Origin: Fimbriimonadaceae bacterium
Lineage (GTDB): Bacteria > Armatimonadota > Fimbriimonadia > Fimbriimonadales > Fimbriimonadaceae
Assembly (NCBI GenBank): GCA_019638775.1
Contig: JAHBTD010000004.1
Location: 62,001-126,000, forward strand
Length of the DNA stretch: 64,000 bases
Direction: 5' to 3'
Shown here piece by piece: positions 1-64,000 of this stretch; the first letter of the stretch is position 1; each line of letters opens with the position of its first letter. A model generated the notes under the pieces. It worked only from the letters and a program-made list of their open reading frames with translations. It ran no database searches and was not told where the DNA came from. The position numbers were made by a program, and so were the translations under genes.

Positions 1-62
1 CGGTGAATTTGAAGGCCGGAGAGGTGGTGAAGCTCACCTATACGGTTCGAACGAGTTGGTGA
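1..62 (+). CDS. C-terminal end of a protein cut by the window edge
   Basis: The frame starting at base 3 is open to a TGA at 60-62 and encodes a short end reading ...LKAGEVVKLTYTVRTSW. The pattern 'LKAGE..KLTYT.R' is typical of the last strands of a bacterial beta-sandwich domain, as in the C-termini of DUF4139-like proteins. That assignment is a guess from about 19 residues. The gene runs in the same direction as guaB and ends 134 nt before it. Confidence 0.45.
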   Translation, partial: VNLKAGEVVKLTYTVRTSW

Positions 63-167
63 GAGATTGTGCTTTTAGTTCCTATACGACTTATAAGTCC
101 TATAGGGCCTGCCTAAGCTCTCCCCCACGTCCCAATCAGTCCCTGCGGGCACCCCCCTCCAACGCGC

Positions 168-173
168 CATAAT
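168..173 (+). promoter_or_regulatory. Putative -10 hexamer of guaB
   Basis: CATAAT in the context GCGCCATAAT is the same -10-like sequence found before 2332, 2992 and tRNA-Ser. Here it is followed by a 23-nt leader that carries an AAGGAG Shine-Dalgarno sequence, so this gene would have a normal short leader. No convincing -35 element is visible. Confidence 0.4.
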
Positions 174-196
174 AGGTTGAAAAGCCAAGGAGCACT

Positions 197-1675
197 ATGC
201 CGGTTTTTCGCGAAGGACTTTCATTTGACGACGTTCTCCTCGTTCCCAAAAAGAGCGAGGTTCTCCCCACTGAGGTCGACCTTTCGACCGAGCTTCTCCC
301 CGGAATCACCCTGAAGGTCCCGATTGTGTCTGCCCCAATGGACACGGTCACCGACGCTCGTCTCGCTATAGCCATCGCCCGAGAGGGTGGAGTGGGCGTG
401 ATTCACCGCAACATGAGCATCGACGATCAAGCTGAGGCGGTCGACCGCGTTAAGCGATCGGAGCACGGCGTCATTTGGGACCCGATCAAGCTTGAGCCCG
501 AGAAGACGATACAAGAAGCCGTCAACCTCATGGAGCGATTCCACATCAGCGGCGTACCTATCGTCAACCAAGAAGGGACTCTTGTCGGCATTCTCACCAA
601 CCGCGATATCCGATTTGAGACCGATTTCACCAAGGTGATCAGCAGCCGAATGACTAGCAAAGACCTGGTCACAGCTCCCGTGGGCACCGATCTGGAAAGA
701 GCGGAAGAGATGCTTGCAGACCACCGCATCGAAAAGCTCCCCATCGTCGATGAGCACAACAAACTCCAAGGCCTCATCACGATCAAGGACATCCTTAAGG
801 TCAAGCAGCATCCGAACTCCACAAAAGACACCAAGGGACGGCTTGTTGTTGGGGCGGCTATCGGCTCGCTTGTACAGTCTTACGAAAGGGCGAAAGCGCT
901 GATGGATGCAGGCGTCGATTTCATCGTGATTGATGCCGCTCATGGGCATAGCAAGGGCGTGATGGCCTGTGTGAAGATGCTCAAAGAAAAGCTCCCGGAC
1001 CTCATGGTTATTGCCGGAAACGCCGCCACAAAAGAGGCCGTGCGCGACCTGCATGCACTCGGCGCAGATGGATTGAGACTTGGAATTGGCGCTGGCTCGA
1101 TCTGTACGACACGAGTGGTGGCCGGTGTTGGCGTTCCCCAGTTCACAGCGGTCATGGACTGTTGTGAAGAGGCCATGAAGCTTGGCATCCCCACTATTGC
1201 CGACGGCGGTATCCGAACCTCTGGCGATATCGTGAAATCGCTCGCCGCAGGTGCTAACTGCGTGATGATGGGCAACATGTTCGCCGGTTGCGAAGAAAGC
1301 CCTGGCGAGATCGAGATTTACCGAAACCGCGCCTACAAGGTTTATCGCGGCATGGGCAGCATCGGCGCGATGCGGCTGGGCTCTTCCGACCGCTATATGC
1401 AGCTCAAGGCCAAGGGCGCGGCGATCGTGCCTGAGGGCGTCGAAGGCCGCGTGCCGTTCAAGGGCCAACTAAACGATACGATGGTCCAGCTGATCGGAGG
1501 CTTGCGGTCGGGCATGGGCTATGTTGGCGCAGCGAACCTCTCCGAACTGAGGGAGAATGCGGAGTTCTTGAAGATCACAGGCGCGGGCCTGCGAGAGAGC
1601 CATCCTCACGACGTGTGGATTACCAAAGAGCCGCCGAACTATTCGAGTCCGTTTGCAGGTAGTGAATCGGAGTAG
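197..1675 (+). CDS. guaB: Inosine-5'-monophosphate dehydrogenase
   Basis: It converts IMP to XMP with NAD+, the first committed step of GMP synthesis, in the cytoplasm as a tetramer or octamer. At 492 aa it has the family length. The (beta/alpha)8 barrel is interrupted at about residues 95-210 by a CBS-domain pair. The catalytic loop GIGAGSICTTR places the nucleophilic Cys at residue 303; most family members have GIGPGSICTTR, so Pro is replaced by Ala here. Further signatures are DGGIRTSGDIVK and the flap region YRGMGSIGAM. The ATG has an AAGGAG sequence 6-11 nt upstream. A 415-aa antisense frame inside it is a shadow. Confidence 0.98.
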   Translation: MPVFREGLSFDDVLLVPKKSEVLPTEVDLSTELLPGITLKVPIVSAPMDTVTDARLAIAIAREGGVGVIHRNMSIDDQAEAVDRVKRSEHGVIWDPIKLEPEKTIQEAVNLMERFHISGVPIVNQEGTLVGILTNRDIRFETDFTKVISSRMTSKDLVTAPVGTDLERAEEMLADHRIEKLPIVDEHNKLQGLITIKDILKVKQHPNSTKDTKGRLVVGAAIGSLVQSYERAKALMDAGVDFIVIDAAHGHSKGVMACVKMLKEKLPDLMVIAGNAATKEAVRDLHALGADGLRLGIGAGSICTTRVVAGVGVPQFTAVMDCCEEAMKLGIPTIADGGIRTSGDIVKSLAAGANCVMMGNMFAGCEESPGEIEIYRNRAYKVYRGMGSIGAMRLGSSDRYMQLKAKGAAIVPEGVEGRVPFKGQLNDTMVQLIGGLRSGMGYVGAANLSELRENAEFLKITGAGLRESHPHDVWITKEPPNYSSPFAGSESE

Positions 1676-1686
1676 CTTTTTTGGGC

Positions 1687-1711
1687 GTTGGCAAATGGTC
1701 GGCAAGTTGTT
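1687..1711 (+). repeat. Two units of the 11-bp intergenic repeat
   Basis: GGCAAATGGTC followed by GGCAAGTTGTT, just after the guaB stop. The same 11-bp unit (consensus GGCARGTNGTY) forms longer arrays at 13748 and 58533 and inverted copies near 2925 and 58637. Confidence 0.6.
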
Positions 1712-1805
1712 CGTGTTTTCGACCTATTCAGTTAAAACGACATCCACATCGAGGTCATCTGGAGACAACTTGGAAATAAGTCGTCAACTGCCTGCTGACG
1801 CTCCC

Positions 1806-1811
1806 TATAAT
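1806..1811 (+). promoter_or_regulatory. -10 hexamer of a likely leaderless gene
   Basis: A perfect TATAAT ends only 5 nt before the GTG start at 1817. No Shine-Dalgarno sequence can fit between them, so transcription would start at or next to the start codon. Confidence 0.55.
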
Positions 1812-1816
1812 AAATC

Positions 1817-2284
1817 GTGCTCTATGAAGGTGAGAACACGGTTATCGAGAATCATCAAGACTGCGCAAGGATTGATCACTTCTCGAAGATTGCCACGGCG
1901 CATCGGTTAGCGATTGGACCCTGCATCTTGCACTTACTGGTTTGTGTGTTCTGCTTCCCGATTGCGTTTCTGTCACAAGACTTTGACAGAGGTATGGCTT
2001 GCTTTTGGGCTATCGTTTTCTCCGGATTTGTTTTGCTTTGTTTCATGATCTATCTTTCGATCCAAGCCTATCCGAACTGGCTGGGTTGGATACTTTTGCT
2101 GTTAATCTCCGCAGCATTTACGCTGGTCGCACCGTTGTTATTGGTTGTCTCAGGCTGCATGCTGATGTCAGTTCGTCGTGCCCTGGCCAACGAAGGATTT
2201 GCGATGTCCGGGTTGACTGTGAGGGTAACAGAAATTGAGCATGCGCGAACGCTGGTTCGAAATTATCGAGGAGATCAAAGATAG
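1817..2284 (+). CDS. Small membrane protein, paralogue of the next gene
   Basis: The product has 155 aa with about four hydrophobic segments (roughly residues 32-55, 62-85 and 90-120, the last double) and a charged C-terminus. I recognise no family. Its N-terminus (MLYEGENTVIENHQD) parallels that of the gene at 2332 (MYFRGPNTIIETRAD), and the two also share a pattern near the end (S.R.L...GF), so they look like a tandem duplication. GTG is chosen as start because it aligns the two N-termini and sits 5 nt after a TATAAT. Probably an inner-membrane protein of unknown role. Confidence 0.7.
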   Translation: MLYEGENTVIENHQDCARIDHFSKIATAHRLAIGPCILHLLVCVFCFPIAFLSQDFDRGMACFWAIVFSGFVLLCFMIYLSIQAYPNWLGWILLLLISAAFTLVAPLLLVVSGCMLMSVRRALANEGFAMSGLTVRVTEIEHARTLVRNYRGDQR

Positions 2285-2319
2285 GCAAAAAACTTGTTGA
2301 GGATTGACCCCTGGTCCGG

Positions 2320-2325
2320 CATAAT
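2320..2325 (+). promoter_or_regulatory. -10 hexamer of a likely leaderless gene
   Basis: CATAAT ends 6 nt before the ATG at 2332, and no Shine-Dalgarno sequence is present. TTGTTG at 2295-2300 lies 19 nt upstream and could be a weak -35. Confidence 0.5.
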
Positions 2326-2331
2326 GCCGGT

Positions 2332-2817
2332 ATGTATTTTCGAGGTCCAAACACAATCATTGAAACCCGTGCGGACTATCAACAGCTCGTCCGTATGGTG
2401 CTCGTGGCAAAACTGCAATATGCGATGATGCTGACTATGCTCGTCTACCTGGCGGTGACGGCATTTATGGCCTATCTCTTCTTCAGCCAAGGTGGATTTG
2501 ATTCGGGCCGTTCGATCACGTCGAGCCCCTATATGATTCCGGGAATTGTCATCGGGATTGGCTTGCTCGTTGTCTCGTCGTTTCTTGCGATCACGGCTTT
2601 CCCCAAGTCTGGCTGGGGGTACATTCTCGGCTTCTTGATCGGGCTGTTTATTCCCATTGTGTATCTCATTGTGATCGTCGCTTTGAGCGGGCAAGTCTCC
2701 TCATCGCTGCGGCAAGTGGGATTCACGATTGGGTTCTTGGGAGCCTCGCCGTCACAGATTGCAACGGCTTCGAAGGTCGTGAAGCGCGGGCCGCCTCCAC
2801 CTGCTCGGCAGCAGTAG
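2332..2817 (+). CDS. Small membrane protein, second paralogue
   Basis: The product has 161 aa with about four transmembrane segments (near residues 30-50, 65-88, 95-112 and 115-135) and a Pro- and Arg-rich C-terminal tail (KRGPPPPARQQ). Its start region matches the preceding gene (G.NT.IE...D). No known domain is recognised. The two genes are separated by only 47 nt but each has its own -10-like element just before its start codon, which argues for separate transcription. Confidence 0.75.
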   Translation: MYFRGPNTIIETRADYQQLVRMVLVAKLQYAMMLTMLVYLAVTAFMAYLFFSQGGFDSGRSITSSPYMIPGIVIGIGLLVVSSFLAITAFPKSGWGYILGFLIGLFIPIVYLIVIVALSGQVSSSLRQVGFTIGFLGASPSQIATASKVVKRGPPPPARQQ

Positions 2818-2870
2818 ATGCTGGGAGTTATCGTCCCGCGAGCTAGAAATCACGGATCTCCACCCCCTAA

Positions 2871-2910
2871 CCCCCTCCTCATTAAGGCTTCGCCGTTCAC
2901 GAGGAGGGGG
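2871..2910. repeat. CCTCC-type intergenic hairpin plus inverted 11-bp repeats
   Basis: CCCCCTCCTC (2871-2880) and GAGGAGGGGG (2901-2910) form a 10-bp stem with a 20-nt loop. Just after it, 2925-2957 carries three inverted 11-bp repeat units (CTTGCCGACCA type). Related CCTCCC hairpins lie at 3914, 5195, 17602 and 20988. Confidence 0.6.
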
Positions 2911-2977
2911 AACACTTCGTTGTTCGCAACTTGCCGACCACTTGCCGACCACCTGTCAACGCTATTAGCTATCCTGC

Positions 2978-2983
2978 CATAAT
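2978..2983 (+). promoter_or_regulatory. -10 hexamer of the aldolase gene
   Basis: CATAAT ends 8 nt before the ATG at 2992, with CTGTCA about 19 nt upstream as a possible -35. There is no Shine-Dalgarno sequence between the hexamer and the start codon. Confidence 0.5.
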
Positions 2984-2991
2984 CAACCCAC

Positions 2992-3630
2992 ATGTCGGAA
3001 CTCCAGCTTCGAGCGGCGATCTGTGAGGTGGGCCGCAGACTTTGGCAGCGCGGGCTCATCGGTGCGACTGAGGGCAACATCAGCGTCCGCCTAAGCGCCC
3101 GCCAGCTTCTCTGTACGCCCACCGGCCTCAGCAAGGGACACCTGCGCCCGGATGACCTCATCGTCATCGACAACAAAGGCAAGCCTTCGAAGGAAGGGGC
3201 GATGCCAAGCAGCGAGATCAAGCTGCATCTGCGCATGTACGACAAGCGCAAGGATTGCATGGCGGTGGTCCACGCCCATCCGCCCACCGCGACCGGGCTG
3301 GCGCTGGCAGGAGAAACGATTCCCGACAACCTTCTGCCCGAGTCGGCAGTTGTGCTTGGCAGTGTGGCAACGGTGCCTTTTGCCTACCCCGGAACCGATG
3401 AGGTTCCCGACGCGATCGAGCCGTTGCTTGACGACCACAAGACTTTCTTAATGAGTCACCACGGCGCCGTGGTGATGGGCAGCGACGTTTGGGATGCCTA
3501 CAACCGGATGGAGACGCTTGAGCGGATTGCGAAGATCGTGATGGTGGCGAACATGTCGGGCGGCGCGCGGTCAATGCCGGATTATGCTTTTCAGAAGCTA
3601 TTGGCGGAGTCTTTGAACGGGAAACTCTGA
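2992..3630 (+). CDS. Class II aldolase/adducin family protein (fuculose-phosphate aldolase-like)
   Basis: Zinc-dependent aldolases of this family cleave sugar phosphates such as L-fuculose-1-phosphate to DHAP and an aldehyde. The 212 aa match the single-domain family length. Visible motifs are the substrate loop EGNISVRL (about residues 26-33), the zinc-binding HAHPP (about 92-96) and SHHGAVVMG (about 155-163), which supplies the third His. The exact sugar cannot be read from sequence; 5-methylthioribulose or ribulose phosphates are alternatives. No other sugar-catabolism gene is adjacent. A heptamer repeat begins at the base after its stop codon. Confidence 0.85.
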   Translation: MSELQLRAAICEVGRRLWQRGLIGATEGNISVRLSARQLLCTPTGLSKGHLRPDDLIVIDNKGKPSKEGAMPSSEIKLHLRMYDKRKDCMAVVHAHPPTATGLALAGETIPDNLLPESAVVLGSVATVPFAYPGTDEVPDAIEPLLDDHKTFLMSHHGAVVMGSDVWDAYNRMETLERIAKIVMVANMSGGARSMPDYAFQKLLAESLNGKL

Positions 3631-3665
3631 GGATTTTCGATTTTGGACTTTGGATTTTGGATTTA
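3631..3665 (+). repeat. Heptamer tandem repeat, GGATTTT type, 5 units
   Basis: Units read GGATTTT, CGATTTT, GGACTTT, GGATTTT, GGATTTA in exact 7-bp register and start immediately after the aldolase stop codon. The same unit recurs at 17402, 17473 and 58483. Confidence 0.8.
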
Positions 3666-4018
3666 AGAATCGAGGTCCCCTTCCCCCTCGGCGGTGGCTC
3701 CGACCGAGCATCGCGAGGATGGAAGAGGTGGGGATGGGGGTGGCATGGGCGCAAGCCACAGGTGTTCAATAGACGCATGCCGACCAAACTGGCTATTGCT
3801 TGCGCCAGCAGCATCCGCCCGACGACGATTCGTCGTCGACTTCAGTTACCCTGAGGTGTGGGTTGCGATAGGCGCGGTACTGAAGTGATAGCCATGTGCC
3901 ACCCCCTCCCCGGCCCTCCCCCGTCAAGGGGGAGGGAGACATCAGTTCATAGGTTGAGGGGAGGACGACAGTCAGAAGTATGGGGGGTGCTGAACGGCTA
4001 CAGCCGTCAGCCCCATGC
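3666..4018. other. Intergenic region with hairpin repeats
   Basis: No gene is supported here; the open frames are low-complexity shadows. It holds a CCCTCCCCC/GGGGGAGGG hairpin (3914-3936, loop GTCAA) and a GC-rich variant around 3676-3720. The 3914 hairpin is identical in stem and loop to that at 5195-5217. Confidence 0.7.
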
Positions 4019-4732
4019 CTACTGCGCTGGGCCAGTCGGAATGACCATGCCTTCGCCCGCATTCGCGCCCATCCCGCTTGCCGAGACGACAATGGTCGAT
4101 CCCTTGGCCTGCGAAACGGCGTGAATCCACCGCAGCTGCAACAAGTTCGGATTCGACTCCATCATCTTGGCCGCGTTGGCGAGGCTTCGTAGGGCGGCGG
4201 TTTCGCCGCGAGCCCGCTCAAGGGCGGCCTGAGCTTCCTTCTGAGCGATCAGCGTTTGACCGTAGGCACGCTTGATCTCGCCTGAGATGTTCAGGTCGCG
4301 CACCGTCGCACTCAGAAACTCGACTCCCGTCGTTTCCGAAGCTTCGCGCATCTTTGCCAGGATGGGCTCGTTGAGCGCAGCGCGGCTCGCCATCAGGTCT
4401 TCCACCGTCAGCGGACCGAACACCTCCCTCAAAGCCTCCTGCAACTGAGCATACAACAGGCCGTACGGCTCGCTGAAGCTCCGGTAGAAAGCCGCCACGT
4501 CGGCAATGCGAAACTCGGCGCGAGCGCTCGCACGGACGGAGATACCGTCGGCACACATCAGTTCCTGACCGCCGAGAGTCACCGCCTGTATGCGCTTGTC
4601 ATAAGGCGTAGCGTGCCAGTGCTTTCCCCAGCGGGCGTGCTTGCCAGGGTTTAAAACCTCGACAAGCTTTCCGTTGTGGAAGAGCAATGCTTCCTGATGT
4701 TCCATGACGATAAACGTCCGTCTGCCAAACAT
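4019..4732 (-). CDS. SPFH/Band 7 (slipin/stomatin-like) protein
   Basis: The 237-aa product looks like a compact Band 7 domain: an N-terminal beta region (HQEALLFHNGKLVEVLNPGKHARW), a domain with RASARAEFRIADVAAFY, and the typical helix EIKRAYGQTLIAQKEAQAALERARGETAALRSLA, followed by a short variable tail. SPFH proteins oligomerise on membranes as scaffolds. Unlike most bacterial slipins it lacks an obvious N-terminal transmembrane anchor, and no NfeD-like partner gene is next to it. Transcribed away from hisS. Confidence 0.85.
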   Translation of the reverse strand: MFGRRTFIVMEHQEALLFHNGKLVEVLNPGKHARWGKHWHATPYDKRIQAVTLGGQELMCADGISVRASARAEFRIADVAAFYRSFSEPYGLLYAQLQEALREVFGPLTVEDLMASRAALNEPILAKMREASETTGVEFLSATVRDLNISGEIKRAYGQTLIAQKEAQAALERARGETAALRSLANAAKMMESNPNLLQLRWIHAVSQAKGSTIVVSASGMGANAGEGMVIPTGPAQ

Positions 4733-5373
4733 TTCAATTACCTCTCTTTCATAGTCTTCTTGTGCCGACAGCCGCGACCGTCAACGGTCTTGGCGGAAGT
4801 CTTAGCTTGCAGGGCCTTGATCGTCTTTGCCCGAGGGCGACGGCTCAGCTGCCAGCGCTTAGAGTTGTGTTCCTATACACCCCCAGCAGACTAACCGCGA
4901 ACTTGGAATGAGGCAACGCTGCATCCTGCGCACCAGAACCCGCTGGGGCGAGAATGATAGCATGAGTGGATTCGATAGGTATAGGTCTATTTGATATTTC
5001 TGACGGGCATTGCAGGGTTTGGAAGCGCGGATTGAACTAGCAGGTCAGGTCGAATGCTATCAACATTCAGCCTGCTCGCAAGTCTTCCTCATCCTCCTTT
5101 TCCACCCTCGCTTCGCTCGGTCAGAGCAACCGTCGAGGGGGAAGGTGACCTCATTTGTAGATCGCGGCTTGTGCGATTGCCACCCCCACCCCAGCCCTCC
5201 CCCGTCAAGGGGGAGGGAGACTTTTATTCGTAACATCGTGGTGATCGCAGATGGCTGGGCCTGAAGCGGATTGCCGGGAAAAACGCCTTCATATCACGAA
5301 TCTGGAGGCAATCTGCGGTTGTTCTTAGGCCCACCGCCCGCCTCACAACCGCTATTCGCCAAAATAGGATGCT
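4733..5373. other. 641-bp intergenic region with hairpin repeats
   Basis: No credible gene or tRNA is visible on either strand, and I see no T-box elements before hisS. The region contains the hairpin CCCTCCCCC/GGGGGAGGG (5195-5217), identical to the one at 3914, and a related CACCCTCG/GTCGAGGGG element around 5102-5142. Confidence 0.65.
5360..5365 (+). promoter_or_regulatory. -10-like CAAAAT before hisS
   Basis: CGCCAAAATAGG, with CAAAAT ending 8 nt before the hisS ATG. The motif GCCAAAATTAGG recurs before 35202 and the ferredoxin gene at 43673. Confidence 0.45.
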
Positions 5374-6630
5374 ATGCGATTTCAAGCGCCGAAGGGCACC
5401 AAAGACGTTCTGCCAGACCAATCTCACCTCTGGCAGCATCTTGAGGGCGCCTTTCGGGAGGTTTGCCGGCTCTACGGCTACCGCGAAATCCGTACGCCGG
5501 TGTTTGAAGAGACCGAGCTTTTCACCCGATCTTCGGGCGATACAAGCGAGGTCGTCACCAAGCAGATGTACGACTTTGTCGACAAGGGTGGACGTAATAT
5601 CGCGCTCAAGCCGGAGAGCACTGCGCCTGCCATGCGGGCGCTGATTGACCACAACCTTTGCCCGCCGGGAGTGGTGGAGCGGATGTATTACATCGCCGCT
5701 CACTACCGCTATGAGCAACCTCAAAAGGGCCGCCTGCGCGAGCACCACCAGTGCGGTTTAGAGCTTGTTGGGAGCCCATCGGCTGCGGCGGATGCTGAAG
5801 TGATTGAGATCGGGATGCGGTTCTTGGAGCGGATCGGCCTTGACGATCTTACCGTTTCGCTGAACTCGATCGGGCGCGAGACCTGCCGTGCTGCTTATGC
5901 CGAGGCGATCTTGGAGACGGCAAAGGATTATCTGGTGACGCAATCGCCGGAGGTTCAGGAGCGAGGCCGCAAGAACCCGCTCAGGATGCTGGACTGGAAA
6001 GACCCGGCAGCTCAAGAAGCGATGAAGAATGCCCCTTCGATCTTGGACTATTTAGAACCCGAGTCGAAAGAGCGGCTAGACGAGGTTCAGAGACTGCTGA
6101 AGATTGCGGGAATCCGATTCCAGCTTGATCCCAAGATCGTACGGGGACTGGATTACTACACTGAGACGGTTTTCGAGATCATCACTGATAAGCTCGGCGC
6201 GCAAAGTACATTGCTTGCAGGCGGGCGGTATGACAACCTTGTGAAGAGCCTTGGCGGGGCGGATGTGCCGAGCGTTGGGTTTGGGTCGGGGATTGAGCGC
6301 CTGCTGCTATTGCTGGAGACTCTGGAGAAGAACTGGGATGCTCCTCGTCCTGATGCCTTTATCGTGGCGGTGACCCCGGAGATGCGCGATCAAGTGGTGA
6401 CGCTTGCGGCTCAGCTTCGTGAGAAGGGTTTTGCTTGCGGGCTCGATCTTGATGGGCGCAGCATGAAGTCACAGATGAAGATGGCGGACCGCACAAAGGC
6501 CCGGTTTGCGATCGTTGTCGGGCCGGACGAGTGGGCGAACGGAGCCGTTTCCCTGAGAAACCTGGATACGAGCGAACAGATTGAGACCCCGGTCGGCAAC
6601 CTTGAGGCGATGATTCGGGTAGAAGGTTAA
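5374..6630 (+). CDS. hisS: Histidyl-tRNA synthetase
   Basis: Charges tRNA-His; class II synthetase of 418 aa, normal bacterial length. It begins with the usual FQAPKGTKDVLP. Motif 2 is QPQKGRLREHHQCGLELVG (REHHQ where REFHQ is common). The histidine-binding segment GLDYYTETVFEI and motif 3 (FGSGIERLLLLL) are present, followed by the C-terminal anticodon-binding domain ending in LRNLDTSEQ. The start is fixed by the conserved N-terminus. The next gene begins 1 nt after the stop, suggesting one transcript through 8624. Confidence 0.97.
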   Translation: MRFQAPKGTKDVLPDQSHLWQHLEGAFREVCRLYGYREIRTPVFEETELFTRSSGDTSEVVTKQMYDFVDKGGRNIALKPESTAPAMRALIDHNLCPPGVVERMYYIAAHYRYEQPQKGRLREHHQCGLELVGSPSAAADAEVIEIGMRFLERIGLDDLTVSLNSIGRETCRAAYAEAILETAKDYLVTQSPEVQERGRKNPLRMLDWKDPAAQEAMKNAPSILDYLEPESKERLDEVQRLLKIAGIRFQLDPKIVRGLDYYTETVFEIITDKLGAQSTLLAGGRYDNLVKSLGGADVPSVGFGSGIERLLLLLETLEKNWDAPRPDAFIVAVTPEMRDQVVTLAAQLREKGFACGLDLDGRSMKSQMKMADRTKARFAIVVGPDEWANGAVSLRNLDTSEQIETPVGNLEAMIRVEG

Positions 6631-6631
6631 C

Positions 6632-7504
6632 ATGCGGCGGGTTTTGATAGCTATTGCACTGGGCGTGACTTCGCTTGCAGCCGCACAGACTCCCGATGTT
6701 TTTGTCAAGCTGGACGCCCGGATCAATTACCGCACCATTCCTGAAGGGCGATCAACGCTCCGCTGGTATGACAGCCTTGGCAATTTGAGCACCGTCGCGC
6801 TTACCTTCACCCTTGAGCCTGGTTTTACAGTTCTCTTTTCCGAGCGCCTACAGCGACTGCCGACCGGCGGTGACCCGGAGATGCTGGACGAATACTACGT
6901 CGAGGACCCTGGATATTGGCGGTTTGGCAAGCAGTATTTGCCCTTTGGGCAGCAGCGGCTCTTTCGAGAATCGGTCTCGGCGGCAAGGGTAAACACAACG
7001 CTGGGCAGCGATGCCCTTCCCCTTTCCATCGCATGGTGCGACGCTAAAGGCGGGCGTCAGCGCGGCTTGATCGGGAGGATTGGCACAAGGATAGGGTTCA
7101 GCTTTGCCGTGGGTGAGCATTTTGGGATTTCCCCCACGACTTTGGCCGTCATGCGGGATATGGAGGACGCCCCAGGTAAGGGACGCGGATTTCGTCAGGC
7201 GTTTGCGCTTGATTTAGGTCGAAAAATCGGGTTGCTGGATGCAAAAGCCGAATTCATCGCGTTCCGAGATGGGCACCATGCCGGTGATGACGACCTCAAC
7301 ATTTCCGACATTGAACTGTCGTTCGATCCCTCCAAATATCGGGGCATTACTTTTGGATGGACAAGAAACTGGACCGACAACGAAAACACCTTGCGAGCCC
7401 AGGGGCGTTTTTTGGTGACGGGGAACGCTTGGGTGGAGCCCCTTATTCGTCTTAAAAAGGGGCAGGTCTTTGACTTTAGCGTCGCCTTCCACATCCGCTT
7501 GTAG
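6632..7504 (+). CDS. Exported beta-rich protein, probably an outer-membrane barrel
   Basis: The 290-aa product has a clear Sec signal peptide (MRRVLIAIALGVTSLAAAQ, cleavage near residue 19). The mature part is beta-rich, with alternating strands such as STVALTFTLEPGFTVLFSERL and a C-terminal strand ending in aromatic/hydrophobic FDFSVAFHIRL. The layout resembles small porin-like barrels (phosphate-selective porin style), with 'YWRFGKQYLPFG' as in porins that contact LPS-side loops. No specific family is certain. One base separates it from hisS and two from the next gene. Confidence 0.7.
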   Translation: MRRVLIAIALGVTSLAAAQTPDVFVKLDARINYRTIPEGRSTLRWYDSLGNLSTVALTFTLEPGFTVLFSERLQRLPTGGDPEMLDEYYVEDPGYWRFGKQYLPFGQQRLFRESVSAARVNTTLGSDALPLSIAWCDAKGGRQRGLIGRIGTRIGFSFAVGEHFGISPTTLAVMRDMEDAPGKGRGFRQAFALDLGRKIGLLDAKAEFIAFRDGHHAGDDDLNISDIELSFDPSKYRGITFGWTRNWTDNENTLRAQGRFLVTGNAWVEPLIRLKKGQVFDFSVAFHIRL

Positions 7505-7506
7505 TT

Positions 7507-8202
7507 ATGAATGGATTCAACCTCGATACGGTCCACCAACTTCTGCCACCTTTTGCCGTGGTCGAATGGGTTGTGGGGGTTATTCTTATTGTCGTTGCGG
7601 GGGCTTTTTTCTTTGGTATGCGGCGCGCCCCAACCGTAACGGCGACGAGCAATATTCTTGATAGGGTGAGCAACAACAACCGTGCGAGGATTGCCCCCGT
7701 CAAGCGGATATATGAAGATATTTCTTCTATAGTTGCAAAAAACCAGACTAATGCGGCGGTTAAGGTGATCGGTGGTGAAACGATCTCGGAAGCTGATCTT
7801 ATCCTGAATCAGTGCGTGAAGATGCTTGGGCATCGGGATAGGATTTTGAAGTCGGGGGCGTTTGATCCGAACCTTGCCGACGCATCCAGCCAGCTTCGCT
7901 CGCGAGCCGAATCGGCACAGTCGGAAGAGGAGAAGCGGAGTTTGGAGTCGGCGGCGGCGGCTTACGAGATTACTTCTGCCCAAGCGGGAAAGGCGCGTGA
8001 GGCTTTAGATCGGATCGACGCAGGGATGAAGGAAGCGGAGGCGGCGTTGGAGCTGATGAAGTCGCGACTGAATGCGGCGGCTTTGGGCACGGACGGACCG
8101 AGCAGCTATGACGAGGACTTCCGAGAGTCCATAATGAGACTTCGGAGTCTTGAGGGCAGCCTCACGGAGGCGCTGGAGATGGAAAGCGATTTAAGATCAT
8201 GA
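7507..8202 (+). CDS. Membrane-anchored coiled-coil protein of unknown function
   Basis: The 231 aa comprise one N-terminal transmembrane helix (about residues 18-38, VVEWVVGVILIVVAGAFFF), a basic stretch, and a long alpha-helical region rich in Ala, Glu, Arg and Ser (about residues 110-231) likely to form a coiled coil. It does not match PspA well, which lacks a transmembrane helix. The stop codon overlaps the next start (ATGA), so translation of the two is coupled. Confidence 0.65.
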   Translation: MNGFNLDTVHQLLPPFAVVEWVVGVILIVVAGAFFFGMRRAPTVTATSNILDRVSNNNRARIAPVKRIYEDISSIVAKNQTNAAVKVIGGETISEADLILNQCVKMLGHRDRILKSGAFDPNLADASSQLRSRAESAQSEEEKRSLESAAAAYEITSAQAGKAREALDRIDAGMKEAEAALELMKSRLNAAALGTDGPSSYDEDFRESIMRLRSLEGSLTEALEMESDLRS

Positions 8203-8624
8203 GCGAGTTTCGACGGGCATACGATATCGGACGGGCTTTTATCGGCCGCGAATTTGACCGGATCAAGGGCATGGAGCGGGACATGGCAGAGCGCGAACTG
8301 ACCGAAGTCTATAGCTACAAGCCCAAGACAGAATCGGAGCCCCCGCCCATCCAAACCTTGTCGCCCGAAGAGGAGATTGAGCGGGCCAAGGTGCGAGACC
8401 GTACCGCCAGAAAACTGCTGGGAATTGCGGCTGGCGCGAGCTTTGAAGAGATTAAAGCTTCTTTTGACCGGCTTAGCAAACGCAGCGATCCAGCTAACTT
8501 TCCGGAAGGATCGGAAGAGCAGAATCAGGCCGTTGAAATCAACCGGAAAGTGTACTGGGCTTATCAAGTTTTGACGGAAAACTTAGACGTAACCGAGAAG
8601 CGCTTCAAGAGTTTGGAATTGTAG
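8199..8624 (+). CDS. J-domain-like protein lacking the HPD motif
   Basis: The product has 141 aa. The C-terminal half reads like a J domain: ARKLLGIAAGASFEEIKASFDRL, a loop, then AVEINRKVYWAYQVL. In a true DnaJ the loop would carry HPD, which stimulates DnaK; here it reads SDPANFPEGS, so ATPase stimulation is not expected. The N-terminal half is charged and helical. J-like folds without HPD occur in cyanobacterial and plastid proteins. It overlaps the preceding coiled-coil gene by 4 nt, and the two products may interact. Confidence 0.7.
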   Translation: MSEFRRAYDIGRAFIGREFDRIKGMERDMAERELTEVYSYKPKTESEPPPIQTLSPEEEIERAKVRDRTARKLLGIAAGASFEEIKASFDRLSKRSDPANFPEGSEEQNQAVEINRKVYWAYQVLTENLDVTEKRFKSLEL

Positions 8625-8705
8625 AGGTTTTTGCCATTTTCTTCAACTTCTATGCTTGCGTATCCTCATTTCGCGGTGAAGTAAGGCTTGAGTATAAGGC
8701 TTGGT

Positions 8706-8800
8706 GGCGATTAATCGCCGCAGTTCACAGCGCGAATGAATTCGCGCACTCCCAAATATACGACAGGATTGCAAAGCGCGAATAAATTCGCGCACTCCCA
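8706..8800. repeat. Palindromic repeat cluster (GCGCGAAT type)
   Basis: Three palindromes lie between convergent genes: GGCGATTAATCGCC (8706-8719), GCGCGAATGAATTCGCGC (8730-8747) and GCGCGAATAAATTCGCGC (8776-8793). The last two are each followed by ACTCCCA. A third GCGCGAAT copy with a longer stem lies after dapD at 29456. They may serve as bidirectional terminators or REP-like elements. Confidence 0.75.
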
Positions 8801-8819
8801 CAAGCGCACTCCCATATAG

Positions 8820-11162
8820 TCAATCAAAGTTCACAATCGTGACGCCTTGCCCGCCTTCGGCGGGCTCGCCATCACGAAATCCGGTGACCTCTTTCCGTTT
8901 CTTCAGCACATCTTGAGTCACTTTACGTAGGATGCCCTCGCCTTTGCCGTGGACAATTCTGATCTTTGAGATGCCGGAAAGGACGGCTTCGTCGATGAAC
9001 AGCTGCAGTTCATGTTCGGCCTCTTCCGCTCGGAGGGCGCGGAGGTGCAGTTCGGTGGAGATGTTTGCCGCCTTGTCGAGCATCGTGCTCTCGCGGACTT
9101 TTCGGGTGATCTTTGGTGGGGGCGGCTTGTCGAAGGCGGTGAGCTTGGATAGGGGGAGTGTCATCTTTAGCGCCCCCATCTGCACAAGGGCAGTCCCGTT
9201 TTTCGGCTCTTCTATGACCATCCCAATCTGCGAATAGTCCTCGGCGCGAACCTGCATCCCCTTAGCTACATTGCCCCGGACGGTATCGTCGTCGAATTTT
9301 TCGGGACGTACGTCTTCGGCGAGAGATTGCCCGGTGACCTGAAGGTCTTTGAGTTTTGTGCGGGCGCGGTCGATGCTCTTTTGGGAGACGCCTTCCGACT
9401 TTAGCTGCTCAAAGATGTCGGCGGCTTCTAGTCGGAGTTCGCGGAGTGTTGATTCGATCGCCTCGGTAGCGTTTCGGTTTGCCCGGCGGCGTATCTCTTC
9501 GGCCTCTTCGATCTTGAGCCGGGCGAGTTCTTCGGCTTTTCTAAGCTCGGTGGATCGGCGGTCGGCTTCACTTTGGGCGATGCGGGCTTGCCGTTGGGCC
9601 TGTTCGAGCTTCTCCAGCATCAGAGTGACATCTTGGGTTTCCGAAGTCAGCGAACTTCTTGCAAGGTCGACCGTTTCTTTGGGAATGCCGTATCGTTCGG
9701 CGATTTTCAGGGCGTGGCTGGCTCCGGGGGCTCCCATAATGAGCCGGTAGGTGGGGGCGAGGGATTTCGCGTCGAATTCCATGGCCGCGTTTTGGAATCC
9801 TGGGTTGTTGTAGGCGAACGCCTTGAGCTCGCCGTAGTGGGTGCTGGCGATGATGAGAGCACCCTTCTTCCGCATCTCCAGGAGGATGCTCTTGGCCAGG
9901 GCTGCTCCCTCGGTCGGGTCGGTGCCAGCCCCGATCTCGTCGAGGAGAACGAGGGCGCCCGGCTTCATATCTCTTAACGCAGTGGAGATGTTTTTGATGT
10001 GTCCGCTGAAGGTTGAAAGCGATTGTTGGATGCTTTGCTCGTCGCCGATATCGGCCCAAACTTGGCTCAAGGGCCCAAGGCGGACCTCTTCTGCAGGCAG
10101 CAATAACCCCGATTGGGCCATGAGAGCAAAGAGCCCGACAGTTTTGATGGCGACGGTTTTTCCACCGGTGTTCGGACCTGTGATCAACAACCCGGGATGA
10201 TCTCCTCCAACGCTGACCGTGACGGGAACAACCGTTGTAGAGTCCAACAGTGGGTGTCTGCCTGAGAATATCTCCACGCCCGGCTCAGCCAGCCGCTTAG
10301 GTAACACGCCGCGCATCGCTTGTCCAAGACGTGCTTTGGAGATTGCGAAATCTAGCCATGCCGCCTTGTCGATGCCGTCCACCGCTTGGGTCATCGTTGT
10401 GCCAACTTTTGCGGAGAGCGAGGCGAGAATGCGCCCGATTTCGGCACGTTCGGCCGCTTCAAGCTCGCGCAGTTGGTTGCCCAGTTGGAGCACGTCGTCG
10501 GGCTCTACATAGACCGTCTGACCCGTGGAGCTAGTGTCGTGGACGATTCCCTTGATCTTGCCGCGATTTTCAGCTTTGAGGGGGATGACGTAGCGTCCGT
10601 CGCGGACGGTGTAGAGGGGGTCGGATAGGAGATCGCGGGTTCGGCCGGATACATAGCTTTGAATCTTCTCGATGATCCGGCTACCCATGCCAGCTTTGCG
10701 CTTGCGGATGGACGCCAGTGTTTCGCTTGCCGAGCTCAATACGTTTCCGTCGGATTCCAAGGCGTTGAAGACTTCCATCTCGACAGATTGGGCTTCGGGC
10801 ATGTGCTCGGCAAACTTCCAGAGCCGGGGCATCGCCGCCGCCCGAGGCTTGAGGAACGCCTTCATCTGGCGCATTGCCCGCAATGTTTCGCCGCATTGGT
10901 AGAGCTCCACTCCTCCGATCACGCCGCCTTTGGCGGCTTTGATGAACTCTCGCTTGAGGTCCTTAACCGCAGAAAGCGAAGGCGGGGAGTCTTCTCCAAT
11001 GAGATCGAAAGCCTCGGCAGTTAGGGCGAGGTCTTCCCAAACTTCGTCGGCCTTGAAGCTGGGTTGAAGCTGCCCGGCATACTCGGCGGCGAGTGGCGTC
11101 TGGCATTGCTGCGCCAGCCGCTCCAAGATCGCGCCGTATTCAAGCACCTTCAATGCATGCAT
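8820..11162 (-). CDS. mutS2: Endonuclease MutS2
   Basis: MutS-family ATPase with a C-terminal Smr nuclease domain, linked to suppression of recombination and, in Bacillus, to rescue of collided ribosomes. The start is set at the ATG beginning MHALKVLEYGAILERL, which matches the family N-terminus and gives 780 aa; the longer frame adds 64 unrelated residues. Seen: core and lever helices, Walker A ITGPNTGGKTVAIKT, Walker B region ALVLLDEIGAGTDPTEG, a long coiled coil, and a Smr domain with IRIVHGKGEG. A CAAAAT -10-like element lies 10 nt before this start. Confidence 0.95.
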   Translation of the reverse strand: MHALKVLEYGAILERLAQQCQTPLAAEYAGQLQPSFKADEVWEDLALTAEAFDLIGEDSPPSLSAVKDLKREFIKAAKGGVIGGVELYQCGETLRAMRQMKAFLKPRAAAMPRLWKFAEHMPEAQSVEMEVFNALESDGNVLSSASETLASIRKRKAGMGSRIIEKIQSYVSGRTRDLLSDPLYTVRDGRYVIPLKAENRGKIKGIVHDTSSTGQTVYVEPDDVLQLGNQLRELEAAERAEIGRILASLSAKVGTTMTQAVDGIDKAAWLDFAISKARLGQAMRGVLPKRLAEPGVEIFSGRHPLLDSTTVVPVTVSVGGDHPGLLITGPNTGGKTVAIKTVGLFALMAQSGLLLPAEEVRLGPLSQVWADIGDEQSIQQSLSTFSGHIKNISTALRDMKPGALVLLDEIGAGTDPTEGAALAKSILLEMRKKGALIIASTHYGELKAFAYNNPGFQNAAMEFDAKSLAPTYRLIMGAPGASHALKIAERYGIPKETVDLARSSLTSETQDVTLMLEKLEQAQRQARIAQSEADRRSTELRKAEELARLKIEEAEEIRRRANRNATEAIESTLRELRLEAADIFEQLKSEGVSQKSIDRARTKLKDLQVTGQSLAEDVRPEKFDDDTVRGNVAKGMQVRAEDYSQIGMVIEEPKNGTALVQMGALKMTLPLSKLTAFDKPPPPKITRKVRESTMLDKAANISTELHLRALRAEEAEHELQLFIDEAVLSGISKIRIVHGKGEGILRKVTQDVLKKRKEVTGFRDGEPAEGGQGVTIVNFD

Positions 11163-11172
11163 CGTCAGGTGC

Positions 11173-11178
11173 ATTTTG
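11173..11178 (-). promoter_or_regulatory. -10-like CAAAAT before mutS2
   Basis: On the minus strand TGCCAAAATGC precedes the chosen mutS2 ATG by 10 nt, with no Shine-Dalgarno sequence. It supports the shorter start. Confidence 0.4.
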
Positions 11179-11261
11179 GCAGGGTGAGCTTGCATCAAAT
11201 AGGGACTGCGTTCGTTGGATGGGATAAACGAACGTGCAAGCAAATCAGCCAAGATAGATTC

Positions 11262-11957
11262 ATGATCACCACGATTCTTGCCGCCATGGCGCTTACAGGA
11301 GCGCATGAAGTCATTGATATGAACCCGATTGACGATGCTTGGGTCTATCCTCATGCCAGCGATCCGCAGTCGGATGGCTTTCTAAGGGTTTGGGGTCAAG
11401 CCGGGGCTGCCGTCCCCGCCGACATGAACGACCGCGACAATTACTCGTTCTCCTACCTTCGCTTTGATATTGAGCGCTGCCCAACTGACAAGAAGCTTGA
11501 AGCGGCGGAACTGATCTTGACGCATAACGCCAACCCGGGATATAGCTTAGAAGCCGCGAAGAAGTCGCCTATTCAAGTTCGAGCGCTTATCGGGACGTTC
11601 ACGGAGAAGGCATGGAGCTATGAATTGGGGATGAAGATCGTTCCCAGCGCGAAAAAGGAAGACGTTTTTGGTGAGGCCGCTCCAACCGAGATTCCGGCGG
11701 ATCGACCTTTTACGGTCAGCATTGATCTTTTCAAGAAGGAAAGCAAATTCGCAGACTATCTTGCCAAAGGGATTGCGAGCAAAGATAAGACGCTCTGTCT
11801 CGCGTTGACTTCGATGATCGACCCCTCTGAGGGCGGGCAGTCAAGCATCTACAAGTTCTACTCGAAGGACAACAAGGACGACGCAAAAGTTAGGCCGGTT
11901 TTGAGGCTGACATTTGAAGGCGATACGGTACAAATTCCTTTAGCAACGCGTCTTTGA
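11262..11957 (+). CDS. Exported DNRLRE/CBM96-like domain protein
   Basis: The start is placed at the ATG of MITTILAAMALTGAHEVI, a short signal-like segment; upstream residues in frame are antisense to mutS2. The 231-aa product has a DNRLRE-like layout: DDAWVYPHASDPQSDGFLRVW near the start, then YSFSYLRFDIERC, LEAAELILTHNA and a final strand RPVLRLTFEG. Such modules occur in secreted proteins and can bind acidic polysaccharides. Here it stands alone with no catalytic partner. A GCCAAGATAG element similar to the GCCAAAATAGG promoters lies just upstream. Confidence 0.7.
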   Translation: MITTILAAMALTGAHEVIDMNPIDDAWVYPHASDPQSDGFLRVWGQAGAAVPADMNDRDNYSFSYLRFDIERCPTDKKLEAAELILTHNANPGYSLEAAKKSPIQVRALIGTFTEKAWSYELGMKIVPSAKKEDVFGEAAPTEIPADRPFTVSIDLFKKESKFADYLAKGIASKDKTLCLALTSMIDPSEGGQSSIYKFYSKDNKDDAKVRPVLRLTFEGDTVQIPLATRL

Positions 11958-12025
11958 ATAGAGCGTAAAGTATAGGAAGGATCTGGCGCAAATGTTGCGC
12001 CCTATCATTTATCGACAGGTGGTCT

Positions 12026-12766
12026 ATGAGTTTTCGAACCTCGAATCCAACACTAAACGAAGAAACCTTTGACAAATTTGGCCCCATCGAAGGTGTAAAC
12101 GCAACGCCGATGACTTTGAGCGGGATGATCAGCAAGACTGTCATATTGCTTGCCATTCTCGTGGCGTTTGCCTTCCTTGGCTGGCAAACCCCCAGTTATG
12201 CCTTTCTAGTTGCGGGAGTTGTCGCCACCCTTGCCGTGGGGATTACTCTCGCGTTTAAGCCCCAATGGTCGGCATTCTTAGCCCCGGTCTACTCCATCTT
12301 TATGGGTCTGGCTATGGGGACACTTTCCAAGGTGGTAACGGTGCAGCTTGCAGACACAAAATATGCCAACGCCGTACCCCTGGCAGTGCTTGGAACCATG
12401 GCGACGCTAGGGATAATGCTTGGGCTGTATGCCAGCCGCATCATCAAAGTCACGCAGACCTTCATCATGGTTGTTGCTGGCGCCACGCTTGCCATCATGG
12501 CAACCTATCTCCTCACTTGGATCATCCCCGGCATGAGCGAAATGGTGATCTTCAAGAGCGGCGCGATCGGGATCGGATTTAGCGTTTTCGTGATTATCCT
12601 CGCCGCGCTGAACTTTGCGCTGGACTTCCACCTGGTTGAAACAGGCATCAAGCGAGGGGCACCCAAATACATGGAGTGGTACTGCGGCTTCGCGATTTTG
12701 GTGACGATGGTCTGGCTGTACTGGGAGTTTCTGAAGTTGTTCATGAAACTCGCCGGTCGTCGGTAG
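12026..12766 (+). CDS. Bax inhibitor-1 (BI-1/YccA) family membrane protein
   Basis: 246 aa with seven predicted transmembrane helices after a 35-residue cytosolic N-terminus (SNPTLNEETFDKFG). The family forms pH-sensitive calcium-leak channels in some bacteria (YetJ). Helices include ISKTVILLAILVAFAFLGW, FLAPVYSIFMGLAMGTLSKVV and YLLTWIIPGM, and the chain ends with the amphipathic KLFMKLAGRR. The N-terminal 'NP.LNEETF' motif is typical of the actinobacterial-type BaxI_1 branch. Weak GGTGG sequence before the ATG. Confidence 0.9.
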   Translation: MSFRTSNPTLNEETFDKFGPIEGVNATPMTLSGMISKTVILLAILVAFAFLGWQTPSYAFLVAGVVATLAVGITLAFKPQWSAFLAPVYSIFMGLAMGTLSKVVTVQLADTKYANAVPLAVLGTMATLGIMLGLYASRIIKVTQTFIMVVAGATLAIMATYLLTWIIPGMSEMVIFKSGAIGIGFSVFVIILAALNFALDFHLVETGIKRGAPKYMEWYCGFAILVTMVWLYWEFLKLFMKLAGRR

Positions 12767-12788
12767 TTCACCTCTCATATACAGACTG

Positions 12789-12811
12789 GTCCGGGGGATT
12801 TCCTCCCGGAC
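12789..12811. terminator. Bidirectional terminator-like hairpin
   Basis: GTCCGGG (12789-12795) and CCCGGAC (12805-12811) form a stem between the convergent BI-1 and ubiA/mqnP genes. The T-run is weak on both strands. Confidence 0.5.
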
Positions 12812-12832
12812 CCGTTGCTACAACTCACGACG

Positions 12833-13717
12833 CTACAGCGCCACGTCGAGAATCGCAAAGACGAGCAGTCCGAGTGAGACGAATCCGTTGAGAGTGAAGA
12901 ACGCCATGTTGACCTTGCTGAGGTCGTCGGGCTTAACCAAGCTTTGCTCGTAGATCAACAGCGCCGCTGCCCCTGCGGCACCCACAAACCACCATACTCC
13001 CCGGGTGGTCATCAGCCCGCCCATCACCAACGCGGAAACCGCGATCAAGTGGCAGCACCGACTGATAAACAGCGCCTTCGACTTCCCTACCGTCTGTGGC
13101 AAAGAGCGCAGATGATTCTCCTTATCGAACTCCTCGTCTTGGAGGGAGTAGATGATGTCGAACCCGGCGGTCCAAAACGTGACAGCAGCGGTGATGGCGA
13201 CGATAGGCCAGCTTAGAGCGCCGGTTACGGCGATCCATGCCGCGGCGGGGGCGATTCCCAAGCTGAGCCCGAGCACGAAGTGGCAGAGCGGCGTGAAGCG
13301 CTTTGTGACGCTGTAGAGGAGGGTGACACCCAGCGCGACAGGACTTAGCATGAGCGCGAGAGGGTTCAGCATCCAAGCCGACACAAAGAAGATCACACAC
13401 GAGAGGGCAAAGTAGAGGTTTGCTTGGCGGAGTTGCAGCAGTCCAGCCGGGAGAGCCCGTATCTTGGTGCGTGGGTTTTTGGCGTCAATGTCTCGGTCGG
13501 CGATGCGGTTGAAGGCCATTGCCGCGCTGCGGCAAGAGACCATTGCCACGACGATCCAGACAAAAATCCGCCAGCCAGGCCACGCCGAGTCGCCCGTGGA
13601 CAGCGCCCCCCACATCATCCCGATCATCGCGAATGGCAGGGCAAAGACCGAGTGCTCGATCTTGATCATCTCAAGGTAGACGCGAACTGCGTGAAAGCCT
13701 CTGACAGCGGTGGCCAT
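12833..13717 (-). CDS. UbiA-family prenyltransferase (MqnP/UbiA-like)
   Basis: Integral-membrane transferase that prenylates an aromatic acid in quinone synthesis. 294 aa with eight or nine helices. The first Asp-rich motif is NRIADRDIDAKNPRT and the second YSLQDEEFDKENHLRS, which together bind Mg-diphosphate. The second motif and the surrounding IPKF-like pattern fit the branch that includes MqnP of the futalosine menaquinone pathway, so a menaquinone role is likely but is inferred. A TAAACT hexamer ends 7 nt before the ATG. Confidence 0.88.
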   Translation of the reverse strand: MATAVRGFHAVRVYLEMIKIEHSVFALPFAMIGMMWGALSTGDSAWPGWRIFVWIVVAMVSCRSAAMAFNRIADRDIDAKNPRTKIRALPAGLLQLRQANLYFALSCVIFFVSAWMLNPLALMLSPVALGVTLLYSVTKRFTPLCHFVLGLSLGIAPAAAWIAVTGALSWPIVAITAAVTFWTAGFDIIYSLQDEEFDKENHLRSLPQTVGKSKALFISRCCHLIAVSALVMGGLMTTRGVWWFVGAAGAAALLIYEQSLVKPDDLSKVNMAFFTLNGFVSLGLLVFAILDVAL

Positions 13718-13724
13718 TCGTTAG

Positions 13725-13730
13725 AGTTTA
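13725..13730 (-). promoter_or_regulatory. -10-like TAAACT of a likely leaderless gene
   Basis: Minus-strand TAAACT is separated from the UbiA-family ATG by 7 nt (CTAACGA), with no Shine-Dalgarno sequence. Confidence 0.45.
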
Positions 13731-13747
13731 CTTGAGGGGGATGCGTT

Positions 13748-13802
13748 GGCAGGTGGTTGGCAGGTGGTTGGCAGGTAGTCGGCAGGTGGTCGGCAAGTTG
13801 TT
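13748..13802 (+). repeat. 11-bp tandem repeat, 5 units
   Basis: GGCAGGTGGTT twice, then GGCAGGTAGTC, GGCAGGTGGTC and GGCAAGTTGTT, in exact 11-bp register. It occupies the spacer between the ubiA-like promoter and the RAYT-like gene. Confidence 0.85.
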
Positions 13803-13839
13803 AACATTGCGGGCGGGCGGCTGTAAGGAAGTGGGCCGT

Positions 13840-14328
13840 TCAGGGAAGGAGCAGATGAGGATATCGCATCGGGTTCGTGCATAGATCATCGGCGAGCGGA
13901 GACTTATAGATTTGGAGAGCGAACTGATACATCTCCTCCTCCGACTCCACCGGGCGTATGAAGTTGCGGTCGGCGTAAAGGTGTCCGGGGCGCTTCAAGA
14001 GCCGCACTGTGCTTGCCGACGTTGCATCTTTGAGGTCGCGCAAAGCCTCCTCAAACCGCTTGAACCGACCGGGGGTGAGCGAACCGGCACGCAGGAGGAG
14101 ATGGAGTTTGTCTGGCAAGACGCAGCCGATGAGTATAAGCATCGTTCGGTTGTGCTGCAGGACGGCGGCTTCATCAACTTCATACATGACCGGAGTTGGC
14201 AGCACTACTCCGTCGTAGTTGAGGGTAACGACGTAGGTGCAGCCCCAATCCTCACGCGAAAACTGATCATGCAATCGCGTGACGATCTCTCTTGGTAACT
14301 CACGGTAGTAGTTCGGGACGGCAGCCAT
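13840..14328 (-). CDS. Degenerate REP-associated (Y1/RAYT-like) transposase relative
   Basis: 162 aa with the layout of REP-associated tyrosine transposases: an N-terminal YYRELPREI, a central VLPDKLHLLLRAG where active enzymes have a MPNHVH-type HUH motif, and a C-terminal FIRPVESEEEMYQFALQIYKS followed by MRYPHLLLP, like the Y-containing helix and YPWS ending. The first His of HUH is Lys here, so metal-dependent nicking is unlikely. Either a decayed copy or a domesticated protein. It sits beside the 11-bp array and in a genome region rich in palindromic repeats. Confidence 0.6.
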   Translation of the reverse strand: MAAVPNYYRELPREIVTRLHDQFSREDWGCTYVVTLNYDGVVLPTPVMYEVDEAAVLQHNRTMLILIGCVLPDKLHLLLRAGSLTPGRFKRFEEALRDLKDATSASTVRLLKRPGHLYADRNFIRPVESEEEMYQFALQIYKSPLADDLCTNPMRYPHLLLP

Positions 14329-14438
14329 GCCAACGCCTCGTTTGCAAAAAAATTATTGGCTTGAAAAAACGAAGATTCAGCGGCTGGGGCAGAATAGTCC
14401 GATTTTGCGCAATGAAGCATCGGTCGAGCATGCACAAA

Positions 14439-14472
14439 AAAGCCCCTCATAACGTGTGTTATGAGGGGCTTT
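14439..14472 (-). terminator. Strong intrinsic terminator
   Basis: A perfect 15-bp stem (AAAGCCCCTCATAAC and its complement, 4-nt loop GTGT) followed on the minus strand by a T6 run. It ends the GH65-deacetylase transcript. Confidence 0.9.
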
Positions 14473-14488
14473 GGCTACTCGCTTAGAT

Positions 14489-15244
14489 TTATCGGGCAGC
14501 TGCGAGCGCTTCGTGGTGCTCGTAATGCTCGCTGGCCGCCTGCGTCAACGTCGTGAAGTGGGCACCTTTTGCACGGAAGTAGGCGATGGTCTTGCGCAGG
14601 TCCTCGATGGAGTCCTGGTAGTCGCGCATACCGAGACAGATCACTTCGCTGTTCAGGTTCGCTTCGAAGAGCGATTCCAGGACGTCGAAGCCCTGGTCGA
14701 GGTAGCCGTGGACACCGTTGTGTGTGCTGATTGGTACGTGAAGAATCCGGTTTGCTCCTTCCTTCTTTAGATCGTCGGCGGAGCTGTGATAAGGATTGCG
14801 CGGAGCTCCTGCCCAATCCACAAACATTTTGTAGTCGGCGTCCGGCACGACGCTGGAATCGACGATGATTCCGACGTCCTCGAGATACTTGATGTCGGAG
14901 GGCATGAGGGCAAAGCATCCGGCTCGGAAGCTGGTTGTTTTGATGCGGTGAGATTTTAGGGTGTCTTTTGCGACGCGGATGATGTTGCCACGTTCTCTTT
15001 CGTCTTCGACGTAGCCTCTGTCATCCTCGAAATTGACCTTCATTCCGACTTCATGCCAGTTCGGAATCTTGTGAATGAATTCATGATAGTACAGGTCTGT
15101 ATTCGCGCTCGGATCCTTGAGCGAGACATGGATGAGCCATGACGCGGGGATGAAGGATTCTTCGAGGACATCAATGTAATCTTTGGCGAAACACCGGTCG
15201 TGGTGTGCGCCCTCACAGTCGATCGTGAGAACAACATTTGGCAT
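14489..15244 (-). CDS. Polysaccharide deacetylase (NodB)-like protein
   Basis: 251 aa with the NodB homology order: LTIDCEG (TFDD equivalent) at residues 6-12, NWHEVGMKVNF where the zinc-binding H...H motif should be, SFRAGCFALMPSDIKYLEDVGI, DSSVVPD, and a final region CLGMRDYQDS. The second His of the zinc motif is not in its usual place (WHEVGMKVN), so the metal site is altered. No signal peptide; cytoplasmic. The ATG has AGGAG within the end of the upstream GH65 gene, so the two are co-translated. Confidence 0.75.
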   Translation of the reverse strand: MPNVVLTIDCEGAHHDRCFAKDYIDVLEESFIPASWLIHVSLKDPSANTDLYYHEFIHKIPNWHEVGMKVNFEDDRGYVEDERERGNIIRVAKDTLKSHRIKTTSFRAGCFALMPSDIKYLEDVGIIVDSSVVPDADYKMFVDWAGAPRNPYHSSADDLKKEGANRILHVPISTHNGVHGYLDQGFDVLESLFEANLNSEVICLGMRDYQDSIEDLRKTIAYFRAKGAHFTTLTQAASEHYEHHEALAAAR

Positions 15245-15247
15245 ATT

Positions 15248-17392
15248 TCAATTATCTCCTGACGTAACGCGCACTTGGTCGTGGGTTGCGATGAGTGTGT
15301 ATTTCTTACCCAAAACCGTGAAGTTCTTCAAGGTTACCTTCTTCCACCCCTTCGGGAGATTGGGTGTCACCGAGAGCCACCGGCCATCTTTGAGTTGAAT
15401 GGACCACGCCGCACTCGATGCCTTTTGTAAGTCTATACGAAATCCCAGAAAACCGTACAGCACCGTCTGCAGGCTTCCGCCCGCTCCGGTTAAAAAATAC
15501 GTCTCCTCTTTCCTACGCTTCTCACTGAAAAGCATGAGGGGGTGATTTGTGAATTCTCTCCAGCTCTTCCGCCACGTCTCATAAGCTTTGTCGGTTTGCC
15601 CGAGTCTGGCCCATACCAGTGCATTTACCGAATCTGACATCGCGGGGCCGTTGGCGATGACTTTGTCGGCAAAGCGGTCCATCATTTTGGCGGCCTGCTT
15701 TTCAACCTGAGGGTCTTGGAGCGGATAGATGGCAAGGATGCCCGCGGCCTGCTTGTAGCCTTTGAGGCGGTCGCCGGTGTAGTTGAGGAAGCTTTCGTGG
15801 TCTCTTGGACGATAGAACCAGTAGGCGTTTGCCACTTCAGACTTCGGAGCGTATTTCTCCATAAGCCACTCTGCCACGCAGTTCGTATAAAGATCGTCAT
15901 GCCCCCAAAAACTCTCGTCGGGGCTAATCGTATCTTCGATTGTCCTCTGAATCGCGCTGTTTACCGGGGGGCCTCCTGGGCGTTGTCGAAACCACACGGA
16001 CCTCCAGTCATAGAACTTCGCGGCCTTCTGCCCAATCTTTTTAACGGCCTCCTCGTCAGCCAATCCGAGCGCGGCAGCATGGTCCAGCCCGAAGAGTACG
16101 GTTGCAGTGATGTGGTGCTGCTGCTTTGTCTCAGTCGGGGAGACTTCCAGCCCTGTCACGCTCGATTCCCATGGGTACTGGAGAGCGTCGATCTTGGCGA
16201 GTTCCTTCTCGTCCGGCTTGTTCTTTGCCCAAGACCGAGCCTCGCGAAAGTTCTTTTCGGCAGCCTTTGCCATACGGATGCGGTAGTCGGGGATCACCTT
16301 TGCGCGCTCGGGGTCGATGAGGGCGAGGGCTGGGAACATCCAGACGTCGGCGTCCCAGAAGACGTGTCCGTTGTAGGTTTGGTTGGCCAGGCCGAAGGGT
16401 CCGGGGGCGATTTGGGCGTTGGGGCTGATGCCTGAGCGTATGTAGTAGAGCATCGAGCGGACGGCTTGCTGGTCGTCGACGGGGCCGTCGATTTCAATGT
16501 CAGTGTTCCAAAACTGGGTGGCAAAGTAGTCGGCTGCTGCTTTCTTGACTGTGTCGAAGGTGTCGAACTGTGGTGGATCGAAGAGCTCCACTTTCGGCTG
16601 GATGTCTGCCATCATCAGCTTCTCCTGCATCTCAACTGCACGCTCGCTCCGCCCAAACGAGATTACGCGCTCGAAGGTTAAAGCGGGGTCAGTGTCTATC
16701 GACCCCGACCACCTTGGACCGATTGGCACCGTCGTCCAGCTTGAAGTCAGGTCACCGTTCGACAACTTCCAAACGATGCGGGCTTTACTAACGCCGCAAT
16801 CGAACGCTTCTGTGTGGGAGTCTTCAGCGCTCTTGATGTTGGGTGCCCAGAAAGCGATCTCACCCTTCGTATCCCGGCTTGCTTCGACGCTTAAGGACTG
16901 CGCAATGACGCGTTCGGTCGGGTGTATGACTGTCAAAATTGTCACTTTTATCAGCTTGCCCCCTACCTGCTGTTCCCAACTTGACCTAAGCACTCCCGTC
17001 TTCATATCCAGGCTTTGGTGGTAGTTCTTCCCCCTTTCGGCAACGAGCTTCTCCCCCTCCACGCGGATATCCAGCATCATGGGGTTATCGACTGGGAGCA
17101 GCTTTTCTTCCCCGTTAAGGTCATAGAAGTCGTCGCGGAATGCGTCGAGTGGACGCCCTTTCTCGCCGGAGGAGTCCATTGAGCGGTTCAGCCTGATCCC
17201 GATCAAGCCGTTTGAAAGGAGCACGGGAGTCGTGTGCGTTGCGTCAGATGTGGCGAGAGTCCAGCCGTCGCCTTCTTGAACCACTTGTTTGGGTTGGCTG
17301 GGGTCAACGACCACTGAGGAGGGTTGCTTGGAGCTACAGCCGACAACCAGCAAAAGAGTCGAAATGACGAAGAGTTTCTCGCAAAGACGCAA
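15248..17392 (-). CDS. GH65-family (acid trehalase/PGGHG-like) lipoprotein
   Basis: Start chosen at a TTG that gives MRLCEKLFVISTLLLVVGCSS, a lipoprotein signal with lipobox LVVGC; this yields 714 aa. The frame extends another 163 codons upstream, but that part translates heptamer repeats (NPKSKIQ) and is not protein-like. The catalytic (alpha/alpha)6 region contains GHVFWDADVWMFPALALIDP, the YPWESSVTGLE segment typical of acid trehalases, and DESFWGHDDLYTN. GH65 enzymes act on alpha-glucosides such as trehalose or kojibiose. Exported and membrane-tethered; the deacetylase follows after 3 nt. Confidence 0.8.
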   Translation of the reverse strand: MRLCEKLFVISTLLLVVGCSSKQPSSVVVDPSQPKQVVQEGDGWTLATSDATHTTPVLLSNGLIGIRLNRSMDSSGEKGRPLDAFRDDFYDLNGEEKLLPVDNPMMLDIRVEGEKLVAERGKNYHQSLDMKTGVLRSSWEQQVGGKLIKVTILTVIHPTERVIAQSLSVEASRDTKGEIAFWAPNIKSAEDSHTEAFDCGVSKARIVWKLSNGDLTSSWTTVPIGPRWSGSIDTDPALTFERVISFGRSERAVEMQEKLMMADIQPKVELFDPPQFDTFDTVKKAAADYFATQFWNTDIEIDGPVDDQQAVRSMLYYIRSGISPNAQIAPGPFGLANQTYNGHVFWDADVWMFPALALIDPERAKVIPDYRIRMAKAAEKNFREARSWAKNKPDEKELAKIDALQYPWESSVTGLEVSPTETKQQHHITATVLFGLDHAAALGLADEEAVKKIGQKAAKFYDWRSVWFRQRPGGPPVNSAIQRTIEDTISPDESFWGHDDLYTNCVAEWLMEKYAPKSEVANAYWFYRPRDHESFLNYTGDRLKGYKQAAGILAIYPLQDPQVEKQAAKMMDRFADKVIANGPAMSDSVNALVWARLGQTDKAYETWRKSWREFTNHPLMLFSEKRRKEETYFLTGAGGSLQTVLYGFLGFRIDLQKASSAAWSIQLKDGRWLSVTPNLPKGWKKVTLKNFTVLGKKYTLIATHDQVRVTSGDN

Positions 17393-17401
17393 AGACGGAA
17401 A

Positions 17402-17436
17402 GGATTTTGGATTTTGGATTTTGGATTTTGGATTGA
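17402..17436 (+). repeat. Heptamer tandem repeat, GGATTTT type, 5 units
   Basis: Four perfect GGATTTT units and one GGATTGA, just upstream of the GH65 start. Confidence 0.9.
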
Positions 17437-17472
17437 TCGGGCTAGAGTTCTCGCGAAGGCGCGAGGGAATTT

Positions 17473-17514
17473 GGATTTTGGATTTTGGGTTTTGGATTGG
17501 GGATTGGGGATTGA
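17473..17514 (+). repeat. Heptamer tandem repeat, 6 units
   Basis: GGATTTT, GGATTTT, GGGTTTT, GGATTGG, GGATTGG, GGATTGA. The units drift from TTTT to TGGG while keeping the 7-bp period. Confidence 0.9.
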
Positions 17515-17900
17515 ACTTCGCTAGACGTTCCGCATTCCTGGCTGACGTCGAAGACTTAGTGTGGAGGAGGTGGATAGAGCTTGTTTTATCTCCCTCCCCT
17601 GCCCCTCCCTCATCAATCCTTCGGAGTTGACGAGGGAGGGGGGTGCTGTACACAAACTGTTGAGATACGGAATCAACTCCCCAGAGTTGACAAGGGAGGG
17701 GAGTTCTATTCAAGTTCTGCTGAGAATCCGAACCATTGGTTAAACCATGATCGCGGTTGAGGGCAAGATCGGGCGTGGGGTTGGAGATTGTGCTTTCAGC
17801 ACCGTGAATACGTCTTCGCACGTCCTTAATTAACGCAGAAAGTAGGCGCTTCATGCCAGAGGGGTGAAGAAACTTCGCCATTCTGTCTTATGTCAGCGCC

Positions 17901-19763
17901 ATGTCCGAACCGCTCGCAACCACCCAACCGACGCAGCCACGGCTTAACCCTTGGGTGTTTATCCCCGTCCTTTACTTCTTGCAGGCGATTCCGGTTGCCA
18001 TTGTCCAAGACGTCAGCACCGTAATTTTTAAGGACCTCGGCGTGGCGAATGAGCCGATCACCCGCTGGACCTCACTGATCGCTTTGCCGTGGGCGATGCA
18101 GATGCTCTTCGGGCCGCTTGTTGATCTGAACTTCACGAAACGATCCTGGATTCTCAACGGTCAGGCGATCATCACGGTTGGTTTGATCGGCACTGCGTTG
18201 GTGCTCAAAACTCCGAATGCTTTCTCTGTCGCGCTCGTAATCCTTGGGCTGTCGGCTGTGATGTCGGCCCTCACCAACATCGCCACGGATGGGTTCTCGC
18301 TCTTGGCGATGAACCGGACTCAGCAAGCGCAAATGGCTGGGTTTATGAGCACCTTTTATAGGCTGGGCAGGCTGTTCTGCGCGGCGCTTCTGGTGTTCGT
18401 TGCTGGCTTAATGATGCGACTGCCTGAGTTGCCAGTGGCTTGGTGGCCCGATAAGAGCGCTCCCGTCATCCAGTCCAAAGTGGTGGTTCGGGACGGAGTC
18501 CTTGCAGACAAAGAAAGAGGTCCGTTCGAGCCTGCGATCACCGTTCCTGCTGGTGCCTTCCAATTAGAGGTTGATGGCAAGGGCGACGTGATCGCCACGA
18601 CTCTGAAAGAGCGCACCGTTATCGGAAACCTTCCTACCGACGGCACCGAGTCACCACCCGTGAAAGGCACCGACCCTGCATCGGCCTGGACCCTCGTTCT
18701 TTTTATTGGCTATGGCGTTTATCTGCTGGGGCACATCTATTGCCGATTCCGGGTTCCCCGCCCTGCTGCCGATATCGAGCATCGCTCCGATACAGCTGAG
18801 ACCGCTCGCCATGCGCTCCGAACGGTCAACATGCTCGGGCTGGGGCTGAGTGGTTACTTTCTGTTGAACGCGGTCGTTCGGCTGTCGGCGCACGGGTTGT
18901 GGGCGCTTACGGGCTCTGACCCTAACGGACCGCAGAAGGGATGGATGCTCCCTCAGGACAACCTTGTGATTGGGCAGCAACTGCCCTTCAACGCTGTTAG
19001 CGTGGAACTGGCGCAACTCTGCGTCTGTGGCTTTATCTTTCTTGGTGGGCTTTATGCGTGGAAGCGACTCATTTCCGGGACTGAGGTTAGCAAGACGCTT
19101 GGAAGTTTCATCGCCCAGCCCGGCTTTGGGGCGATCTTCTTCTTCATCCTTTTCTATCGATTCGGCGAGGCGTTGGTCTCCAAGATCACGCCACTTTTCC
19201 TGAAAGATGCCATTGACAAGGGTGGGCTTGCCATCACCAACGAGCAGCTCGGCATCTTAAACGGGCTTTTGGGCGTTGGAGGAATCATCTTAGGTGGCAT
19301 CATCGGCGGTCTCACCGTCTCCAAGCTCGGGCTAAGAAAGTCTTTCCTTCCGTTAGCTTTGGCGATGCACGTGCCGAATCTGCTTTACCTCGCGTTGAGT
19401 TACCGCTGGCTGCCGATGCCTTCCGTCGAGGTGCCTTGGATAGGGCCATTGAACATCGTCGTCGGGGGGACCCTTTTCCTCGACCAGTTTGGATACGGTT
19501 TCGGTTTTGCCGGATATATGATCTATCTGATGTGGGTTGCCCAGCGTGGCAAGTATGTGACCAGCCACTATGCCATCGGGACTGGGATGGGGGCGCTTTG
19601 CATCGCCGTTGCGGGTGTGCTCAGCGGGGTCTTGCAAGCAAACTTTGGCTATACGGGCGTCTTTATAGGAGTGATCTTCATGTCAATCCCAGGATTGCTC
19701 AGCCTGCTTTTTGTGCCGCTGGACGACTCTCACAAGCTCATTAAGGCTGAGGTTGCCGATTAG
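17901..19763 (+). CDS. MFS transporter, AmpG-like
   Basis: 620 aa, longer than a 12-helix MFS, with a soluble insertion (about residues 185-270) between helices 6 and 7 rich in beta strands (VVVRDGVLADKERGPFEPAITVPAG). The first helices, with IPVAIVQDVSTVIFKDLG, resemble the PAT/AmpG branch that imports anhydro-muropeptides or acetyl-CoA. The downstream serine hydrolase overlaps it by 1 nt. A role in peptidoglycan recycling is plausible but inferred. The start lies close to the GH65 long-frame start on the opposite strand, which is not used here. Confidence 0.8.
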   Translation: MSEPLATTQPTQPRLNPWVFIPVLYFLQAIPVAIVQDVSTVIFKDLGVANEPITRWTSLIALPWAMQMLFGPLVDLNFTKRSWILNGQAIITVGLIGTALVLKTPNAFSVALVILGLSAVMSALTNIATDGFSLLAMNRTQQAQMAGFMSTFYRLGRLFCAALLVFVAGLMMRLPELPVAWWPDKSAPVIQSKVVVRDGVLADKERGPFEPAITVPAGAFQLEVDGKGDVIATTLKERTVIGNLPTDGTESPPVKGTDPASAWTLVLFIGYGVYLLGHIYCRFRVPRPAADIEHRSDTAETARHALRTVNMLGLGLSGYFLLNAVVRLSAHGLWALTGSDPNGPQKGWMLPQDNLVIGQQLPFNAVSVELAQLCVCGFIFLGGLYAWKRLISGTEVSKTLGSFIAQPGFGAIFFFILFYRFGEALVSKITPLFLKDAIDKGGLAITNEQLGILNGLLGVGGIILGGIIGGLTVSKLGLRKSFLPLALAMHVPNLLYLALSYRWLPMPSVEVPWIGPLNIVVGGTLFLDQFGYGFGFAGYMIYLMWVAQRGKYVTSHYAIGTGMGALCIAVAGVLSGVLQANFGYTGVFIGVIFMSIPGLLSLLFVPLDDSHKLIKAEVAD

Positions 19764-20851
19764 TGAGTCTGCTTCCCGTTGTCGAACTTTGTGAGCGGGC
19801 AGCTGCCGGGGGTACATTTCCTGGCTGCGCGTTCGCGGTTGGCGATCCGTCGGGCTTTGAAGTACGCACAGTCGGGCGCGTGCGCTACTGGCCCGATGCT
19901 CCTCTTGTAACGGAAGAGACTGTCTATGATCTTGCTTCGCTCACAAAGGTCATGGCTACGACGACTGCGGCGATGATCCTTTTCGATCAAGGCTTGCTGG
20001 ACCTCGACCAACCCGTCACAGAGATCGTGCCGGAGTTTCGTGGAGAGGGCAAGGAGGATGTTTCGGTGAAGCATCTCCTGCTTCATAACTCTGGGCTGCC
20101 GCTCTCTTTGCCGTATCAGGAGGTTCTTTCCCCAAGTGCCGAAGCGCGAAATGTAGTTCTTTCTGCTCCGCTTCAAAAGAAGCCTGGATCGGAGACGGTC
20201 TATATCTGCCTTGGGTTTGTGGTGCTGCAATCGGTAATCGAAAGGATTTCTGTGGAGTCGTTGGATGCTTTCATCTTCAAGAATCTGTTTGAACCGGCAG
20301 GCCTGACTTCCCTCACCTTTCGACCCCTGCACCGTGAGCTCTGTGCCCCCACCGAGACCACGCCCGACTGGCGCAAGTCTTGGTGGCCGAACCCGGATGA
20401 GAACGACCATGATGAGTTCATTCAGGGGCGGGTTCACGACCCGATGGCGTTTATGCTTGGGGGAGTATCTGGGAATGCAGGGCTGTTTGGGCATGTACGG
20501 GATGTTGCCGAGTTTGCCCGGATGATGCTGAACCGAGGGGAGATGAACGGAAGGCAGCTGATTCGCCCTTCAACGGTTGAGAGCTGGACGATGCGACAAT
20601 CGGTTGAGAGCACGAGGGCTTTGGGATGGGATACGAAAGCGGAGGTTGTGGCTTCAGCGGGGTCCCTGATGCATGCGACAGCTTATGGGCATACGGGCTA
20701 CACTGGCACGTCGATCTGGATTGACCCGGAGGCAGAGATGTTTGCCGTGCTGTTGAGCAATCGAGTGCATCCGACTTCGGAAAACACGAAGCTGCTGGAC
20801 TTTCGGGGTGTATTTCACGATTGCGTGATGCACGTCGTTTGTGGTGCATAA
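19763..20851 (+). CDS. Serine hydrolase of the beta-lactamase/class C family
   Basis: 362 aa starting at a GTG that overlaps the transporter stop. The SxxK motif is ASLTK (about residues 64-68) and the KTG-equivalent is GHTGYTG near residue 310. The YxN motif appears as VYICLGF, with Cys in the Asn position, which is unusual. No signal peptide is evident, so it is probably cytoplasmic. In Bacteroidetes a related hydrolase domain is fused to NagZ; with the AmpG-like neighbour this suggests cell-wall recycling, but esterase activity is equally possible. Confidence 0.85.
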   Translation: MSLLPVVELCERAAAGGTFPGCAFAVGDPSGFEVRTVGRVRYWPDAPLVTEETVYDLASLTKVMATTTAAMILFDQGLLDLDQPVTEIVPEFRGEGKEDVSVKHLLLHNSGLPLSLPYQEVLSPSAEARNVVLSAPLQKKPGSETVYICLGFVVLQSVIERISVESLDAFIFKNLFEPAGLTSLTFRPLHRELCAPTETTPDWRKSWWPNPDENDHDEFIQGRVHDPMAFMLGGVSGNAGLFGHVRDVAEFARMMLNRGEMNGRQLIRPSTVESWTMRQSVESTRALGWDTKAEVVASAGSLMHATAYGHTGYTGTSIWIDPEAEMFAVLLSNRVHPTSENTKLLDFRGVFHDCVMHVVCGA

Positions 20852-21196
20852 ACCAAGCTGGGACGGGGCCGCAGAACTCTCGGTTGGAGTGGTCCTTTCC
20901 CCGCTCGTAAGGTTCCCTGAAGGGAGCGATGGTCTAGCTTCTATCAGAGATTTCTTCACCCTCACCCAGTTCACTGCGTTCACAGGCCTCTCCCTCAAGG
21001 GAGAGAAGGATTACATATCGGCGTCTTCAAAATGACTTCTGGCATATACGCAATCCGACGCACATCCTTAGCTTTTACAGCCCTCCGGCCTGCTTTCCTT
21101 TGGCTTACGGTAAGTTCAAACTCCAAACCGATATAATTCTTGGGAGCTGAGATCAAATCTCGGAAATTTGATTTCTGATCTCGGCGAAACCACTGT
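20852..21196. other. 345-bp intergenic region before the metH-like gene
   Basis: No gene is seen. It holds a CTCTCCCT/AGGGAGAG hairpin (20988-21005, loop CA) preceded by CCTCACCCAGTT, and a TATAAT at 21132-21137 with a ~55-nt leader. I looked for a cobalamin riboswitch B12 box and found none. The leader has a stem-loop of GAGATC(A)AATC paired with GATT and GATCTC (21150-21183) made of heptamer-type sequence. Confidence 0.6.
21132..21137 (+). promoter_or_regulatory. -10 hexamer TATAAT of the metH-like gene
   Basis: Perfect TATAAT about 59 nt before the start codon. No clear -35 at the standard distance. The resulting leader would carry the GAGATC...GATCTC stem. Confidence 0.4.
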
Positions 21197-22873
21197 ATGG
21201 ACACACCCAACGATCGAACGTGCAGCTATGACCCATTGATCGAGCTCATGGCTCGATTTGAGAACGTCAAGGCAACCGATACGTCGGTCGATCCGTTTGA
21301 AGGCCTTAGCGTCGAAGACGTGCTCAAAAAGCATATTGTTGACGGCATCAAGAAGAACCTTGAGGCTCACCTGGCCGACGCATTGGAAAGCTACACGCCG
21401 CTGGATATCATCAACAACATCCTGCTCGACGGCATGAAGACTGTCGGCGAACTCTTTGGCGCAGGCAAGATGCAGCTCCCGTTTGTCTTGCAAAGCGCAG
21501 AAGTGATGAAGGCCTCGGTGCGCTACCTGGAACCCTTGATGGAGCGTGTGGAAGGGAGCGAGAAGGGCTCTATTCTGCTTGCCACCGTTGCCGGAGATGT
21601 GCATGATATCGGCAAGAATCTTGTCGATATCATCCTGTCGAACAATGGCTACCGGGTTGTGAACATTGGGATCAAGCAGCCGATCAACACCATCCTACAA
21701 CAGGCCCAAGACAACAACTGTGAAGTGATTGGACTGAGCGGATTGCTCGTCAAGAGTACGCTCGTGATGCGGGACAACCTCATCGAAATGAACGAGCGCA
21801 AGCTAACCAGGATTCCTGTGATCTTGGGGGGTGCGGCGCTTACCCGAGCGTATGTTGAAGAGGATTTACGGTCGATCTATCAGGGCAACGTTTACTATGC
21901 TAAGGATGCTTTTGAAGGTCTTCACCTTATGGAGACTATTCAAGATGCGCCGATTCCAGAGTTGTCAACAAGTGAAGATGCTGACTTTATCCCACGAGTA
22001 AAGTCTCATCGACTACCCGATCAAGAAGCGCGATTCTATGTCTTTGATGGCGTAAAGAGTGAAGTATCCACCGACATCATCCCCCCTTCGCTTCCATTTT
22101 ACGGCGCTCGAAAGTTTGAAAAGTTCGATATGTTCGAACTTTACAAATACATTAATCCTATTGCCTTATTCCGGGGCCAGTGGCAGTTTAAACGGCCTGA
22201 TGGTATGGCGAATCCTGAATTTACTGCATGGCTTGATGCCAATGTTCAACCCACCTTTGAGAGGCTCCAGCGAGACTTGGCTCGGATTATTAAGCCGAAG
22301 GTCAAGTGGGGATATTTCTGGTGCCAATCGGAGGGGAACGACCTCATCATTTATGATGAAGATCAGAGGGGTGAGCGAGCTCGATTTAGGTTCCCGCGTC
22401 AATCCATCGACCGGCGCCAATGCCTTTCTGACTTTTTCAAGTCGACCGATTCAGGCGTGATGGATGTTGTTGGCTTTCACATTGTCACGGTGGGCTCGGA
22501 GGTCTCGGAGTATGAGCGCGAGTTGTTTGCAAAGGGCGATTTTCAGGAGTACCTTTATGTTCATGGGATGGGAGTTGAAACTGCCGAGGCGCTGGCGGAG
22601 TATTGGCATGAACAGATACGAAAAGAGATGGGCATCGACGACCAAGAGCCAGACAAAAAACGATTACTCTTTTCGGCTAAATATCATGGAGCGCGGTACT
22701 CATTCGGATACCCAGCTTGTCCTAATCTTGAGGATCAGCGCATCTTGATGGATTTACTTAACCCTCAAGATATCGGCATTGAACTAAGTGAAGAGTATAT
22801 GCTGATCCCTGAGCAATCCACTTCAGCGATTATCGTACACCACCCCGAAGCCAAGTATTTTAATATTCGATAG
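21197..22873 (+). CDS. MetH-type cobalamin-binding and activation module
   Basis: 558 aa covering only the second half of cobalamin-dependent methionine synthase. Residues ~1-95 form the helical cap, followed by the B12 domain with GDVHDIGKN (DxHxxG, cobalt ligand His) and VIGLSGLLVKS. The C-terminal AdoMet-binding activation domain has YINPIALFRGQWQFK and KYHGARYSFGYPACPNL, with RYSFGYPACP as the reactivation-site signature. The homocysteine and methyltetrahydrofolate domains are absent and no fragment precedes it, so they must be encoded elsewhere. Ends 14 nt inside the convergent HD-GYP gene. Confidence 0.9.
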   Translation: MDTPNDRTCSYDPLIELMARFENVKATDTSVDPFEGLSVEDVLKKHIVDGIKKNLEAHLADALESYTPLDIINNILLDGMKTVGELFGAGKMQLPFVLQSAEVMKASVRYLEPLMERVEGSEKGSILLATVAGDVHDIGKNLVDIILSNNGYRVVNIGIKQPINTILQQAQDNNCEVIGLSGLLVKSTLVMRDNLIEMNERKLTRIPVILGGAALTRAYVEEDLRSIYQGNVYYAKDAFEGLHLMETIQDAPIPELSTSEDADFIPRVKSHRLPDQEARFYVFDGVKSEVSTDIIPPSLPFYGARKFEKFDMFELYKYINPIALFRGQWQFKRPDGMANPEFTAWLDANVQPTFERLQRDLARIIKPKVKWGYFWCQSEGNDLIIYDEDQRGERARFRFPRQSIDRRQCLSDFFKSTDSGVMDVVGFHIVTVGSEVSEYERELFAKGDFQEYLYVHGMGVETAEALAEYWHEQIRKEMGIDDQEPDKKRLLFSAKYHGARYSFGYPACPNLEDQRILMDLLNPQDIGIELSEEYMLIPEQSTSAIIVHHPEAKYFNIR

Positions 22874-23849
22874 CGTGTGCCTTATCGCTAAAATCGTGTA
22901 GAACGAGCGTCTCATTCAATTTGTTCTCCGCAACTCTTGCGGGCACATCAGTCTGTTCAACGGTCACAACAGCTTTCCAGGGCTCGGTATCAGGAAGGTG
23001 CCTATCATACATCTCTTTGAACTGATCAAGATTGTTCATGAAGATGTCAACGAGTTGTGGATCAAAATGCCTTCCGCTTTGTTGAGCGATTTCCCTGGTC
23101 GCCTCATGGAACGACCAGGCTCTCTTGTAAGGCCTCGAGCATGTGAGCGCCTCAAAGACATCGCATAATGCGGCGATTCGACCTGTGATCGGAATCTCCA
23201 GGCCCTTAAGTCGATTCGGATAACCTGTGCCGTCCCATTTTTCGTGATGAGTAAGGACGACTTCGTACGCCATTTGCACGAGCGGAGTATCACCGTGTTT
23301 GAGGACCTTGGCTCCGATATCGACGTGAGATTCGATGATTAAACGTTCTTCCGGAGTTAGCTTTCCTTCTTTGAGAAGGATTTGGTCGGGAATTCCGATC
23401 TTCCCGATATCATGCATCTGGCTGGCAAGGATCAGGAGGTCAACATCTCTTTCGGAGAAGTTGGCTAGTTTGGCAAGCAACCCGCAGTAATTGCTCATCC
23501 GCTGAACGTGACCACCAGTTGCGTCGTCACGAAATTCTGCTGCCTTCGCAAGGCGCTCAACGATGTCTATCTCGGCAACTTCAAGCTGACTAACAGCCGT
23601 TGTATATTGCTTGAACGAGCCCACAGCTACGCGGTAGAGCACGAATGCACCTATGATCGCGGCTACCGTAGCTGTCACGAGATCTGCTACGACACTGGCT
23701 TTCCACTGGGGTCCACCAGCATTGAGCATCTGCTGAAAAACGAGAAGCACGACCACGAAAACAATGGCCTGCTTGACGACCATCGGCCGGATCGCGTCAC
23801 GGTACTGCCGTCTCTTCCTTATCTGGTCTTCTTTAACTAATGCCGCCAT
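22860..23849 (-). CDS. Membrane HD-GYP domain phosphodiesterase
   Basis: 329 aa. Two transmembrane helices (about residues 27-45 and 55-77) are followed by a full HD-GYP domain: HVQRMSNYCG, SQMHDIGKIGIPD, IIESHVDIG, LTHHEKWDGTGYP and ALCDVFEALTCSRPYK. The HD, HHExWDGTGYP and DVFxAL motifs are intact, so c-di-GMP (or cGAMP-type) hydrolysis is expected. No sensory domain beyond the membrane segment. The ATG has GGAGAG at good spacing. A stretch after the domain (residues 280-329) is unassigned. Confidence 0.93.
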   Translation of the reverse strand: MAALVKEDQIRKRRQYRDAIRPMVVKQAIVFVVVLLVFQQMLNAGGPQWKASVVADLVTATVAAIIGAFVLYRVAVGSFKQYTTAVSQLEVAEIDIVERLAKAAEFRDDATGGHVQRMSNYCGLLAKLANFSERDVDLLILASQMHDIGKIGIPDQILLKEGKLTPEERLIIESHVDIGAKVLKHGDTPLVQMAYEVVLTHHEKWDGTGYPNRLKGLEIPITGRIAALCDVFEALTCSRPYKRAWSFHEATREIAQQSGRHFDPQLVDIFMNNLDQFKEMYDRHLPDTEPWKAVVTVEQTDVPARVAENKLNETLVLHDFSDKAHAIEY

Positions 23850-24036
23850 AAACCATCTCTCCCCAATGGGCGGTAACCACTACAAGTTCAATCATCGTAC
23901 AAGCAATTTTGCCGTTTGACCAACCTAGGCGCAAAATTTGCGCAAGATTTCGTTGATTCCTTGGAGAATTGCTGGGGATTTAGGCATGCTGAGCCAGTCA
24001 GATAGCCAAATAGAGACGGATTCTTATAGGAAAGGA

Positions 24037-24074
24037 CACTAAAATCCTGGAAGGGTCAAGCCAGGATTTTAGTG
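24037..24074 (-). terminator. Intrinsic terminator-like hairpin after the dehydrogenase gene
   Basis: A perfect 14-bp stem (CACTAAAATCCTGG and its complement) with a 10-nt loop, starting 18 nt after the stop of the minus-strand dehydrogenase. The tail is TCCTTTCC. Confidence 0.75.
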
Positions 24075-24091
24075 GTTGCAGAAGGTGGCTG

Positions 24092-25093
24092 TTATGCCCT
24101 TAGCTCGCTGCAAAGAGCATCGGCAAATTCAGAAAGCTTTGCACTTCCGCCGATGTCGTAAGTCTTGATTCCCTTTTTAAGGGTTGCTTCAAGCGCGCCT
24201 TCGATATCTTGACGGGCTTTGGATTCGCCCAATGCATCAAGCATCATGGTTGCGCTAAGGAGCAGCGCAGTAGGGTTGACCTTATCCATGCCCGCGTACT
24301 TTGGCGCCGAGCCATGAACAGCCTCGAACAGAGAGCACCCTGTGCCGTAGTTCGCGCCAGGAGCAACGCCGAGCCCGCCCATCATGCCTGCACAAAGGTC
24401 GCTGATGATATCGCCATACAGGTTTAGGGTGACCAGTACGTCGTAGTTCTTCCAGCGGGTGACGAGCTGCATGCACATGTTATCGACAATCACGTCGCTG
24501 AACTCGATGTCTGGATAATCCTTTGCCACGGCCTCGCACGTTCTCAGGAAGAGTCCATCAGCGACCTTCATGATATTGGCTTTATGGACCGCCGTAACCT
24601 TCTTGCGTCCGTGCTTTCTTGCGTACTCAAACGCAGCTCGAGCGATGCGCTCGGTCCCTGCGTCGGAGATGATCTTCACCGAGTGGGCGACGTGGGGGGT
24701 TGCCATGTATTCGATCTGTGCGTACAGGTCTTCGGTGTTCTCACGGAAGATCACAAGATCCAGCCCTTCGAACGGCGTATTCACACCGGGAAGGACGCGA
24801 ACAGGACGTACACAGGCATAGAGGTCGAGCCTCTTGCGGAGTGTGACGTTCGGGCTGACGCTTCCCTTTCCGATCGGGGTGGTCATCGGGCCCTTGAGGG
24901 CGATCCCAACCTCTTTGATCTTGTTGATCGTCTCTTCAGGGACGATCGGCTTCCCAGCCTCAACGCATTTTAGGCCGGCTTCGACATCGATCCAGTCGAT
25001 ATCTACTCCGGCAGTAGCGATAATCTTCTCCACGGCAGCGACCAGCTCTGGTCCAGTGCCATCTCCGCGTACTAAACAAACTTTGTGTGACAT
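24092..25093 (-). CDS. NAD-type isocitrate dehydrogenase (isocitrate/isopropylmalate family)
   Basis: Oxidative decarboxylation of isocitrate to 2-oxoglutarate. 333 aa: nucleotide loop GDGTGPELV, substrate segment GKGSVSPNVTLRKRLDLYACVRP (Ser of the S..N..R motif favours isocitrate over isopropylmalate), the FRENTEDLYAQIEY lid, and VHGSAPKYAGMDKVNPTALLLS. The VHGSAPK...NP context suggests NAD preference. Homoisocitrate dehydrogenase is an alternative. A separate small gene at 25614 encodes what looks like the C-terminal domain of Thermus-type isocitrate dehydrogenase, which supports the isocitrate call. Confidence 0.88.
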   Translation of the reverse strand: MSHKVCLVRGDGTGPELVAAVEKIIATAGVDIDWIDVEAGLKCVEAGKPIVPEETINKIKEVGIALKGPMTTPIGKGSVSPNVTLRKRLDLYACVRPVRVLPGVNTPFEGLDLVIFRENTEDLYAQIEYMATPHVAHSVKIISDAGTERIARAAFEYARKHGRKKVTAVHKANIMKVADGLFLRTCEAVAKDYPDIEFSDVIVDNMCMQLVTRWKNYDVLVTLNLYGDIISDLCAGMMGGLGVAPGANYGTGCSLFEAVHGSAPKYAGMDKVNPTALLLSATMMLDALGESKARQDIEGALEATLKKGIKTYDIGGSAKLSEFADALCSELRA

Positions 25094-25155
25094 TATTCAA
25101 TTCCTTAGATTTCGTTGGTTAAATGTTGCTACAGCGATCAGCCATCGGCGATCTA

Positions 25156-25569
25156 TTAGCTTTCGTTTGATCCATATTCAGCGATTTCTTCGCGAACGAT
25201 TCGGTTTGCTGCCTGCAGGCTCGTTTCTTTGTGAAGCATGTAGAGTGCACGTCCGAGGTCATCGGCCTGCTTCTTCAGTGACTCAACCGACTCATGCGTT
25301 GTGATTCCAACTTCAAGCGCGACTTCAAGAAGACTCTCGCACTCGCGTAAGGAGCCAAGAGCGATCTCAAGAAATCGCGCAAACTCTGTGCTCCTGTTTC
25401 TGCCCCAGCCCTCGGCAATGTTTGATGAAACGGAAACGGCTGCACGGCGAATCTGTGAAGTCATTCCAAAAGACTCGTCCTTTGGAAACGTCCGACTCAG
25501 TTCGTAGATCGACGATGCAAACTGCACTGCCAATTGCCAAACCTTGAGTTCACGAAAAGTCTTAGCCAT
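25156..25569 (-). CDS. Four-helix bundle protein (23S rRNA intervening-sequence family)
   Basis: 137 aa from the ATG of MAKTFRELKVWQLAVQFASSIYELS; the longer frame adds unrelated residues. The signature LKVWQLA..., FGMTSQIRRAAVSVSSNIAEGWGR and FLEIALGSLRECESLLEVA is diagnostic of the family found in 23S rRNA intervening sequences and as free-standing genes linked to diversity-generating elements. The biochemical role is unknown; avd-like proteins of this fold bind RNA. Here it lies between the isocitrate dehydrogenase core and its detached domain. Confidence 0.9.
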   Translation of the reverse strand: MAKTFRELKVWQLAVQFASSIYELSRTFPKDESFGMTSQIRRAAVSVSSNIAEGWGRNRSTEFARFLEIALGSLRECESLLEVALEVGITTHESVESLKKQADDLGRALYMLHKETSLQAANRIVREEIAEYGSNES

Positions 25570-25613
25570 AGCCCGTTCCCGATTGCAGATTGCTGATAGC
25601 CGATCGCTCCCTC

Positions 25614-25913
25614 TTAATAGGCCGCCGAATACAGGTTGTTCCCGTCCTGCCTGTACAGCTTCTGGCATTTTGTCCAGACCAATCCAAGCTCGCTGACCTT
25701 TTTCACCAACGCGTCAACGTCGGCATCGGTCGCTTCGGCATCGCTTTCGTAACGGCAGCGCGGCCAATCAGACGGGGCGATCTCCGGGGCAGGGGGCGGC
25801 CACACTCGGGTGCCGCGGTCGGTGATCATCGTAAGTTTAAAGCTGCCGAATTCCTTCGGCACGTCCGGCATATCCGAACTCCATATATAGATGTCGACTC
25901 CGTGGAGGTTCAT
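25614..25913 (-). CDS. Detached C-terminal domain of Thermus/Rickettsia-type isocitrate dehydrogenase
   Basis: 99 aa with GVDIYIWSSDMPD, FKLTMITDRGTRVWPPPAPE, DWPRCRY and WTKCQKLYRQDGNN. This order matches the extra domain after the catalytic core in Thermus-type IDH (GVDvf, L.mvsNRGt.VyP, CRF, w.h.EKL...G). Here it is a stand-alone gene upstream of the core, with the four-helix-bundle gene between. The start has AAGGA upstream. Possibly a regulatory or dimer-stabilising subunit. Alternatively it is a small protein of a related but separate family; a profile search would settle it. Confidence 0.65.
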   Translation of the reverse strand: MNLHGVDIYIWSSDMPDVPKEFGSFKLTMITDRGTRVWPPPAPEIAPSDWPRCRYESDAEATDADVDALVKKVSELGLVWTKCQKLYRQDGNNLYSAAY

Positions 25914-26120
25914 AGGTTGTGTCCTTCTTCCCCGGCATCAAAGCGTCCGGGGGGAAATCCAGTTGAATTATGAAGGACGGGCCTGTTTTGATGCTGAGGC
26001 GTCTCTGCGTTCGGCTTTGTGGGTGGCATGGGCGGGACCACCCACGCCACGTCAAGAGATCAAGAACTCGCTGTTTTTACAAAAAGTCCTATGCCTAGGA
26101 GAAAATCCGGCTAATATATA

Positions 26121-26146
26121 TTTAGATATTTGTCTAAATATCTAAA
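26121..26146. promoter_or_regulatory. Operator of the ArsR/SdpR-type repressor
   Basis: A perfect 11-bp inverted repeat, TTTAGATATTT (26121-26131) and AAATATCTAAA (26136-26146) with spacer GTCT, ends 8 nt before the TTG start. It overlaps an AT-rich promoter region (CTAATATATA). The symmetry and position fit autorepression by the first gene product. Confidence 0.85.
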
Positions 26147-26154
26147 GAGGGAAT

Positions 26155-26457
26155 TTGAAAGAAGGAGCATTCAAAGCGCTGGCCGATCCCACCCGGAGAA
26201 AGATCCTCCGGATGCTGAACGGCAACGAAATGACCGCTGGCGACATCGCCAAGCATTTTGATATCACGGCGCCATCAATGTCGCATCACTTTAATATCTT
26301 GAAGGAGGCCGACCTCGTTTTCACTAGACGGAACGGTCAGCAAATTTTGTACTCGCTGAACACCACTGCCTTTCAAGACCTCATGACAGTATTCATGGAT
26401 ATATTTAAGTTTGATACAGAACAATTGGACACTACTCAGGAGACCGTAATCGAATGA
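26155..26457 (+). CDS. ArsR-family transcriptional repressor, SdpR-like
   Basis: 100 aa, a single winged-helix domain: FKALADPTRRKILRMLNGNEMTAGDIAKHFDITAPSMSHHFNILKEADLV, then a wing with RRNGQQILYSLN. No metal-binding Cys motif is present (only the SHH of the recognition helix), so it is a non-metal autorepressor like Bacillus SdpR. Start TTG with AGAGG 7-10 nt upstream. The stop overlaps the next start (ATGA), so the SdpI-fusion gene is co-translated. Predicted to bind the operator at 26121. Confidence 0.9.
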   Translation: MKEGAFKALADPTRRKILRMLNGNEMTAGDIAKHFDITAPSMSHHFNILKEADLVFTRRNGQQILYSLNTTAFQDLMTVFMDIFKFDTEQLDTTQETVIE

Positions 26458-28145
26458 ACAATCGTACTGCCTGGATTCTGGCTGCTCTGCTCTTTGCTGG
26501 AGTGGGGGCATATACAGCCGTCGTTTTTCCTAAATTGCCTGCGGAGATTCCTACTCATTGGGGGATCACGGGCCAGCCAGACGACTGGTCTGAAAAAGGG
26601 CAAGCGTGCCTTTTTATGCTGGGCATGATGGTGGGCATTCCACTTCTTCTACAGGTGCTTAGCTTCTTATCTCCGAAAGGATATGAAGTTGATTCCTGGC
26701 GAAAAACGTTGAACATTATCACGATCAGCGTCATGGCCCTCGCGGGCTATCTCACCATCGCGATGCTCCAAGCTGGGCTCAATCCGAAGGTTGACTTTGG
26801 CCGCTATCTGATCGGGGGGCTGATGCTGTTTTTTGCGATTATCGGCAACTGGATGGGCAAGATCAGAAAGAACTTCTGGGTGGGTGTGCGCACGCCCTGG
26901 ACCCTAGCCAGCGATGAGGTTTGGAACAAGACTCACCGATTTGCAGGCCGGTTGTGGACGGCTGTCGGTGCGATCTCCACAGTCTTGGCCCTTTCTGGCG
27001 TCAGCTTAGCGTTGGTCTTTGCGATCATGATCACGGCGGCTTTGTATCCCGTTCTGTACTCGCTCATCATTTATCGCCAAATGAACCCACCTAACAAGTC
27101 CACGATGACAGCTGTTGTTTTGCTGCTATGCGCTGGGCTATCGGTGCAAGCGCATTCTCAGACTCCAAGCTACGAATCGAAAGAGCTGAGCTTTAAGGGA
27201 GCAGGTGGATTCGAACTCAAAGGCACGCTCTTTATGCCCAAGGTTAGTGGCGAGAAGAAGGTTGCTGCAGTCTTGCTGTTGCCGGGCTCAGGAGCGCCGG
27301 ACCGTGATGGCAACGTGGGCACTGCGTACGTCACCAACACGTATAAAGAGATCGCTGTTCACCTTGTCCAGCAAGGGTATGCCGTATTCCGGTTCGACAA
27401 GCGCTCAGTCCCATCGAGCTATGCGTCTCAATATCCAAAGACGGTTGAAGGCATGGCCGATCTAATGGTGTGGGAGAACTTCATCGGCGATGCGATCGAG
27501 GGATATCGGCTGCTTCGGAAGCAAGAGGGTGTGGACACAAGCAGAGTTGTTATCGCTGGGCATAGTGAAGGCGGCTTGATCACGGCCCAGATCGCTCACG
27601 ATCTTGCCAAGACCCAAGAGGCGCCAAAAGGCATTATGCTACTCGCGGGCCCAGGGCGCAGGATTGATATTGCGATGATGGACCAGTTGGAATTGCAACT
27701 CGGGCTTCAGATTCCTGACCTTGCCACGCGCGAGCAGTATCTCGACTACTCGCGAAGAGCCATTGCTCAGATTCGCAAAGACGGGACGCTGCCAGCCGAC
27801 AATGCACCACCTGGCCTTGATACCCTCTTTAATCGGGCTACCGTGAAGCTTCTTCGTTCGTACTTTACAATTGAGCCCACATCGTTTGCCGCTGCGTACG
27901 ACGGCGATGTGTTCGTCATGAACGGAGAGTTCGATTCCCAAATCTCTCCCACTAAGGACGCGCAGCTGTTGGTAGAAGCCTACAACAAGCGCACCAAGGG
28001 TACTTGCGAACTCTTCATCGTGCCGAAGGCAAGCCACATGTACAAACAAGTCACGGGTCTAACGGATAACTCGACGACGGGCCCAGTTGTTCAGGAGGCT
28101 CTAAATGCGATGACGAAGTGGTTGGAGGGGCATATTCGGGGTTAG
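26454..28145 (+). CDS. SdpI-like membrane protein fused to an alpha/beta hydrolase
   Basis: 563 aa in two parts. Residues 1-215 are SdpI: the DUF1648 segment PKLPAEIPTHWGITGQPDDW and RKNFWVGVRTPWTLAS, with about six helices. SdpI confers immunity to the SdpC toxin and senses it together with SdpR. From about residue 218 (a Met at 27105) follows a signal-peptide-like stretch (MTAVVLLLCAGLSVQA) and an alpha/beta hydrolase with GHSEGG (Ser371), GEFDSQI and the His of KASHMY. The hydrolase is predicted outside the membrane. An internal start at residue 218 might also produce a free secreted hydrolase. Confidence 0.9.
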   Translation: MNNRTAWILAALLFAGVGAYTAVVFPKLPAEIPTHWGITGQPDDWSEKGQACLFMLGMMVGIPLLLQVLSFLSPKGYEVDSWRKTLNIITISVMALAGYLTIAMLQAGLNPKVDFGRYLIGGLMLFFAIIGNWMGKIRKNFWVGVRTPWTLASDEVWNKTHRFAGRLWTAVGAISTVLALSGVSLALVFAIMITAALYPVLYSLIIYRQMNPPNKSTMTAVVLLLCAGLSVQAHSQTPSYESKELSFKGAGGFELKGTLFMPKVSGEKKVAAVLLLPGSGAPDRDGNVGTAYVTNTYKEIAVHLVQQGYAVFRFDKRSVPSSYASQYPKTVEGMADLMVWENFIGDAIEGYRLLRKQEGVDTSRVVIAGHSEGGLITAQIAHDLAKTQEAPKGIMLLAGPGRRIDIAMMDQLELQLGLQIPDLATREQYLDYSRRAIAQIRKDGTLPADNAPPGLDTLFNRATVKLLRSYFTIEPTSFAAAYDGDVFVMNGEFDSQISPTKDAQLLVEAYNKRTKGTCELFIVPKASHMYKQVTGLTDNSTTGPVVQEALNAMTKWLEGHIRG

Positions 28146-28229
28146 AGTGCGCTGTCTCTTGATGCGTCGTCTGGAGGCTTTTTTGCGTCGGATTAAGCCT
28201 TCGTTCTGGGAGTATGAAGGTCCCGGATC

Positions 28230-28300
28230 TCTCCGGCAAGACCCTCCATCGCAAGCGACGGAGGGATGACAATCGAGGCCTTCGACTGTGCGTTTGGAGG
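28230..28300 (+). repeat. Left copy of a ~70-bp direct repeat
   Basis: 71 bp, about 92 percent identical by eye to 29385-29453, in the same orientation. It contains CCCTCC.TCGC / GCGA.GGAGGG, an imperfect hairpin. The two copies flank the ADP-ribosylglycohydrolase gene. Confidence 0.85.
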
Positions 28301-28311
28301 CAATCAAACAA

Positions 28312-29283
28312 TTAGTATGGTGGGAGCATCCGCCTGAATCCGTGTCCCAAGGCCAATCCCAACAACAGGCCGTTGCGCAGGAGTTGGGCCGGGTACGAGA
28401 TGGTTCGCCCGCCTTCAATCACGATCCGTTGGAGTCTTGCCGGCCTGCCTGACCAATCCCTTAGTGCCTTCAGCCATTGCTCATTGACCTTTCCTTGCGG
28501 ATGTGCGCCGACAATGCCACCCACGACTGCTGCCGTGGTGTCGGAATCGCCTCCCATTCTTATCGCTTGATCAATCGCACTGTCGAGATCGGACGGGTGC
28601 TCCTGCCAGACGCTGAGCGCAGCCTTGGCAGTGTCAACCACAAATCGTCCGACTCCTTTGGGATGGACTTTAGGAGGCTGGAGGGGGTCTCCCCAAATGG
28701 GATCAAGTGGTAGATCCTTCACGAGTTTTTTGAACCTAATGGGATCACTTTGGGCGGAGCCAAACGTTGCGAGGGCGACGAGGGCGGCACCCTGCTCAGC
28801 AAGGGGATGGGTGTGCGTGATTCTTGCCGAAGCCTTGGCAAAGGCCATGGCCTTGTCTGCGTCATCGGCAAAGAACGCGCCAATGATCGGGGCTCGCATG
28901 AGCGGGCCATTCCCCGCGGAATAGACTCCCGATCGCTTCTGCGAAATCCCGAAGCAAAGCCTCAGGCACGCCTTAGCCGTGCTGATGCCAATGCCCGGTG
29001 GGATCGCCAGGAACCACCCTCTCAATCCCTTGGCAAGCAGTCTTTCGAACTCCTCGACGTCGCCATCGGAGTCGCGCAAGGCGACATAAGTGATGAGCGC
29101 GTGCTCGGTATCGTCGCTGACCATGCCCCTGTTCAAGTACAGTCTGTGGCGCAGAGGACCCTTGAAGAGCTTGGCAGCCCGGATAGGGGAGAGGCCTTCG
29201 AACGGAAGCCCGAGCGAATCTCCGATGGCTGTTCCGAGGAGGCAATTCAGGATTCGGATTTGGTGGGTTGTGGCCTCGGTCAC
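28312..29283 (-). CDS. ADP-ribosylglycohydrolase family protein
   Basis: 323 aa, all-helical DraG/ARH family, which removes ADP-ribose from proteins or nucleic acids with two metal ions. Motifs in order: GTAIGDSLGLPFEG, GMVSDDTEHALI (TDDT-type metal site, Ser in the first position), the SAGNGPLMRAPIIG loop, and MGGDSDTTAAVVGGIVGA (second metal site). All metal ligands appear present. No partner ADP-ribosyltransferase is adjacent. Flanked by ~70-bp direct repeats and preceded by no clear Shine-Dalgarno sequence. Confidence 0.92.
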   Translation of the reverse strand: MTEATTHQIRILNCLLGTAIGDSLGLPFEGLSPIRAAKLFKGPLRHRLYLNRGMVSDDTEHALITYVALRDSDGDVEEFERLLAKGLRGWFLAIPPGIGISTAKACLRLCFGISQKRSGVYSAGNGPLMRAPIIGAFFADDADKAMAFAKASARITHTHPLAEQGAALVALATFGSAQSDPIRFKKLVKDLPLDPIWGDPLQPPKVHPKGVGRFVVDTAKAALSVWQEHPSDLDSAIDQAIRMGGDSDTTAAVVGGIVGAHPQGKVNEQWLKALRDWSGRPARLQRIVIEGGRTISYPAQLLRNGLLLGLALGHGFRRMLPPY

Positions 29284-29384
29284 GGTTGTGAGAGTGGACG
29301 GTAGCTACTGTCAAAGGGTTCAGGCGCGGGGTGTTGCCTCTCTCAATTCAACCTCAGTGTGAGAGCTTGATACAGGAGCGGAAG

Positions 29385-29453
29385 CTCTCTGCAAGACCCT
29401 CCATCGCAAGCGACGGGGGATGACAATTGAAGCCTTCGACTGCGCGTTTGGAG
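29385..29453 (+). repeat. Right copy of a ~70-bp direct repeat
   Basis: 69 bp matching 28230-28300 with four substitutions and two single-base gaps. Both copies end in GCGTTTGGAG. Confidence 0.85.
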
Positions 29454-29455
29454 CA

Positions 29456-29489
29456 TTGGGAGTGCGCGAATAAATTCGCGCACTCCCAA
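29456..29489. repeat. Long GCGCGAAT-type hairpin after dapD
   Basis: A perfect 16-bp stem (TTGGGAGTGCGCGAAT and its complement, loop AA) begins 2 nt after the dapD stop. Core identical to the palindromes at 8730 and 8776. It lacks a T-run, so it may act as an mRNA 3' stabiliser or REP element rather than a classical terminator. Confidence 0.85.
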
Positions 29490-29491
29490 AG

Positions 29492-30319
29492 TTAACGAAG
29501 TAAATCTTCCAGCTGAATCTTCCCTGCCGTCTTCTCGTCTTTGTATTTCACGATGACCGGTGTGTATAAGCTCAAGCCCCAATCCTTACCAATTCCTCGT
29601 TGAATCGCCCGTGAACCGGCGACCACGACGGCATTCTCTGGGATAACCAACGGACCCTCTTTGGCCGAGATCACGGTCTCGTTCACCAGGTCGTAAACCG
29701 GCGTCGATTGGTTCAGGATCGTGCCCGTGCCCAGCACGGCCCCCCGCTTCACAACGGTCCCTTCGTACACGCCGCAGTTGCCCCCGACAAGGACGTCGTC
29801 CTCAATGATTACGGGCAATGCGCCAATTGGCTCCAATACTCCCCCGATCTGGGCGGCAGCCGAGAGGTGGACACGTCTGCCGATCTGGGCACAGCTTCCC
29901 ACCAGCGCGTGGCTGTCGATCATCGTGCCCTCGTCCACGTACGCGCCGACGTTCACATACATCGGCGGCATGCAGGTCACGCTGGGGGCGACGTAGGAGC
30001 CCGTGCGGATGCTCGACCCGCCGGGAACCACGCGCACTCGATCTTCGACGGTCAGAGGCTTGAGCGGATAGGTGTCTTTGTCGAAGAAAGGCTGTCCGGG
30101 AACGTCGAAGGCGACGAGTCCGCCCATACGAAACCCGCAAAGGATCCCCTTCTTCACCCAAGCATTGACCTTCCATCCGGTCGGCGAACCTGCATCCGGC
30201 TCAGCCGAGCGCACTTTGCCCGCGTTAAGTTCGGCGAGGAAGGCATCAAAGAGGGCACGATGCTCGGCGGTATAGGCCGACGGCGGATTGTCGAAAAGCG
30301 ATTCGATCTCAGTCTGCAT
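29492..30319 (-). CDS. dapD: Tetrahydrodipicolinate N-succinyltransferase
   Basis: Succinylates tetrahydrodipicolinate in lysine and diaminopimelate synthesis. 275 aa with the family layout: an N-terminal helical domain, then a left-handed beta helix with hexapeptide repeats ([58 protein letters not shown]). It marks the succinylase branch. Its ATG overlaps the dapA stop (TGATG), giving translational coupling. An operon runs dapB, then dapA-dapD, on the minus strand. Confidence 0.95.
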
Positions 30320-31200
30320 CAGCCGATTCCCACCTGCGCCATCACCGCATCGAGCTTGGCCCGAGTATCGGGCCGAGGCAGAACGAGCGGGAGCCGGATA
30401 ACAGGCTCCAGCAGACCCATCTTCGACATCACGTACTTGACCGGGCCAGGGCTGGCTTCGGCAAAGTTCACGTTCATAAGCAAGATGAACTTCTTCTGGA
30501 TGGCTCTTGCTCCGGCAAAGTCTCCGGCAAGCGCGAGGTGAACGAGGTCTGCCATCTCCTTAGGAATCTCGTTGCCAGCCACCGAGACGAGTCCTTCCGC
30601 GCCGTGACCGATCATCGCCAGCGTGATTGCGTCATCGCCAGAAAGAACGCCGAAACCTTCGGGCCGCTCGGCGCAAATGGTGGCGATTTGCCCGATGTTT
30701 GCGGAAGCCTCCTTGATCGCGACGATGTTTGGAATCTCGGCGAGCTTAAGCACGGTCGGGGCTTCAATGTTCACGCCCGTTCGGGACTGGACGCTGTAGA
30801 GCACGATGGGAAGATCGACACCCTCGGCAATCGCTTTATAGTGGGCGTAGAGACCTTCCTGGGTCGGCTTGTTGTAGTAGGGGGTGACAGAAAGAATGCC
30901 GTCCACTCCAATTCTCTTCAGCTCATTGGCAAGGCTGATCACTTCGGCGGTGTTGTAGCCGCCTGCTCCCCCGAGTACTGGAACCTTCCCGTTGCACTCC
31001 TCTACCGTGATTTCGACGACTCGAAGGTGCTCTTGGTGGGTGAGGGTCGGGCTTTCGCCGGTGGTGCCGCAGGGGACGACGAAATCCATCCCGGAGTCAA
31101 TCTGACGTTTTACGAGCTTGCGCAGGGTGGCTTCGTCGAGCGAGCCGTCGGCTCGGAACGGTGTAACGATAGCGCTTGCACAGCCGCGAAATTTAGTCAT
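30319..31200 (-). CDS. dapA: 4-hydroxy-tetrahydrodipicolinate synthase
   Basis: Condenses pyruvate with aspartate semialdehyde. 293-aa TIM barrel: [16 protein letters not shown] near residue 40, [12 protein letters not shown] with the catalytic Tyr near residue 130, and the Schiff-base Lys in [12 protein letters not shown] near residue 160. The segment usually reading YNvPgRT is YSVQSRT here. The start has CAGGAG at correct distance. A 184-nt gap to dapB holds a TATAGGACTTAT repeat like the one near base 85. Confidence 0.95.
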
Positions 31201-31384
31201 TTTCTTCTCCTGGGTTGACCTTGGACCGAAGGTTCGGTTTGGGGCTCAAAAGGAGTTTACACTTTGGGCGCTGATGCGTTAGGGCGTTGGGCGTCAGTCC
31301 TGGATATGGATCATTGGACATATAGGACTTATCGGACCTGTATTGTCACACAGAAAACATGCGACAGGCCCGACATCCAATGCC

Positions 31385-32074
31385 TCACTTCCAAAGCGTC
31401 TCGCCGAATTCATAAAACCCGGACTTACCGACAACCCACTCGGCGGCATGAACGGCTCCGAGTGCAAAGCCATCGCGACTGCGAGCTTGGTGCTTGAGGG
31501 TGATTGTGTCGGCTAACGAATCAAAGCCGATCTCGTGGGTTCCGGGGATATTCCCGGCCCTATTCGATGAGACGTCAATTTTAGAGCTGTAGCCCGATTC
31601 CTTCATTGCGTCGATGAGTTTCAGCAGGGTCCCTGAGGGGGCATCGAGCTTTTTTGAGTGGTGAATTTCGTACGCCCAGGCTTCGTATTCGGGCTGCTGA
31701 GACATCAGTTTTGCCGCTTCGCTGACGATCCTGAAGAACGCTTGGACGCCGATAGAAAAATTAGGGCTCCATACGAATCCAATCCCGGACCGTTCGACGA
31801 TACCCTTCACTTCGGCTAGGCTCTCTAGCCAACCAGTGGTCCCCACTACCAATGGTTTGCCCGTTGCAGCGACGGCTTGGATATTCGCCAGCGCCTGGTC
31901 GGGCAGGGAGAAGTCGATGGCGACGTCCACGTTGGCAAAGGAGGCGGGCGTGATGCCGCTTTGATTTGCGTTGTTGTGATGATCGAGCTTGAGGGTGATC
32001 TCATGCCCACGCGCAGTGGCGTGTTTCTCAATCATTTGGCCCATGCGGCCGTAGCCGATGATGGCAATGCGCAT
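31385..32074 (-). CDS. dapB: 4-hydroxy-tetrahydrodipicolinate reductase
   Basis: Reduces the dapA product with NAD(P)H. 229 aa, a short form. Nucleotide-binding GYGRMGQ at residues 7-13, VVGTTGW, SPNFSIGVQAFFR, and the substrate motif EIHHSKKLDAPSGTLLKL. The N-terminal Rossmann fold starts directly at MRIAIIGYG. First gene of the dap cluster, in the same direction as dapA and dapD. Confidence 0.95.
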   Translation of the reverse strand: MRIAIIGYGRMGQMIEKHATARGHEITLKLDHHNNANQSGITPASFANVDVAIDFSLPDQALANIQAVAATGKPLVVGTTGWLESLAEVKGIVERSGIGFVWSPNFSIGVQAFFRIVSEAAKLMSQQPEYEAWAYEIHHSKKLDAPSGTLLKLIDAMKESGYSSKIDVSSNRAGNIPGTHEIGFDSLADTITLKHQARSRDGFALGAVHAAEWVVGKSGFYEFGETLWK

Positions 32075-32106
32075 GCGGTGGAGTTTATCAGAGAAAGGGG
32101 ATGTGT

Positions 32107-32134
32107 GATCAGAGATCAGAGATCAGAGAAAGAA
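32107..32134 (+). repeat. Heptamer tandem repeat, GATCAGA type, 4 units
   Basis: GATCAGA three times then GAAAGAA, upstream of dapB on the opposite strand. Confidence 0.75.
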
Positions 32135-32170
32135 TGATCCGCCACTCTGCATCACAAACGCAAGAAATCC

Positions 32171-32198
32171 GATTTCCGATTTCCGATTTCTGATCTCT
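32171..32198 (+). repeat. Heptamer tandem repeat, GATTTCC type, 4 units
   Basis: GATTTCC, GATTTCC, GATTTCT, GATCTCT. The string GATTTCTGATCTC also occurs in the metH leader at 21170. Confidence 0.8.
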
Positions 32199-32208
32199 AG
32201 AAAGCAAT

Positions 32209-32242
32209 CGGCGACCGGCTGTCCGAAGATAGCCGATCGCCG
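32209..32242 (-). terminator. Hairpin after rpsR
   Basis: CGGCGACCGGCT (32209-32220) pairs with AGCCGATCGCCG (32231-32242) except for one mismatch, 20 nt after the rpsR stop. Only a weak T-rich tail follows on the minus strand. Confidence 0.5.
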
Positions 32243-32262
32243 TTAGCGTTTCGCAATTGAAA

Positions 32263-32865
32263 TTACTCTGCGGATTCGGTTGCAGCAGGCGCTTCTGCGG
32301 CGGGCGCCTCAGCTGCCGGAGCTTCCTCAGCGGGAGCAGCCTTAGCCTTCTTGGGCTTGGCTTCCTTTGCCGGAGCCTCTGCTTCGGATGCGGGAGCTGC
32401 TGCTTCTGCGGGCGCGGCGGCTTCAGCCGTCTTGGCTACAGCTTCGAGCTTTTGTGCTCGCTCTGCATTCGGATCGCGATTTTCGCCACGATCTCCGCGA
32501 TCTCCGCCCCTATCTCCTCGGTCGCCACGATCTCGCCGATCTCGTCGGTAACCCATGTCTCGACCAGGAGTCATGTCCGCCATGATGTAGGGCAGGAGAG
32601 CCAGTTCGCGAGCGCGTCGGATTGCCGAAGCGATCATGCGCTGCTGCTTGGCGGTTGTGCCGGTTTGGCGCATCGGAAGAATCTTGCCGCGATCATTCAG
32701 GAAGCGGCGAAGCAGCGCGATGTCCTTGTAGTCGACATCATAAATCTTCTCGCGAGTGAGAATGCTGACCTTTCGGCGCTTTTTGCCGCGGGCTTTTGGC
32801 TCTCCGCCACCAGCGCCAAGGTCCTTATCGCGGTCCATACCCGCGTCGGATGTATATTCGCTCAT
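32263..32865 (-). CDS. rpsR: Ribosomal protein S18 with a long disordered C-terminal tail
   Basis: The S18 core (about residues 28-95) has [61 protein letters not shown], enough to bind 16S rRNA and S6 in the 30S platform. S18 is normally 75-95 aa; this one is 200 aa. It has a ~27-residue N-terminal extension, and after the core an Arg/Asp/Gly-rich stretch ([15 protein letters not shown]...) and an Ala/Glu/Pro/Lys-rich tail to residue 200. The frame and codon use continue smoothly. It lies next to tRNA-Gly, not with rpsF/ssb/rplI. Confidence 0.92.
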
Positions 32866-32952
32866 ATTCGTTCAAAACCTCTTGTATTCGCTACGCCGCC
32901 GTCGTTTTCGGCTCGTCGCGATGTTCCGGTCCAGGGAGCCGGAAGGGTTTTC

Positions 32953-33026
32953 TGGAGCGGGCAGCGGGAATCGAACCCGCATAATCAGCTTGGAAGGCTG
33001 GAGCTTTACCACTAAGCTATGCCCGC
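32953..33026 (-). tRNA. tRNA-Gly (anticodon TCC)
   Basis: Minus strand: 7-bp acceptor stem GCGGGCA/TGCCCGC, D-arm AGCTTAGTGGTAAAGCT, anticodon loop CTTCCAA, T-arm GGGTTCGATTCCC, discriminator T and an encoded CCA (32953-32955). It lies 87 nt upstream of rpsR in the same direction, so joint transcription is possible. Confidence 0.97.
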
Positions 33027-33140
33027 AAACGCGAAGCAGATTATACCAGGCAGGAATTGGGAAGTTCATGCCCAAAGAATTCACCTGGACATAGGCCCTA
33101 GCTTATGGTAGGTCACCTGCACGAGCTTCGCAAATCTGAA

Positions 33141-33146
33141 TACACT
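33141..33146 (+). promoter_or_regulatory. -10-like TACACT of a likely leaderless gene
   Basis: TACACT ends 7 nt before the ATG at 33154, with only CAAGTTT between. Confidence 0.45.
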
Positions 33147-33153
33147 CAAGTTT

Positions 33154-33867
33154 ATGAAGGTCGCCAAACTCTTGGCCTTTGCGGTCTTCGCCATCGGCGC
33201 AGTCACGCTATTTCTCGTTACCACGGGAACGATCAAGCGCGTACCGAAGGAAGAGATCGCCGAAACGACGCTCGCCGAGTCCACACCACGCCACCCTGTA
33301 ACCGAGAAGATGGTGAAGGTCAGCGAAGAATACACTCGCAAAGCCGCTCCCGACTTCAAGCTCAAGGACGTTGCCGGTGTTGAGTATTCGCTGGATAGCC
33401 TTACGAAGAGCGGACCTACCGTCCTGATTGCCGTGCTCGAAGGCTGCCCATGTACGACCGACTCTCAGCCCCTCTTCAATGCAATGGCGAAAAAGTTTGA
33501 CGGAAAAGCGAACTTCGTTGGACTGTTTACGCAAGGGCCGGCTCGCATAGACCAATGGACAAAGGATCACTCGGTGAAGTTTCCGATTCTGGTCGATGAA
33601 GATGGCAAGGTGTGCAAAGCGTACGGACTTGAGAATTCGGTTTATACGGTCCTTTTGCGGTCTGACAAGACGATTGAGAAGATTTGGCCTGGCTACTCTC
33701 AGGCGATGCTGATGGAATTGGACAGCAAGCTTTCGGAGCTGACGGGCTTTGCAGGCACGCCTTTTGACGCGGCTTATGCTCCTGTGAAATACAGTTCTGG
33801 ATGCAACATCTATTTTGGCGAAGCGACCGAAGAGGTCAAAAAGCTAGACCCTGAATTATCGAACTGA
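33154..33867 (+). CDS. Membrane-anchored redoxin (thioredoxin/peroxiredoxin fold)
   Basis: 237 aa. One N-terminal transmembrane helix (about residues 4-26) anchors a periplasmic domain. AAPDFKLKDVAGVEYSLDSL is the start of an AhpC/TSA-type fold. The active site region reads VLEGCPCTTDSQPLF, a C-P-C pair rather than the CxxC of thioredoxins or the single Cys of peroxiredoxins. FPILVDEDGKVCKAYGLENSVYTVLLRSD completes the fold. The chain has a Cys-containing extension near the end (KYSSGCNIYF). The reaction is not known. Confidence 0.8.
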   Translation: MKVAKLLAFAVFAIGAVTLFLVTTGTIKRVPKEEIAETTLAESTPRHPVTEKMVKVSEEYTRKAAPDFKLKDVAGVEYSLDSLTKSGPTVLIAVLEGCPCTTDSQPLFNAMAKKFDGKANFVGLFTQGPARIDQWTKDHSVKFPILVDEDGKVCKAYGLENSVYTVLLRSDKTIEKIWPGYSQAMLMELDSKLSELTGFAGTPFDAAYAPVKYSSGCNIYFGEATEEVKKLDPELSN

Positions 33868-33918
33868 CGCTGATTGAAACTCCGCCGTGATGACCTTATC
33901 GATCACAGACCCAAACCC

Positions 33919-34506
33919 ATGAAGCCGCTACCCGTTACCCTCAAAGGCCAGACGGCGATCTTGGCCCCTCTTGACCTTGACCACACCGACGCGCTCTTTG
34001 AGATTGCTCAGGATGAGGCGATCTGGCGATGGATGCTTGTCAAACAGCCGGAAACCGTGGGCGAAATGGAGAGCATCGTTCGGACGGCGTTGAAGGCACA
34101 AGCCGAGGGACACCAAGTCCCCTTTGTGGTCCAGCTTCGCGATACGGGCAAGGTTGTGGGAGCCACGAGATACATGAGTATTCGTCATGCCGAAAGGGGG
34201 TTGGAAATTGGTTGGACATGGTACGCCAAAGATCACCGTCGAACGGCGCTGAACACCGAGTGCAAGCTGATGCTCTTGCAGCATGCTTTTGAAGAGCTTG
34301 GGGCTGTCCGTGTGGAATTGAAGACGGATGAGCGCAATCAGCCATCGCGTACGGCGATCTTGAGGATCGGGGCACAGTTTGAGGGGATTCTGCGGAACTA
34401 TCAAACGCGGCATGACGGTTTTGTTCGCAACACGGCGATGTTTGCGATCACCAATCAGGATTGGCCATCGGTTAAAGAGCGTCTGCTAGGATTCTTGGAG
34501 CGATAG
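33919..34506 (+). CDS. GNAT N-acetyltransferase, RimJ/RimL-like
   Basis: 195 aa from the ATG of MKPLPVTLKGQTAILAPLD; a TTG at 33874 is also in frame and would add 15 residues, but family N-termini favour the ATG. The RimJ/RimL pattern is seen: LDLDHTDALFEIAQDEAIWRWM, VGATRYMSI, LEIGWTWYAKDHRRTALNTECKLMLLQHAFEELGAVRVELKTDERNQPSRTAILRIGAQFEGIL. It acetylates an amine from acetyl-CoA; substrate unknown. Follows the redoxin gene. Confidence 0.85.
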   Translation: MKPLPVTLKGQTAILAPLDLDHTDALFEIAQDEAIWRWMLVKQPETVGEMESIVRTALKAQAEGHQVPFVVQLRDTGKVVGATRYMSIRHAERGLEIGWTWYAKDHRRTALNTECKLMLLQHAFEELGAVRVELKTDERNQPSRTAILRIGAQFEGILRNYQTRHDGFVRNTAMFAITNQDWPSVKERLLGFLER

Positions 34507-34535
34507 TGCCGACTTGGGTTTGCCAGCGCTCGCTG

Positions 34536-34541
34536 TAAACT
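34536..34541 (+). promoter_or_regulatory. -10-like TAAACT of a likely leaderless gene
   Basis: TAAACT ends 6 nt before the ATG at 34548, and no Shine-Dalgarno sequence is present. Confidence 0.45.
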
Positions 34542-34547
34542 GCAATC

Positions 34548-34991
34548 ATGCGCCTGACGCTCTGTAAGCTGTGCCAATTCGCCGACCGCCTTGCCAGCGG
34601 GAGTCCGGTACTTGTCGGGATTTTCAGCCATATGGAGACCGTCAGCTTCCCGACAGGTCTCGATCCCTCATTTCTGGCTCTGGAGCTTGAAAGCGACCCG
34701 ATTGAGCATGGCAATGACTACCGTCTGGACGTAAGGCTGATCGACGAGGATGGACGCGTACTTGCGCAGAACGTCTTGATGCTGGAGCTTCCGCCTTCGC
34801 GGGACCCGATCCCTTACCGTACCTTTGTGTCGCTGAACGTACCGTGGGATCGACCCATCCTTTTTGAGCGACACGGGGTCTACCGTTTTGATGTGGTGCT
34901 TCACCGTGAGAGTGGCGAGGAGATTCTTGGGGGCGAGACGTTGATTGTGCATCTTCGCCAGAATCCGATTCAAGAAGGGCCACGAGACTAG
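34548..34991 (+). CDS. DUF6941-like protein of unknown function
   Basis: 147 aa, a single beta-rich domain: LCKLCQFADRLASGSPVLVGIFSHM, FPTGLDPSFLALELESD, DYRLDVRLIDEDGRVLAQNV, then FVSLNVPWDRPILFERHGVYRFDVVLHRESG. The order (LC..A......L.v.G.F) and length match the small DUF6941-type family; function unknown. Stand-alone gene, 41 nt before tRNA-Trp. Confidence 0.65.
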   Translation: MRLTLCKLCQFADRLASGSPVLVGIFSHMETVSFPTGLDPSFLALELESDPIEHGNDYRLDVRLIDEDGRVLAQNVLMLELPPSRDPIPYRTFVSLNVPWDRPILFERHGVYRFDVVLHRESGEEILGGETLIVHLRQNPIQEGPRD

Positions 34992-35031
34992 GACGCTCAG
35001 AGGTCGGTGAGGTAAAATCGGTCACCCTCGC

Positions 35032-35107
35032 AGGGGTGTAGCTCAGCTGGTAGAGCAATGGTCTCCAAAACCATAGGTCGCGGGTTCGAATCCTGTCGCC
35101 CCTGCCA
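35032..35107 (+). tRNA. tRNA-Trp (anticodon CCA)
   Basis: Plus strand: acceptor AGGGGTG/CGCCCCT, D-arm GCTCAGCTGGTAGAGC, anticodon loop TCTCCAAAA, T-arm GCGGGTTCGAATCCTGT, discriminator G and encoded CCA. A TAAAAT at 35013-35018 is a plausible -10. Confidence 0.97.
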
Positions 35108-35188
35108 CTTCCCTTTTTCGGAACTTCCCGCTTGGTTTTCAGCGTTGCCACGCTTTATGACACTGAGCATTCTTACTTCGCGATGCGC

Positions 35189-35194
35189 CAAAAT
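35189..35194 (+). promoter_or_regulatory. -10-like CAAAAT of a likely leaderless gene
   Basis: GCGCCAAAATTAGG with CAAAAT ending 7 nt before the ATG at 35202. The string GCCAAAATTAGG is identical upstream of the ferredoxin gene. Confidence 0.5.
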
Positions 35195-35201
35195 TAGGGG
35201 C

Positions 35202-36065
35202 ATGCGGTTCACCCGTTGGTTGTTGGCTGTCCCTCTTTTCGCGCTAATCGCAGGCTGCGGTTCAAACGATCCGATCATTGGCGGAAAGCCGAATGAAAGC
35301 CCGGCGAAGCAGATCGTCAGTCTGAGCCCGAGCACGACGGAGATTACAGGCGCAAAGCTGATCAACGTCACGATGATCGGCGTGACGGAGAGTTGCAACT
35401 GGCCTCCGAGCATCAAGCAGATGATTCCACCTCCTATGATGGTGATGAACGGCATCAAGCCCAACTACGAGGCCATCGCAAGTCTGCGGCCTGACCTGGT
35501 TGTTTATGACGCCGCCCTGTTTTCCGATCAAGACATTCAGAAGTTTAGCGATCTGAATATCCGCACCTTTGGGTTTAAGGCGAATACGCTGGAGGATTTC
35601 TATACCGAGTTGTATAAGCTCGCCTCCATGACAAGCTCGGAGTCGCACGCGAACGATTATGTGATCGCCATGCAGCGCGCACAGGAGCGCGGACGCGTGC
35701 CTATCGAGCCTAAGCCTAAGGCAGCAATCATATTGCCGGGGCAAGGGTCGGAGCACTTTGTGGCGGGGAGTGAATCCTTCCAGGCGGACATGGTGAGAAA
35801 CTGCGGAGCCGACGTCGTTGGTCCGAAAGGCACAGCCTTCATGCCGGCAAATATCGAAGAGCTTGTTTCGCTCAACCCCGATGTGATCTTTTCGGGTGGT
35901 GACGCCACGGCCCTGACGAAGGACCCACGGCTACAAAGTATTTCGGCGATCAAGAACAAGCGCGTTTTCTCGTTCAATGCAGACGTTATTGTTCGGCGGG
36001 GAGGCCGTGTCGATCGAGTGATGGGCGAGATGATCGACATGATGCGAAAACAGACATCGAACTGA
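35202..36065 (+). CDS. BtuF-like periplasmic binding lipoprotein
   Basis: 287 aa from the ATG of MRFTRWLLAVPLFALIAGCGS, a lipoprotein signal with lipobox LIAGC (the longer frame runs through tRNA-Trp and is rejected). The type III substrate-binding fold is seen: IVSLSPSTTEI, VTESCNWPPSIK, the long helical linker, LPGQGSEHFVAGSESFQADMVRNCGADVV, LNPDVIFSGG and a final VDRVMGEMIDMM. The family binds cobalamin or iron siderophores for BtuCD-type importers. No permease or ATPase gene is adjacent. Confidence 0.85.
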   Translation: MRFTRWLLAVPLFALIAGCGSNDPIIGGKPNESPAKQIVSLSPSTTEITGAKLINVTMIGVTESCNWPPSIKQMIPPPMMVMNGIKPNYEAIASLRPDLVVYDAALFSDQDIQKFSDLNIRTFGFKANTLEDFYTELYKLASMTSSESHANDYVIAMQRAQERGRVPIEPKPKAAIILPGQGSEHFVAGSESFQADMVRNCGADVVGPKGTAFMPANIEELVSLNPDVIFSGGDATALTKDPRLQSISAIKNKRVFSFNADVIVRRGGRVDRVMGEMIDMMRKQTSN

Positions 36066-36084
36066 GACGTTGAATGGAGGAAGA

Positions 36085-36930
36085 ATGAGTAAAGCGGAGA
36101 TTGGTGTTTTTGGTGGGTCTGGCTTTTATAGCCTGCTTGAGGATGTTCGTGAGGCTAAGGTGGATACCCCTTATGGTCCTCCCAGTGATTCTTTGATGCT
36201 GGCGACAGTTCATGGTCGCAAAGTGGCTTTCTTGCCCCGGCATGGAAGAAGCCACACCATTCCCCCCCATAAGATCAACTACCGCGCAAACGTTTGGGCG
36301 ATGCGGTCTTTGGGAGTGCAGGCCATCATCAGCCCTTGTGCGGCTGGTTCGCTTCAGCCTAATGTGGCACCAGGAAGCTTTGTCGTCTGCGATCAGTTCG
36401 TCGACCGAACGACGGGCCGAATCGACACCTTTTACGATGGCCCCATCGTCACGCACATATCGCCGGCCGAAACCTATGACCCTGTCCTTCGCAAGCTTGC
36501 TATTGAGTCGATCAAGCAGCATGGGATCAAGTGTCATGAGTCGGGCACGGTTGTGGTGATCCAGGGCCCGAGATTCTCCACCAAGGCCGAAAGCCGCTGG
36601 TTCCACGATGCCGGATGGCAGGTCATTAACATGACCCAGTATCCCGAGGCTTACCTCTGCCGAGAGCTTGGAATGGCGGTTGTGAACATCGCACTCATCA
36701 CCGACTACGACAGCGGGGCGTTCACGGGCCATGAGGCCGTAACCGCGCATGACGTACTTGAGGTCTTTAAGTCGAACGCGGAGAAGGCCAAGCAGGTGGT
36801 GATGACCTTGATTCAGAAGATGCCTGCCGACCTTTCAGGATTAGGGGCGCGCGATGGCCTAACCTACAGCCGGGGCGACGGCCACGCCGCCACCGACGAC
36901 GACATTCGACTCTACGAACTGCTGGATTAA
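36085..36930 (+). CDS. mtnP: 5'-methylthioadenosine phosphorylase
   Basis: Releases adenine and 5-methylthioribose-1-phosphate from methylthioadenosine. Start at the ATG preceded by GGAGGAAG (36076-36083); a TTG 15 nt upstream is less likely. 281 aa with GVFGGSGFYSL, LPRHGRSHTIPPHKINYRANVWA, SPCAAGSLQ, VVIQGPRFSTKAESRWF and INMTQYPEAYLCRELGM. The NMTQYPEA segment places it among true MTAPs rather than purine nucleoside phosphorylases. A second family member sits at 56883. Confidence 0.92.
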   Translation: MSKAEIGVFGGSGFYSLLEDVREAKVDTPYGPPSDSLMLATVHGRKVAFLPRHGRSHTIPPHKINYRANVWAMRSLGVQAIISPCAAGSLQPNVAPGSFVVCDQFVDRTTGRIDTFYDGPIVTHISPAETYDPVLRKLAIESIKQHGIKCHESGTVVVIQGPRFSTKAESRWFHDAGWQVINMTQYPEAYLCRELGMAVVNIALITDYDSGAFTGHEAVTAHDVLEVFKSNAEKAKQVVMTLIQKMPADLSGLGARDGLTYSRGDGHAATDDDIRLYELLD

Positions 36931-36935
36931 CGCTT

Positions 36936-39749
36936 ATGCTTACTGCCGTCCTTGCGACGCTTTCACTTGCTGCCCTCGGGCAAGACACCGCTGCCCCGAT
37001 AGGACTTGGGTTTTACGACATCGGAGCGTCGAGAGCGGTTGCTGCCGAAGTGATTCCGACTTCGAAGACGGAACTCCTGGGCACGAGCGTGAAGTTTGGC
37101 GAGGACACATACGTCGTGGATGGGCAGGGGCGAGTGGTTGCTCGGGTTCGTGGCAACGGTTCTTGGTCCGACTTTGCCGAGCGCGCTCAAAAAGCAAAGG
37201 CAAGACAATCGCCCTCTAATCCGGCTTGGCGCATCAAGGCATTTGTTCTTACACGATCTGACCTCTTGGAGACGCACGCCGATGGGATGCTGCGCGCACG
37301 TCAGGGAAGCTTGGAAAGCCCCCAGCTTCAGCGAACCCTTTCTGCCCTTTCTCTCCTGGCGGCTTTGATTGAAACGACCACCGATGGCGCCCTTCGACCG
37401 CAGATTGAGTTGCAGATCGACGCCGATTCCGCCCCCGAGAACGCCTATGCGGGCTCGAAGCCTTACGGCTCGGCCTTTCTAACAGAGTATTTGGAGGCGA
37501 GGATCAACGGCGCTGGATACATCGCCGAAGATCGGGCTTACCGTGGTCCGTATGATTCGATTTTTGTGATCCACTCTGGGCTCGTTCAAGACACGGCGAG
37601 GGCCGTTGTCAACGACTCTCCAAGCTGGTCGCTCCCCTATTACAGTCCAGACTGTGGCGGGACTGCGCAGGAGATGGCGGCTTACCTCTTTAGCCTGTGG
37701 AACCGCGATGTCCTTTCGGCGCTATCCAAGCATGGATACGCGACTCCCACCGACGCAGATTTTCTTGGCCCGGAGGAATCCCTGAGAGTTCGTGGGATGG
37801 CTCCCGTTCCTGCGATGATCTACGCTATGCCTCCTGGGGGATGGGGGAAGCTGACGAGCCGAGTAGAACCCAAGTCCGCCGATTACGCTGCCCACGCCAC
37901 TAAGACTTACCAAGCAGAGGGCAAAGCTTGGGCAGATGTGCGAACATCTCCTTTGGACCATCTGCCTTGGTTGCAGGGGCGCGTTGAGTTGAACCGTACA
38001 CTCGGATTGTCTTCGGCTTGGTCGAATGAGGTAGGCGTGAAACCCTATACTCAAGCCAGCTTTACGCTCGGGCACGGCTCCGATCAGTACGTTTTTGTCG
38101 ATCTTCCTTTTGCGGACCTTTTCGGGAGCCACTTTGCCAGCGCGGCGAAGGCTCGTGTGCTCGCCCTTTATGGCGATCCTGTTTTCAAGCGCATCTACGT
38201 TGTCTTTAAGACGGCAAAGTTCGGTGACAACCTCCCCGAAGTAAGCTTGCTCACTCTGCCAGGGTTCAGCTTTGGACCCGACGTCGTGGCGGCTCCACCC
38301 GCTGAGGTTCCGGTGATTGGCAACGTAATCGCCAGTCGTGAGAAGGACGCAGAACATGGGGATGTATGGCGTCTTGACCTTAAGCCGAACCCATGGATCG
38401 CACGTCTCGACCTGGTTCCTGCTGGGGCAAAGATTGACCTGGTTGCCAATCCATTCCTGAACTTGGCTTTGAGGGCAACTGAGGTTGAGCCGTGGACGAT
38501 AGGACTCTATACACAAGGGGCGAGCAGGCCATCGGCCAGGATCTCCCTGTTTATGGCGCTGCCCGAACCGGTTGAAACCGCCGGATCGGAACGGATTCCC
38601 ACCAAGTACGTGCCCGGGATGGTCAAGACCGATTGGAATAAGGTCAGCATCGACCTGCGCCAGATTCTCGACGCGACTACCCTTTCCCGGATAACTCAGA
38701 TTCGTATTGAAACCGATCCTCGAACGTCTTGCTTCGAGCCGATCCAGCCTGCTGCAACACTGAGAATCGCAAAACCCACGCTGAGCGCTTCTGCTACGGC
38801 AAACGATCTTCAAGCCGTGCCAGGACTGCCCGATCCAAACGCGACGGATGCGAACCCACTTGCACGGCTGTCCTACATCCTGCGGACGCGAAACTGGACG
38901 GACGCGACGGCCCAAGCCAACCTTCTCAAGCTCCTTGAGGACACCGATGACACGGTGCGGCTTAACGCCTGCAATGTGTTTACAAGGTTTACGTTAGCGG
39001 GGTCAGAGGCCACGTTAGGCAAGGCGGTTCGCTCTATCAGCACTCGCATTGCCGATGTTGCCATCAAGGCGCTTGCGTTCCAGAATACGCCAGAAGCTTG
39101 GCTGATCTTGGGCAGCGCTTTGGAGAATGGCCCGTTTGAGTTCACCAAGGCCTCGGCGGCAAAGATGCTCGCCACTCGGAAGGACCCCAAGCTCGCGGGC
39201 ACCATCAACCGTCTTTATGCCAGCAACGACTGGAGGGTGCGACGGGCCGGGGTTGAGGCGCTGCAATCGCTCCCGAACAACGAACCGGCAGTAGCAGCGA
39301 TGGCGTTTCTGCAAGAGGAGGACCCATCGGTGAGGCTGGCAGTAGTTCGGGGTGTAACCCTTCCACTGGACGTTATCATGCGACGTTTGCTTTGGAACGC
39401 GGTGAACGATTCAAGCGATATGGTTCGACTGTGGAGCAATATTGGACTCATTCGATTTGGCAAGCCCAAGGAGATGAGCGAAGGCTATAAAGGCGTTCGT
39501 GACGACAGCCGCATCGTTCGCTTGCGACTGGTTCAATACATCGAGAAGCACCCGATCGAGGCCGCACGGGATGCCCTACGCCTTGCCATCGCGGATGTGG
39601 ACCCAGAAGTGCGAGCAGCCGCGCTTGATGCGTTCATTAAGATGCCCGATCCGTTCCGAATTGAGGACGTGCAGAGCGCAAGCACGGATACCGATCCCCG
39701 GGTTAAGGCTGCCTATCAGCGCCTGTTAAAAGCGCGCGGACTTGCCTAA
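36936..39749 (+). CDS. Large exported protein with C-terminal HEAT repeats
   Basis: 937 aa. A short signal peptide (MLTAVLATLSLAALG) is followed by a central region (~residues 25-600) rich in beta structure with no family I recognise. Residues ~650-937 are helical repeats with the HEAT pattern (DDTVRLNACNVFTRF, SNDWRVRRAGVEALQSLPN, PSVRLAVVRGVTLPLD, PEVRAAALDAFIKM). HEAT modules usually mediate protein contact. Begins 5 nt after mtnP, but no functional link is apparent. Confidence 0.7.
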   Translation: MLTAVLATLSLAALGQDTAAPIGLGFYDIGASRAVAAEVIPTSKTELLGTSVKFGEDTYVVDGQGRVVARVRGNGSWSDFAERAQKAKARQSPSNPAWRIKAFVLTRSDLLETHADGMLRARQGSLESPQLQRTLSALSLLAALIETTTDGALRPQIELQIDADSAPENAYAGSKPYGSAFLTEYLEARINGAGYIAEDRAYRGPYDSIFVIHSGLVQDTARAVVNDSPSWSLPYYSPDCGGTAQEMAAYLFSLWNRDVLSALSKHGYATPTDADFLGPEESLRVRGMAPVPAMIYAMPPGGWGKLTSRVEPKSADYAAHATKTYQAEGKAWADVRTSPLDHLPWLQGRVELNRTLGLSSAWSNEVGVKPYTQASFTLGHGSDQYVFVDLPFADLFGSHFASAAKARVLALYGDPVFKRIYVVFKTAKFGDNLPEVSLLTLPGFSFGPDVVAAPPAEVPVIGNVIASREKDAEHGDVWRLDLKPNPWIARLDLVPAGAKIDLVANPFLNLALRATEVEPWTIGLYTQGASRPSARISLFMALPEPVETAGSERIPTKYVPGMVKTDWNKVSIDLRQILDATTLSRITQIRIETDPRTSCFEPIQPAATLRIAKPTLSASATANDLQAVPGLPDPNATDANPLARLSYILRTRNWTDATAQANLLKLLEDTDDTVRLNACNVFTRFTLAGSEATLGKAVRSISTRIADVAIKALAFQNTPEAWLILGSALENGPFEFTKASAAKMLATRKDPKLAGTINRLYASNDWRVRRAGVEALQSLPNNEPAVAAMAFLQEEDPSVRLAVVRGVTLPLDVIMRRLLWNAVNDSSDMVRLWSNIGLIRFGKPKEMSEGYKGVRDDSRIVRLRLVQYIEKHPIEAARDALRLAIADVDPEVRAAALDAFIKMPDPFRIEDVQSASTDTDPRVKAAYQRLLKARGLA

Positions 39750-39827
39750 TTACACCGCACAACGGCGATGAAGAGCCCAGTATGGGCGTCTTTGGAACGT
39801 AGAATAGAATACTGAACGTTGTCTTAA

Positions 39828-41108
39828 ATGTCCGACAATGGAACCAGGCACACTCGTCGCCAGATCGGGAATCGATACCCTATGACCGAAAACCAAAAGA
39901 ATCTGCTTGTCACCCTCGGTGTTTGCATCGGTGCGGGAGCCGTCATCTTTGGCATCCATACGCGTGACCGGCTTGACCTTGGTTTTGCACGCCCAACCCT
40001 TGCCGGAAGTGGAGCGTTGGTCTCTCGCGAGGACTCGCCAGATATCCCGGCTGAGCAGTACTTCACACGGCTTACCGATCTTATTAAGCGTGAATACGTC
40101 GATAAGGTGAACGATGATATGAAGCTGGCTGCGGGTGCAGTCCGCGGCATGGTCGGCTCATTGGGAGATACGAATTCTGTTTATTACGACGAGAAAACCT
40201 TCCCCGTCTATCTGAACGAATTGAAGGGTCAATATGAAGGCATCGGAGTCGATCTTGTCTTTGTGCGCGAGCAGGTGAAGTCGGAGAAGACCGGCGAATT
40301 GGTCGAGGGTGGAATCCCCAAACTGATGGTTTCGAGTGTGGTGCCGGGAGGTCCAGCCGACCGCGCAGGAGTGAAGCAGGGCTATTGGGTCGATAGTATC
40401 AATGACATCTGGGTGATGAACCCAAGTCTGCAAGACAAGGTGAACGAAGCGCGTGACCTTGTGAACAAAAAGAAAATGCCCCCCGAGTCACTCAACGAAT
40501 TGAGAGAGGAGATCAGAACCAAGCTTGATACAAACATGCCGCCGTTGCGGGCTCGTGAGAAACTGACCACTGGAACGACGGGATCCATCAAAGTTTTGTG
40601 GCGGACGCCCGGAGGCACGGAGACGCTTTCCATTCAAAAATCGACAAGTTCAAGGCCTAATTTTGAACAAAGGAGTGACGGATCGATTGCGATTCGGTTC
40701 GTTCCCGGAACGGACAAAGACCTTCGGGAAGCGCTCAATGGGAAGACGGAGGCCACACTTGACCTGCGCGGAGTTGCCACTGGCGACTACCCTACAATGC
40801 GCAAATGCTTGGAAGTTGTCGGCGGGAAGGGCTCGTACGGTTTTCTGAGTAAAGAGGGTGAGCCCGACGCTATCGCGCTCACCGTTAAGGAGGGGACGGA
40901 GTCTCCGCCCAAGCTCAAGATACTTGTGGATGCGGGCACTCAGGGCGTCGCCGAAATTTTTGCTCTTGCGTTGAAGAACAGCGGCAAGGCAACAATCGAG
41001 GGTACGACGGGCAACAACCCCGTTGCGACCGAGGTCATCAGGCTGCCGGTCGGTAGCGGGTACACGCTGGCGATAGGCCGCTATAACGCGAAGGGGGAGA
41101 GCAAGTGA
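39828..41108 (+). CDS. S41 family pseudo-protease (catalytic residues lost)
   Basis: 426 aa (408 if the in-frame ATG at 39882 is used; neither has a clear Shine-Dalgarno sequence). N-terminal anchor helix (~residues 24-42), a PDZ domain (GQYEGIGVDLVFV, PGGPADRAGVKQGYWV), then an S41 core. Against the following gene, the nucleophile motif DSASAAEI reads GTQGVAEI, with Gly at residue 373 in place of Ser, and the general base Lys of YGKASVQ aligns with Asn in GNNPVAT. Proteolysis is therefore not expected. Its stop overlaps the start of the active paralogue. Confidence 0.85.
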   Translation: MSDNGTRHTRRQIGNRYPMTENQKNLLVTLGVCIGAGAVIFGIHTRDRLDLGFARPTLAGSGALVSREDSPDIPAEQYFTRLTDLIKREYVDKVNDDMKLAAGAVRGMVGSLGDTNSVYYDEKTFPVYLNELKGQYEGIGVDLVFVREQVKSEKTGELVEGGIPKLMVSSVVPGGPADRAGVKQGYWVDSINDIWVMNPSLQDKVNEARDLVNKKKMPPESLNELREEIRTKLDTNMPPLRAREKLTTGTTGSIKVLWRTPGGTETLSIQKSTSSRPNFEQRSDGSIAIRFVPGTDKDLREALNGKTEATLDLRGVATGDYPTMRKCLEVVGGKGSYGFLSKEGEPDAIALTVKEGTESPPKLKILVDAGTQGVAEIFALALKNSGKATIEGTTGNNPVATEVIRLPVGSGYTLAIGRYNAKGESK

Positions 41109-42415
41109 AAGTTGTCGGCACGATCATTGGAGCGCTCGCGCTTTTCCTCGTCCTCTTTCTCTTTGGCTATTCGTGGCGTGACATCAAATCGCGTGAGCTG
41201 CCTTCTTCAAATGCGTTGGCTCGCCTCATTGGGATGGACAGCAACACGGGAGCGGGGAGTCCGGCTTACGTTTTCAAGGACAGTTACGATCACATCTTGG
41301 CGAATTTCTATCACAAGGTGGACCCCAAGGAGCTGAAGTTTGCTGGGATGTCGGGCCTTATGAGCGCTCTTGGCGATCCGCATACCGTTTTCATGGAGCC
41401 GGTGATGGCGAAGGATTTCGCCGAGGACACCAAAGGGGCGTTTGGGGGTATTGGGGCAAGACTTGGTCCTGACCCGATGGGCGCGAAAGTACCGAGCGTT
41501 TTTGAAGATGGTCCTGCCAAACGGGCTGGGCTGAAGCAGAACGACTTGATCACGCACGTTGATGGAAAGCCGATTAACGGTATGCCGGTTGATGAAGTCG
41601 TGCAGATCGTTCGGGGAGAGATCGGAACTGTGGTGACCTTGACAGTGGTGCGAACGGGCACGGAAAAGCCGCTTACCATTCGAATAACTCGCGGACAGGT
41701 GATCGCCCCGACGGTCGAGGGTCAAGTGCTGCCAGGGACAGAGATTGGCTATATGTCGATCAGCATGTTCTCGGAGCCCACAAGCGCGCAGTTCAATACT
41801 GTGCTGAGCAAGCTTGAACGATCTAATATTAAGGGTTTGGTCGTGGATGTACGAGATAATCCGGGCGGACTCCTCGAGAGTGTGCGTGCGATCCTTTCCA
41901 ACTTCATCAGCAGCAAGCCTGTGGTTACGGTGCGAATGCGCGGTGGCGGCGAAGAGCTTGTGCGCAGCTTCAGCGGTCAGGCGCATACGATTCGCTATCC
42001 GATCGTTGTGCTGATCAACGAAGACTCGGCAAGCGCCGCTGAGATTTTCGCAGGTGTGTTGCGAGACTATCGGCTCGGCACGCTTGTTGGCGAGCACACA
42101 TACGGCAAAGCCTCGGTGCAAAATGTCTTCCCGCTTGCTGATGGTTCCAGTGCGAAAGTCACCATCGCGAAATACATCCTTCCCGGCAAAGCCGAGATCG
42201 CACGGAAGCTCGACGAGGATGGGCAGTACATCTCGGGTGGATTACAGCCCGATTATGAAGTGCCGTTGGATCTCAAGCTGAATCCCACCTATGGCAACCT
42301 CAAAACCGACAGCCAGTTGCAGAAGGCGGTTGATGTCATCCAAAAGCGACTAGGTGGAGTGTCGGTTTTTCGTAATAGCGCCGAGGTGCTTGAGCCAACC
42401 ACGCGGGTGGCTTAG
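41105..42415 (+). CDS. S41 family C-terminal processing peptidase, active-type
   Basis: 436 aa: N-terminal signal anchor (residues 1-22, VVGTIIGALALFLVLFLFGYSW), PDZ domain with GGIGARLGPD and GPAKRAGLKQNDLITHVDG, and the core with NEDSASAAEIFAGVLRDYR (Ser310) and TYGKASVQNVFPL (Lys335), the catalytic dyad. Cleaves C-terminal regions of periplasmic proteins. GTG start inside GTGA, overlapping the stop of the pseudo-protease by 4 nt. The two are paralogues, suggesting a partner or regulatory subunit pair. Confidence 0.93.
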   Translation: MKVVGTIIGALALFLVLFLFGYSWRDIKSRELPSSNALARLIGMDSNTGAGSPAYVFKDSYDHILANFYHKVDPKELKFAGMSGLMSALGDPHTVFMEPVMAKDFAEDTKGAFGGIGARLGPDPMGAKVPSVFEDGPAKRAGLKQNDLITHVDGKPINGMPVDEVVQIVRGEIGTVVTLTVVRTGTEKPLTIRITRGQVIAPTVEGQVLPGTEIGYMSISMFSEPTSAQFNTVLSKLERSNIKGLVVDVRDNPGGLLESVRAILSNFISSKPVVTVRMRGGGEELVRSFSGQAHTIRYPIVVLINEDSASAAEIFAGVLRDYRLGTLVGEHTYGKASVQNVFPLADGSSAKVTIAKYILPGKAEIARKLDEDGQYISGGLQPDYEVPLDLKLNPTYGNLKTDSQLQKAVDVIQKRLGGVSVFRNSAEVLEPTTRVA

Positions 42416-42447
42416 AAACTCGCTACACTTCTGACACAAAGCAAAAA

Positions 42448-42474
42448 GCGGCTCCACGATACTCGTGGAGCCGC
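42448..42474. terminator. Bidirectional terminator
   Basis: A perfect 12-bp stem (GCGGCTCCACGA and its complement, loop TAC) between the convergent S41 and IscA-type genes. Minus strand tail is TTTTTGC; plus strand tail CTTTCC. Confidence 0.75.
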
Positions 42475-42496
42475 CTTTCCTAATTCGATATGCGGG

Positions 42497-42880
42497 TTAG
42501 CTCTTGCAGCCGCAGCTTCCGCAACCACCAGCGGCAGCGCCTTCGGAATCTTCGGTCTTGAAGGATGAACCACAGCCACAGCTCGACACAGCGTTTGGAT
42601 TCTCAATCTTGAATCCACCGCCAAGCTGCTCGTCGACGTAGTCCACCGACGCACCGTCCATATAGTTCAGGCTTAGGGCGTCAATAAAGATTTTGATGCC
42701 GTCCTGCTCGAAGACTTGATCTTCGGCATCGGGCGTCTCGGAATCGAGCGCCATGCCATAGCTCAGTCCTGAGCAGCCGCCACCGGCCACCCAAACTCGC
42801 AAAGCTGCGTCAGTTTTTTCCTGGGTCGAGATAAGATCTTTCAGTTCTGTAACGGCACGGGGGGTCAGTGTTATCGCCAA
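42497..42880 (-). CDS. A-type iron-sulfur carrier (HesB/IscA/ErpA family)
   Basis: Accepts or delivers iron-sulfur clusters. 127 aa: ITLTPRAVTELKDLIS, GGGCSGLSYGMALD (first Cys) and SSCGCGSSF (Cys pair), the three conserved Cys. The C-terminal end GGCGSCGCKS adds four further Cys after an acidic linker, which is unusual. Stand-alone gene without isc or suf neighbours. Confidence 0.9.
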   Translation of the reverse strand: MAITLTPRAVTELKDLISTQEKTDAALRVWVAGGGCSGLSYGMALDSETPDAEDQVFEQDGIKIFIDALSLNYMDGASVDYVDEQLGGGFKIENPNAVSSCGCGSSFKTEDSEGAAAGGCGSCGCKS

Positions 42881-43022
42881 TTATTCAAGCTCCTTACTAT
42901 TGCCTTCAATAGGGTTATACGGCTAATTTTGTCACATCGCCCCGTTACTCAGCCAAAAACAGGCAAGAAGACAGAAAAAAAGCAAGGCAGATACGCCGAT
43001 ATGAACCAACGTAGAGAAGAAT

Positions 43023-43610
43023 ATGTCGTCCTCCGAAATCGTTGATGCTGTTGCTACCGATGGCAAGACGCGCCTGCTTCAGGCTGCGTCGCAGCTTTTC
43101 GGCAAGCAGTCGTATGCGCAGGTTTCGGTAGCGGAGATTTTGGGGATTGCGGGGCTTAAGCCACCCTCCCTTTACTATCACTTCAAGGACAAAGAAGATC
43201 TGTATATTGCATGGGCGGAGATTGCCTTTACGGAGCTTGGACAAGACCTGCAGGACTCTCTTCATGCTCAGAGTGATCCATATCTTATGCTGCGGTCGAT
43301 GGCGAGGACTCTTTCCCAAACCCACCGGATAGACATCCTCACAACGCTTCGTGACCAGCAACTAATGGAGTCTGCACAGGGACGGGAAAAGATCGTTCAG
43401 CTCTACCTTGAGAACGTTTTTGAGCCGGTATGCCAAGGGCTGCTTAAGGCAAGCCAGAACGGTGTAATCCATCCTGAACCGATTGGCAGAAACGCGACTT
43501 TGTTCATCGTCGGTGCGCTCTCGCTTAACCCCCAACTTGGCCTTCCAGGCACTCCGACGACAGAAGACTCGACCTGGTGGGTGCAGAAGTTCATCCGCGC
43601 CAATGCCTAA
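43023..43610 (+). CDS. TetR-family transcriptional regulator
   Basis: 195 aa. N-terminal helix-turn-helix: KTRLLQAASQLFGKQSYAQVSVAEILGIAGLKPPSLYYHFKDKEDLYIAW (about residues 15-65). The ligand domain (TELGQDLQDSL... RTLSQTHRIDILTTLRDQQLMESAQGREKIVQLY) is divergent. No obvious target gene; the ferredoxin follows 62 nt later in the same direction with its own promoter-like element. Purine-rich AGAGAAG precedes the ATG. Confidence 0.88.
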   Translation: MSSSEIVDAVATDGKTRLLQAASQLFGKQSYAQVSVAEILGIAGLKPPSLYYHFKDKEDLYIAWAEIAFTELGQDLQDSLHAQSDPYLMLRSMARTLSQTHRIDILTTLRDQQLMESAQGREKIVQLYLENVFEPVCQGLLKASQNGVIHPEPIGRNATLFIVGALSLNPQLGLPGTPTTEDSTWWVQKFIRANA

Positions 43611-43639
43611 GGAACCCGCGTGAAGGGCATCCGATATGC

Positions 43640-43645
43640 CAAAAT
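43640..43645 (+). promoter_or_regulatory. -10-like CAAAAT of the ferredoxin gene
   Basis: Within GCCAAAATTAGG, identical to the element before 35202. Followed by GGAGAG and the TTG start at 43673. Confidence 0.45.
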
Positions 43646-43672
43646 TAGGCGTATTCCAGGAGAGTTGAAGAG

Positions 43673-43921
43673 TTGCCTTACATCGTCACAGAACCCTGCA
43701 TCGGCGTAAAGGACAAGTCCTGCATGGACGTTTGTCCCGTGAACTGCATTTATGAAGGACCGGATATGGTCTACATTCACCCCGATGAGTGCATCGACTG
43801 TGGTCTTTGCGAACCGGAATGCCCGGTGAACGCCATCTTTGTGGATACCGATGTGCCCTCCCAGTGGCGCGACTACATCGAAAAGAACCGTCAGAAGTCG
43901 CAAGAGCTGACGGGCGGTTAG
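43673..43921 (+). CDS. 7Fe ferredoxin (3Fe-4S/4Fe-4S, Thermus type)
   Basis: 82 aa from a TTG preceded by AGGAGAG. Cys9, Cys17, Cys21 with Cys50 ligate the 3Fe-4S cluster, and Cys40, Cys43, Cys46 with Cys25 the 4Fe-4S cluster, as in Thermus 7Fe ferredoxin ([20 protein letters not shown] and [18 protein letters not shown]). The C-terminal helix [15 protein letters not shown] is also characteristic. Cytoplasmic electron carrier. The stop codon overlaps that of the convergent PilZ-like gene. Confidence 0.95.
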
Positions 43922-44502
43922 GCCGCTTCCATCAGCGACTCGACGAACTGGTTCCACCGTGCCTGGTTAAGCCGATCCAACGGGCCAAGCTTTAGGCCAG
44001 ATCGAAACGGCAAATCCCCTTCGCCCAAAGAGCGGCAGTAGCGCACCTCCGCCTCGCAGTCAACCCTAGCCGCCCCTTCATCCATTCTCATTTGAATGGT
44101 TGCACCACGTGTCAGCGGTAATTTTGTGAGAATCCCAACTCCGCTCGGCGAGACGTCCACGACTTGAAACTCCATTTTGAAGCCCCCGGCGTCGAGCTCA
44201 CCCAGTACGAGATCGGTCTTGAGCCGCAGTTCCTCTATCGCGGTGACGCACTTCACTTCGGTGGTAAAGGCGATCGTAGAGCTCTGCCCTCGGGAAGACA
44301 ATACTTTCCCTGTGAACTGCCCCGTAACCTTGTCTCCGAAAGCCTGCACAAAAACGGCGTCCTCGGCGTCAAGTATGTTCTCCCCGTTGAGTCGAATAAC
44401 GACCTCGTACTTTGAGACCATCGTCACCCAACCCGACAGAAGCTTATAATCCTTCAGCCTTTGTAGCCGCGCTCTGGTTCTAAGAAAACTGGAAGCTTCC
44501 AT
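43918..44502 (-). CDS. PilZ-like domain protein (first of a pair)
   Basis: 194 aa. N-terminal region (residues 1-100) is beta-rich ([24 protein letters not shown]). The PilZ-like part has [27 protein letters not shown], the DxSxxG motif of c-di-GMP-binding PilZ domains. The RxxxR motif that normally precedes it is not clear ([14 protein letters not shown]), so binding is uncertain. Start with AAGGGG upstream. Adjacent paralogue at 44534. A two-domain YcgR-like layout (YcgR_N plus PilZ) fits. Confidence 0.75.
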
Positions 44503-44533
44503 GCTTTATCCCCTTCATTTGCATTTCAAGTCT

Positions 44534-45193
44534 TTATGCCGCCCTTGGCATGAGCCGTCGCCACTTGGCTTCGTCGATCCGGCTCATCTCTGCGAACTGA
44601 ATTCCTGTCCTAAAAGTCTGTAGGTTTCGAGGGTCGGGGCGGCTGTATCGAATTTCACCTTCCGCCGAAATCACGCCGTATTCCGAAAAGATCTCGACTG
44701 TGCATTTAGCGCCTGGTTCGAATTTTTCGCCGCTTAGAAATCCGATGCCCTCATACGCAACATCTGCGACCATGACTTCGATAGGAGATTGATCCTCGAT
44801 GGTGATCGTCGCGCATGTGGTGGTCACAAGCCTGCGCACAGATTCGGTTGCCCGTGAATAGCGAATCTGGCTCGTAATCTCAAAGTCAAAGTCCATCTCG
44901 GTGACAGACATCACCTGCGCGTTAGTGCCCTCCACAAAGACAAACTCTGCATTCTTGACCATATCGATGGAATCTACAGCACGCAGCCGAGCCGTAAAAA
45001 TCGCCATCGCATTAGCGCCAAAAATCTGAAACAGGAACTCTTGTCCTGGTGTAAGCACTACGTCCGTAGAACTCTGGACGACAATGTTGTTGCCCATAAA
45101 GTTCTGCACCCAGCCGGTAAAGAATCGACAATCGCCGAGCCTTTGATACCGAGTGCGGACTCCATTAAAATCTCGCGGTGAACTAGCAGCCAT
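44534..45193 (-). CDS. PilZ-like domain protein (second of a pair)
   Basis: 219 aa, paralogue of 43918 with the same start (FNGVRTRYQRLGDCRFFTGWVQNFMGNNIVVQSS). The PilZ-like part is VMVADVAYEGIGFLSGEKFEPGAKCTVEIF, with DVAYEG in place of DxSxxG, preceded by SVRRLVTTTCATITI. It looks more degenerate at the ligand motif than its partner. Upstream in the transcription order; the two genes are 31 nt apart. Confidence 0.7.
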   Translation of the reverse strand: MAASSPRDFNGVRTRYQRLGDCRFFTGWVQNFMGNNIVVQSSTDVVLTPGQEFLFQIFGANAMAIFTARLRAVDSIDMVKNAEFVFVEGTNAQVMSVTEMDFDFEITSQIRYSRATESVRRLVTTTCATITIEDQSPIEVMVADVAYEGIGFLSGEKFEPGAKCTVEIFSEYGVISAEGEIRYSRPDPRNLQTFRTGIQFAEMSRIDEAKWRRLMPRAA

Positions 45194-45311
45194 AACTTAT
45201 CAATTGACGCTTAGCGTCTAACCTTAATAAATCGGTATTTCGATGCAGACAACCCATCTGGAATCTCCAGATTCATACTCGTTCGGACTCAAATCCGGTA
45301 ATTTTACGTAG

Positions 45312-46289
45312 GTGAGAACTCCTCAGTTTTTTGTCCCTTTGGTTGCCCTCTCCTTTGGATGTGCTGCGCATGGATCCGATTACGACGTCATCCATACCCG
45401 CAACCATCGGCTTTACTCCCTTCCCTTCTATCGAACGCCCGTGCCCAGCAAGGTCTTAGAGCTGAGAAAGACCGAATGGTCGTTTGCATACACGAATGCA
45501 AACGACTTTCGCGAGCTCATCATGTCCTCGGGAAAGTTCTCCATCGAAGATGCAGAAACACAGGTGCTGCAGATGAGCTATCGGCGTGGGCTTGGCAAGG
45601 GGTGGGATGTCTCGCTCTCGCTGCCTTACCTCAGCCGGGGCGGTGGGTTCATGGACCCGATGATCGACTGGTGGCATGAGAACTTTCTGCAGTGGTCCGA
45701 TCCATTTCGAAACAAACGACCCTTTGGAAGATCTGTCGTTCGATTTACCGACTCTCGAATCTTTGGCTCGGGTTCGGGGATAGGCGATGTGTCGGCGACT
45801 TTCCAGAAAGAGCTGCCAAACGGGATGGTTGCCAGTATAGGATTCAAGGCTCCGACCGGTGAGGCTGACAAACTTTTTGGGAGTGGAGCTTGGGATGCGG
45901 GAATTGCTCTGGCAAAGCGGTGGACCTTACCGCGCAAGTGGACCGCCACCGCTCAGCTTGGAGTGGATTATCAAGGAGTTTCGGACGAGCTGAGTCCGGC
46001 CCGTCGATTGGTTCACCAAGAGCTTCTGAGCTTTGGCTATCATGCCAATACTCGGGATACTTACGTCCTCCAATGGCAAGGCGAAGCGTCGGCGCTAGAG
46101 CTAGGGGTATCGCGCTCTGACCAGACTCAGCGAACGCTGACTTTTGGGATTCGCAGACGAATGTCCGAGGTCGAGGATTTAGAGATGTTCTTTACAGAAG
46201 ATCGCGATCTGTTGAACGGCGGCGCTCCCCAAATCGTTAGCATCGGGCCGGATTTTACGTTTGGAATTCGCTGGGCTAAGAGGTTCTGA
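45312..46289 (+). CDS. DUF3187-family outer-membrane-like protein
   Basis: 325 aa with GTG start and a signal peptide (MRTPQFFVPLVALSFGCAAHG). Pattern of DUF3187: an N-terminal NHRLYSLPFYRTPVPSK, GGGFMDPMIDWWHENFLQW, repeated beta strands (GMVASIGFKAPTGEADKLFGSGAWDAGIALAKRW), ending in FTFGIRWAKRF with a terminal Phe typical of outer-membrane barrels. Function unknown. A TAATTT hexamer ends 7 nt before the GTG. Confidence 0.75.
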   Translation: MRTPQFFVPLVALSFGCAAHGSDYDVIHTRNHRLYSLPFYRTPVPSKVLELRKTEWSFAYTNANDFRELIMSSGKFSIEDAETQVLQMSYRRGLGKGWDVSLSLPYLSRGGGFMDPMIDWWHENFLQWSDPFRNKRPFGRSVVRFTDSRIFGSGSGIGDVSATFQKELPNGMVASIGFKAPTGEADKLFGSGAWDAGIALAKRWTLPRKWTATAQLGVDYQGVSDELSPARRLVHQELLSFGYHANTRDTYVLQWQGEASALELGVSRSDQTQRTLTFGIRRRMSEVEDLEMFFTEDRDLLNGGAPQIVSIGPDFTFGIRWAKRF

Positions 46290-46296
46290 AATAAGA

Positions 46297-46324
46297 AGAG
46301 CCTGAGCATTTGCTCAGGCTCTTT
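46297..46324. terminator. Bidirectional terminator
   Basis: AAGAGCCTGAGCA and its complement form a 13-bp stem with a TT loop between the convergent DUF3187 and rpmA genes; T-runs are short on both sides. Confidence 0.8.
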
Positions 46325-46346
46325 CTCAAAACTTTGTTCCTAAAAA

Positions 46347-46607
46347 CTACTCTGCTTGTTCTGGGTAAACACTGATTCGGCGCTTGTCCCTTGGGCCCTC
46401 AAACTTCACCTGACCAGCAATCGTGGCGAACAGGGTGTGATCCTTGCCCATGCCGACGTTTGTGCCGGGGTGGAATTGGGTGCCGCGCTGGCGAATGATG
46501 ATGGTGCCAGACTTGACGATCTCACCGCCGTACTTTTTGACGCCGAGGCGCTGCGAGTTTGAATCGCGACCGTTTCTTGTTGAACCTTGACCTTTTTTAT
46601 GTGCCAT
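46347..46607 (-). CDS. rpmA: Ribosomal protein L27
   Basis: 50S subunit protein near the peptidyl-transferase centre. 86 aa: [29 protein letters not shown] and [23 protein letters not shown]. It starts directly at MAHKKG, without the cleaved leader seen in Firmicutes, and no prp protease gene lies between it and rplU. Downstream of rplU on the minus strand with a 2-nt gap. Confidence 0.98.
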
Positions 46608-46609
46608 CG

Positions 46610-46927
46610 TTAGCTCCCTGCAACGATCTCCGTAACACGGATGTGCGTCTGCGGCTGGCGGTGTCCCCAGCGCTTTCGCTCGTTCTTTTTGGCCTTATAG
46701 TTAAAGGCGTTAATCTTCTTTGCCTTTCCGTGGCGAATGATCTCACATCGAACTCGGGCACCCTTCACGTAGGGAGAACCCAGCTTGACATCACCGCCGT
46801 CGCAAACGGCCAGAACATCAGCGAGTTCAAGCTTTGCGCCGACCTCGCCTTCAAGCTTTTCGACGATCAGAACTTCGCCTTTTTCAGCGCGGAACTGCTT
46901 TCCACCAGTCTGGACGATTACGTACAT
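46610..46927 (-). CDS. rplU: Ribosomal protein L21
   Basis: 105 aa from the ATG of [25 protein letters not shown]; the longer frame adds 25 unlikely residues. [49 protein letters not shown] is the conserved C-terminal part that binds 23S rRNA. First gene of the rplU-rpmA pair. Confidence 0.98.
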
Positions 46928-47086
46928 TTCGAAACCTCTAACACCCTGCGGGCGCGAACGTAAATAATGGCACAAGCAACCTTCCTCCGTCAATGAGGTC
47001 ATAGGCTCAGCTCAGTTGGGGGCGGAGAAAGGGGACCAAAGACCAGGAGTATTTGCGATTTTGGATTCTGGGAGAAGGGAGTGATC

Positions 47087-47121
47087 GTGATTCGTGATTC
47101 GTGATCCGTAATCCGTGACCT
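47087..47121 (+). repeat. Heptamer tandem repeat, GTGATTC type, 5 units
   Basis: GTGATTC, GTGATTC, GTGATCC, GTAATCC, GTGACCT in the spacer upstream of rplU. Confidence 0.75.
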
Positions 47122-47126
47122 CCAAA

Positions 47127-47217
47127 CTACAATCTCCTATCTACAATCTCCTATCTCCTATCTCCTATCTCCTATCTCCTATCTACAATCTACAATCTAC
47201 AATCTCCAATCTCCAAT
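47127..47217 (+). repeat. Heptamer tandem repeat, CTACAAT/CTCCTAT type, 13 units
   Basis: Thirteen 7-bp units in register: CTACAAT and CTCCTAT alternate, with a run of five CTCCTAT, three CTACAAT and two CTCCAAT. It ends 3 nt before the stop codon of the GGDEF gene (47221-47223). Confidence 0.95.
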
Positions 47218-47220
47218 CCC

Positions 47221-49164
47221 CTAGGCCGCGTCCTCCATTCGAGCAACGATGGCTACAATCTCCGGGTCATATTTGCCAGGCGGCTCCAGGAGCGATTTTC
47301 CGCTATCTTCAACAAGGGCGTTGCACACGGACAAAACTCGCGAGAGCAACGGCACTCGGTTCCCTGCCTGACCCAAGGGACCTCGCCCGTCGTATCTTTC
47401 TTCGAGAGCCTGAAGGCTAGGGAGAAGCGCACGAAGTTCAGGCGCGGTTTCGAGTTTCTCCAACATGCCTGTTCGTGTGCTCTTTTTGGCGCGGCGATAA
47501 ACGTCCTGCAGCATGGCAAGGCCACGTAGCATCTGCCTCTGAGACTTGGTGAGTCCAAGCGAGACTTCGAGCAGGTGCATATGAACTTCCAGCTTGTCCA
47601 GCTTCTCCTCGACCTTCTTTCTTGACTTGGCCGTGACGAACTTCCAGAGACTCGACACGTCAAAATCGTCGGTCTGGACTTCGCCAAGCTCACCTTCAAA
47701 AACCACGATTCGGTTTCTGCCGGTTCTTTTGGCCTCAAAGAGCGCTTGGTCGGCAGCGCGCAATAGGTTGACCCCGTCCTGGGCGGACTCGGGGTAAACG
47801 GCTAAACCCATGCTTGCCGTGACATGGCGCATCCTTCCGGTTCTCGTAATGAACGGCACGCTTTCGATGCGCTTTCGGACTCGCTCCGCGACGATCAGCG
47901 CGGCTTCGGCATTTGAGCCTGGAAGTACCAAAGTGAATTCCTCGCCTCCATAGCGCGCACAAAGGTCGTAAGGACGCAACGCGGCTTTGAGGGTGTCGGC
48001 AACCATCTTCAGAACGGTGTCGCCGGCTTCGTGGCCCTCCTCCTCATTGAAGCTGCGGAAATGATCGACGTCGATCATGACTGCGCTCAACTCTTGTCCA
48101 GTGCGCTGGGTCTCAGCGATCCGGCCTTTCAGAAACTCGTGCAGCGTTCGGTGGTTGGCAATGCCGGTTAGGGGGTCGTGGCTTGCCTGCTTTTCCAGCT
48201 TTTCGAAGAGCAGCGAGTTGTTCAGCGCAAGCGCCAGATGCTCTGCCATCACCTCAAATAGCTCAAGATTCTCAGGGAAGTTTGCCTCGCCTTCTCTTCC
48301 GATAAGTTCAAGAACTCCGATTAAAGTATCACCAATTTCCAGCGGGTGGACGCTCATTGGCCCGGGTTTGAGGTAGCAGAATTTCGCTTCAAGGTCAGCG
48401 GTGAGAAGGTGGTCGGCTACGTTTGGAATGCTAAATCCTTGCTTACTCATCGCGACCAATTCGGCGATGCAAGTGCCACCGCCGCGCAAATCAAGCGATT
48501 GCAATGCGCTGGTTCCTGAGCGGTTTGCGCCTGTGCTTGCGGTGAGGGACAAGGTTTGCGTCTCGTGGTTTGCAACCCAGAGCAGCACAGCAGCAAGCTC
48601 TGTTGCAGATGTGATCTCGTGGACAGCGGCTATCGCCAATGGTGTGAGCTGCTGGTTCATGCTGAGGACGCGTCCGAGCCTCTTGAGCGCCTCGGCTTCT
48701 CGTGAGCTTTTTGAGGCTTGCCTTCGTGCACTGCGTTCTTCGTTTGCGTTGGTGACGAGCACAACCAAATCGGTCGCAGATCGTGGATCGATTCCCCCTA
48801 CATGAAAACGCATTCCATCGAGGTACAACGAGCCGCTCACGCCATCCATCGCTGCCTTTACGAGGGCACCAATATCGGTGTAAAGAACGTTATCGGTTCC
48901 TTTGAAGAATCGTACACGACGTGCAAGCCCCCACACTGCCCTCGGATAGCCAAGGAGATCGATGACGGCAACGCCGACCGAATCTGGATCGAGACTTGAA
49001 ATGAGCCCAGGCTCGGGCAAGTCAAGCAGCAGCGAGCCACCGTCCTGTAGGGGCAAGTACACTGGAAATCCGGTGTCAAACTCCCCTTTGCGATCCTGGA
49101 CGGTGTGAACACCAAAATGATGCAGTAGCTCGATCAGCTTTTGAAATTGCGAAGATTCGGACAA
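47221..49164 (-). CDS. GAF-GGDEF protein with a C-terminal degenerate HD-GYP-like region
   Basis: 647 aa, TTG start; cytoplasmic. Residues ~1-130 unassigned; ~160-320 a GAF domain (NQQLTPLAIAAVHEITSATELAAVLLWV); ~330-490 a diguanylate cyclase with SHDPLTGIANHRTLHEFL, ARYGGEEFTLVLPG (GGEEF) and an RPYD inhibitory-site motif 5 residues earlier. The last ~120 residues contain LEERYDGRGPLGQAGNRVPLLSRVLSVCNALVE and GKYDPEIVAIV, like the second half of HD-GYP (HHE.yDG.GYP...aRI..v.D), but HD and HH residues are missing. Makes c-di-GMP; the tail may be regulatory. Confidence 0.9.
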   Translation of the reverse strand: MSESSQFQKLIELLHHFGVHTVQDRKGEFDTGFPVYLPLQDGGSLLLDLPEPGLISSLDPDSVGVAVIDLLGYPRAVWGLARRVRFFKGTDNVLYTDIGALVKAAMDGVSGSLYLDGMRFHVGGIDPRSATDLVVLVTNANEERSARRQASKSSREAEALKRLGRVLSMNQQLTPLAIAAVHEITSATELAAVLLWVANHETQTLSLTASTGANRSGTSALQSLDLRGGGTCIAELVAMSKQGFSIPNVADHLLTADLEAKFCYLKPGPMSVHPLEIGDTLIGVLELIGREGEANFPENLELFEVMAEHLALALNNSLLFEKLEKQASHDPLTGIANHRTLHEFLKGRIAETQRTGQELSAVMIDVDHFRSFNEEEGHEAGDTVLKMVADTLKAALRPYDLCARYGGEEFTLVLPGSNAEAALIVAERVRKRIESVPFITRTGRMRHVTASMGLAVYPESAQDGVNLLRAADQALFEAKRTGRNRIVVFEGELGEVQTDDFDVSSLWKFVTAKSRKKVEEKLDKLEVHMHLLEVSLGLTKSQRQMLRGLAMLQDVYRRAKKSTRTGMLEKLETAPELRALLPSLQALEERYDGRGPLGQAGNRVPLLSRVLSVCNALVEDSGKSLLEPPGKYDPEIVAIVARMEDAA

Positions 49165-49320
49165 CTTATTCGGATTATCGGCTCAAAATAGGCTCAACCC
49201 GTACCTGGTATTCCCGCTGTTTTCCCCATTTTCGGGTAGACCCTCCACAGCGTCAGGAGCGAACTTTCGAGAATCGAACGAACGTATCGGCTCCGAACCC
49301 GTCTAACAGTTGTCAAAACC

Positions 49321-51099
49321 ATGTCAGAAAGCACTCCTATTCGTTCCTCAAGATTTAGGCTGTTTGGCCTGCTGGTCCTGGTGATCGGGCTATCCCACAT
49401 CCTTGTCTCGTGCGGTGGCTCCGGTGGCGGGCAGAGCCCCAGCTTGGCTTATCGATCCGACTGGACAAATCGAAGTCGGGCCGTTACGGGCCTTTCACAG
49501 AGGATTGCCCTTTACAATTTGAACGGCGTTTTGGTCTCCACTTCGGTGATGAATCAGGACGAAAACGGACTCCAAGCAACCGATATCCAGGTGGCGTCAT
49601 CAGGCTCTTATCGCCTTCTGATCGAGCTGTTCTCTCAGAGAGACTTAGCGGGTGTCAAGACGGGTGTCATCGATACGTTGGTGAACATCCAGGGCAAAAC
49701 GCAGTTCCTTTCGGCTGTTGGTGAGGACCCGACGAGCGTTAAAGTTTCGCCCTCAAATGCGAACCTGACAGTCCAGCAAAGTCGGCAGTTCTATGCCTGC
49801 GGTTACAACGGATCGAATCGAGCCGTCTTTACGGAACCCGGCAGTATGACGTGGACAACCCTCGGTGGTGTGGCCTCTGTTAACACAACCGGTCTGGTTT
49901 TGGGGACTTCGCAAGGCGATGGAAGCGTTCGCGCTCAGCATTTGGCGACGAGCACTCAGGGCAGCGGGCTCCTGCATGTGAACCCGTTCACAACAACAAC
50001 CACCAAGTGGACCATTCTTGTTTTCATCAACGCGGCAAACGACCTCGCCCCATTCAGCACGCTCAACGTGAATCAGATGGAGAAGGTCGCAAGCAATCCC
50101 GACGTTCGCTTTGTTCTGCAATGGAAGCAATCGACAAATGCGTGGCCGTCGTCCACGTTTAACGGCACACGTCGGTACCTGGTGAAGCCGGACCTCTCGA
50201 ACCAGATTGCCAGTGAACTGATTCAGGACATGGGGACCGACGTGGACATGGGGCAAGCGAGTACCCTCCTCAACTTCATCAACTGGGGCAAGACGTTCTA
50301 TCCTGCTGACCGCTATTGCCTGATCATTTGGAATCACGGAAGCGGATGGAAACGGACACCGGCTTTATCCCGCGCGGTGAGCTTCGACGACGAGACGGGC
50401 AATGCCATTCAGACTTGGGAACTGTCGCAATCCATTGGCAACAATGTGCTCGACATCGTTGCCTGGGATGCGAGCCTTATGCAGATGATGGAGGTCGCTT
50501 TTGAGATCAAGGATCGGGCTCAGTATGTTGTGGGCAGCGAGGAGAGTCCCCCTGGTGAGGGCTATCCCTACGATGCGATCTTTGCTCAATTCCGAGACAA
50601 TCCAGACGCCTCGACAAGGCAACTTACCAAAGCCTTCGTGGACGGGATGCTTAATAATCCGTCCTATGTGAATCGGAAGATCACACAAAGCTCCATCGAG
50701 ACGGCGAAGCTTGGTGACCTTGCCACGGCTTTGGATGGCCTTGCCGCGCAGTTGATTGCGAATGAAGGCACGATCGGCACACAAATCCAGAACATTCGGA
50801 GCACCGCTCAGGCCTATAGCCCGACGTCATTCCGTGTGTTCAGGGACATCGGTCATCTGTGTGACCTTATCAACGCGCAGATCGCCATCCCTTCGGTTCA
50901 GAACGCTGCACTCAATGTGAAGGCGAAGCTACAAGCGGCGTTGGCTTGGGAAGGGCATAACATCAACTCGCCGAATAGTCAGGGCCTCTCTATCGACTTT
51001 TCGTCTTCGTCGCTGTTCAACACACTTCAGTCCGATTACGCTCAATTGCTGTTTGCTCAAACAACGCTCTGGGATGATTGGCTTCAAGTGGCTCCATAG
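49321..51099 (+). CDS. Clostripain-like (C11) lipoprotein, predicted inactive
   Basis: 592 aa. Lipoprotein signal with lipobox LVSC (about residue 36), then a beta domain (50-220) with Ig-like strands, then the C11 fold from TKWTILVFINAANDLAPF. The catalytic His is present in WNHGSGW (His339). The catalytic Cys position, normally DaCLMqmlEvA, reads DASLMQMMEVA with Ser385. C11 peptidases need Cys, so it is probably a pseudoenzyme, or a rare Ser variant. Surface-exposed. Confidence 0.88.
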   Translation: MSESTPIRSSRFRLFGLLVLVIGLSHILVSCGGSGGGQSPSLAYRSDWTNRSRAVTGLSQRIALYNLNGVLVSTSVMNQDENGLQATDIQVASSGSYRLLIELFSQRDLAGVKTGVIDTLVNIQGKTQFLSAVGEDPTSVKVSPSNANLTVQQSRQFYACGYNGSNRAVFTEPGSMTWTTLGGVASVNTTGLVLGTSQGDGSVRAQHLATSTQGSGLLHVNPFTTTTTKWTILVFINAANDLAPFSTLNVNQMEKVASNPDVRFVLQWKQSTNAWPSSTFNGTRRYLVKPDLSNQIASELIQDMGTDVDMGQASTLLNFINWGKTFYPADRYCLIIWNHGSGWKRTPALSRAVSFDDETGNAIQTWELSQSIGNNVLDIVAWDASLMQMMEVAFEIKDRAQYVVGSEESPPGEGYPYDAIFAQFRDNPDASTRQLTKAFVDGMLNNPSYVNRKITQSSIETAKLGDLATALDGLAAQLIANEGTIGTQIQNIRSTAQAYSPTSFRVFRDIGHLCDLINAQIAIPSVQNAALNVKAKLQAALAWEGHNINSPNSQGLSIDFSSSSLFNTLQSDYAQLLFAQTTLWDDWLQVAP

Positions 51100-51110
51100 C
51101 TGTAAAAAAA

Positions 51111-51133
51111 GGGCCGACTGGCGAGGTCGGCCC
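51111..51133 (+). terminator. Hairpin after the C11 gene
   Basis: GGGCCGAC and GTCGGCCC form an 8-bp stem 12 nt after the stop; preceded by seven A residues, so it would also work on the minus strand. The plus-strand tail is not T-rich. Confidence 0.5.
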
Positions 51134-51335
51134 GTAGGGCTGGAGGGTGTGGAGGATTAAGTCGATCAAGTCCTCTCTGGCTTTCTTTGGTCTGTTTAAT
51201 TCATCGACGTTGTTGTTCTTCCGCGTTCTAACGTGCGGCCAGTCAGGCTGAAGTACCAGGGTCATCGTTTGCGCGCAAAAGCGGGTCGAATTACCGCCAA
51301 AAAAGTTGCCAGGTATCGGTAACCTGTCGCTGCCT

Positions 51336-53564
51336 ATGCGTGTTACCGAGCTGAATCAGGGCTGGCTGTTCAGAACAAAGGATGCTGGACCTGGATATTA
51401 CAGGCCACACCATCCCGATAATCTTTGGCGCGACGCAGTTGTTCCTGGACATGTCCATCTTGACCTTGTTCGGCAAGGAATGATCGTGGATCCGTTTATC
51501 GGCGAAGCGGAAGCGGGTTGCCAGTGGGTCGATCAAGCGAATTGGTCTTACCGGACAACTTTCGAATGGTCGCCAGACCCGACAAAGCCGAATCGCAAGC
51601 TGCTCTTTGAGGGTCTTGATACCGTTTGCAAAATCTACCTTAACGACGACCTGATTGCCGCGCACGACAACATGTTTGTGCCGCTTGAGGTTGATGTTTC
51701 GGCGGCCTTGCGCGAGGGCGATAATGTCCTTCAGGTCGAGTTCGAATCGGCTGTACGGGTGGGCGATGAGCGCAGGAGCGCCTACTTCCAGAAAGAGGGG
51801 CTGCGGCACGACACCACCTTCTTCGACGAGCGAGCGTTTGTACGAAAAGTCCAATGTATGTCCGGTTGGGATTGGGGGCCAAGGCTGGTTTCTTGCGGGA
51901 TTTGGAAGCCGGTTAAGCTCTTGGAGTATTCAGAGCGGGTTACGGAGTTTCGAGTTCAGCAGGAACAACTTGCCGATGGCAAGTTTAGGATTTGGACAAC
52001 TACTCAGATTGAAGGGGAGGCTTCTTACACCACGCAACTTTCTGGATTCGGCGTGTTCACAGGAGACTTGGACGTTATCCTCGACGACCCGATCCTTTGG
52101 CAGCCGAACGGATACGGAGAACCGCACCTCTATGAAGTTTCCGTCTCGCTTGGGAAGGATCATGCCATGACTCGAAAAATAGGTTTGCGCACGATCGAAC
52201 TTAGACGCGAGCCCGACCGTTTTGGTGAGTCCTTCACATTTGTTGTGAACGGTCAAGAGATTTGGGCAAGAGGGGCAAACTGGATTCCGAATGACGCCTT
52301 CCCTTCTCGCATTTCCGCTGGCGATTACGAGTCACAGGTGAAGGCTTGTTCACAGTTGAACATGAACATGCTGCGCGTTTGGGGAGGGGGTCTGTACGAG
52401 TCGGAGGCGTTCTATGATGCCTGTGATGCGAACGGCATCCTTGTGTGGCAAGACTTTCCTTTCGCTTGCAGCTACTACCCGGATAACAAGGAGTTTCAAG
52501 AAACGCTACGGGTTGAGGCTAGCTATCAGATATGCCGACTGCGCGACCGCACTTGTCTCGCGCTTTGGTGCGGCAACAATGAGAACGAGTGGATGTGGCA
52601 AACCCGTTGGGGTGACGACGATAAGATCCCGCCGCGCTACTACGGTCAGGCGCTTTATGAAGACCTGCTTCCCTCACTGATTGCTCAATTTGCGCCTGGA
52701 CAGCCATACATTCCGACGAGCCCGACAGGGCAGAATCCGTCTGACGAGAAAGGCACCGTGAATGACGGAAGCCATGGGGACCAGCATTATTGGGATGCGT
52801 GGCACGGGCGTGGCGATTGGAAATATTACGGCGATTCTACTGCGCGCTTTAGTTCGGAATTCGGTTTTGCCAGCTCCTGTTCAGCGAAAGCCTGGAAGAT
52901 CGCTGGCGTGGACGTTGAGGAGACCTCGCCTGACCATCCTGCGGTACGTTGGCACGACCGTACTCGTAAGCCTTGGGAGACTTTCAAGGGCTTTGTAGAG
53001 CTTCACTACCCTACTTCGGACACTCTCAAGGAATGGATTCATACCAGCCAGCTCAATCAGCGCGACGCCTTGCGCTTTGCGATTGAGCACTATAGAAGGT
53101 CCGAATTCTGTAAAGGGACTTTGATCTGGCAATTCAACGACTGTTGGCCGGTTCAAAGCTGGGCGGTGCAGGACTACGCACGCGAAATGAAGCTTGCGGG
53201 CTGGGAGCTGCAAAGGCTATACGCGCCGATATTGATTGCCGCTGAAATGGCGGAAAGTCTGTGCCGCTTCTTTGTGATTAACGATAGCCAAGAAACGGTT
53301 CATGACACACTGTCGGTTGAAGTTCTGTGCATCGCAGATTCACAGGTGATACAAAAGAGCGAATCAGCATTTAAGCTTGGACCCAATAGAAGAGATTGCG
53401 TGTATGAACTCGATCTGTCCGGATGGGATGTGGCGGCTGTTGCGATTCGCGCTTCCTTGTCGCACGCAGGGGTCGGGGAGCGCTGGTCGCTTTGTGCAGA
53501 ACCGAAAGATATCGACTGGCCTAGTCGTACGGGTGCAGAAATCTTTAACGAGTTAAGGCCTTGA
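51336..53564 (+). CDS. Beta-mannosidase (GH2)
   Basis: 742 aa from the ATG of MRVTELNQGWLFRTKD (a TTG 30 nt upstream is also in frame). GH2 layout: sugar-binding domain (WSYRTTFEWSP...FEGLDTVCKIYLNDD), Ig-like domain, and TIM barrel. Acid/base Glu in LALWCGNNENEW (~residue 410) and the nucleophile in FSSEFGF (~residue 510). FNDCWPVQSWAVQDYAREMKLAGWE is typical of beta-mannosidases. No signal peptide, so cytoplasmic: it hydrolyses beta-mannosides, presumably imported oligosaccharides. Confidence 0.92.
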   Translation: MRVTELNQGWLFRTKDAGPGYYRPHHPDNLWRDAVVPGHVHLDLVRQGMIVDPFIGEAEAGCQWVDQANWSYRTTFEWSPDPTKPNRKLLFEGLDTVCKIYLNDDLIAAHDNMFVPLEVDVSAALREGDNVLQVEFESAVRVGDERRSAYFQKEGLRHDTTFFDERAFVRKVQCMSGWDWGPRLVSCGIWKPVKLLEYSERVTEFRVQQEQLADGKFRIWTTTQIEGEASYTTQLSGFGVFTGDLDVILDDPILWQPNGYGEPHLYEVSVSLGKDHAMTRKIGLRTIELRREPDRFGESFTFVVNGQEIWARGANWIPNDAFPSRISAGDYESQVKACSQLNMNMLRVWGGGLYESEAFYDACDANGILVWQDFPFACSYYPDNKEFQETLRVEASYQICRLRDRTCLALWCGNNENEWMWQTRWGDDDKIPPRYYGQALYEDLLPSLIAQFAPGQPYIPTSPTGQNPSDEKGTVNDGSHGDQHYWDAWHGRGDWKYYGDSTARFSSEFGFASSCSAKAWKIAGVDVEETSPDHPAVRWHDRTRKPWETFKGFVELHYPTSDTLKEWIHTSQLNQRDALRFAIEHYRRSEFCKGTLIWQFNDCWPVQSWAVQDYAREMKLAGWELQRLYAPILIAAEMAESLCRFFVINDSQETVHDTLSVEVLCIADSQVIQKSESAFKLGPNRRDCVYELDLSGWDVAAVAIRASLSHAGVGERWSLCAEPKDIDWPSRTGAEIFNELRP

Positions 53565-53584
53565 GGGGAGATCACCGAGGATTC

Positions 53585-53659
53585 TGGAGCCGGATAGGAG
53601 ACTCGAACTCCTGACCATCCGCTTACAAGGCGGGCGCTCTACCACTGAGCTAATCCGGC
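53585..53659 (-). tRNA. tRNA-Thr (anticodon TGT)
   Basis: Minus strand: acceptor GCCGGAT/ATCCGGC, D-arm AGCTCAGTGGTAGAGC, anticodon loop CTTGTAA, T-arm GGAGTTCGAGTCTCC, discriminator T and encoded CCA (53585-53587). Stand-alone. Confidence 0.96.
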
Positions 53660-53727
53660 TTTCGGGGTTGTTATTTTAGCCTACGAGTTATACCCGAGAC
53701 GGAATTTTTGATGGACCAAAAGTAGGA

Positions 53728-53750
53728 AGAGACGGGACCAGCCCGTCTCT
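53728..53750 (-). terminator. Hairpin after the small basic protein gene
   Basis: AGAGACGGG and CCCGTCTCT form a 9-bp stem with a 5-nt loop, 23 nt after the stop at 53773. The tail on the minus strand is TCCTACTTTT. Confidence 0.6.
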
Positions 53751-53772
53751 AAAATCTCCTTGTAGCGTTGAG

Positions 53773-54177
53773 TTACTTAGCACGTGGCTTGCGATGTCGT
53801 CGCTTTGCCAACCGTGGTGTACCGTCCTTGTCGATAACAAGTTTGTAACCCGTGGGAATGTGCTTGAGGGCATCTGAAAGCTCCTTGGGCACATCGGCTT
53901 GTGCGCGCCGTCGGCCTCGTCGCTTGCCCGGATTCAGGGCATTAAAGGCCTCGGTGGCATCTTCCTTCGGGGACATGGCTTCGAGGGCACCGTTGGTGAC
54001 CTTGAATAGCTCCGAAGTAGCTGTAAACGAAAGGAAGATGTGACTTCCGTTGCTGAGAATTCGGACAGATGTTGGGAGGGTGTATTTCTTGACCCCGACT
54101 CTTACAGAAAGTAATCCCTCTTTCACCTGTGCTTTGAACTTCAGCGAGTTCTTGACATTCTGGACTGTTTTGCTCAT
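53773..54177 (-). CDS. Small basic protein of unknown function
   Basis: 134 aa. An N-terminal domain of ~65 residues (NSLKFKAQVKEGLLSVRVGVKKYTLPTSVRILSNGSHIFLSFTATSELFKV) is beta-like. A linker follows, then PKELSDALKHIPTGYKLVIDKDGTP and a strongly basic end (RLAKRRHRKPRAK), with another basic patch GKRRGRRRAQ near residue 88. The charge pattern suggests nucleic-acid binding, possibly nucleoid- or ribosome-associated. No family recognised. AGGAGA at good distance marks the ATG. Confidence 0.7.
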   Translation of the reverse strand: MSKTVQNVKNSLKFKAQVKEGLLSVRVGVKKYTLPTSVRILSNGSHIFLSFTATSELFKVTNGALEAMSPKEDATEAFNALNPGKRRGRRRAQADVPKELSDALKHIPTGYKLVIDKDGTPRLAKRRHRKPRAK

Positions 54178-54262
54178 GACGTTCTCCTAAACGTGAAGTT
54201 TATTAAACCCCATTTGTTATGACGAATGCTTTGTACAGATCGTAGCGGTCTGCACAAAAAGT

Positions 54263-55093
54263 CTATAAGAGTATGCCAATGTTGTCAATAAGTCTGGTGC
54301 TTCCGATCTTGGCTGCAACGATGAGTCGGGCCGATCCCTTAAGTACCGATACCGGTTCCAATAACTTCTCATCAACCAGTGCGATGTAGTCCACATCAAA
54401 TCCTGATTCCACGAGGCTTTGCCTCGCTTCCTCTATAATCACATCGGATTCAGGTACCGAGGCAACGCCATCAAGCAACTTCGCTTTGACGGAGTGAAGT
54501 GTTCGATACAATAATGGTGCGATGATTCTTTCTTGCGGCGTCAGATATGCATTTCTACTTGACTTTGCAAGACCATCGGGCTCGCGCACGGTTTCGACAA
54601 ATCTTAGCGCGATTCCAAGGTGTAAACCATGCACAAGCCTGTCGATGACCGCGCATTGCTGAAAATCTTTCAGCCCGAAATATGCAATGTTTGGCTTAAC
54701 AATGTTGAACAATATTGCTACAATAGTCGCAACACCATCAAAATGCCCAGGGCGCGACTTCCCATCCCATAGTTGGGACACTCCACCTATTGATATTGAT
54801 ATATTGTTGTACGGGTAGATTGTTTCTACTGTGGGAACAAACACGACGTCTACTCCCGCACTTTCGCACATCCTAAGATCACGCTCTTCATCACGAGGAT
54901 AATTTGCATAATCTTCTTTGGGTCCAAACTGTTTAGGATTGACAAAGATTGAAACTGCCGTCTGATCGCATTCCCGAACGGACTCGGCTATTAGCGCCAT
55001 GTGGCCTTCATGAAGCGACCCCATAGTTGGGACAAAGCCGATCGTTTGGGTGCTGTCTAGTGTGATCTCATTTGGATGGCGTGCGATTCTCAT
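54263..55093 (-). CDS. panC: Pantothenate synthetase
   Basis: Joins pantoate and beta-alanine with ATP. 276 aa: FVPTMGSLHEGHMALI (HIGH-like motif), VSIFVNPKQFGPKEDYANYPRDEERD, FGLKDFQQCAVIDRLVHGL (usually GEKDFQQ) and REPDGLAKSSRNAYL (usually GLAMSSRN). Both substitutions are mild. By eye the gene is more AT-rich than its neighbours (for example around 54740-54840), which may hint at a different history. Follows panB after 13 nt. Confidence 0.93.
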   Translation of the reverse strand: MRIARHPNEITLDSTQTIGFVPTMGSLHEGHMALIAESVRECDQTAVSIFVNPKQFGPKEDYANYPRDEERDLRMCESAGVDVVFVPTVETIYPYNNISISIGGVSQLWDGKSRPGHFDGVATIVAILFNIVKPNIAYFGLKDFQQCAVIDRLVHGLHLGIALRFVETVREPDGLAKSSRNAYLTPQERIIAPLLYRTLHSVKAKLLDGVASVPESDVIIEEARQSLVESGFDVDYIALVDEKLLEPVSVLKGSARLIVAAKIGSTRLIDNIGILL

Positions 55094-55106
55094 AGACTTA
55101 TGTCAG

Positions 55107-55862
55107 CTAATCGCGCGTTCCTTTCGAATACGCCTCAATCGCCTCTTTAAAGATGGTCCAGCCTTCGGCGTGGCGCTTTGCATGCTTTAGATGAAGTTCA
55201 GTTAATCCAACGACATCGTGAAATACCTGGATTTGACCATCACAATGGGGTCCCGCGCCAATGCCAATTGTTGGGATATGCAACCGCTTTGTGATCTCCG
55301 CCGATAGCTCTACAGGGATCAATTCAAGGACGATCGCGAATGCCCCGGCCTGCTCGATCGCAAGCGCTTCGCTCATGACTCGCTCTCCATCGTCCCCCTT
55401 CCCCTGAATTCTGTGTCCACCAAAGCTGTGATAGGATTGTGGGGTCATGCCGACATGCCCCATGCAGGGGATTCCAGCCTTCACGATGGCCTTTATCTCA
55501 TCTATATATGCTCCTTCAAGCTTGACACCTTCGGCACCAATCTTCATTAAAGCCACTGCCGAATCGACAGCATCGGCTATGCCGATTTGGTAGGAGCCGA
55601 AGGGCATGTCCGCAATAAGAAGGGCGTTCTTGACGCCGCGAGCGGTGGCTTCGGTGTGATGAAGCATGTGCTCCATCGTTACCGGAAGCGTGTTCTTAAA
55701 ACCTAGAGATACGTTGCCTACACTGTCACCGACAAGGACAATATCGACGCCAGCTTGGTCGGCGATGGCTCCGGTAGGAGCATCGTAAGCGGTGATGCTC
55801 ACGATTTTTCTCCCCTGGGCCTTCATAGCCCTCACTGCCGGAGCGGTGATCTTTGAGGACAT
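55107..55862 (-). CDS. panB: 3-methyl-2-oxobutanoate hydroxymethyltransferase
   Basis: First step of pantothenate synthesis, transferring a hydroxymethyl group from methylene-tetrahydrofolate. 251 aa from the ATG of MSSKITAPAVRAMKAQG. IVSITAYDAPTGAIADQAGVDIVLVGDSVGNV holds the metal-binding Asp and the loop; IADMPFGSYQ, GHVGMTPQSYHSFGGHRIQGK, VLELIPVELSAEITKRL and IGIGAGPHCDGQIQVFHD complete the family. TACAAT lies 10 nt before the start. Confidence 0.95.
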   Translation of the reverse strand: MSSKITAPAVRAMKAQGRKIVSITAYDAPTGAIADQAGVDIVLVGDSVGNVSLGFKNTLPVTMEHMLHHTEATARGVKNALLIADMPFGSYQIGIADAVDSAVALMKIGAEGVKLEGAYIDEIKAIVKAGIPCMGHVGMTPQSYHSFGGHRIQGKGDDGERVMSEALAIEQAGAFAIVLELIPVELSAEITKRLHIPTIGIGAGPHCDGQIQVFHDVVGLTELHLKHAKRHAEGWTIFKEAIEAYSKGTRD

Positions 55863-55913
55863 ATTGGCCCGGATTGTACCGTCCAATCTTCATCAGTGGC
55901 TTGGTCGCGATGC

Positions 55914-56363
55914 TTAGCTCAAAGCCGATAGGACTTCTGCGGCATGGCCTTCGATCTTCACTTGGCGCCAAACTTTCTCGATCACACCCTTCTCATCGAG
56001 AAGATAAGTGGTCCGTTCAATGCCCATATACTTCTTGCCATAAAGCGTCTTTTTAACCCAGATCCCCAAAGTGTCGCAAAGGAATTTATCGGTATCGGCG
56101 AGGAGTGGAAAGTTGAGTTCGAACTTGTCGGCGAACTTCCTGTGCTTCTTGACGGGGTCGGGGCTCACGCCATAGACCTTGGCACCCGAGAACTCGGGAA
56201 GGAGATCGCGGAATTCGCATGCTTCGGTGGTGCACCCCGCAGTATCGTCCTTTGGGTAGAAGTACACGATGGTCTTGGAGCCGTACAGATCGTTCTTCGT
56301 CCAAGTTTTTCCATCCTGATCTTGGAGGACAAAGTCGGGAAAGGGGGAGCCAACGTCGATCAT
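55914..56363 (-). CDS. bcp: Peroxiredoxin, Bcp type
   Basis: Reduces peroxides via a Cys thiol. 149 aa from the ATG of MIDVGSPFPDFVLQDQDG. YPKDDTAGCTTEACEFRD has the peroxidatic Cys with a second Cys five residues on (CxxxxC), the BCP resolving arrangement. YGVSPDPVKKHRKFADKFELNFPLLADTD, GIERTTYLLDEKG complete the fold. Downstream of the CBS gene on the same strand. Confidence 0.94.
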   Translation of the reverse strand: MIDVGSPFPDFVLQDQDGKTWTKNDLYGSKTIVYFYPKDDTAGCTTEACEFRDLLPEFSGAKVYGVSPDPVKKHRKFADKFELNFPLLADTDKFLCDTLGIWVKKTLYGKKYMGIERTTYLLDEKGVIEKVWRQVKIEGHAAEVLSALS

Positions 56364-56423
56364 ATCTCTACACAGACTACTTGAAAGTCGTCTTTGTGAA
56401 CCGGGCACGCATGCAAACTCGGG

Positions 56424-56822
56424 CTACGACTTCCCTGCTGCGTCCATCATCATCGCCTGCATCAAATCTACACGCAGGACCACTCCGCTTAAACGGTTGT
56501 CTTCGACGACGGGCAGAATCGTGAGTCCGCTCATTAGCATACGGTGAAAAGCGTCGCCTATCTCAGTATCGGAGCTCATCACTGTTGGCTCCTTGGTGGC
56601 GTAAACGAGCGCAGGGTCCTCCGACATGGAGGTCATGCTGTCCTTCATCTGAACGGCACGGCAAACATCACCCTCTGTTATCACCCCAATGGGGGCGTGA
56701 TCGTCGTCAACGATGACCAGCGCGGGGAACTGATAGATATCCATTTTGTCGACGGCATCACGAATCGTGCTGTCGGCAGTGAGGTATGGGATATGGGCGT
56801 GGAGGACCTCGCGTAAGGTCAT
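56424..56822 (-). CDS. Tandem CBS-domain protein
   Basis: 132 aa made of two CBS domains: TADSTIRDAVDKMDIYQFPALVIVDDDHAPIGVITEGDVCRAV and MSSDTEIGDAFHRMLMSGLTILPVVEDNRLSGVVLRVDLMQAM. Such stand-alone pairs bind adenylates and regulate partners. No enzyme domain is attached. 61 nt separates it from bcp. Confidence 0.9.
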   Translation of the reverse strand: MTLREVLHAHIPYLTADSTIRDAVDKMDIYQFPALVIVDDDHAPIGVITEGDVCRAVQMKDSMTSMSEDPALVYATKEPTVMSSDTEIGDAFHRMLMSGLTILPVVEDNRLSGVVLRVDLMQAMMMDAAGKS

Positions 56823-56869
56823 GTCGATAAGTCTACTCAGCAGATTGGCTTTCGCTTCGTTTGGAGCCG

Positions 56870-56875
56870 TATAAT
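56870..56875 (+). promoter_or_regulatory. -10 hexamer TATAAT of a likely leaderless gene
   Basis: TATAAT ends 7 nt before the ATG at 56883, with no Shine-Dalgarno sequence. TTGGCT at 56845-56850 lies 19 nt upstream as a possible -35. Confidence 0.6.
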
Positions 56876-56882
56876 CCGGCTA

Positions 56883-57614
56883 ATGCAGATCGATGTGGCA
56901 GTGATCGGGGGAACCGGCATCGGCGACCGCCTCTTGGAGTTGGGTGGTGAGGCTGTGCACATTCCGACCTCCAAGGGAATGATCCGAGGGCGATCCTTTG
57001 AACATAGCGGGCGTCGAGTATTGCTGCTATCACGACATTCGGCTGGGCACAAGGTGGCTCCCCACAACGTGAACTATCTTGGGATGTCTCTTGCCGTGCA
57101 ACACCTCGGCGCAAAGTTCTGCTTTTCGACGGCTGCCACCGGGGGCTTGATCGACGATTGGCCCGTCGGCACTATGGCAGTGTGTTCCGATTTTATAGAT
57201 GCTACAGGACGCAATCTTACACATTTTGACCGTGCTGTCGTCCATACCGATTTCACGGAGCCGTTCGGTTCTGGTGCTCGCGCCTCGCTGCTGAGGGCGG
57301 CTTCGGAGTTAGGTATTGACGTTCATGACACGTGCATCTATGTCAATGGGAATGGGCCGCGCTATGAGACGCCATACGAGATTCAGTTGTACCGGCGGAT
57401 GGGTGGTCATGTAGTTGGCATGACCGCGGCATCCGAGGCGATTGCGATGCGAGAGCTTGGGATTGACTACGGATGTTTGACGGTTGTGACCAATCTTGCG
57501 GCAGGGTTAGCTGGCCAGCAGCTGAATCATGCTGAAGTCGTAGAAGAGATGACGAAGTCTGGGGAGACTGCGGTTAAGATTCTTCTTAAAGCCATTGAGA
57601 GGTTGCCAATCTGA
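56883..57614 (+). CDS. Purine nucleoside/methylthioinosine phosphorylase (MTAP family 2)
   Basis: 243 aa, second member of the PNP/MTAP family in this window. AVIGGTGIGDRLL, LSRHSAGHKVAPHNVNYLG, FSTAATGGLIDDW, NGNGPRYETPYEIQLYRRMGGHVVGMTAASEAIAMRELGIDYGCLTVVTN. The GMTAASEA segment differs from the NMTQYPEA of the mtnP-type enzyme at 36085 and is nearer to MTIP/PNP-like members, so the substrate may be methylthioinosine, 5'-deoxyadenosine or a purine nucleoside. The DprA-like gene follows directly. Confidence 0.85.
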   Translation: MQIDVAVIGGTGIGDRLLELGGEAVHIPTSKGMIRGRSFEHSGRRVLLLSRHSAGHKVAPHNVNYLGMSLAVQHLGAKFCFSTAATGGLIDDWPVGTMAVCSDFIDATGRNLTHFDRAVVHTDFTEPFGSGARASLLRAASELGIDVHDTCIYVNGNGPRYETPYEIQLYRRMGGHVVGMTAASEAIAMRELGIDYGCLTVVTNLAAGLAGQQLNHAEVVEEMTKSGETAVKILLKAIERLPI

Positions 57615-57643
57615 AACTTGACGTCACTCGCCGAAGGTTTGCG

Positions 57644-58498
57644 ATGCTGCTCGCCCTCACTCCGGGAATTGGGGGTCGGACGCTTGTTCGTATCCTTGCG
57701 CGCTGTGATCTCATGGGGCAAAGCCCGTACGAGTTCTTTGCCCTTTCTCCAGAAGCGCTCAAGGAGGACTATGGCCTGCCCAACAAACTTGCAGGGCAAG
57801 TCTCGGGCAGCATGGACCGCCTTGTCAGCGAACTCTCAGAGCTTGAACAAAAGCTAGAGAGCCTAGGTGTCCATCTTGTCACGGCAGCTGATGCGCACTT
57901 CCCTGCTCGGCTTGACGGAATTGACCTTGATCCACCTCCCGCGCTCTTCTTGTATGGCAATCAGAAGTTACTGGAGACGAAGACCTTTTGCATCCTTAGC
58001 TCTCGGAGCACCCCACCCAAGGGTTTGGAGATGATCGAAAAGTTGGCGGAACAGGGGGTCTTGAAAGGGGAAGTGTTGGTTTCTGGGCATGACCGGCCCG
58101 AGTATCAACGTTCGGCTGTTGTGCCTTTGAGGTGGGGTTCTCCAAGGATTCTGTGTTTGGACCGGGGTATGTTTGCCGCGCTGGGCGATGATCTATCCGT
58201 GGAGCCGTTCCGAACAGCGCGGCTGTGGCGTTTCCAATTTGACAAGAGTACCGATCTGGTTGTGTCTCCGTTCCGTCCGAATGCGGGCTTTGCGGGAGTG
58301 AATAACCAAGTACGGGATCGCTTGGTCGCGGCGCTGAGCGATCGAATGGATTTTGTTCTGGTCAATCCTGGCGGGAATATGGACAAGCTTGCTCGCGCTG
58401 GACTGAAAGCAGGACGTCAAGTCAGGGTTTCGGATTTGAGCCTTAAGTATCGGCAGTATCGGGAGTTAGGGGCGGAGGTGTTGGATTTTGGGATTTAG
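57644..58498 (+). CDS. DprA-like protein lacking the core motifs
   Basis: 284 aa. An N-terminal helix-hairpin-helix region (LALTPGIGGRTLVRILARCDL) and a Rossmann-like part with DLDPPPALFLYGNQKLLETKTFCILSSRS, then GEVLVSGHDRPEYQRSAVVPLRWGSPRILCLDRGM. In DprA these positions carry VGSR and SG.A.GID..AH; here they read LSSR and SGHDRPEYQRSA, so the canonical nucleotide or DNA loops are changed. No C-terminal winged helix. ATG chosen; a CTG at 57611 overlapping the upstream stop is in frame. The last codons lie in a heptamer repeat. Confidence 0.75.
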   Translation: MLLALTPGIGGRTLVRILARCDLMGQSPYEFFALSPEALKEDYGLPNKLAGQVSGSMDRLVSELSELEQKLESLGVHLVTAADAHFPARLDGIDLDPPPALFLYGNQKLLETKTFCILSSRSTPPKGLEMIEKLAEQGVLKGEVLVSGHDRPEYQRSAVVPLRWGSPRILCLDRGMFAALGDDLSVEPFRTARLWRFQFDKSTDLVVSPFRPNAGFAGVNNQVRDRLVAALSDRMDFVLVNPGGNMDKLARAGLKAGRQVRVSDLSLKYRQYRELGAEVLDFGI

Positions 58499-58517
58499 AT
58501 TTTGGATTTTGGATTGA
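58483..58517 (+). repeat. Heptamer tandem repeat overlapping the DprA-like stop codon
   Basis: GGATTTT, GGGATTT, AGATTTT, GGATTTT, GGATTGA. The DprA-like stop TAG lies inside the array, so its last residues (LDFGI) are encoded by repeat units. Confidence 0.85.
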
Positions 58518-58532
58518 GGGAAGGTAGGCGTT

Positions 58533-58619
58533 GGCAAGTGGTTGACAGGTAGTCGCAAGTTGTTTGCAAGTTGTTTGCAGGTTGTTGGCAGGTGGTCGGC
58601 AGGTGGTCGGCAAGTGGTG
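58533..58619 (+). repeat. 11-bp tandem repeat, 8 units
   Basis: GGCAAGTGGTT, GACAGGTAGTC, GCAAGTTGTT (10 bp), TGCAAGTTGTT, TGCAGGTTGTT, GGCAGGTGGTC twice and GGCAAGTGGTG. Inverted units (AACTTGCCAACAACTTGCC) follow at 58638-58656. Confidence 0.85.
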
Positions 58620-58681
58620 GGAGCTGTGCTGCATAGAAACTTGCCAACAACTTGCCGACGTCTCCTAATGGCCCCCTCCCC

Positions 58682-58710
58682 TTGCAGACCCCAGCTTTTC
58701 GCGCCATAAT
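58682..58710 (+). promoter_or_regulatory. Promoter of tRNA-Ser
   Basis: TTGCAG (58682-58687), 17-nt spacer, CATAAT (58705-58710), and 11 nt to the first tRNA base. The clean architecture shows that CATAAT is a real -10 hexamer in this genome. Confidence 0.85.
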
Positions 58711-58721
58711 CTGAAACCTGC

Positions 58722-58811
58722 GGAGTGGTGTCCGAGTGGTCGAAGGAGCGGGCCTGGAAAGCTCGTACTCGTGCAAACGGGTCGTGGGTTCGAATCCCAC
58801 CTACTCCGCCA
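58722..58811 (+). tRNA. tRNA-Ser (anticodon GGA)
   Basis: Plus strand, 90 nt including the long variable arm: acceptor GGAGTGG/CTACTCC, D-arm TCCGAGTGGTCGAAGGA, anticodon loop CTGGAAA, variable arm CTCGTACTCGTGCAAACGGG, T-arm GTGGGTTCGAATCCCAC, discriminator G and CCA. Confidence 0.96.
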
Positions 58812-58818
58812 GAATCTT

Positions 58819-59220
58819 ATGACCTTCGATCCGACCAACGAAGAACGCGCCCAGTGTATCGCCATCATTCGGCGAGTTGTCGAATACACACAAGCGGGCA
58901 CCACGATCAAGCTCCCGGCTTACAACCCTGAAACGGCCCGTCCGAACGACCGCTTTGCCCTGCTGAGCGTTGGGTTTGAGGAGAACGACTTTCGCGGGCG
59001 TATGGGAGAGTTTGTGTATCAGTTTGAGGGCGAAGAGGACTTGCTGCACCTGATGGTGACCCGAGCTAACCTCACTTCATTAACTCCCGAAGAGGGACAA
59101 GCTGTGGCCTCGTTTGTACTAGACGGTGTGCCTCCCGCGCTGGTTTGGTTTAAGCCGGGGGAGCAGTCGCAGCATTTTTATGTCGGGCATGACGATGTTG
59201 TGGCGAATGTGAACGCCTAG
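58819..59220 (+). CDS. Protein of unknown function, cotranscribed with tRNA-Ser
   Basis: 133 aa from the ATG of MTFDPTNEERAQCIAIIRRVVEYTQAGTTIKLPAYNPET, only 7 nt after the CCA of tRNA-Ser, with no promoter or clear Shine-Dalgarno sequence between. The sequence is compact and mixed alpha/beta (RFALLSVGFEENDFRGRMGEFVYQFEGEEDLLHLMVTR, WFKPGEQSQHFYVGHDDV). I recognise no family. The upstream ORF extension covers the tRNA and is rejected. Confidence 0.75.
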   Translation: MTFDPTNEERAQCIAIIRRVVEYTQAGTTIKLPAYNPETARPNDRFALLSVGFEENDFRGRMGEFVYQFEGEEDLLHLMVTRANLTSLTPEEGQAVASFVLDGVPPALVWFKPGEQSQHFYVGHDDVVANVNA

Positions 59221-59324
59221 TTGGCATTGGGACATTGAGTCCCTGCAAGGTCTTGTCGGCTCCCAAAGCATCGGACATTGAGAACAATGTCCCTCCAGAG
59301 ATCGGGGCCGAATACTAAAAAGTA

Positions 59325-59349
59325 CCCTCCGTTACGCAGTTACGGAGGG
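59325..59349 (-). terminator. Intrinsic terminator of gyrA
   Basis: CCCTCCGT and ACGGAGGG form an 8-bp stem, followed on the minus strand by TACTTTTTAG. Located 73 nt after the gyrA stop. Two small hairpins (59229-59243, 59273-59292) precede it on the plus-strand side. Confidence 0.75.
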
Positions 59350-59421
59350 ATGGTGAGGTCGTTATAGAGGGTTTGATGTGCGGTGCAAAAGACGCGCACA
59401 CCAAAGCGCCGCACCCCACCC

Positions 59422-61899
59422 TTATTCTTCTTCGCCGTCGACCTCTTGATCTTCGATATCCAGATCACCGTCGTCGGCGTCCTGGACGATCCTTGAGATC
59501 GTGCGGACGGCATCGCCACCAGCAAGGTTGATGAGCTTCACGCCTTGGGCCACACGCCCAACCAGCCGAATCTCCTTAACCTTGATGCGGATGCCCTTAC
59601 CGTTTGTGGTCATCACCAAAAGCTTGTCTTCGTCGTCCACAACCTCGGCGCCAACGATCTCACCCGTCTTTTCGGTGACGTTCATGGTGAGGATGCCGCT
59701 GCCTCCGCGGCCTTGTACACGGTATTCCTCAAGATCGGTCCGCTTGCCAAATCCGTTTTCGCCAACGACGAGCAGCGTAGTCTCAGGCCGAACGATGTTG
59801 GCGGACATAATCACATCTCCTGGTCGCAGGGTCATGGCACGAACGCCACCAGCGGCGCGTCCACGGCCTCGGGCCTGCGTCTCGTTAAATCGGATGGACT
59901 GTCCTCGCCGAGTGACCAAGATCACGTCCTGGTTGCCCTGCGTCTTTAGCACCCAGCCAAGCTCGTCGCCCTCTTCGATGTTGAACGCGCGGATGCCGTT
60001 TGCGCGGATGTTTTGGAAAGCCGCCATCTCGGTGCGCTTGATCTCACCCATGTGGGTGACCATCGTGAGGAAGCCTTCACCCTTGATGTCCTTCACGCTG
60101 ACGGTTGCCGTCACTCTTTCGCCGCTGTCGATGGCGATGTAGTTGATGACCGGCATACCCTTGGCGTAGCGGCCCGATTCGGGGATGTCGTAAGCACGGA
60201 GCCGGAACACGCGTCCCTTGTCGGTGAAGAAAAGGATGAAGTGGTGGGTGTTCACCTGGAAGAGGTGCGCCGGTTCGTCGTCCTCTTTCTGGACGTTTTT
60301 CAGGCCCTTGCCTCCGCGCTTCTGCTGCCGGTAGGCGTCAATGCTCACACGCTTGATATAGCCGTCGCGTGAGATGGAAATGATCGCCTCTTCTTCGGGG
60401 ATCAAGTCCTCTTCGGTGAATTCTCCAGCTTCGCGAGCGATGACCTTGGTTCGGCGGTCGTCGCCGTGTTTGTCTCGCAAGTGAATGATCTCGTCCTGCA
60501 AGACAGCCGTCAATCGCTCTTCATCGTTGAGAATGTCGAGGAGGTTTTGGACCTTGAGCAATGCGGCTTTGTAGTCGTTTTCGAGCTCTTGCTGTGATAG
60601 CCGTGTGAGTCGGCGAAGCTGCATCGCTAGGATCGCGTTCGCTTGCATCGGCGACATGTTGAACTCGCGAACGAGTCGGATTCGGGCAGTATTGGGGTCG
60701 TCCGAGGTTCGGATCAAAGCGATAATCTCATCGAGGAATCGACGAGCGATCTGGTAGCCCTCGTTGATGTGGACTTCTTCGAGCGCACGATAGAGTTCGT
60801 ATCGCGTTCTTCGCGCGATAACGATTCGGCGGTGCTTGATGTACTCGTCAAGCAATCGCACAAGCGGGGCAACCCTTGGTGCGCTTTCAACGAGCGAAAG
60901 CATAATCGCGCCAAAAGTCGTTCTCAATGCGGTGTGCTTTAAGAGATAGTTGAGCGCCTTGTTCGGGTTCACATCACGCCGAATCTCAATCTCGATGCGC
61001 ATACCGCGCTTGTCTGAGAAGTCATCAACGCGCAGGATGCCATCGAACTTTCGATCTTTTGCGATGAGAGCGATGGCCTTGATGAGGTTCTCTTTGTTGA
61101 CTTGATAAGGCAGTTCGGTAACGACAATCAGCGACTTGCCCATGTCGCCTTGCTCAATCATCGTCTTGGCTTGCATGATAATGGAGCCGCGTCCCGTTTC
61201 GTAGGCCGAGCGGATTCCCTTGGAGCCCATGATGATGCCGTAGGTCGGGAAGTCCGGCCCGGGCATGATCTCCATCAGTTCCTCAAGCGAACACTCGGGG
61301 TTATCAATCCGGTGGAGGATCGCGCTGCAAACCTCGGTGAGGTTGTGCGGGGGCATGTTGGTTGCCATGCCGACGGCGATTCCGGAAGTTCCGTTGCAAA
61401 GCAGATTCGGGAATTTGCCGGGGAGTACGGTCGGCTCTTGAAGCGTGTTGGAATAGTTCGGGATCCAATCGACGGTTTCTCGGTCGAGGTCCTCAAGCAT
61501 TTCCATCGCAAGGGGCATGAGCCGGCATTCTGTATATCGCATCGCAGCGGGGGAGTCGCCGTCGATGGAGCCAAAGTTGCCCTGCCCGTCGATCAGCGGA
61601 TAGCGCATATTGAAAGGCTGTGCCAAACGTACGAGCGTTGGATAGATGATCGCCTCGCCGTGCGGGTGGTAGTCACCGGAGGTCTGTCCGCAGACCTTTG
61701 CGCACTTCTGATAGCCGCTGTCTGGCGCCAGGTTGAGCTGCCGCATCGCATAGAGGATGCGCCGCTGTACTGGCTTGAGTCCGTCTCGCACGTCCGGTAG
61801 GGCGCGAGCGATAATAACGGACATCGCATAGTTCACATACGAGCGCGATAACTCGTCGTCAATGTTGACGCTAAGAAGGTTCTGATCGTGTTCTGCCAC
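59422..61899 (-). CDS. gyrA: DNA gyrase subunit A
   Basis: 825 aa, GTG start. Breakage-reunion domain with the active-site Tyr in [11 protein letters not shown] (~residue 120) and the hallmark [24 protein letters not shown]-terminal six-bladed propeller with GyrA box [11 protein letters not shown], which marks gyrase rather than topoisomerase IV. The quinolone-contact position equivalent to Ser83 of E. coli is Ala, as in mycobacteria. The acidic end ([19 protein letters not shown]) is typical. No gyrB next door. Confidence 0.97.
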
Positions 61900-62047
61900 C
61901 AGTCAATTTCCAGGACGCTTCGGGTTAGCTTTTTGAAGCGGGTAAGAAGCGGTTTTGAGTCCAAAAGTATACCTGGAAACGGTAGGTCGCACGAGCCTTT
62001 TGCCGACCTGTAAAGCCAGAATTTGAGAGTTCTCTACAGGAATATCT

Positions 62048-62071
62048 CTTTGGCGCGACAAAGCGCCAAAG
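62048..62071 (-). terminator. Hairpin after the tandem-GNAT gene
   Basis: CTTTGGCGC and GCGCCAAAG form a 9-bp stem with a 6-nt loop just after the minus-strand gene ending at 62083. Confidence 0.55.
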
Positions 62072-62082
62072 ATAGCCCGAAA

Positions 62083-63036
62083 TTATTCGTCGATCCGGCG
62101 CGAATAGGGCGTGTATCGACGGGTCACTTCAAAGCCATGCTTGCCGTAGAATTCGGTCAGGGTGGTCCAGTCGATGATCGTCTTTCGGGCTCCTCGATCC
62201 TTCAATCCTTGAAGCGCCGATCCCAGCAAGGCACCCCCAAGTCCACTCCCGCGCTGCTCTGGAGCAATCCCAATCGGTCCAAGTGCGCCCCAATTCTCCC
62301 CAAGATCTATCCTCCAAACTCCACCCCCGATCGGCGAGTGGTGAGTCCAGTCCTGCGTCACAGCAAAGCCCTTGATCTTGCCCTCGACGAACAGACCGTA
62401 GACAAAATCGGCGCGGTTCTCCGCGTTGATCTTCCAGAGGGTGTCGGCCTTCCAGCGGCCCGGGAAAGTTGCTTCGAGAAAGGTAGACAGCTCGCCAAGA
62501 TCTTCCATCGATAAGGGTCGAACCGATGTTCCCTTTTCGAGGGCCTTCAGGCAGGACGTAGGCGGACTGTAGTCGCTCAAGTCTCGCTCTAAATCGACGG
62601 CCTCACTCTCCGCTTGGAAGCCAGAGACCGTTAAAAATGAGTTCAGCGCCGCGCAGTCAGCCGGGCAACCGGGCCAAAAGTGGCGCACATCCTGACCGAA
62701 ACTGACTTGATACAGCCCACGATTGAGGAGCATCTTTTTGGCGTGGGCAAACAGGTCAATCCCCACTGTCGGATCATCAAAGACGGCTGCGCTTAGATGG
62801 GCGACGTCGGGGTCTGGCCCCTTGTACAAGCAGGATGCGCTGCGCTTGACCACGATATAGCCGATCAATCTTCCGTCGTCATCGAGCTCGGCGACGGACG
62901 CCCCCGGATCGTAAAGTCCGGAATCGACAGTGTTCAACCGGATCAATTCCGGGCAGATCGCATACTTTGCCGGGTGGTTTCGATTCCAGAGTTCGGCGGC
63001 GGCTGTTGGATAAACGGTGTGGAAGGCTACGCGCAT
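62083..63036 (-). CDS. Tandem GNAT acetyltransferase
   Basis: 317 aa with two GNAT domains, like MshD-type (mycothiol synthase-like) enzymes. The first (1-150) is divergent. The second has VYGLFVEGKIKGFAVTQDW, GALGPIGIAPEQRGSGLGGALLGSALQGLKDRGARKTIIDWT and LTEFYGKHGFEVTRRYTPYSR, with the acetyl-CoA P-loop QRGSGLG. The substrate is not known. Its N-terminus overlaps the next-upstream gene by 10 nt, indicating an operon of at least three genes. Confidence 0.85.
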   Translation of the reverse strand: MRVAFHTVYPTAAAELWNRNHPAKYAICPELIRLNTVDSGLYDPGASVAELDDDGRLIGYIVVKRSASCLYKGPDPDVAHLSAAVFDDPTVGIDLFAHAKKMLLNRGLYQVSFGQDVRHFWPGCPADCAALNSFLTVSGFQAESEAVDLERDLSDYSPPTSCLKALEKGTSVRPLSMEDLGELSTFLEATFPGRWKADTLWKINAENRADFVYGLFVEGKIKGFAVTQDWTHHSPIGGGVWRIDLGENWGALGPIGIAPEQRGSGLGGALLGSALQGLKDRGARKTIIDWTTLTEFYGKHGFEVTRRYTPYSRRIDE

Positions 63037-63569
63037 TCGGCTTCTCTTGCCGTTAATTGTCGCAGATGTTCGCTATAAAGTGTCAGGGCTTGCCGGGTCC
63101 TCATGATGCGGTCGATCGTATGGCCGTCGTCTGTGCGTAGGAATTCAGCGAGTGTCGGAGCAGCAAAGAGGGCCTCAAAGGCATCGCTGTAGGTGCCGTA
63201 TGGGTCGGTGGACAGCACCACGTCCGCTGGGTCGTACTGTAGGTAAGCGACGATGAACTTTCTGAGGCCGGGATAGTTTGTCTGCATCCAAACTCGCAAG
63301 TCCTGATAGCGGGATTCTTGTTTTGTATCAGGTCCGTATTGGGCGGAATCACAGAGGAGCTCCACAAGCTGCTCGTATCGGCGGTAAAAAACGATCAACT
63401 CTTCGTGGCGCTCTTTCGCGGTCGGCAGCCGACGCGTCATGGCGAGGCTTTCGGCGGCTTGCTGCCGGTCGAGGAGTCGTGACCTGACGATATTCGGGAT
63501 TCGCGCGACCCAATTCCAGGCGCCCTGGGCGCCTCTTGTAACGGAGCGTACGGCATCGATTCTCGTCAT
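63027..63569 (-). CDS. Helical protein of unknown function
   Basis: 180 aa, mostly alpha-helical and soluble: RHEELIVFYRRYEQLVELLCDSAQYGPDTKQESRYQDLRVWMQTNYPGLRKFIVAYLQYDPAD... IMRTRQALTLYSEHL. No recognised family. Overlaps the GNAT gene by 10 nt and the DUF1844 gene by 4 nt, so all three are likely co-translated. Confidence 0.65.
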   Translation of the reverse strand: MTRIDAVRSVTRGAQGAWNWVARIPNIVRSRLLDRQQAAESLAMTRRLPTAKERHEELIVFYRRYEQLVELLCDSAQYGPDTKQESRYQDLRVWMQTNYPGLRKFIVAYLQYDPADVVLSTDPYGTYSDAFEALFAAPTLAEFLRTDDGHTIDRIMRTRQALTLYSEHLRQLTAREAECA

Positions 63570-63862
63570 GTCTGCTTCTCCTTAACTTTCTGGACGTAGT
63601 TCATCCGCAGGTCGCGAATGAGGTTGTGTATCTCACGCTTGTCGTTCTCATCAAGTTTTGGCTCGATGAAGCTCGCGAGCTGCGTTGTAATGTCGATGGC
63701 GACCTTTGCTTCTTCAAAATCCGCTTGAACCTTGCCCGTCATCATGTCGGGCTGCAGGCCCAGTTTTTGCCAAGCCAGGGTGGCCATTTGTTCGGTCATG
63801 GCCATGATCACTGTGTAAACACTCAGCGGTTCGTGCGGGGATTGATTGCCTTCAGTCGACAT
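63566..63862 (-). CDS. DUF1844 family protein
   Basis: 98 aa. YTVIMAMTEQMATLAWQKLGLQPDMMTGKVQADFEEAKVAIDITTQLASFIEPKLDENDKREIHNLIRDLRMNYVQK is characteristic of DUF1844, a short helical family found in many bacteria, function unknown. First complete gene of the cluster. Confidence 0.85.
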   Translation of the reverse strand: MSTEGNQSPHEPLSVYTVIMAMTEQMATLAWQKLGLQPDMMTGKVQADFEEAKVAIDITTQLASFIEPKLDENDKREIHNLIRDLRMNYVQKVKEKQT

Positions 63863-64000
63863 TCACGGATACTGACGTAAGAGCCGCCGGAATCGATTTG
63901 TGGTTTTTCGGCAGTTTCTCCGCAATAACCGATCTTTGCCTCCGGGGTATCCTCTCGCAGTTCCTCCGTCGGCGATCCCGCGAGCCTAGGCGGTGTGGAA
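63823..64000 (-). CDS. Possible C-terminal part of a gene running off the window
   Basis: On the minus strand a frame is open from the window edge to a TGA at 63823-63825, with a plausible protein-like end (EELREDTPEAKIGYCGETAEKPQIDSGGSYVSIRECRLK). It would overlap the DUF1844 start by 40 nt. Codon use looks real, but no family is recognised; the overlap lowers confidence. Confidence 0.35.
   Translation of the reverse strand, partial: STPPRLAGSPTEELREDTPEAKIGYCGETAEKPQIDSGGSYVSIRECRLKAINPRTNR

Follow-up and report, generated by a model that had tools for sequence, protein, structure and literature searches.

A conserved gene pair encoding an isocitrate dehydrogenase core and its free-standing C-terminal domain in Armatimonadota

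Isocitrate dehydrogenases with and without an extra C-terminal domain

Isocitrate dehydrogenase (IDH) is a central and much-studied metabolic enzyme, and nitrifiers among Nitrospira use it in carbon fixation. The C-terminal extension of Thermus IDH covers the dimer clasp with a larger clasp-like structure, and apart from this extension the enzyme is like those of subfamily III (PMC3521221). The enzymes of subfamily IV (Thermus thermophilus TtIDH, 2d1c; the Rickettsia type; PRK09222 and TIGR02924) are single chains of ~480-500 residues in which the core comes first, and the fusion makes the role of the extra domain difficult to study. A shorter fused form of ~465 aa, also a single chain but with an NAD-type DI motif, is found in Ignavibacteria, Kapabacteria and others. 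The extra domain is absent from the short homodimeric IDHs (6m3s of Xanthomonas, 6lky of Methylococcus; PRK08997) and from IDH3, and we know of no partner gene of the small-domain kind for these enzymes. No paper on a split IDH, or on the Nitrospira gene pair as a two-subunit enzyme, was found among the open-access papers searched, an absence that is weak evidence.

The locus described here lies in a stretch of 64,000 nucleotides from a Fimbriimonadaceae bacterium, hereafter the window. It encodes a core of the same family as that of subfamily IV and the same ~100-aa domain, by sequence and by fold, but on two proteins and with the small gene first. The split core shares its fold with the short homodimeric enzymes and IDH3 (Z 45-47 over ~330 residues). 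Its nearest fused relatives are the short NAD-type forms rather than the Thermus-type fused group of Armatimonadota, although the window pair, unlike these short forms, is split and carries a different cofactor motif. The two-gene IDH of Nitrospira, as in N. moscoviensis, has the same two domains on adjacent genes and the same KY motif and belongs to the sister clade in both trees described below, but its core gene precedes the small gene, the reverse of the window order. The conserved two-gene IDH is new as a variant, and its chemistry would be ordinary.

The gene pair and the gene inserted between its members

Transcription on the minus strand runs from the 99-aa ORF through a four-helix-bundle gene to the 333-aa ORF (Table 1). 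The ATG of the small gene at 25913 is preceded by AAGGAC, which resembles a ribosome-binding site, and that of the core gene at 25093 by AAGGAATTGAATA.

Table 1. Coordinates of the split IDH genes and of the insertion between them (positions in the window)
Feature	Position	Strand	Identification
Small subunit gene, 99 aa	25614-25913	-	PF18324, free-standing IDH C-terminal (clasp-cover) domain
Upstream inverted-repeat arm	25585-25610 (approximate)	-	sequence alignment
Four-helix-bundle gene	25156-25569	-	PF05635 (23S rRNA IVP-type), inserted between small gene and core
Downstream inverted-repeat arm	25121-25155 (approximate)	-	sequence alignment
Catalytic core gene, 333-aa IDH without C-terminal domain	24092-25093	-	PF00180, NADP-type motif APKYAG

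The first-pass annotation had proposed an IDH encoded in two genes, with the small domain upstream, and a profile search with the 99-aa product agreed with this proposal. The product matched PF18324 (Isocitrate_DH_C_bact) with 61 bits against a cut-off of 25 (E 1e-16), the last ~100 positions of the NCBIfam profile PRK09222 (376-479 of 482) and residues 417-487 of Thermus IDH 2d1c (E 4e-5). Its AlphaFold (AF2) model, built from an 81-row alignment, reached a mean pLDDT of 91.7 and a pTM of 0.85, and the sole significant match of this model in the PDB was again 2d1c (TM 0.81). In the 99-aa product, the extra C-terminal domain of the Thermus/Rickettsia-type IDH exists as a separate protein. A spurious ORF or a chance match was ruled out by the Pfam score, the fold match and the conservation of the product.

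The 333-aa protein matched PF00180 with 338 bits over profile positions 1-347 of 348 and ends where the profile ends, as expected for a core that lacks the extra domain. A complete IDH with its own C-terminal domain elsewhere would have spoken against the split; however, no second PF18324 domain, and hence no complete fused IDH, is found elsewhere in the 4.3-Mb genome (99.9% complete). The genome contains two further Iso_dh proteins, LeuB and a 341-aa core-only paralogue that is 52% identical to the split core and has an NAD-type DI motif. This paralogue is present across the family of the window genome, and the small domain is not found beside it.

The product of the middle gene, whose likely start is the ATG at 25569, matched PF05635 with an E value of 1e-37, and seven PF05635 matches occur in the window genome. 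A third gene between the two parts was correctly noticed at first, but it does not belong to the IDH system: it lies between the pair only in the window genome, which rules it out as a third IDH component, and it is a later insertion. The flanks of 33 PF05635 copies of the family were compared. Flanks of the same copy tend to form inverted repeats, with a median local score of 33 compared to 16 across copies (p 5e-14), and these own-copy repeats support the insertion of the gene. The window copy is at the weak end of the same-copy scores, its imperfect repeat consisting of a 22-bp alignment of AGCGATCGGCTATCAGCAATCT with AGCGATCAGCCATCGGCGATCT that scores 24 where the cross-copy 95th percentile is 23. 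The inverted repeats around the window copy and the other family copies are often made up of 7-bp-like words (e.g. GGTTGGC, GTAGATT), and the repeat sequence is specific to each copy. The PF05635 gene has the look of an inserted element whose ends vary.

Elsewhere in the window, a 558-aa protein encoded on the plus strand (21197-22873) resembles by eye a MetH reduced to its B12-binding and activation part, with the substrate domains missing, and is possibly another split enzyme.

Linkage, distribution and history of the pair

The conservation of the gene order was examined in 291 Armatimonadota genomes. The 32 genomes with this core type are the same 32 that carry the free small domain, and in all of them the small gene lies on the same strand directly upstream of the core (in the window, with the insertion between). 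The small gene was never lost among these 32 genomes, and among the 291 no free small gene was found without a core of its own clade beside it. A Fisher test on the counts (32/0/0/259) gave p 2e-43, a value that is only descriptive because the genomes share kinship. The free domain recurs in relatives, whose close cores are 71-82% identical, and the presence of the order in 31 other genomes rules out an assembly or frameshift artefact. The domain-to-domain gap between the small gene and the core is 7-179 bp in these 31 genomes and 526 bp in the window. Gaps of 101-179 bp occur in four genomes besides G019, in which the gap is 146 bp (L043, 9403-9548) and contains short repeated words (gacgagcgacgagtgacgag); the latter gap is possibly the scar of an insertion like that of the window. 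One genome (G009) carries a split pair together with two fused IDHs with the small domain.

The surroundings of the pair were compared in 12 relatives, over 9.8-19 kb each (~10 kb per side where the contig allowed) and for genes of at least 110 aa. The core was the only real gene common to most of them, as two plus-strand ORFs that seemed to be shared proved to be frames antisense to it. The neighbourhood therefore changes around a pair that stays together. The shortness of the pair and the lack of an intervening gene in 31 of the 32 genomes suggest that expression is probably coupled.

To extend the search, named genomes were scanned with small-domain patterns from a 5-row alignment and classified by script into three architectures; some MAG names may be wrong, and the Armatimonadota and Nitrospira sets are each numerous. 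Built on these patterns, the scan cannot see cores without a small gene outside the phylum. The small-then-core order occurs in Fimbriimonadia/Armatimonadota and in Bipolaricaulota/Acetothermia, and the core-then-small order in many Nitrospira (among them N. moscoviensis, with its complete chromosome NZ_CP011801), in one Bacillota MAG and in one Bacteriovorax MAG. The fused form was found in Ignavibacteria, Kapabacteria, other Bacteroidota, Acidobacteriota, Planctomycetota and some Fimbriimonadia. Plasmid records yielded one weak match only, in a Deinococcus IDH. In the Nitrospira loci the core and the small gene are adjacent, and N. moscoviensis has two cores of the split type and a monomeric IDH.

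Quick trees were built for the core (94 rows) and for the small domain (108 columns), with SH-aLRT as the only support. The small-first cores form one branch (99), which is joined by the core-first pairs of Nitrospira and Bacillota (95). Similarly, the small-first pairs form one clade in the small-domain tree (97), with the Nitrospira and Bacillota pairs as its sister (97). The Bacteriovorax core groups with the short fused forms, so that its split looks independent. The core tree, which does not include Thermus itself, also contains a clade of core-only paralogues without the small domain, and in it the split core and the Thermus-type fused enzymes of Armatimonadota fall into different starred groups. 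The first-pass annotation was right that the small gene comes first, but what it saw as the wrong side for a simple split appears from these trees to be an old trait common to one clade, the expected order being that of its sister clade.

The simplest history of the pairs has a single split and, later, a reversal of the gene order, although the genes may instead have been ancestrally separate and later fused. The split would probably have occurred in the ancestor shared with the Nitrospira-type pairs, a later rearrangement would have placed the small gene first, and the mobile-looking four-helix-bundle gene would then have entered between the two, in the window lineage alone.

Core and small-domain distances were correlated, with Spearman coefficients of 0.59 in small-first pairs, 0.86 in core-first pairs and 0.77 in fused forms, shared ancestry being uncontrolled in these values, which are given no weight as evidence. 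Evolution is faster in the small protein than in the core, with a mean distance ratio of 1.86 in the small-first clade and 1.36 in fused forms. Such faster evolution would suit a domain that has left IDH for another partner and stays beside the core for shared transcription. We give this explanation hardly any credence, as the small-domain tree mirrors the core tree and the phylum contains no free small gene apart from its matching core.

Catalysis, selection and probable joint function

The window core has the equivalents of E. coli S113, N115, R119, R129, R153, Y160, K230, D283, D307 and D311, and none of these ten isocitrate, metal and catalytic positions varies among 20 split cores. The split core is predicted to oxidise isocitrate, or less probably homoisocitrate or a related compound. 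Within the cofactor motif of the window core, K265-Y266 occupy the positions of E. coli K344-Y345. These NADP-type residues are conserved in most split cores (of 20 small-first cores, 17 have the K and 18 the Y), while the core-only enzymes and the short fused ones have D-I. The window split IDH most likely uses NADP, and would operate alongside the core-only NAD-type paralogue.

No other Iso_dh core beyond LeuB-like matches, and neither a PRK08299-type nor a monomeric IDH, was found in the sister family f5, some genomes of which are incomplete MAGs. The split enzyme is therefore probably the IDH of this family. Among the 16 genomes checked, a PRK08299-type IDH occurs in one alone (G008), where the split core carries an NAD-type DI motif, a combination that fits a change of cofactor role.

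The dN/dS of the small gene was 0.07-0.12 in close Armatimonadota pairs and 0-0.05 in close Nitrospira pairs, the larger values of distant pairs being affected by saturation, and 14 columns of the small protein are invariant across 13 genera. The small gene is under purifying selection. The existence of core-only paralogues indicates that relatives of the core can do without the domain, and the core might accordingly act alone, next to a remnant of an ancestral fused enzyme retained by chance or linkage. However, this is highly improbable given the low dN/dS, the invariant columns and the retention of the small gene in every genome with the core type.

Homology, fold, catalytic residues, linkage, clades and purifying selection are established, and an assembly between small protein and core is strongly favoured. 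The constancy of the pairing makes it very probable that the two proteins act jointly. We consider it likely that the pair makes up one IDH, in which the small protein supplies the clasp domain in trans to the core dimer. The core would be the catalytic subunit, probably dimeric, and the 99-aa protein would provide the ~100-residue domain of the Thermus type (subfamily IV) as a second clasp, the larger of the two, across the dimer. An alpha2-beta2 assembly would be expected, with the small subunit stabilising the core dimer or setting its activity.

To model the two parts together, a permuted single chain in the order small domain, linker, core was derived from locus L035 by reading its stops as Gly. 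Both domains had high pLDDT, and the pTM of this monomer model was 0.74, with no confident docking; by rough expectation, undocked domains would give about this value. It speaks neither for nor against binding because a domain that bridges a dimer may fail to dock on a monomer. A second structural comparison aligned the core only, 2d1c included.

The small protein might instead be a separate regulator and not a constitutive subunit, binding the core, and turning it on or off, only in response to some condition such as redox state, temperature or a metabolite. Its own gene would permit independent dosage, the single-chain model lacks confident docking, and the small protein outpaces the core in evolution. 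On the other hand, the probable coupling of expression in nearly all of the genomes and the structural role of the domain as a clasp in the solved fused enzyme make such a switch rather unlikely compared to the clasp supplied in trans.

The domain exists here as a protein of its own, in either gene order and alongside fused relatives, which makes its role testable by mixing the parts. Tentatively, a two-subunit IDH may be widespread across Armatimonadota, Bipolaricaulota and Nitrospira, with the clasp domain as a separate and exchangeable subunit that controls the assembly or the activity of the core dimer.
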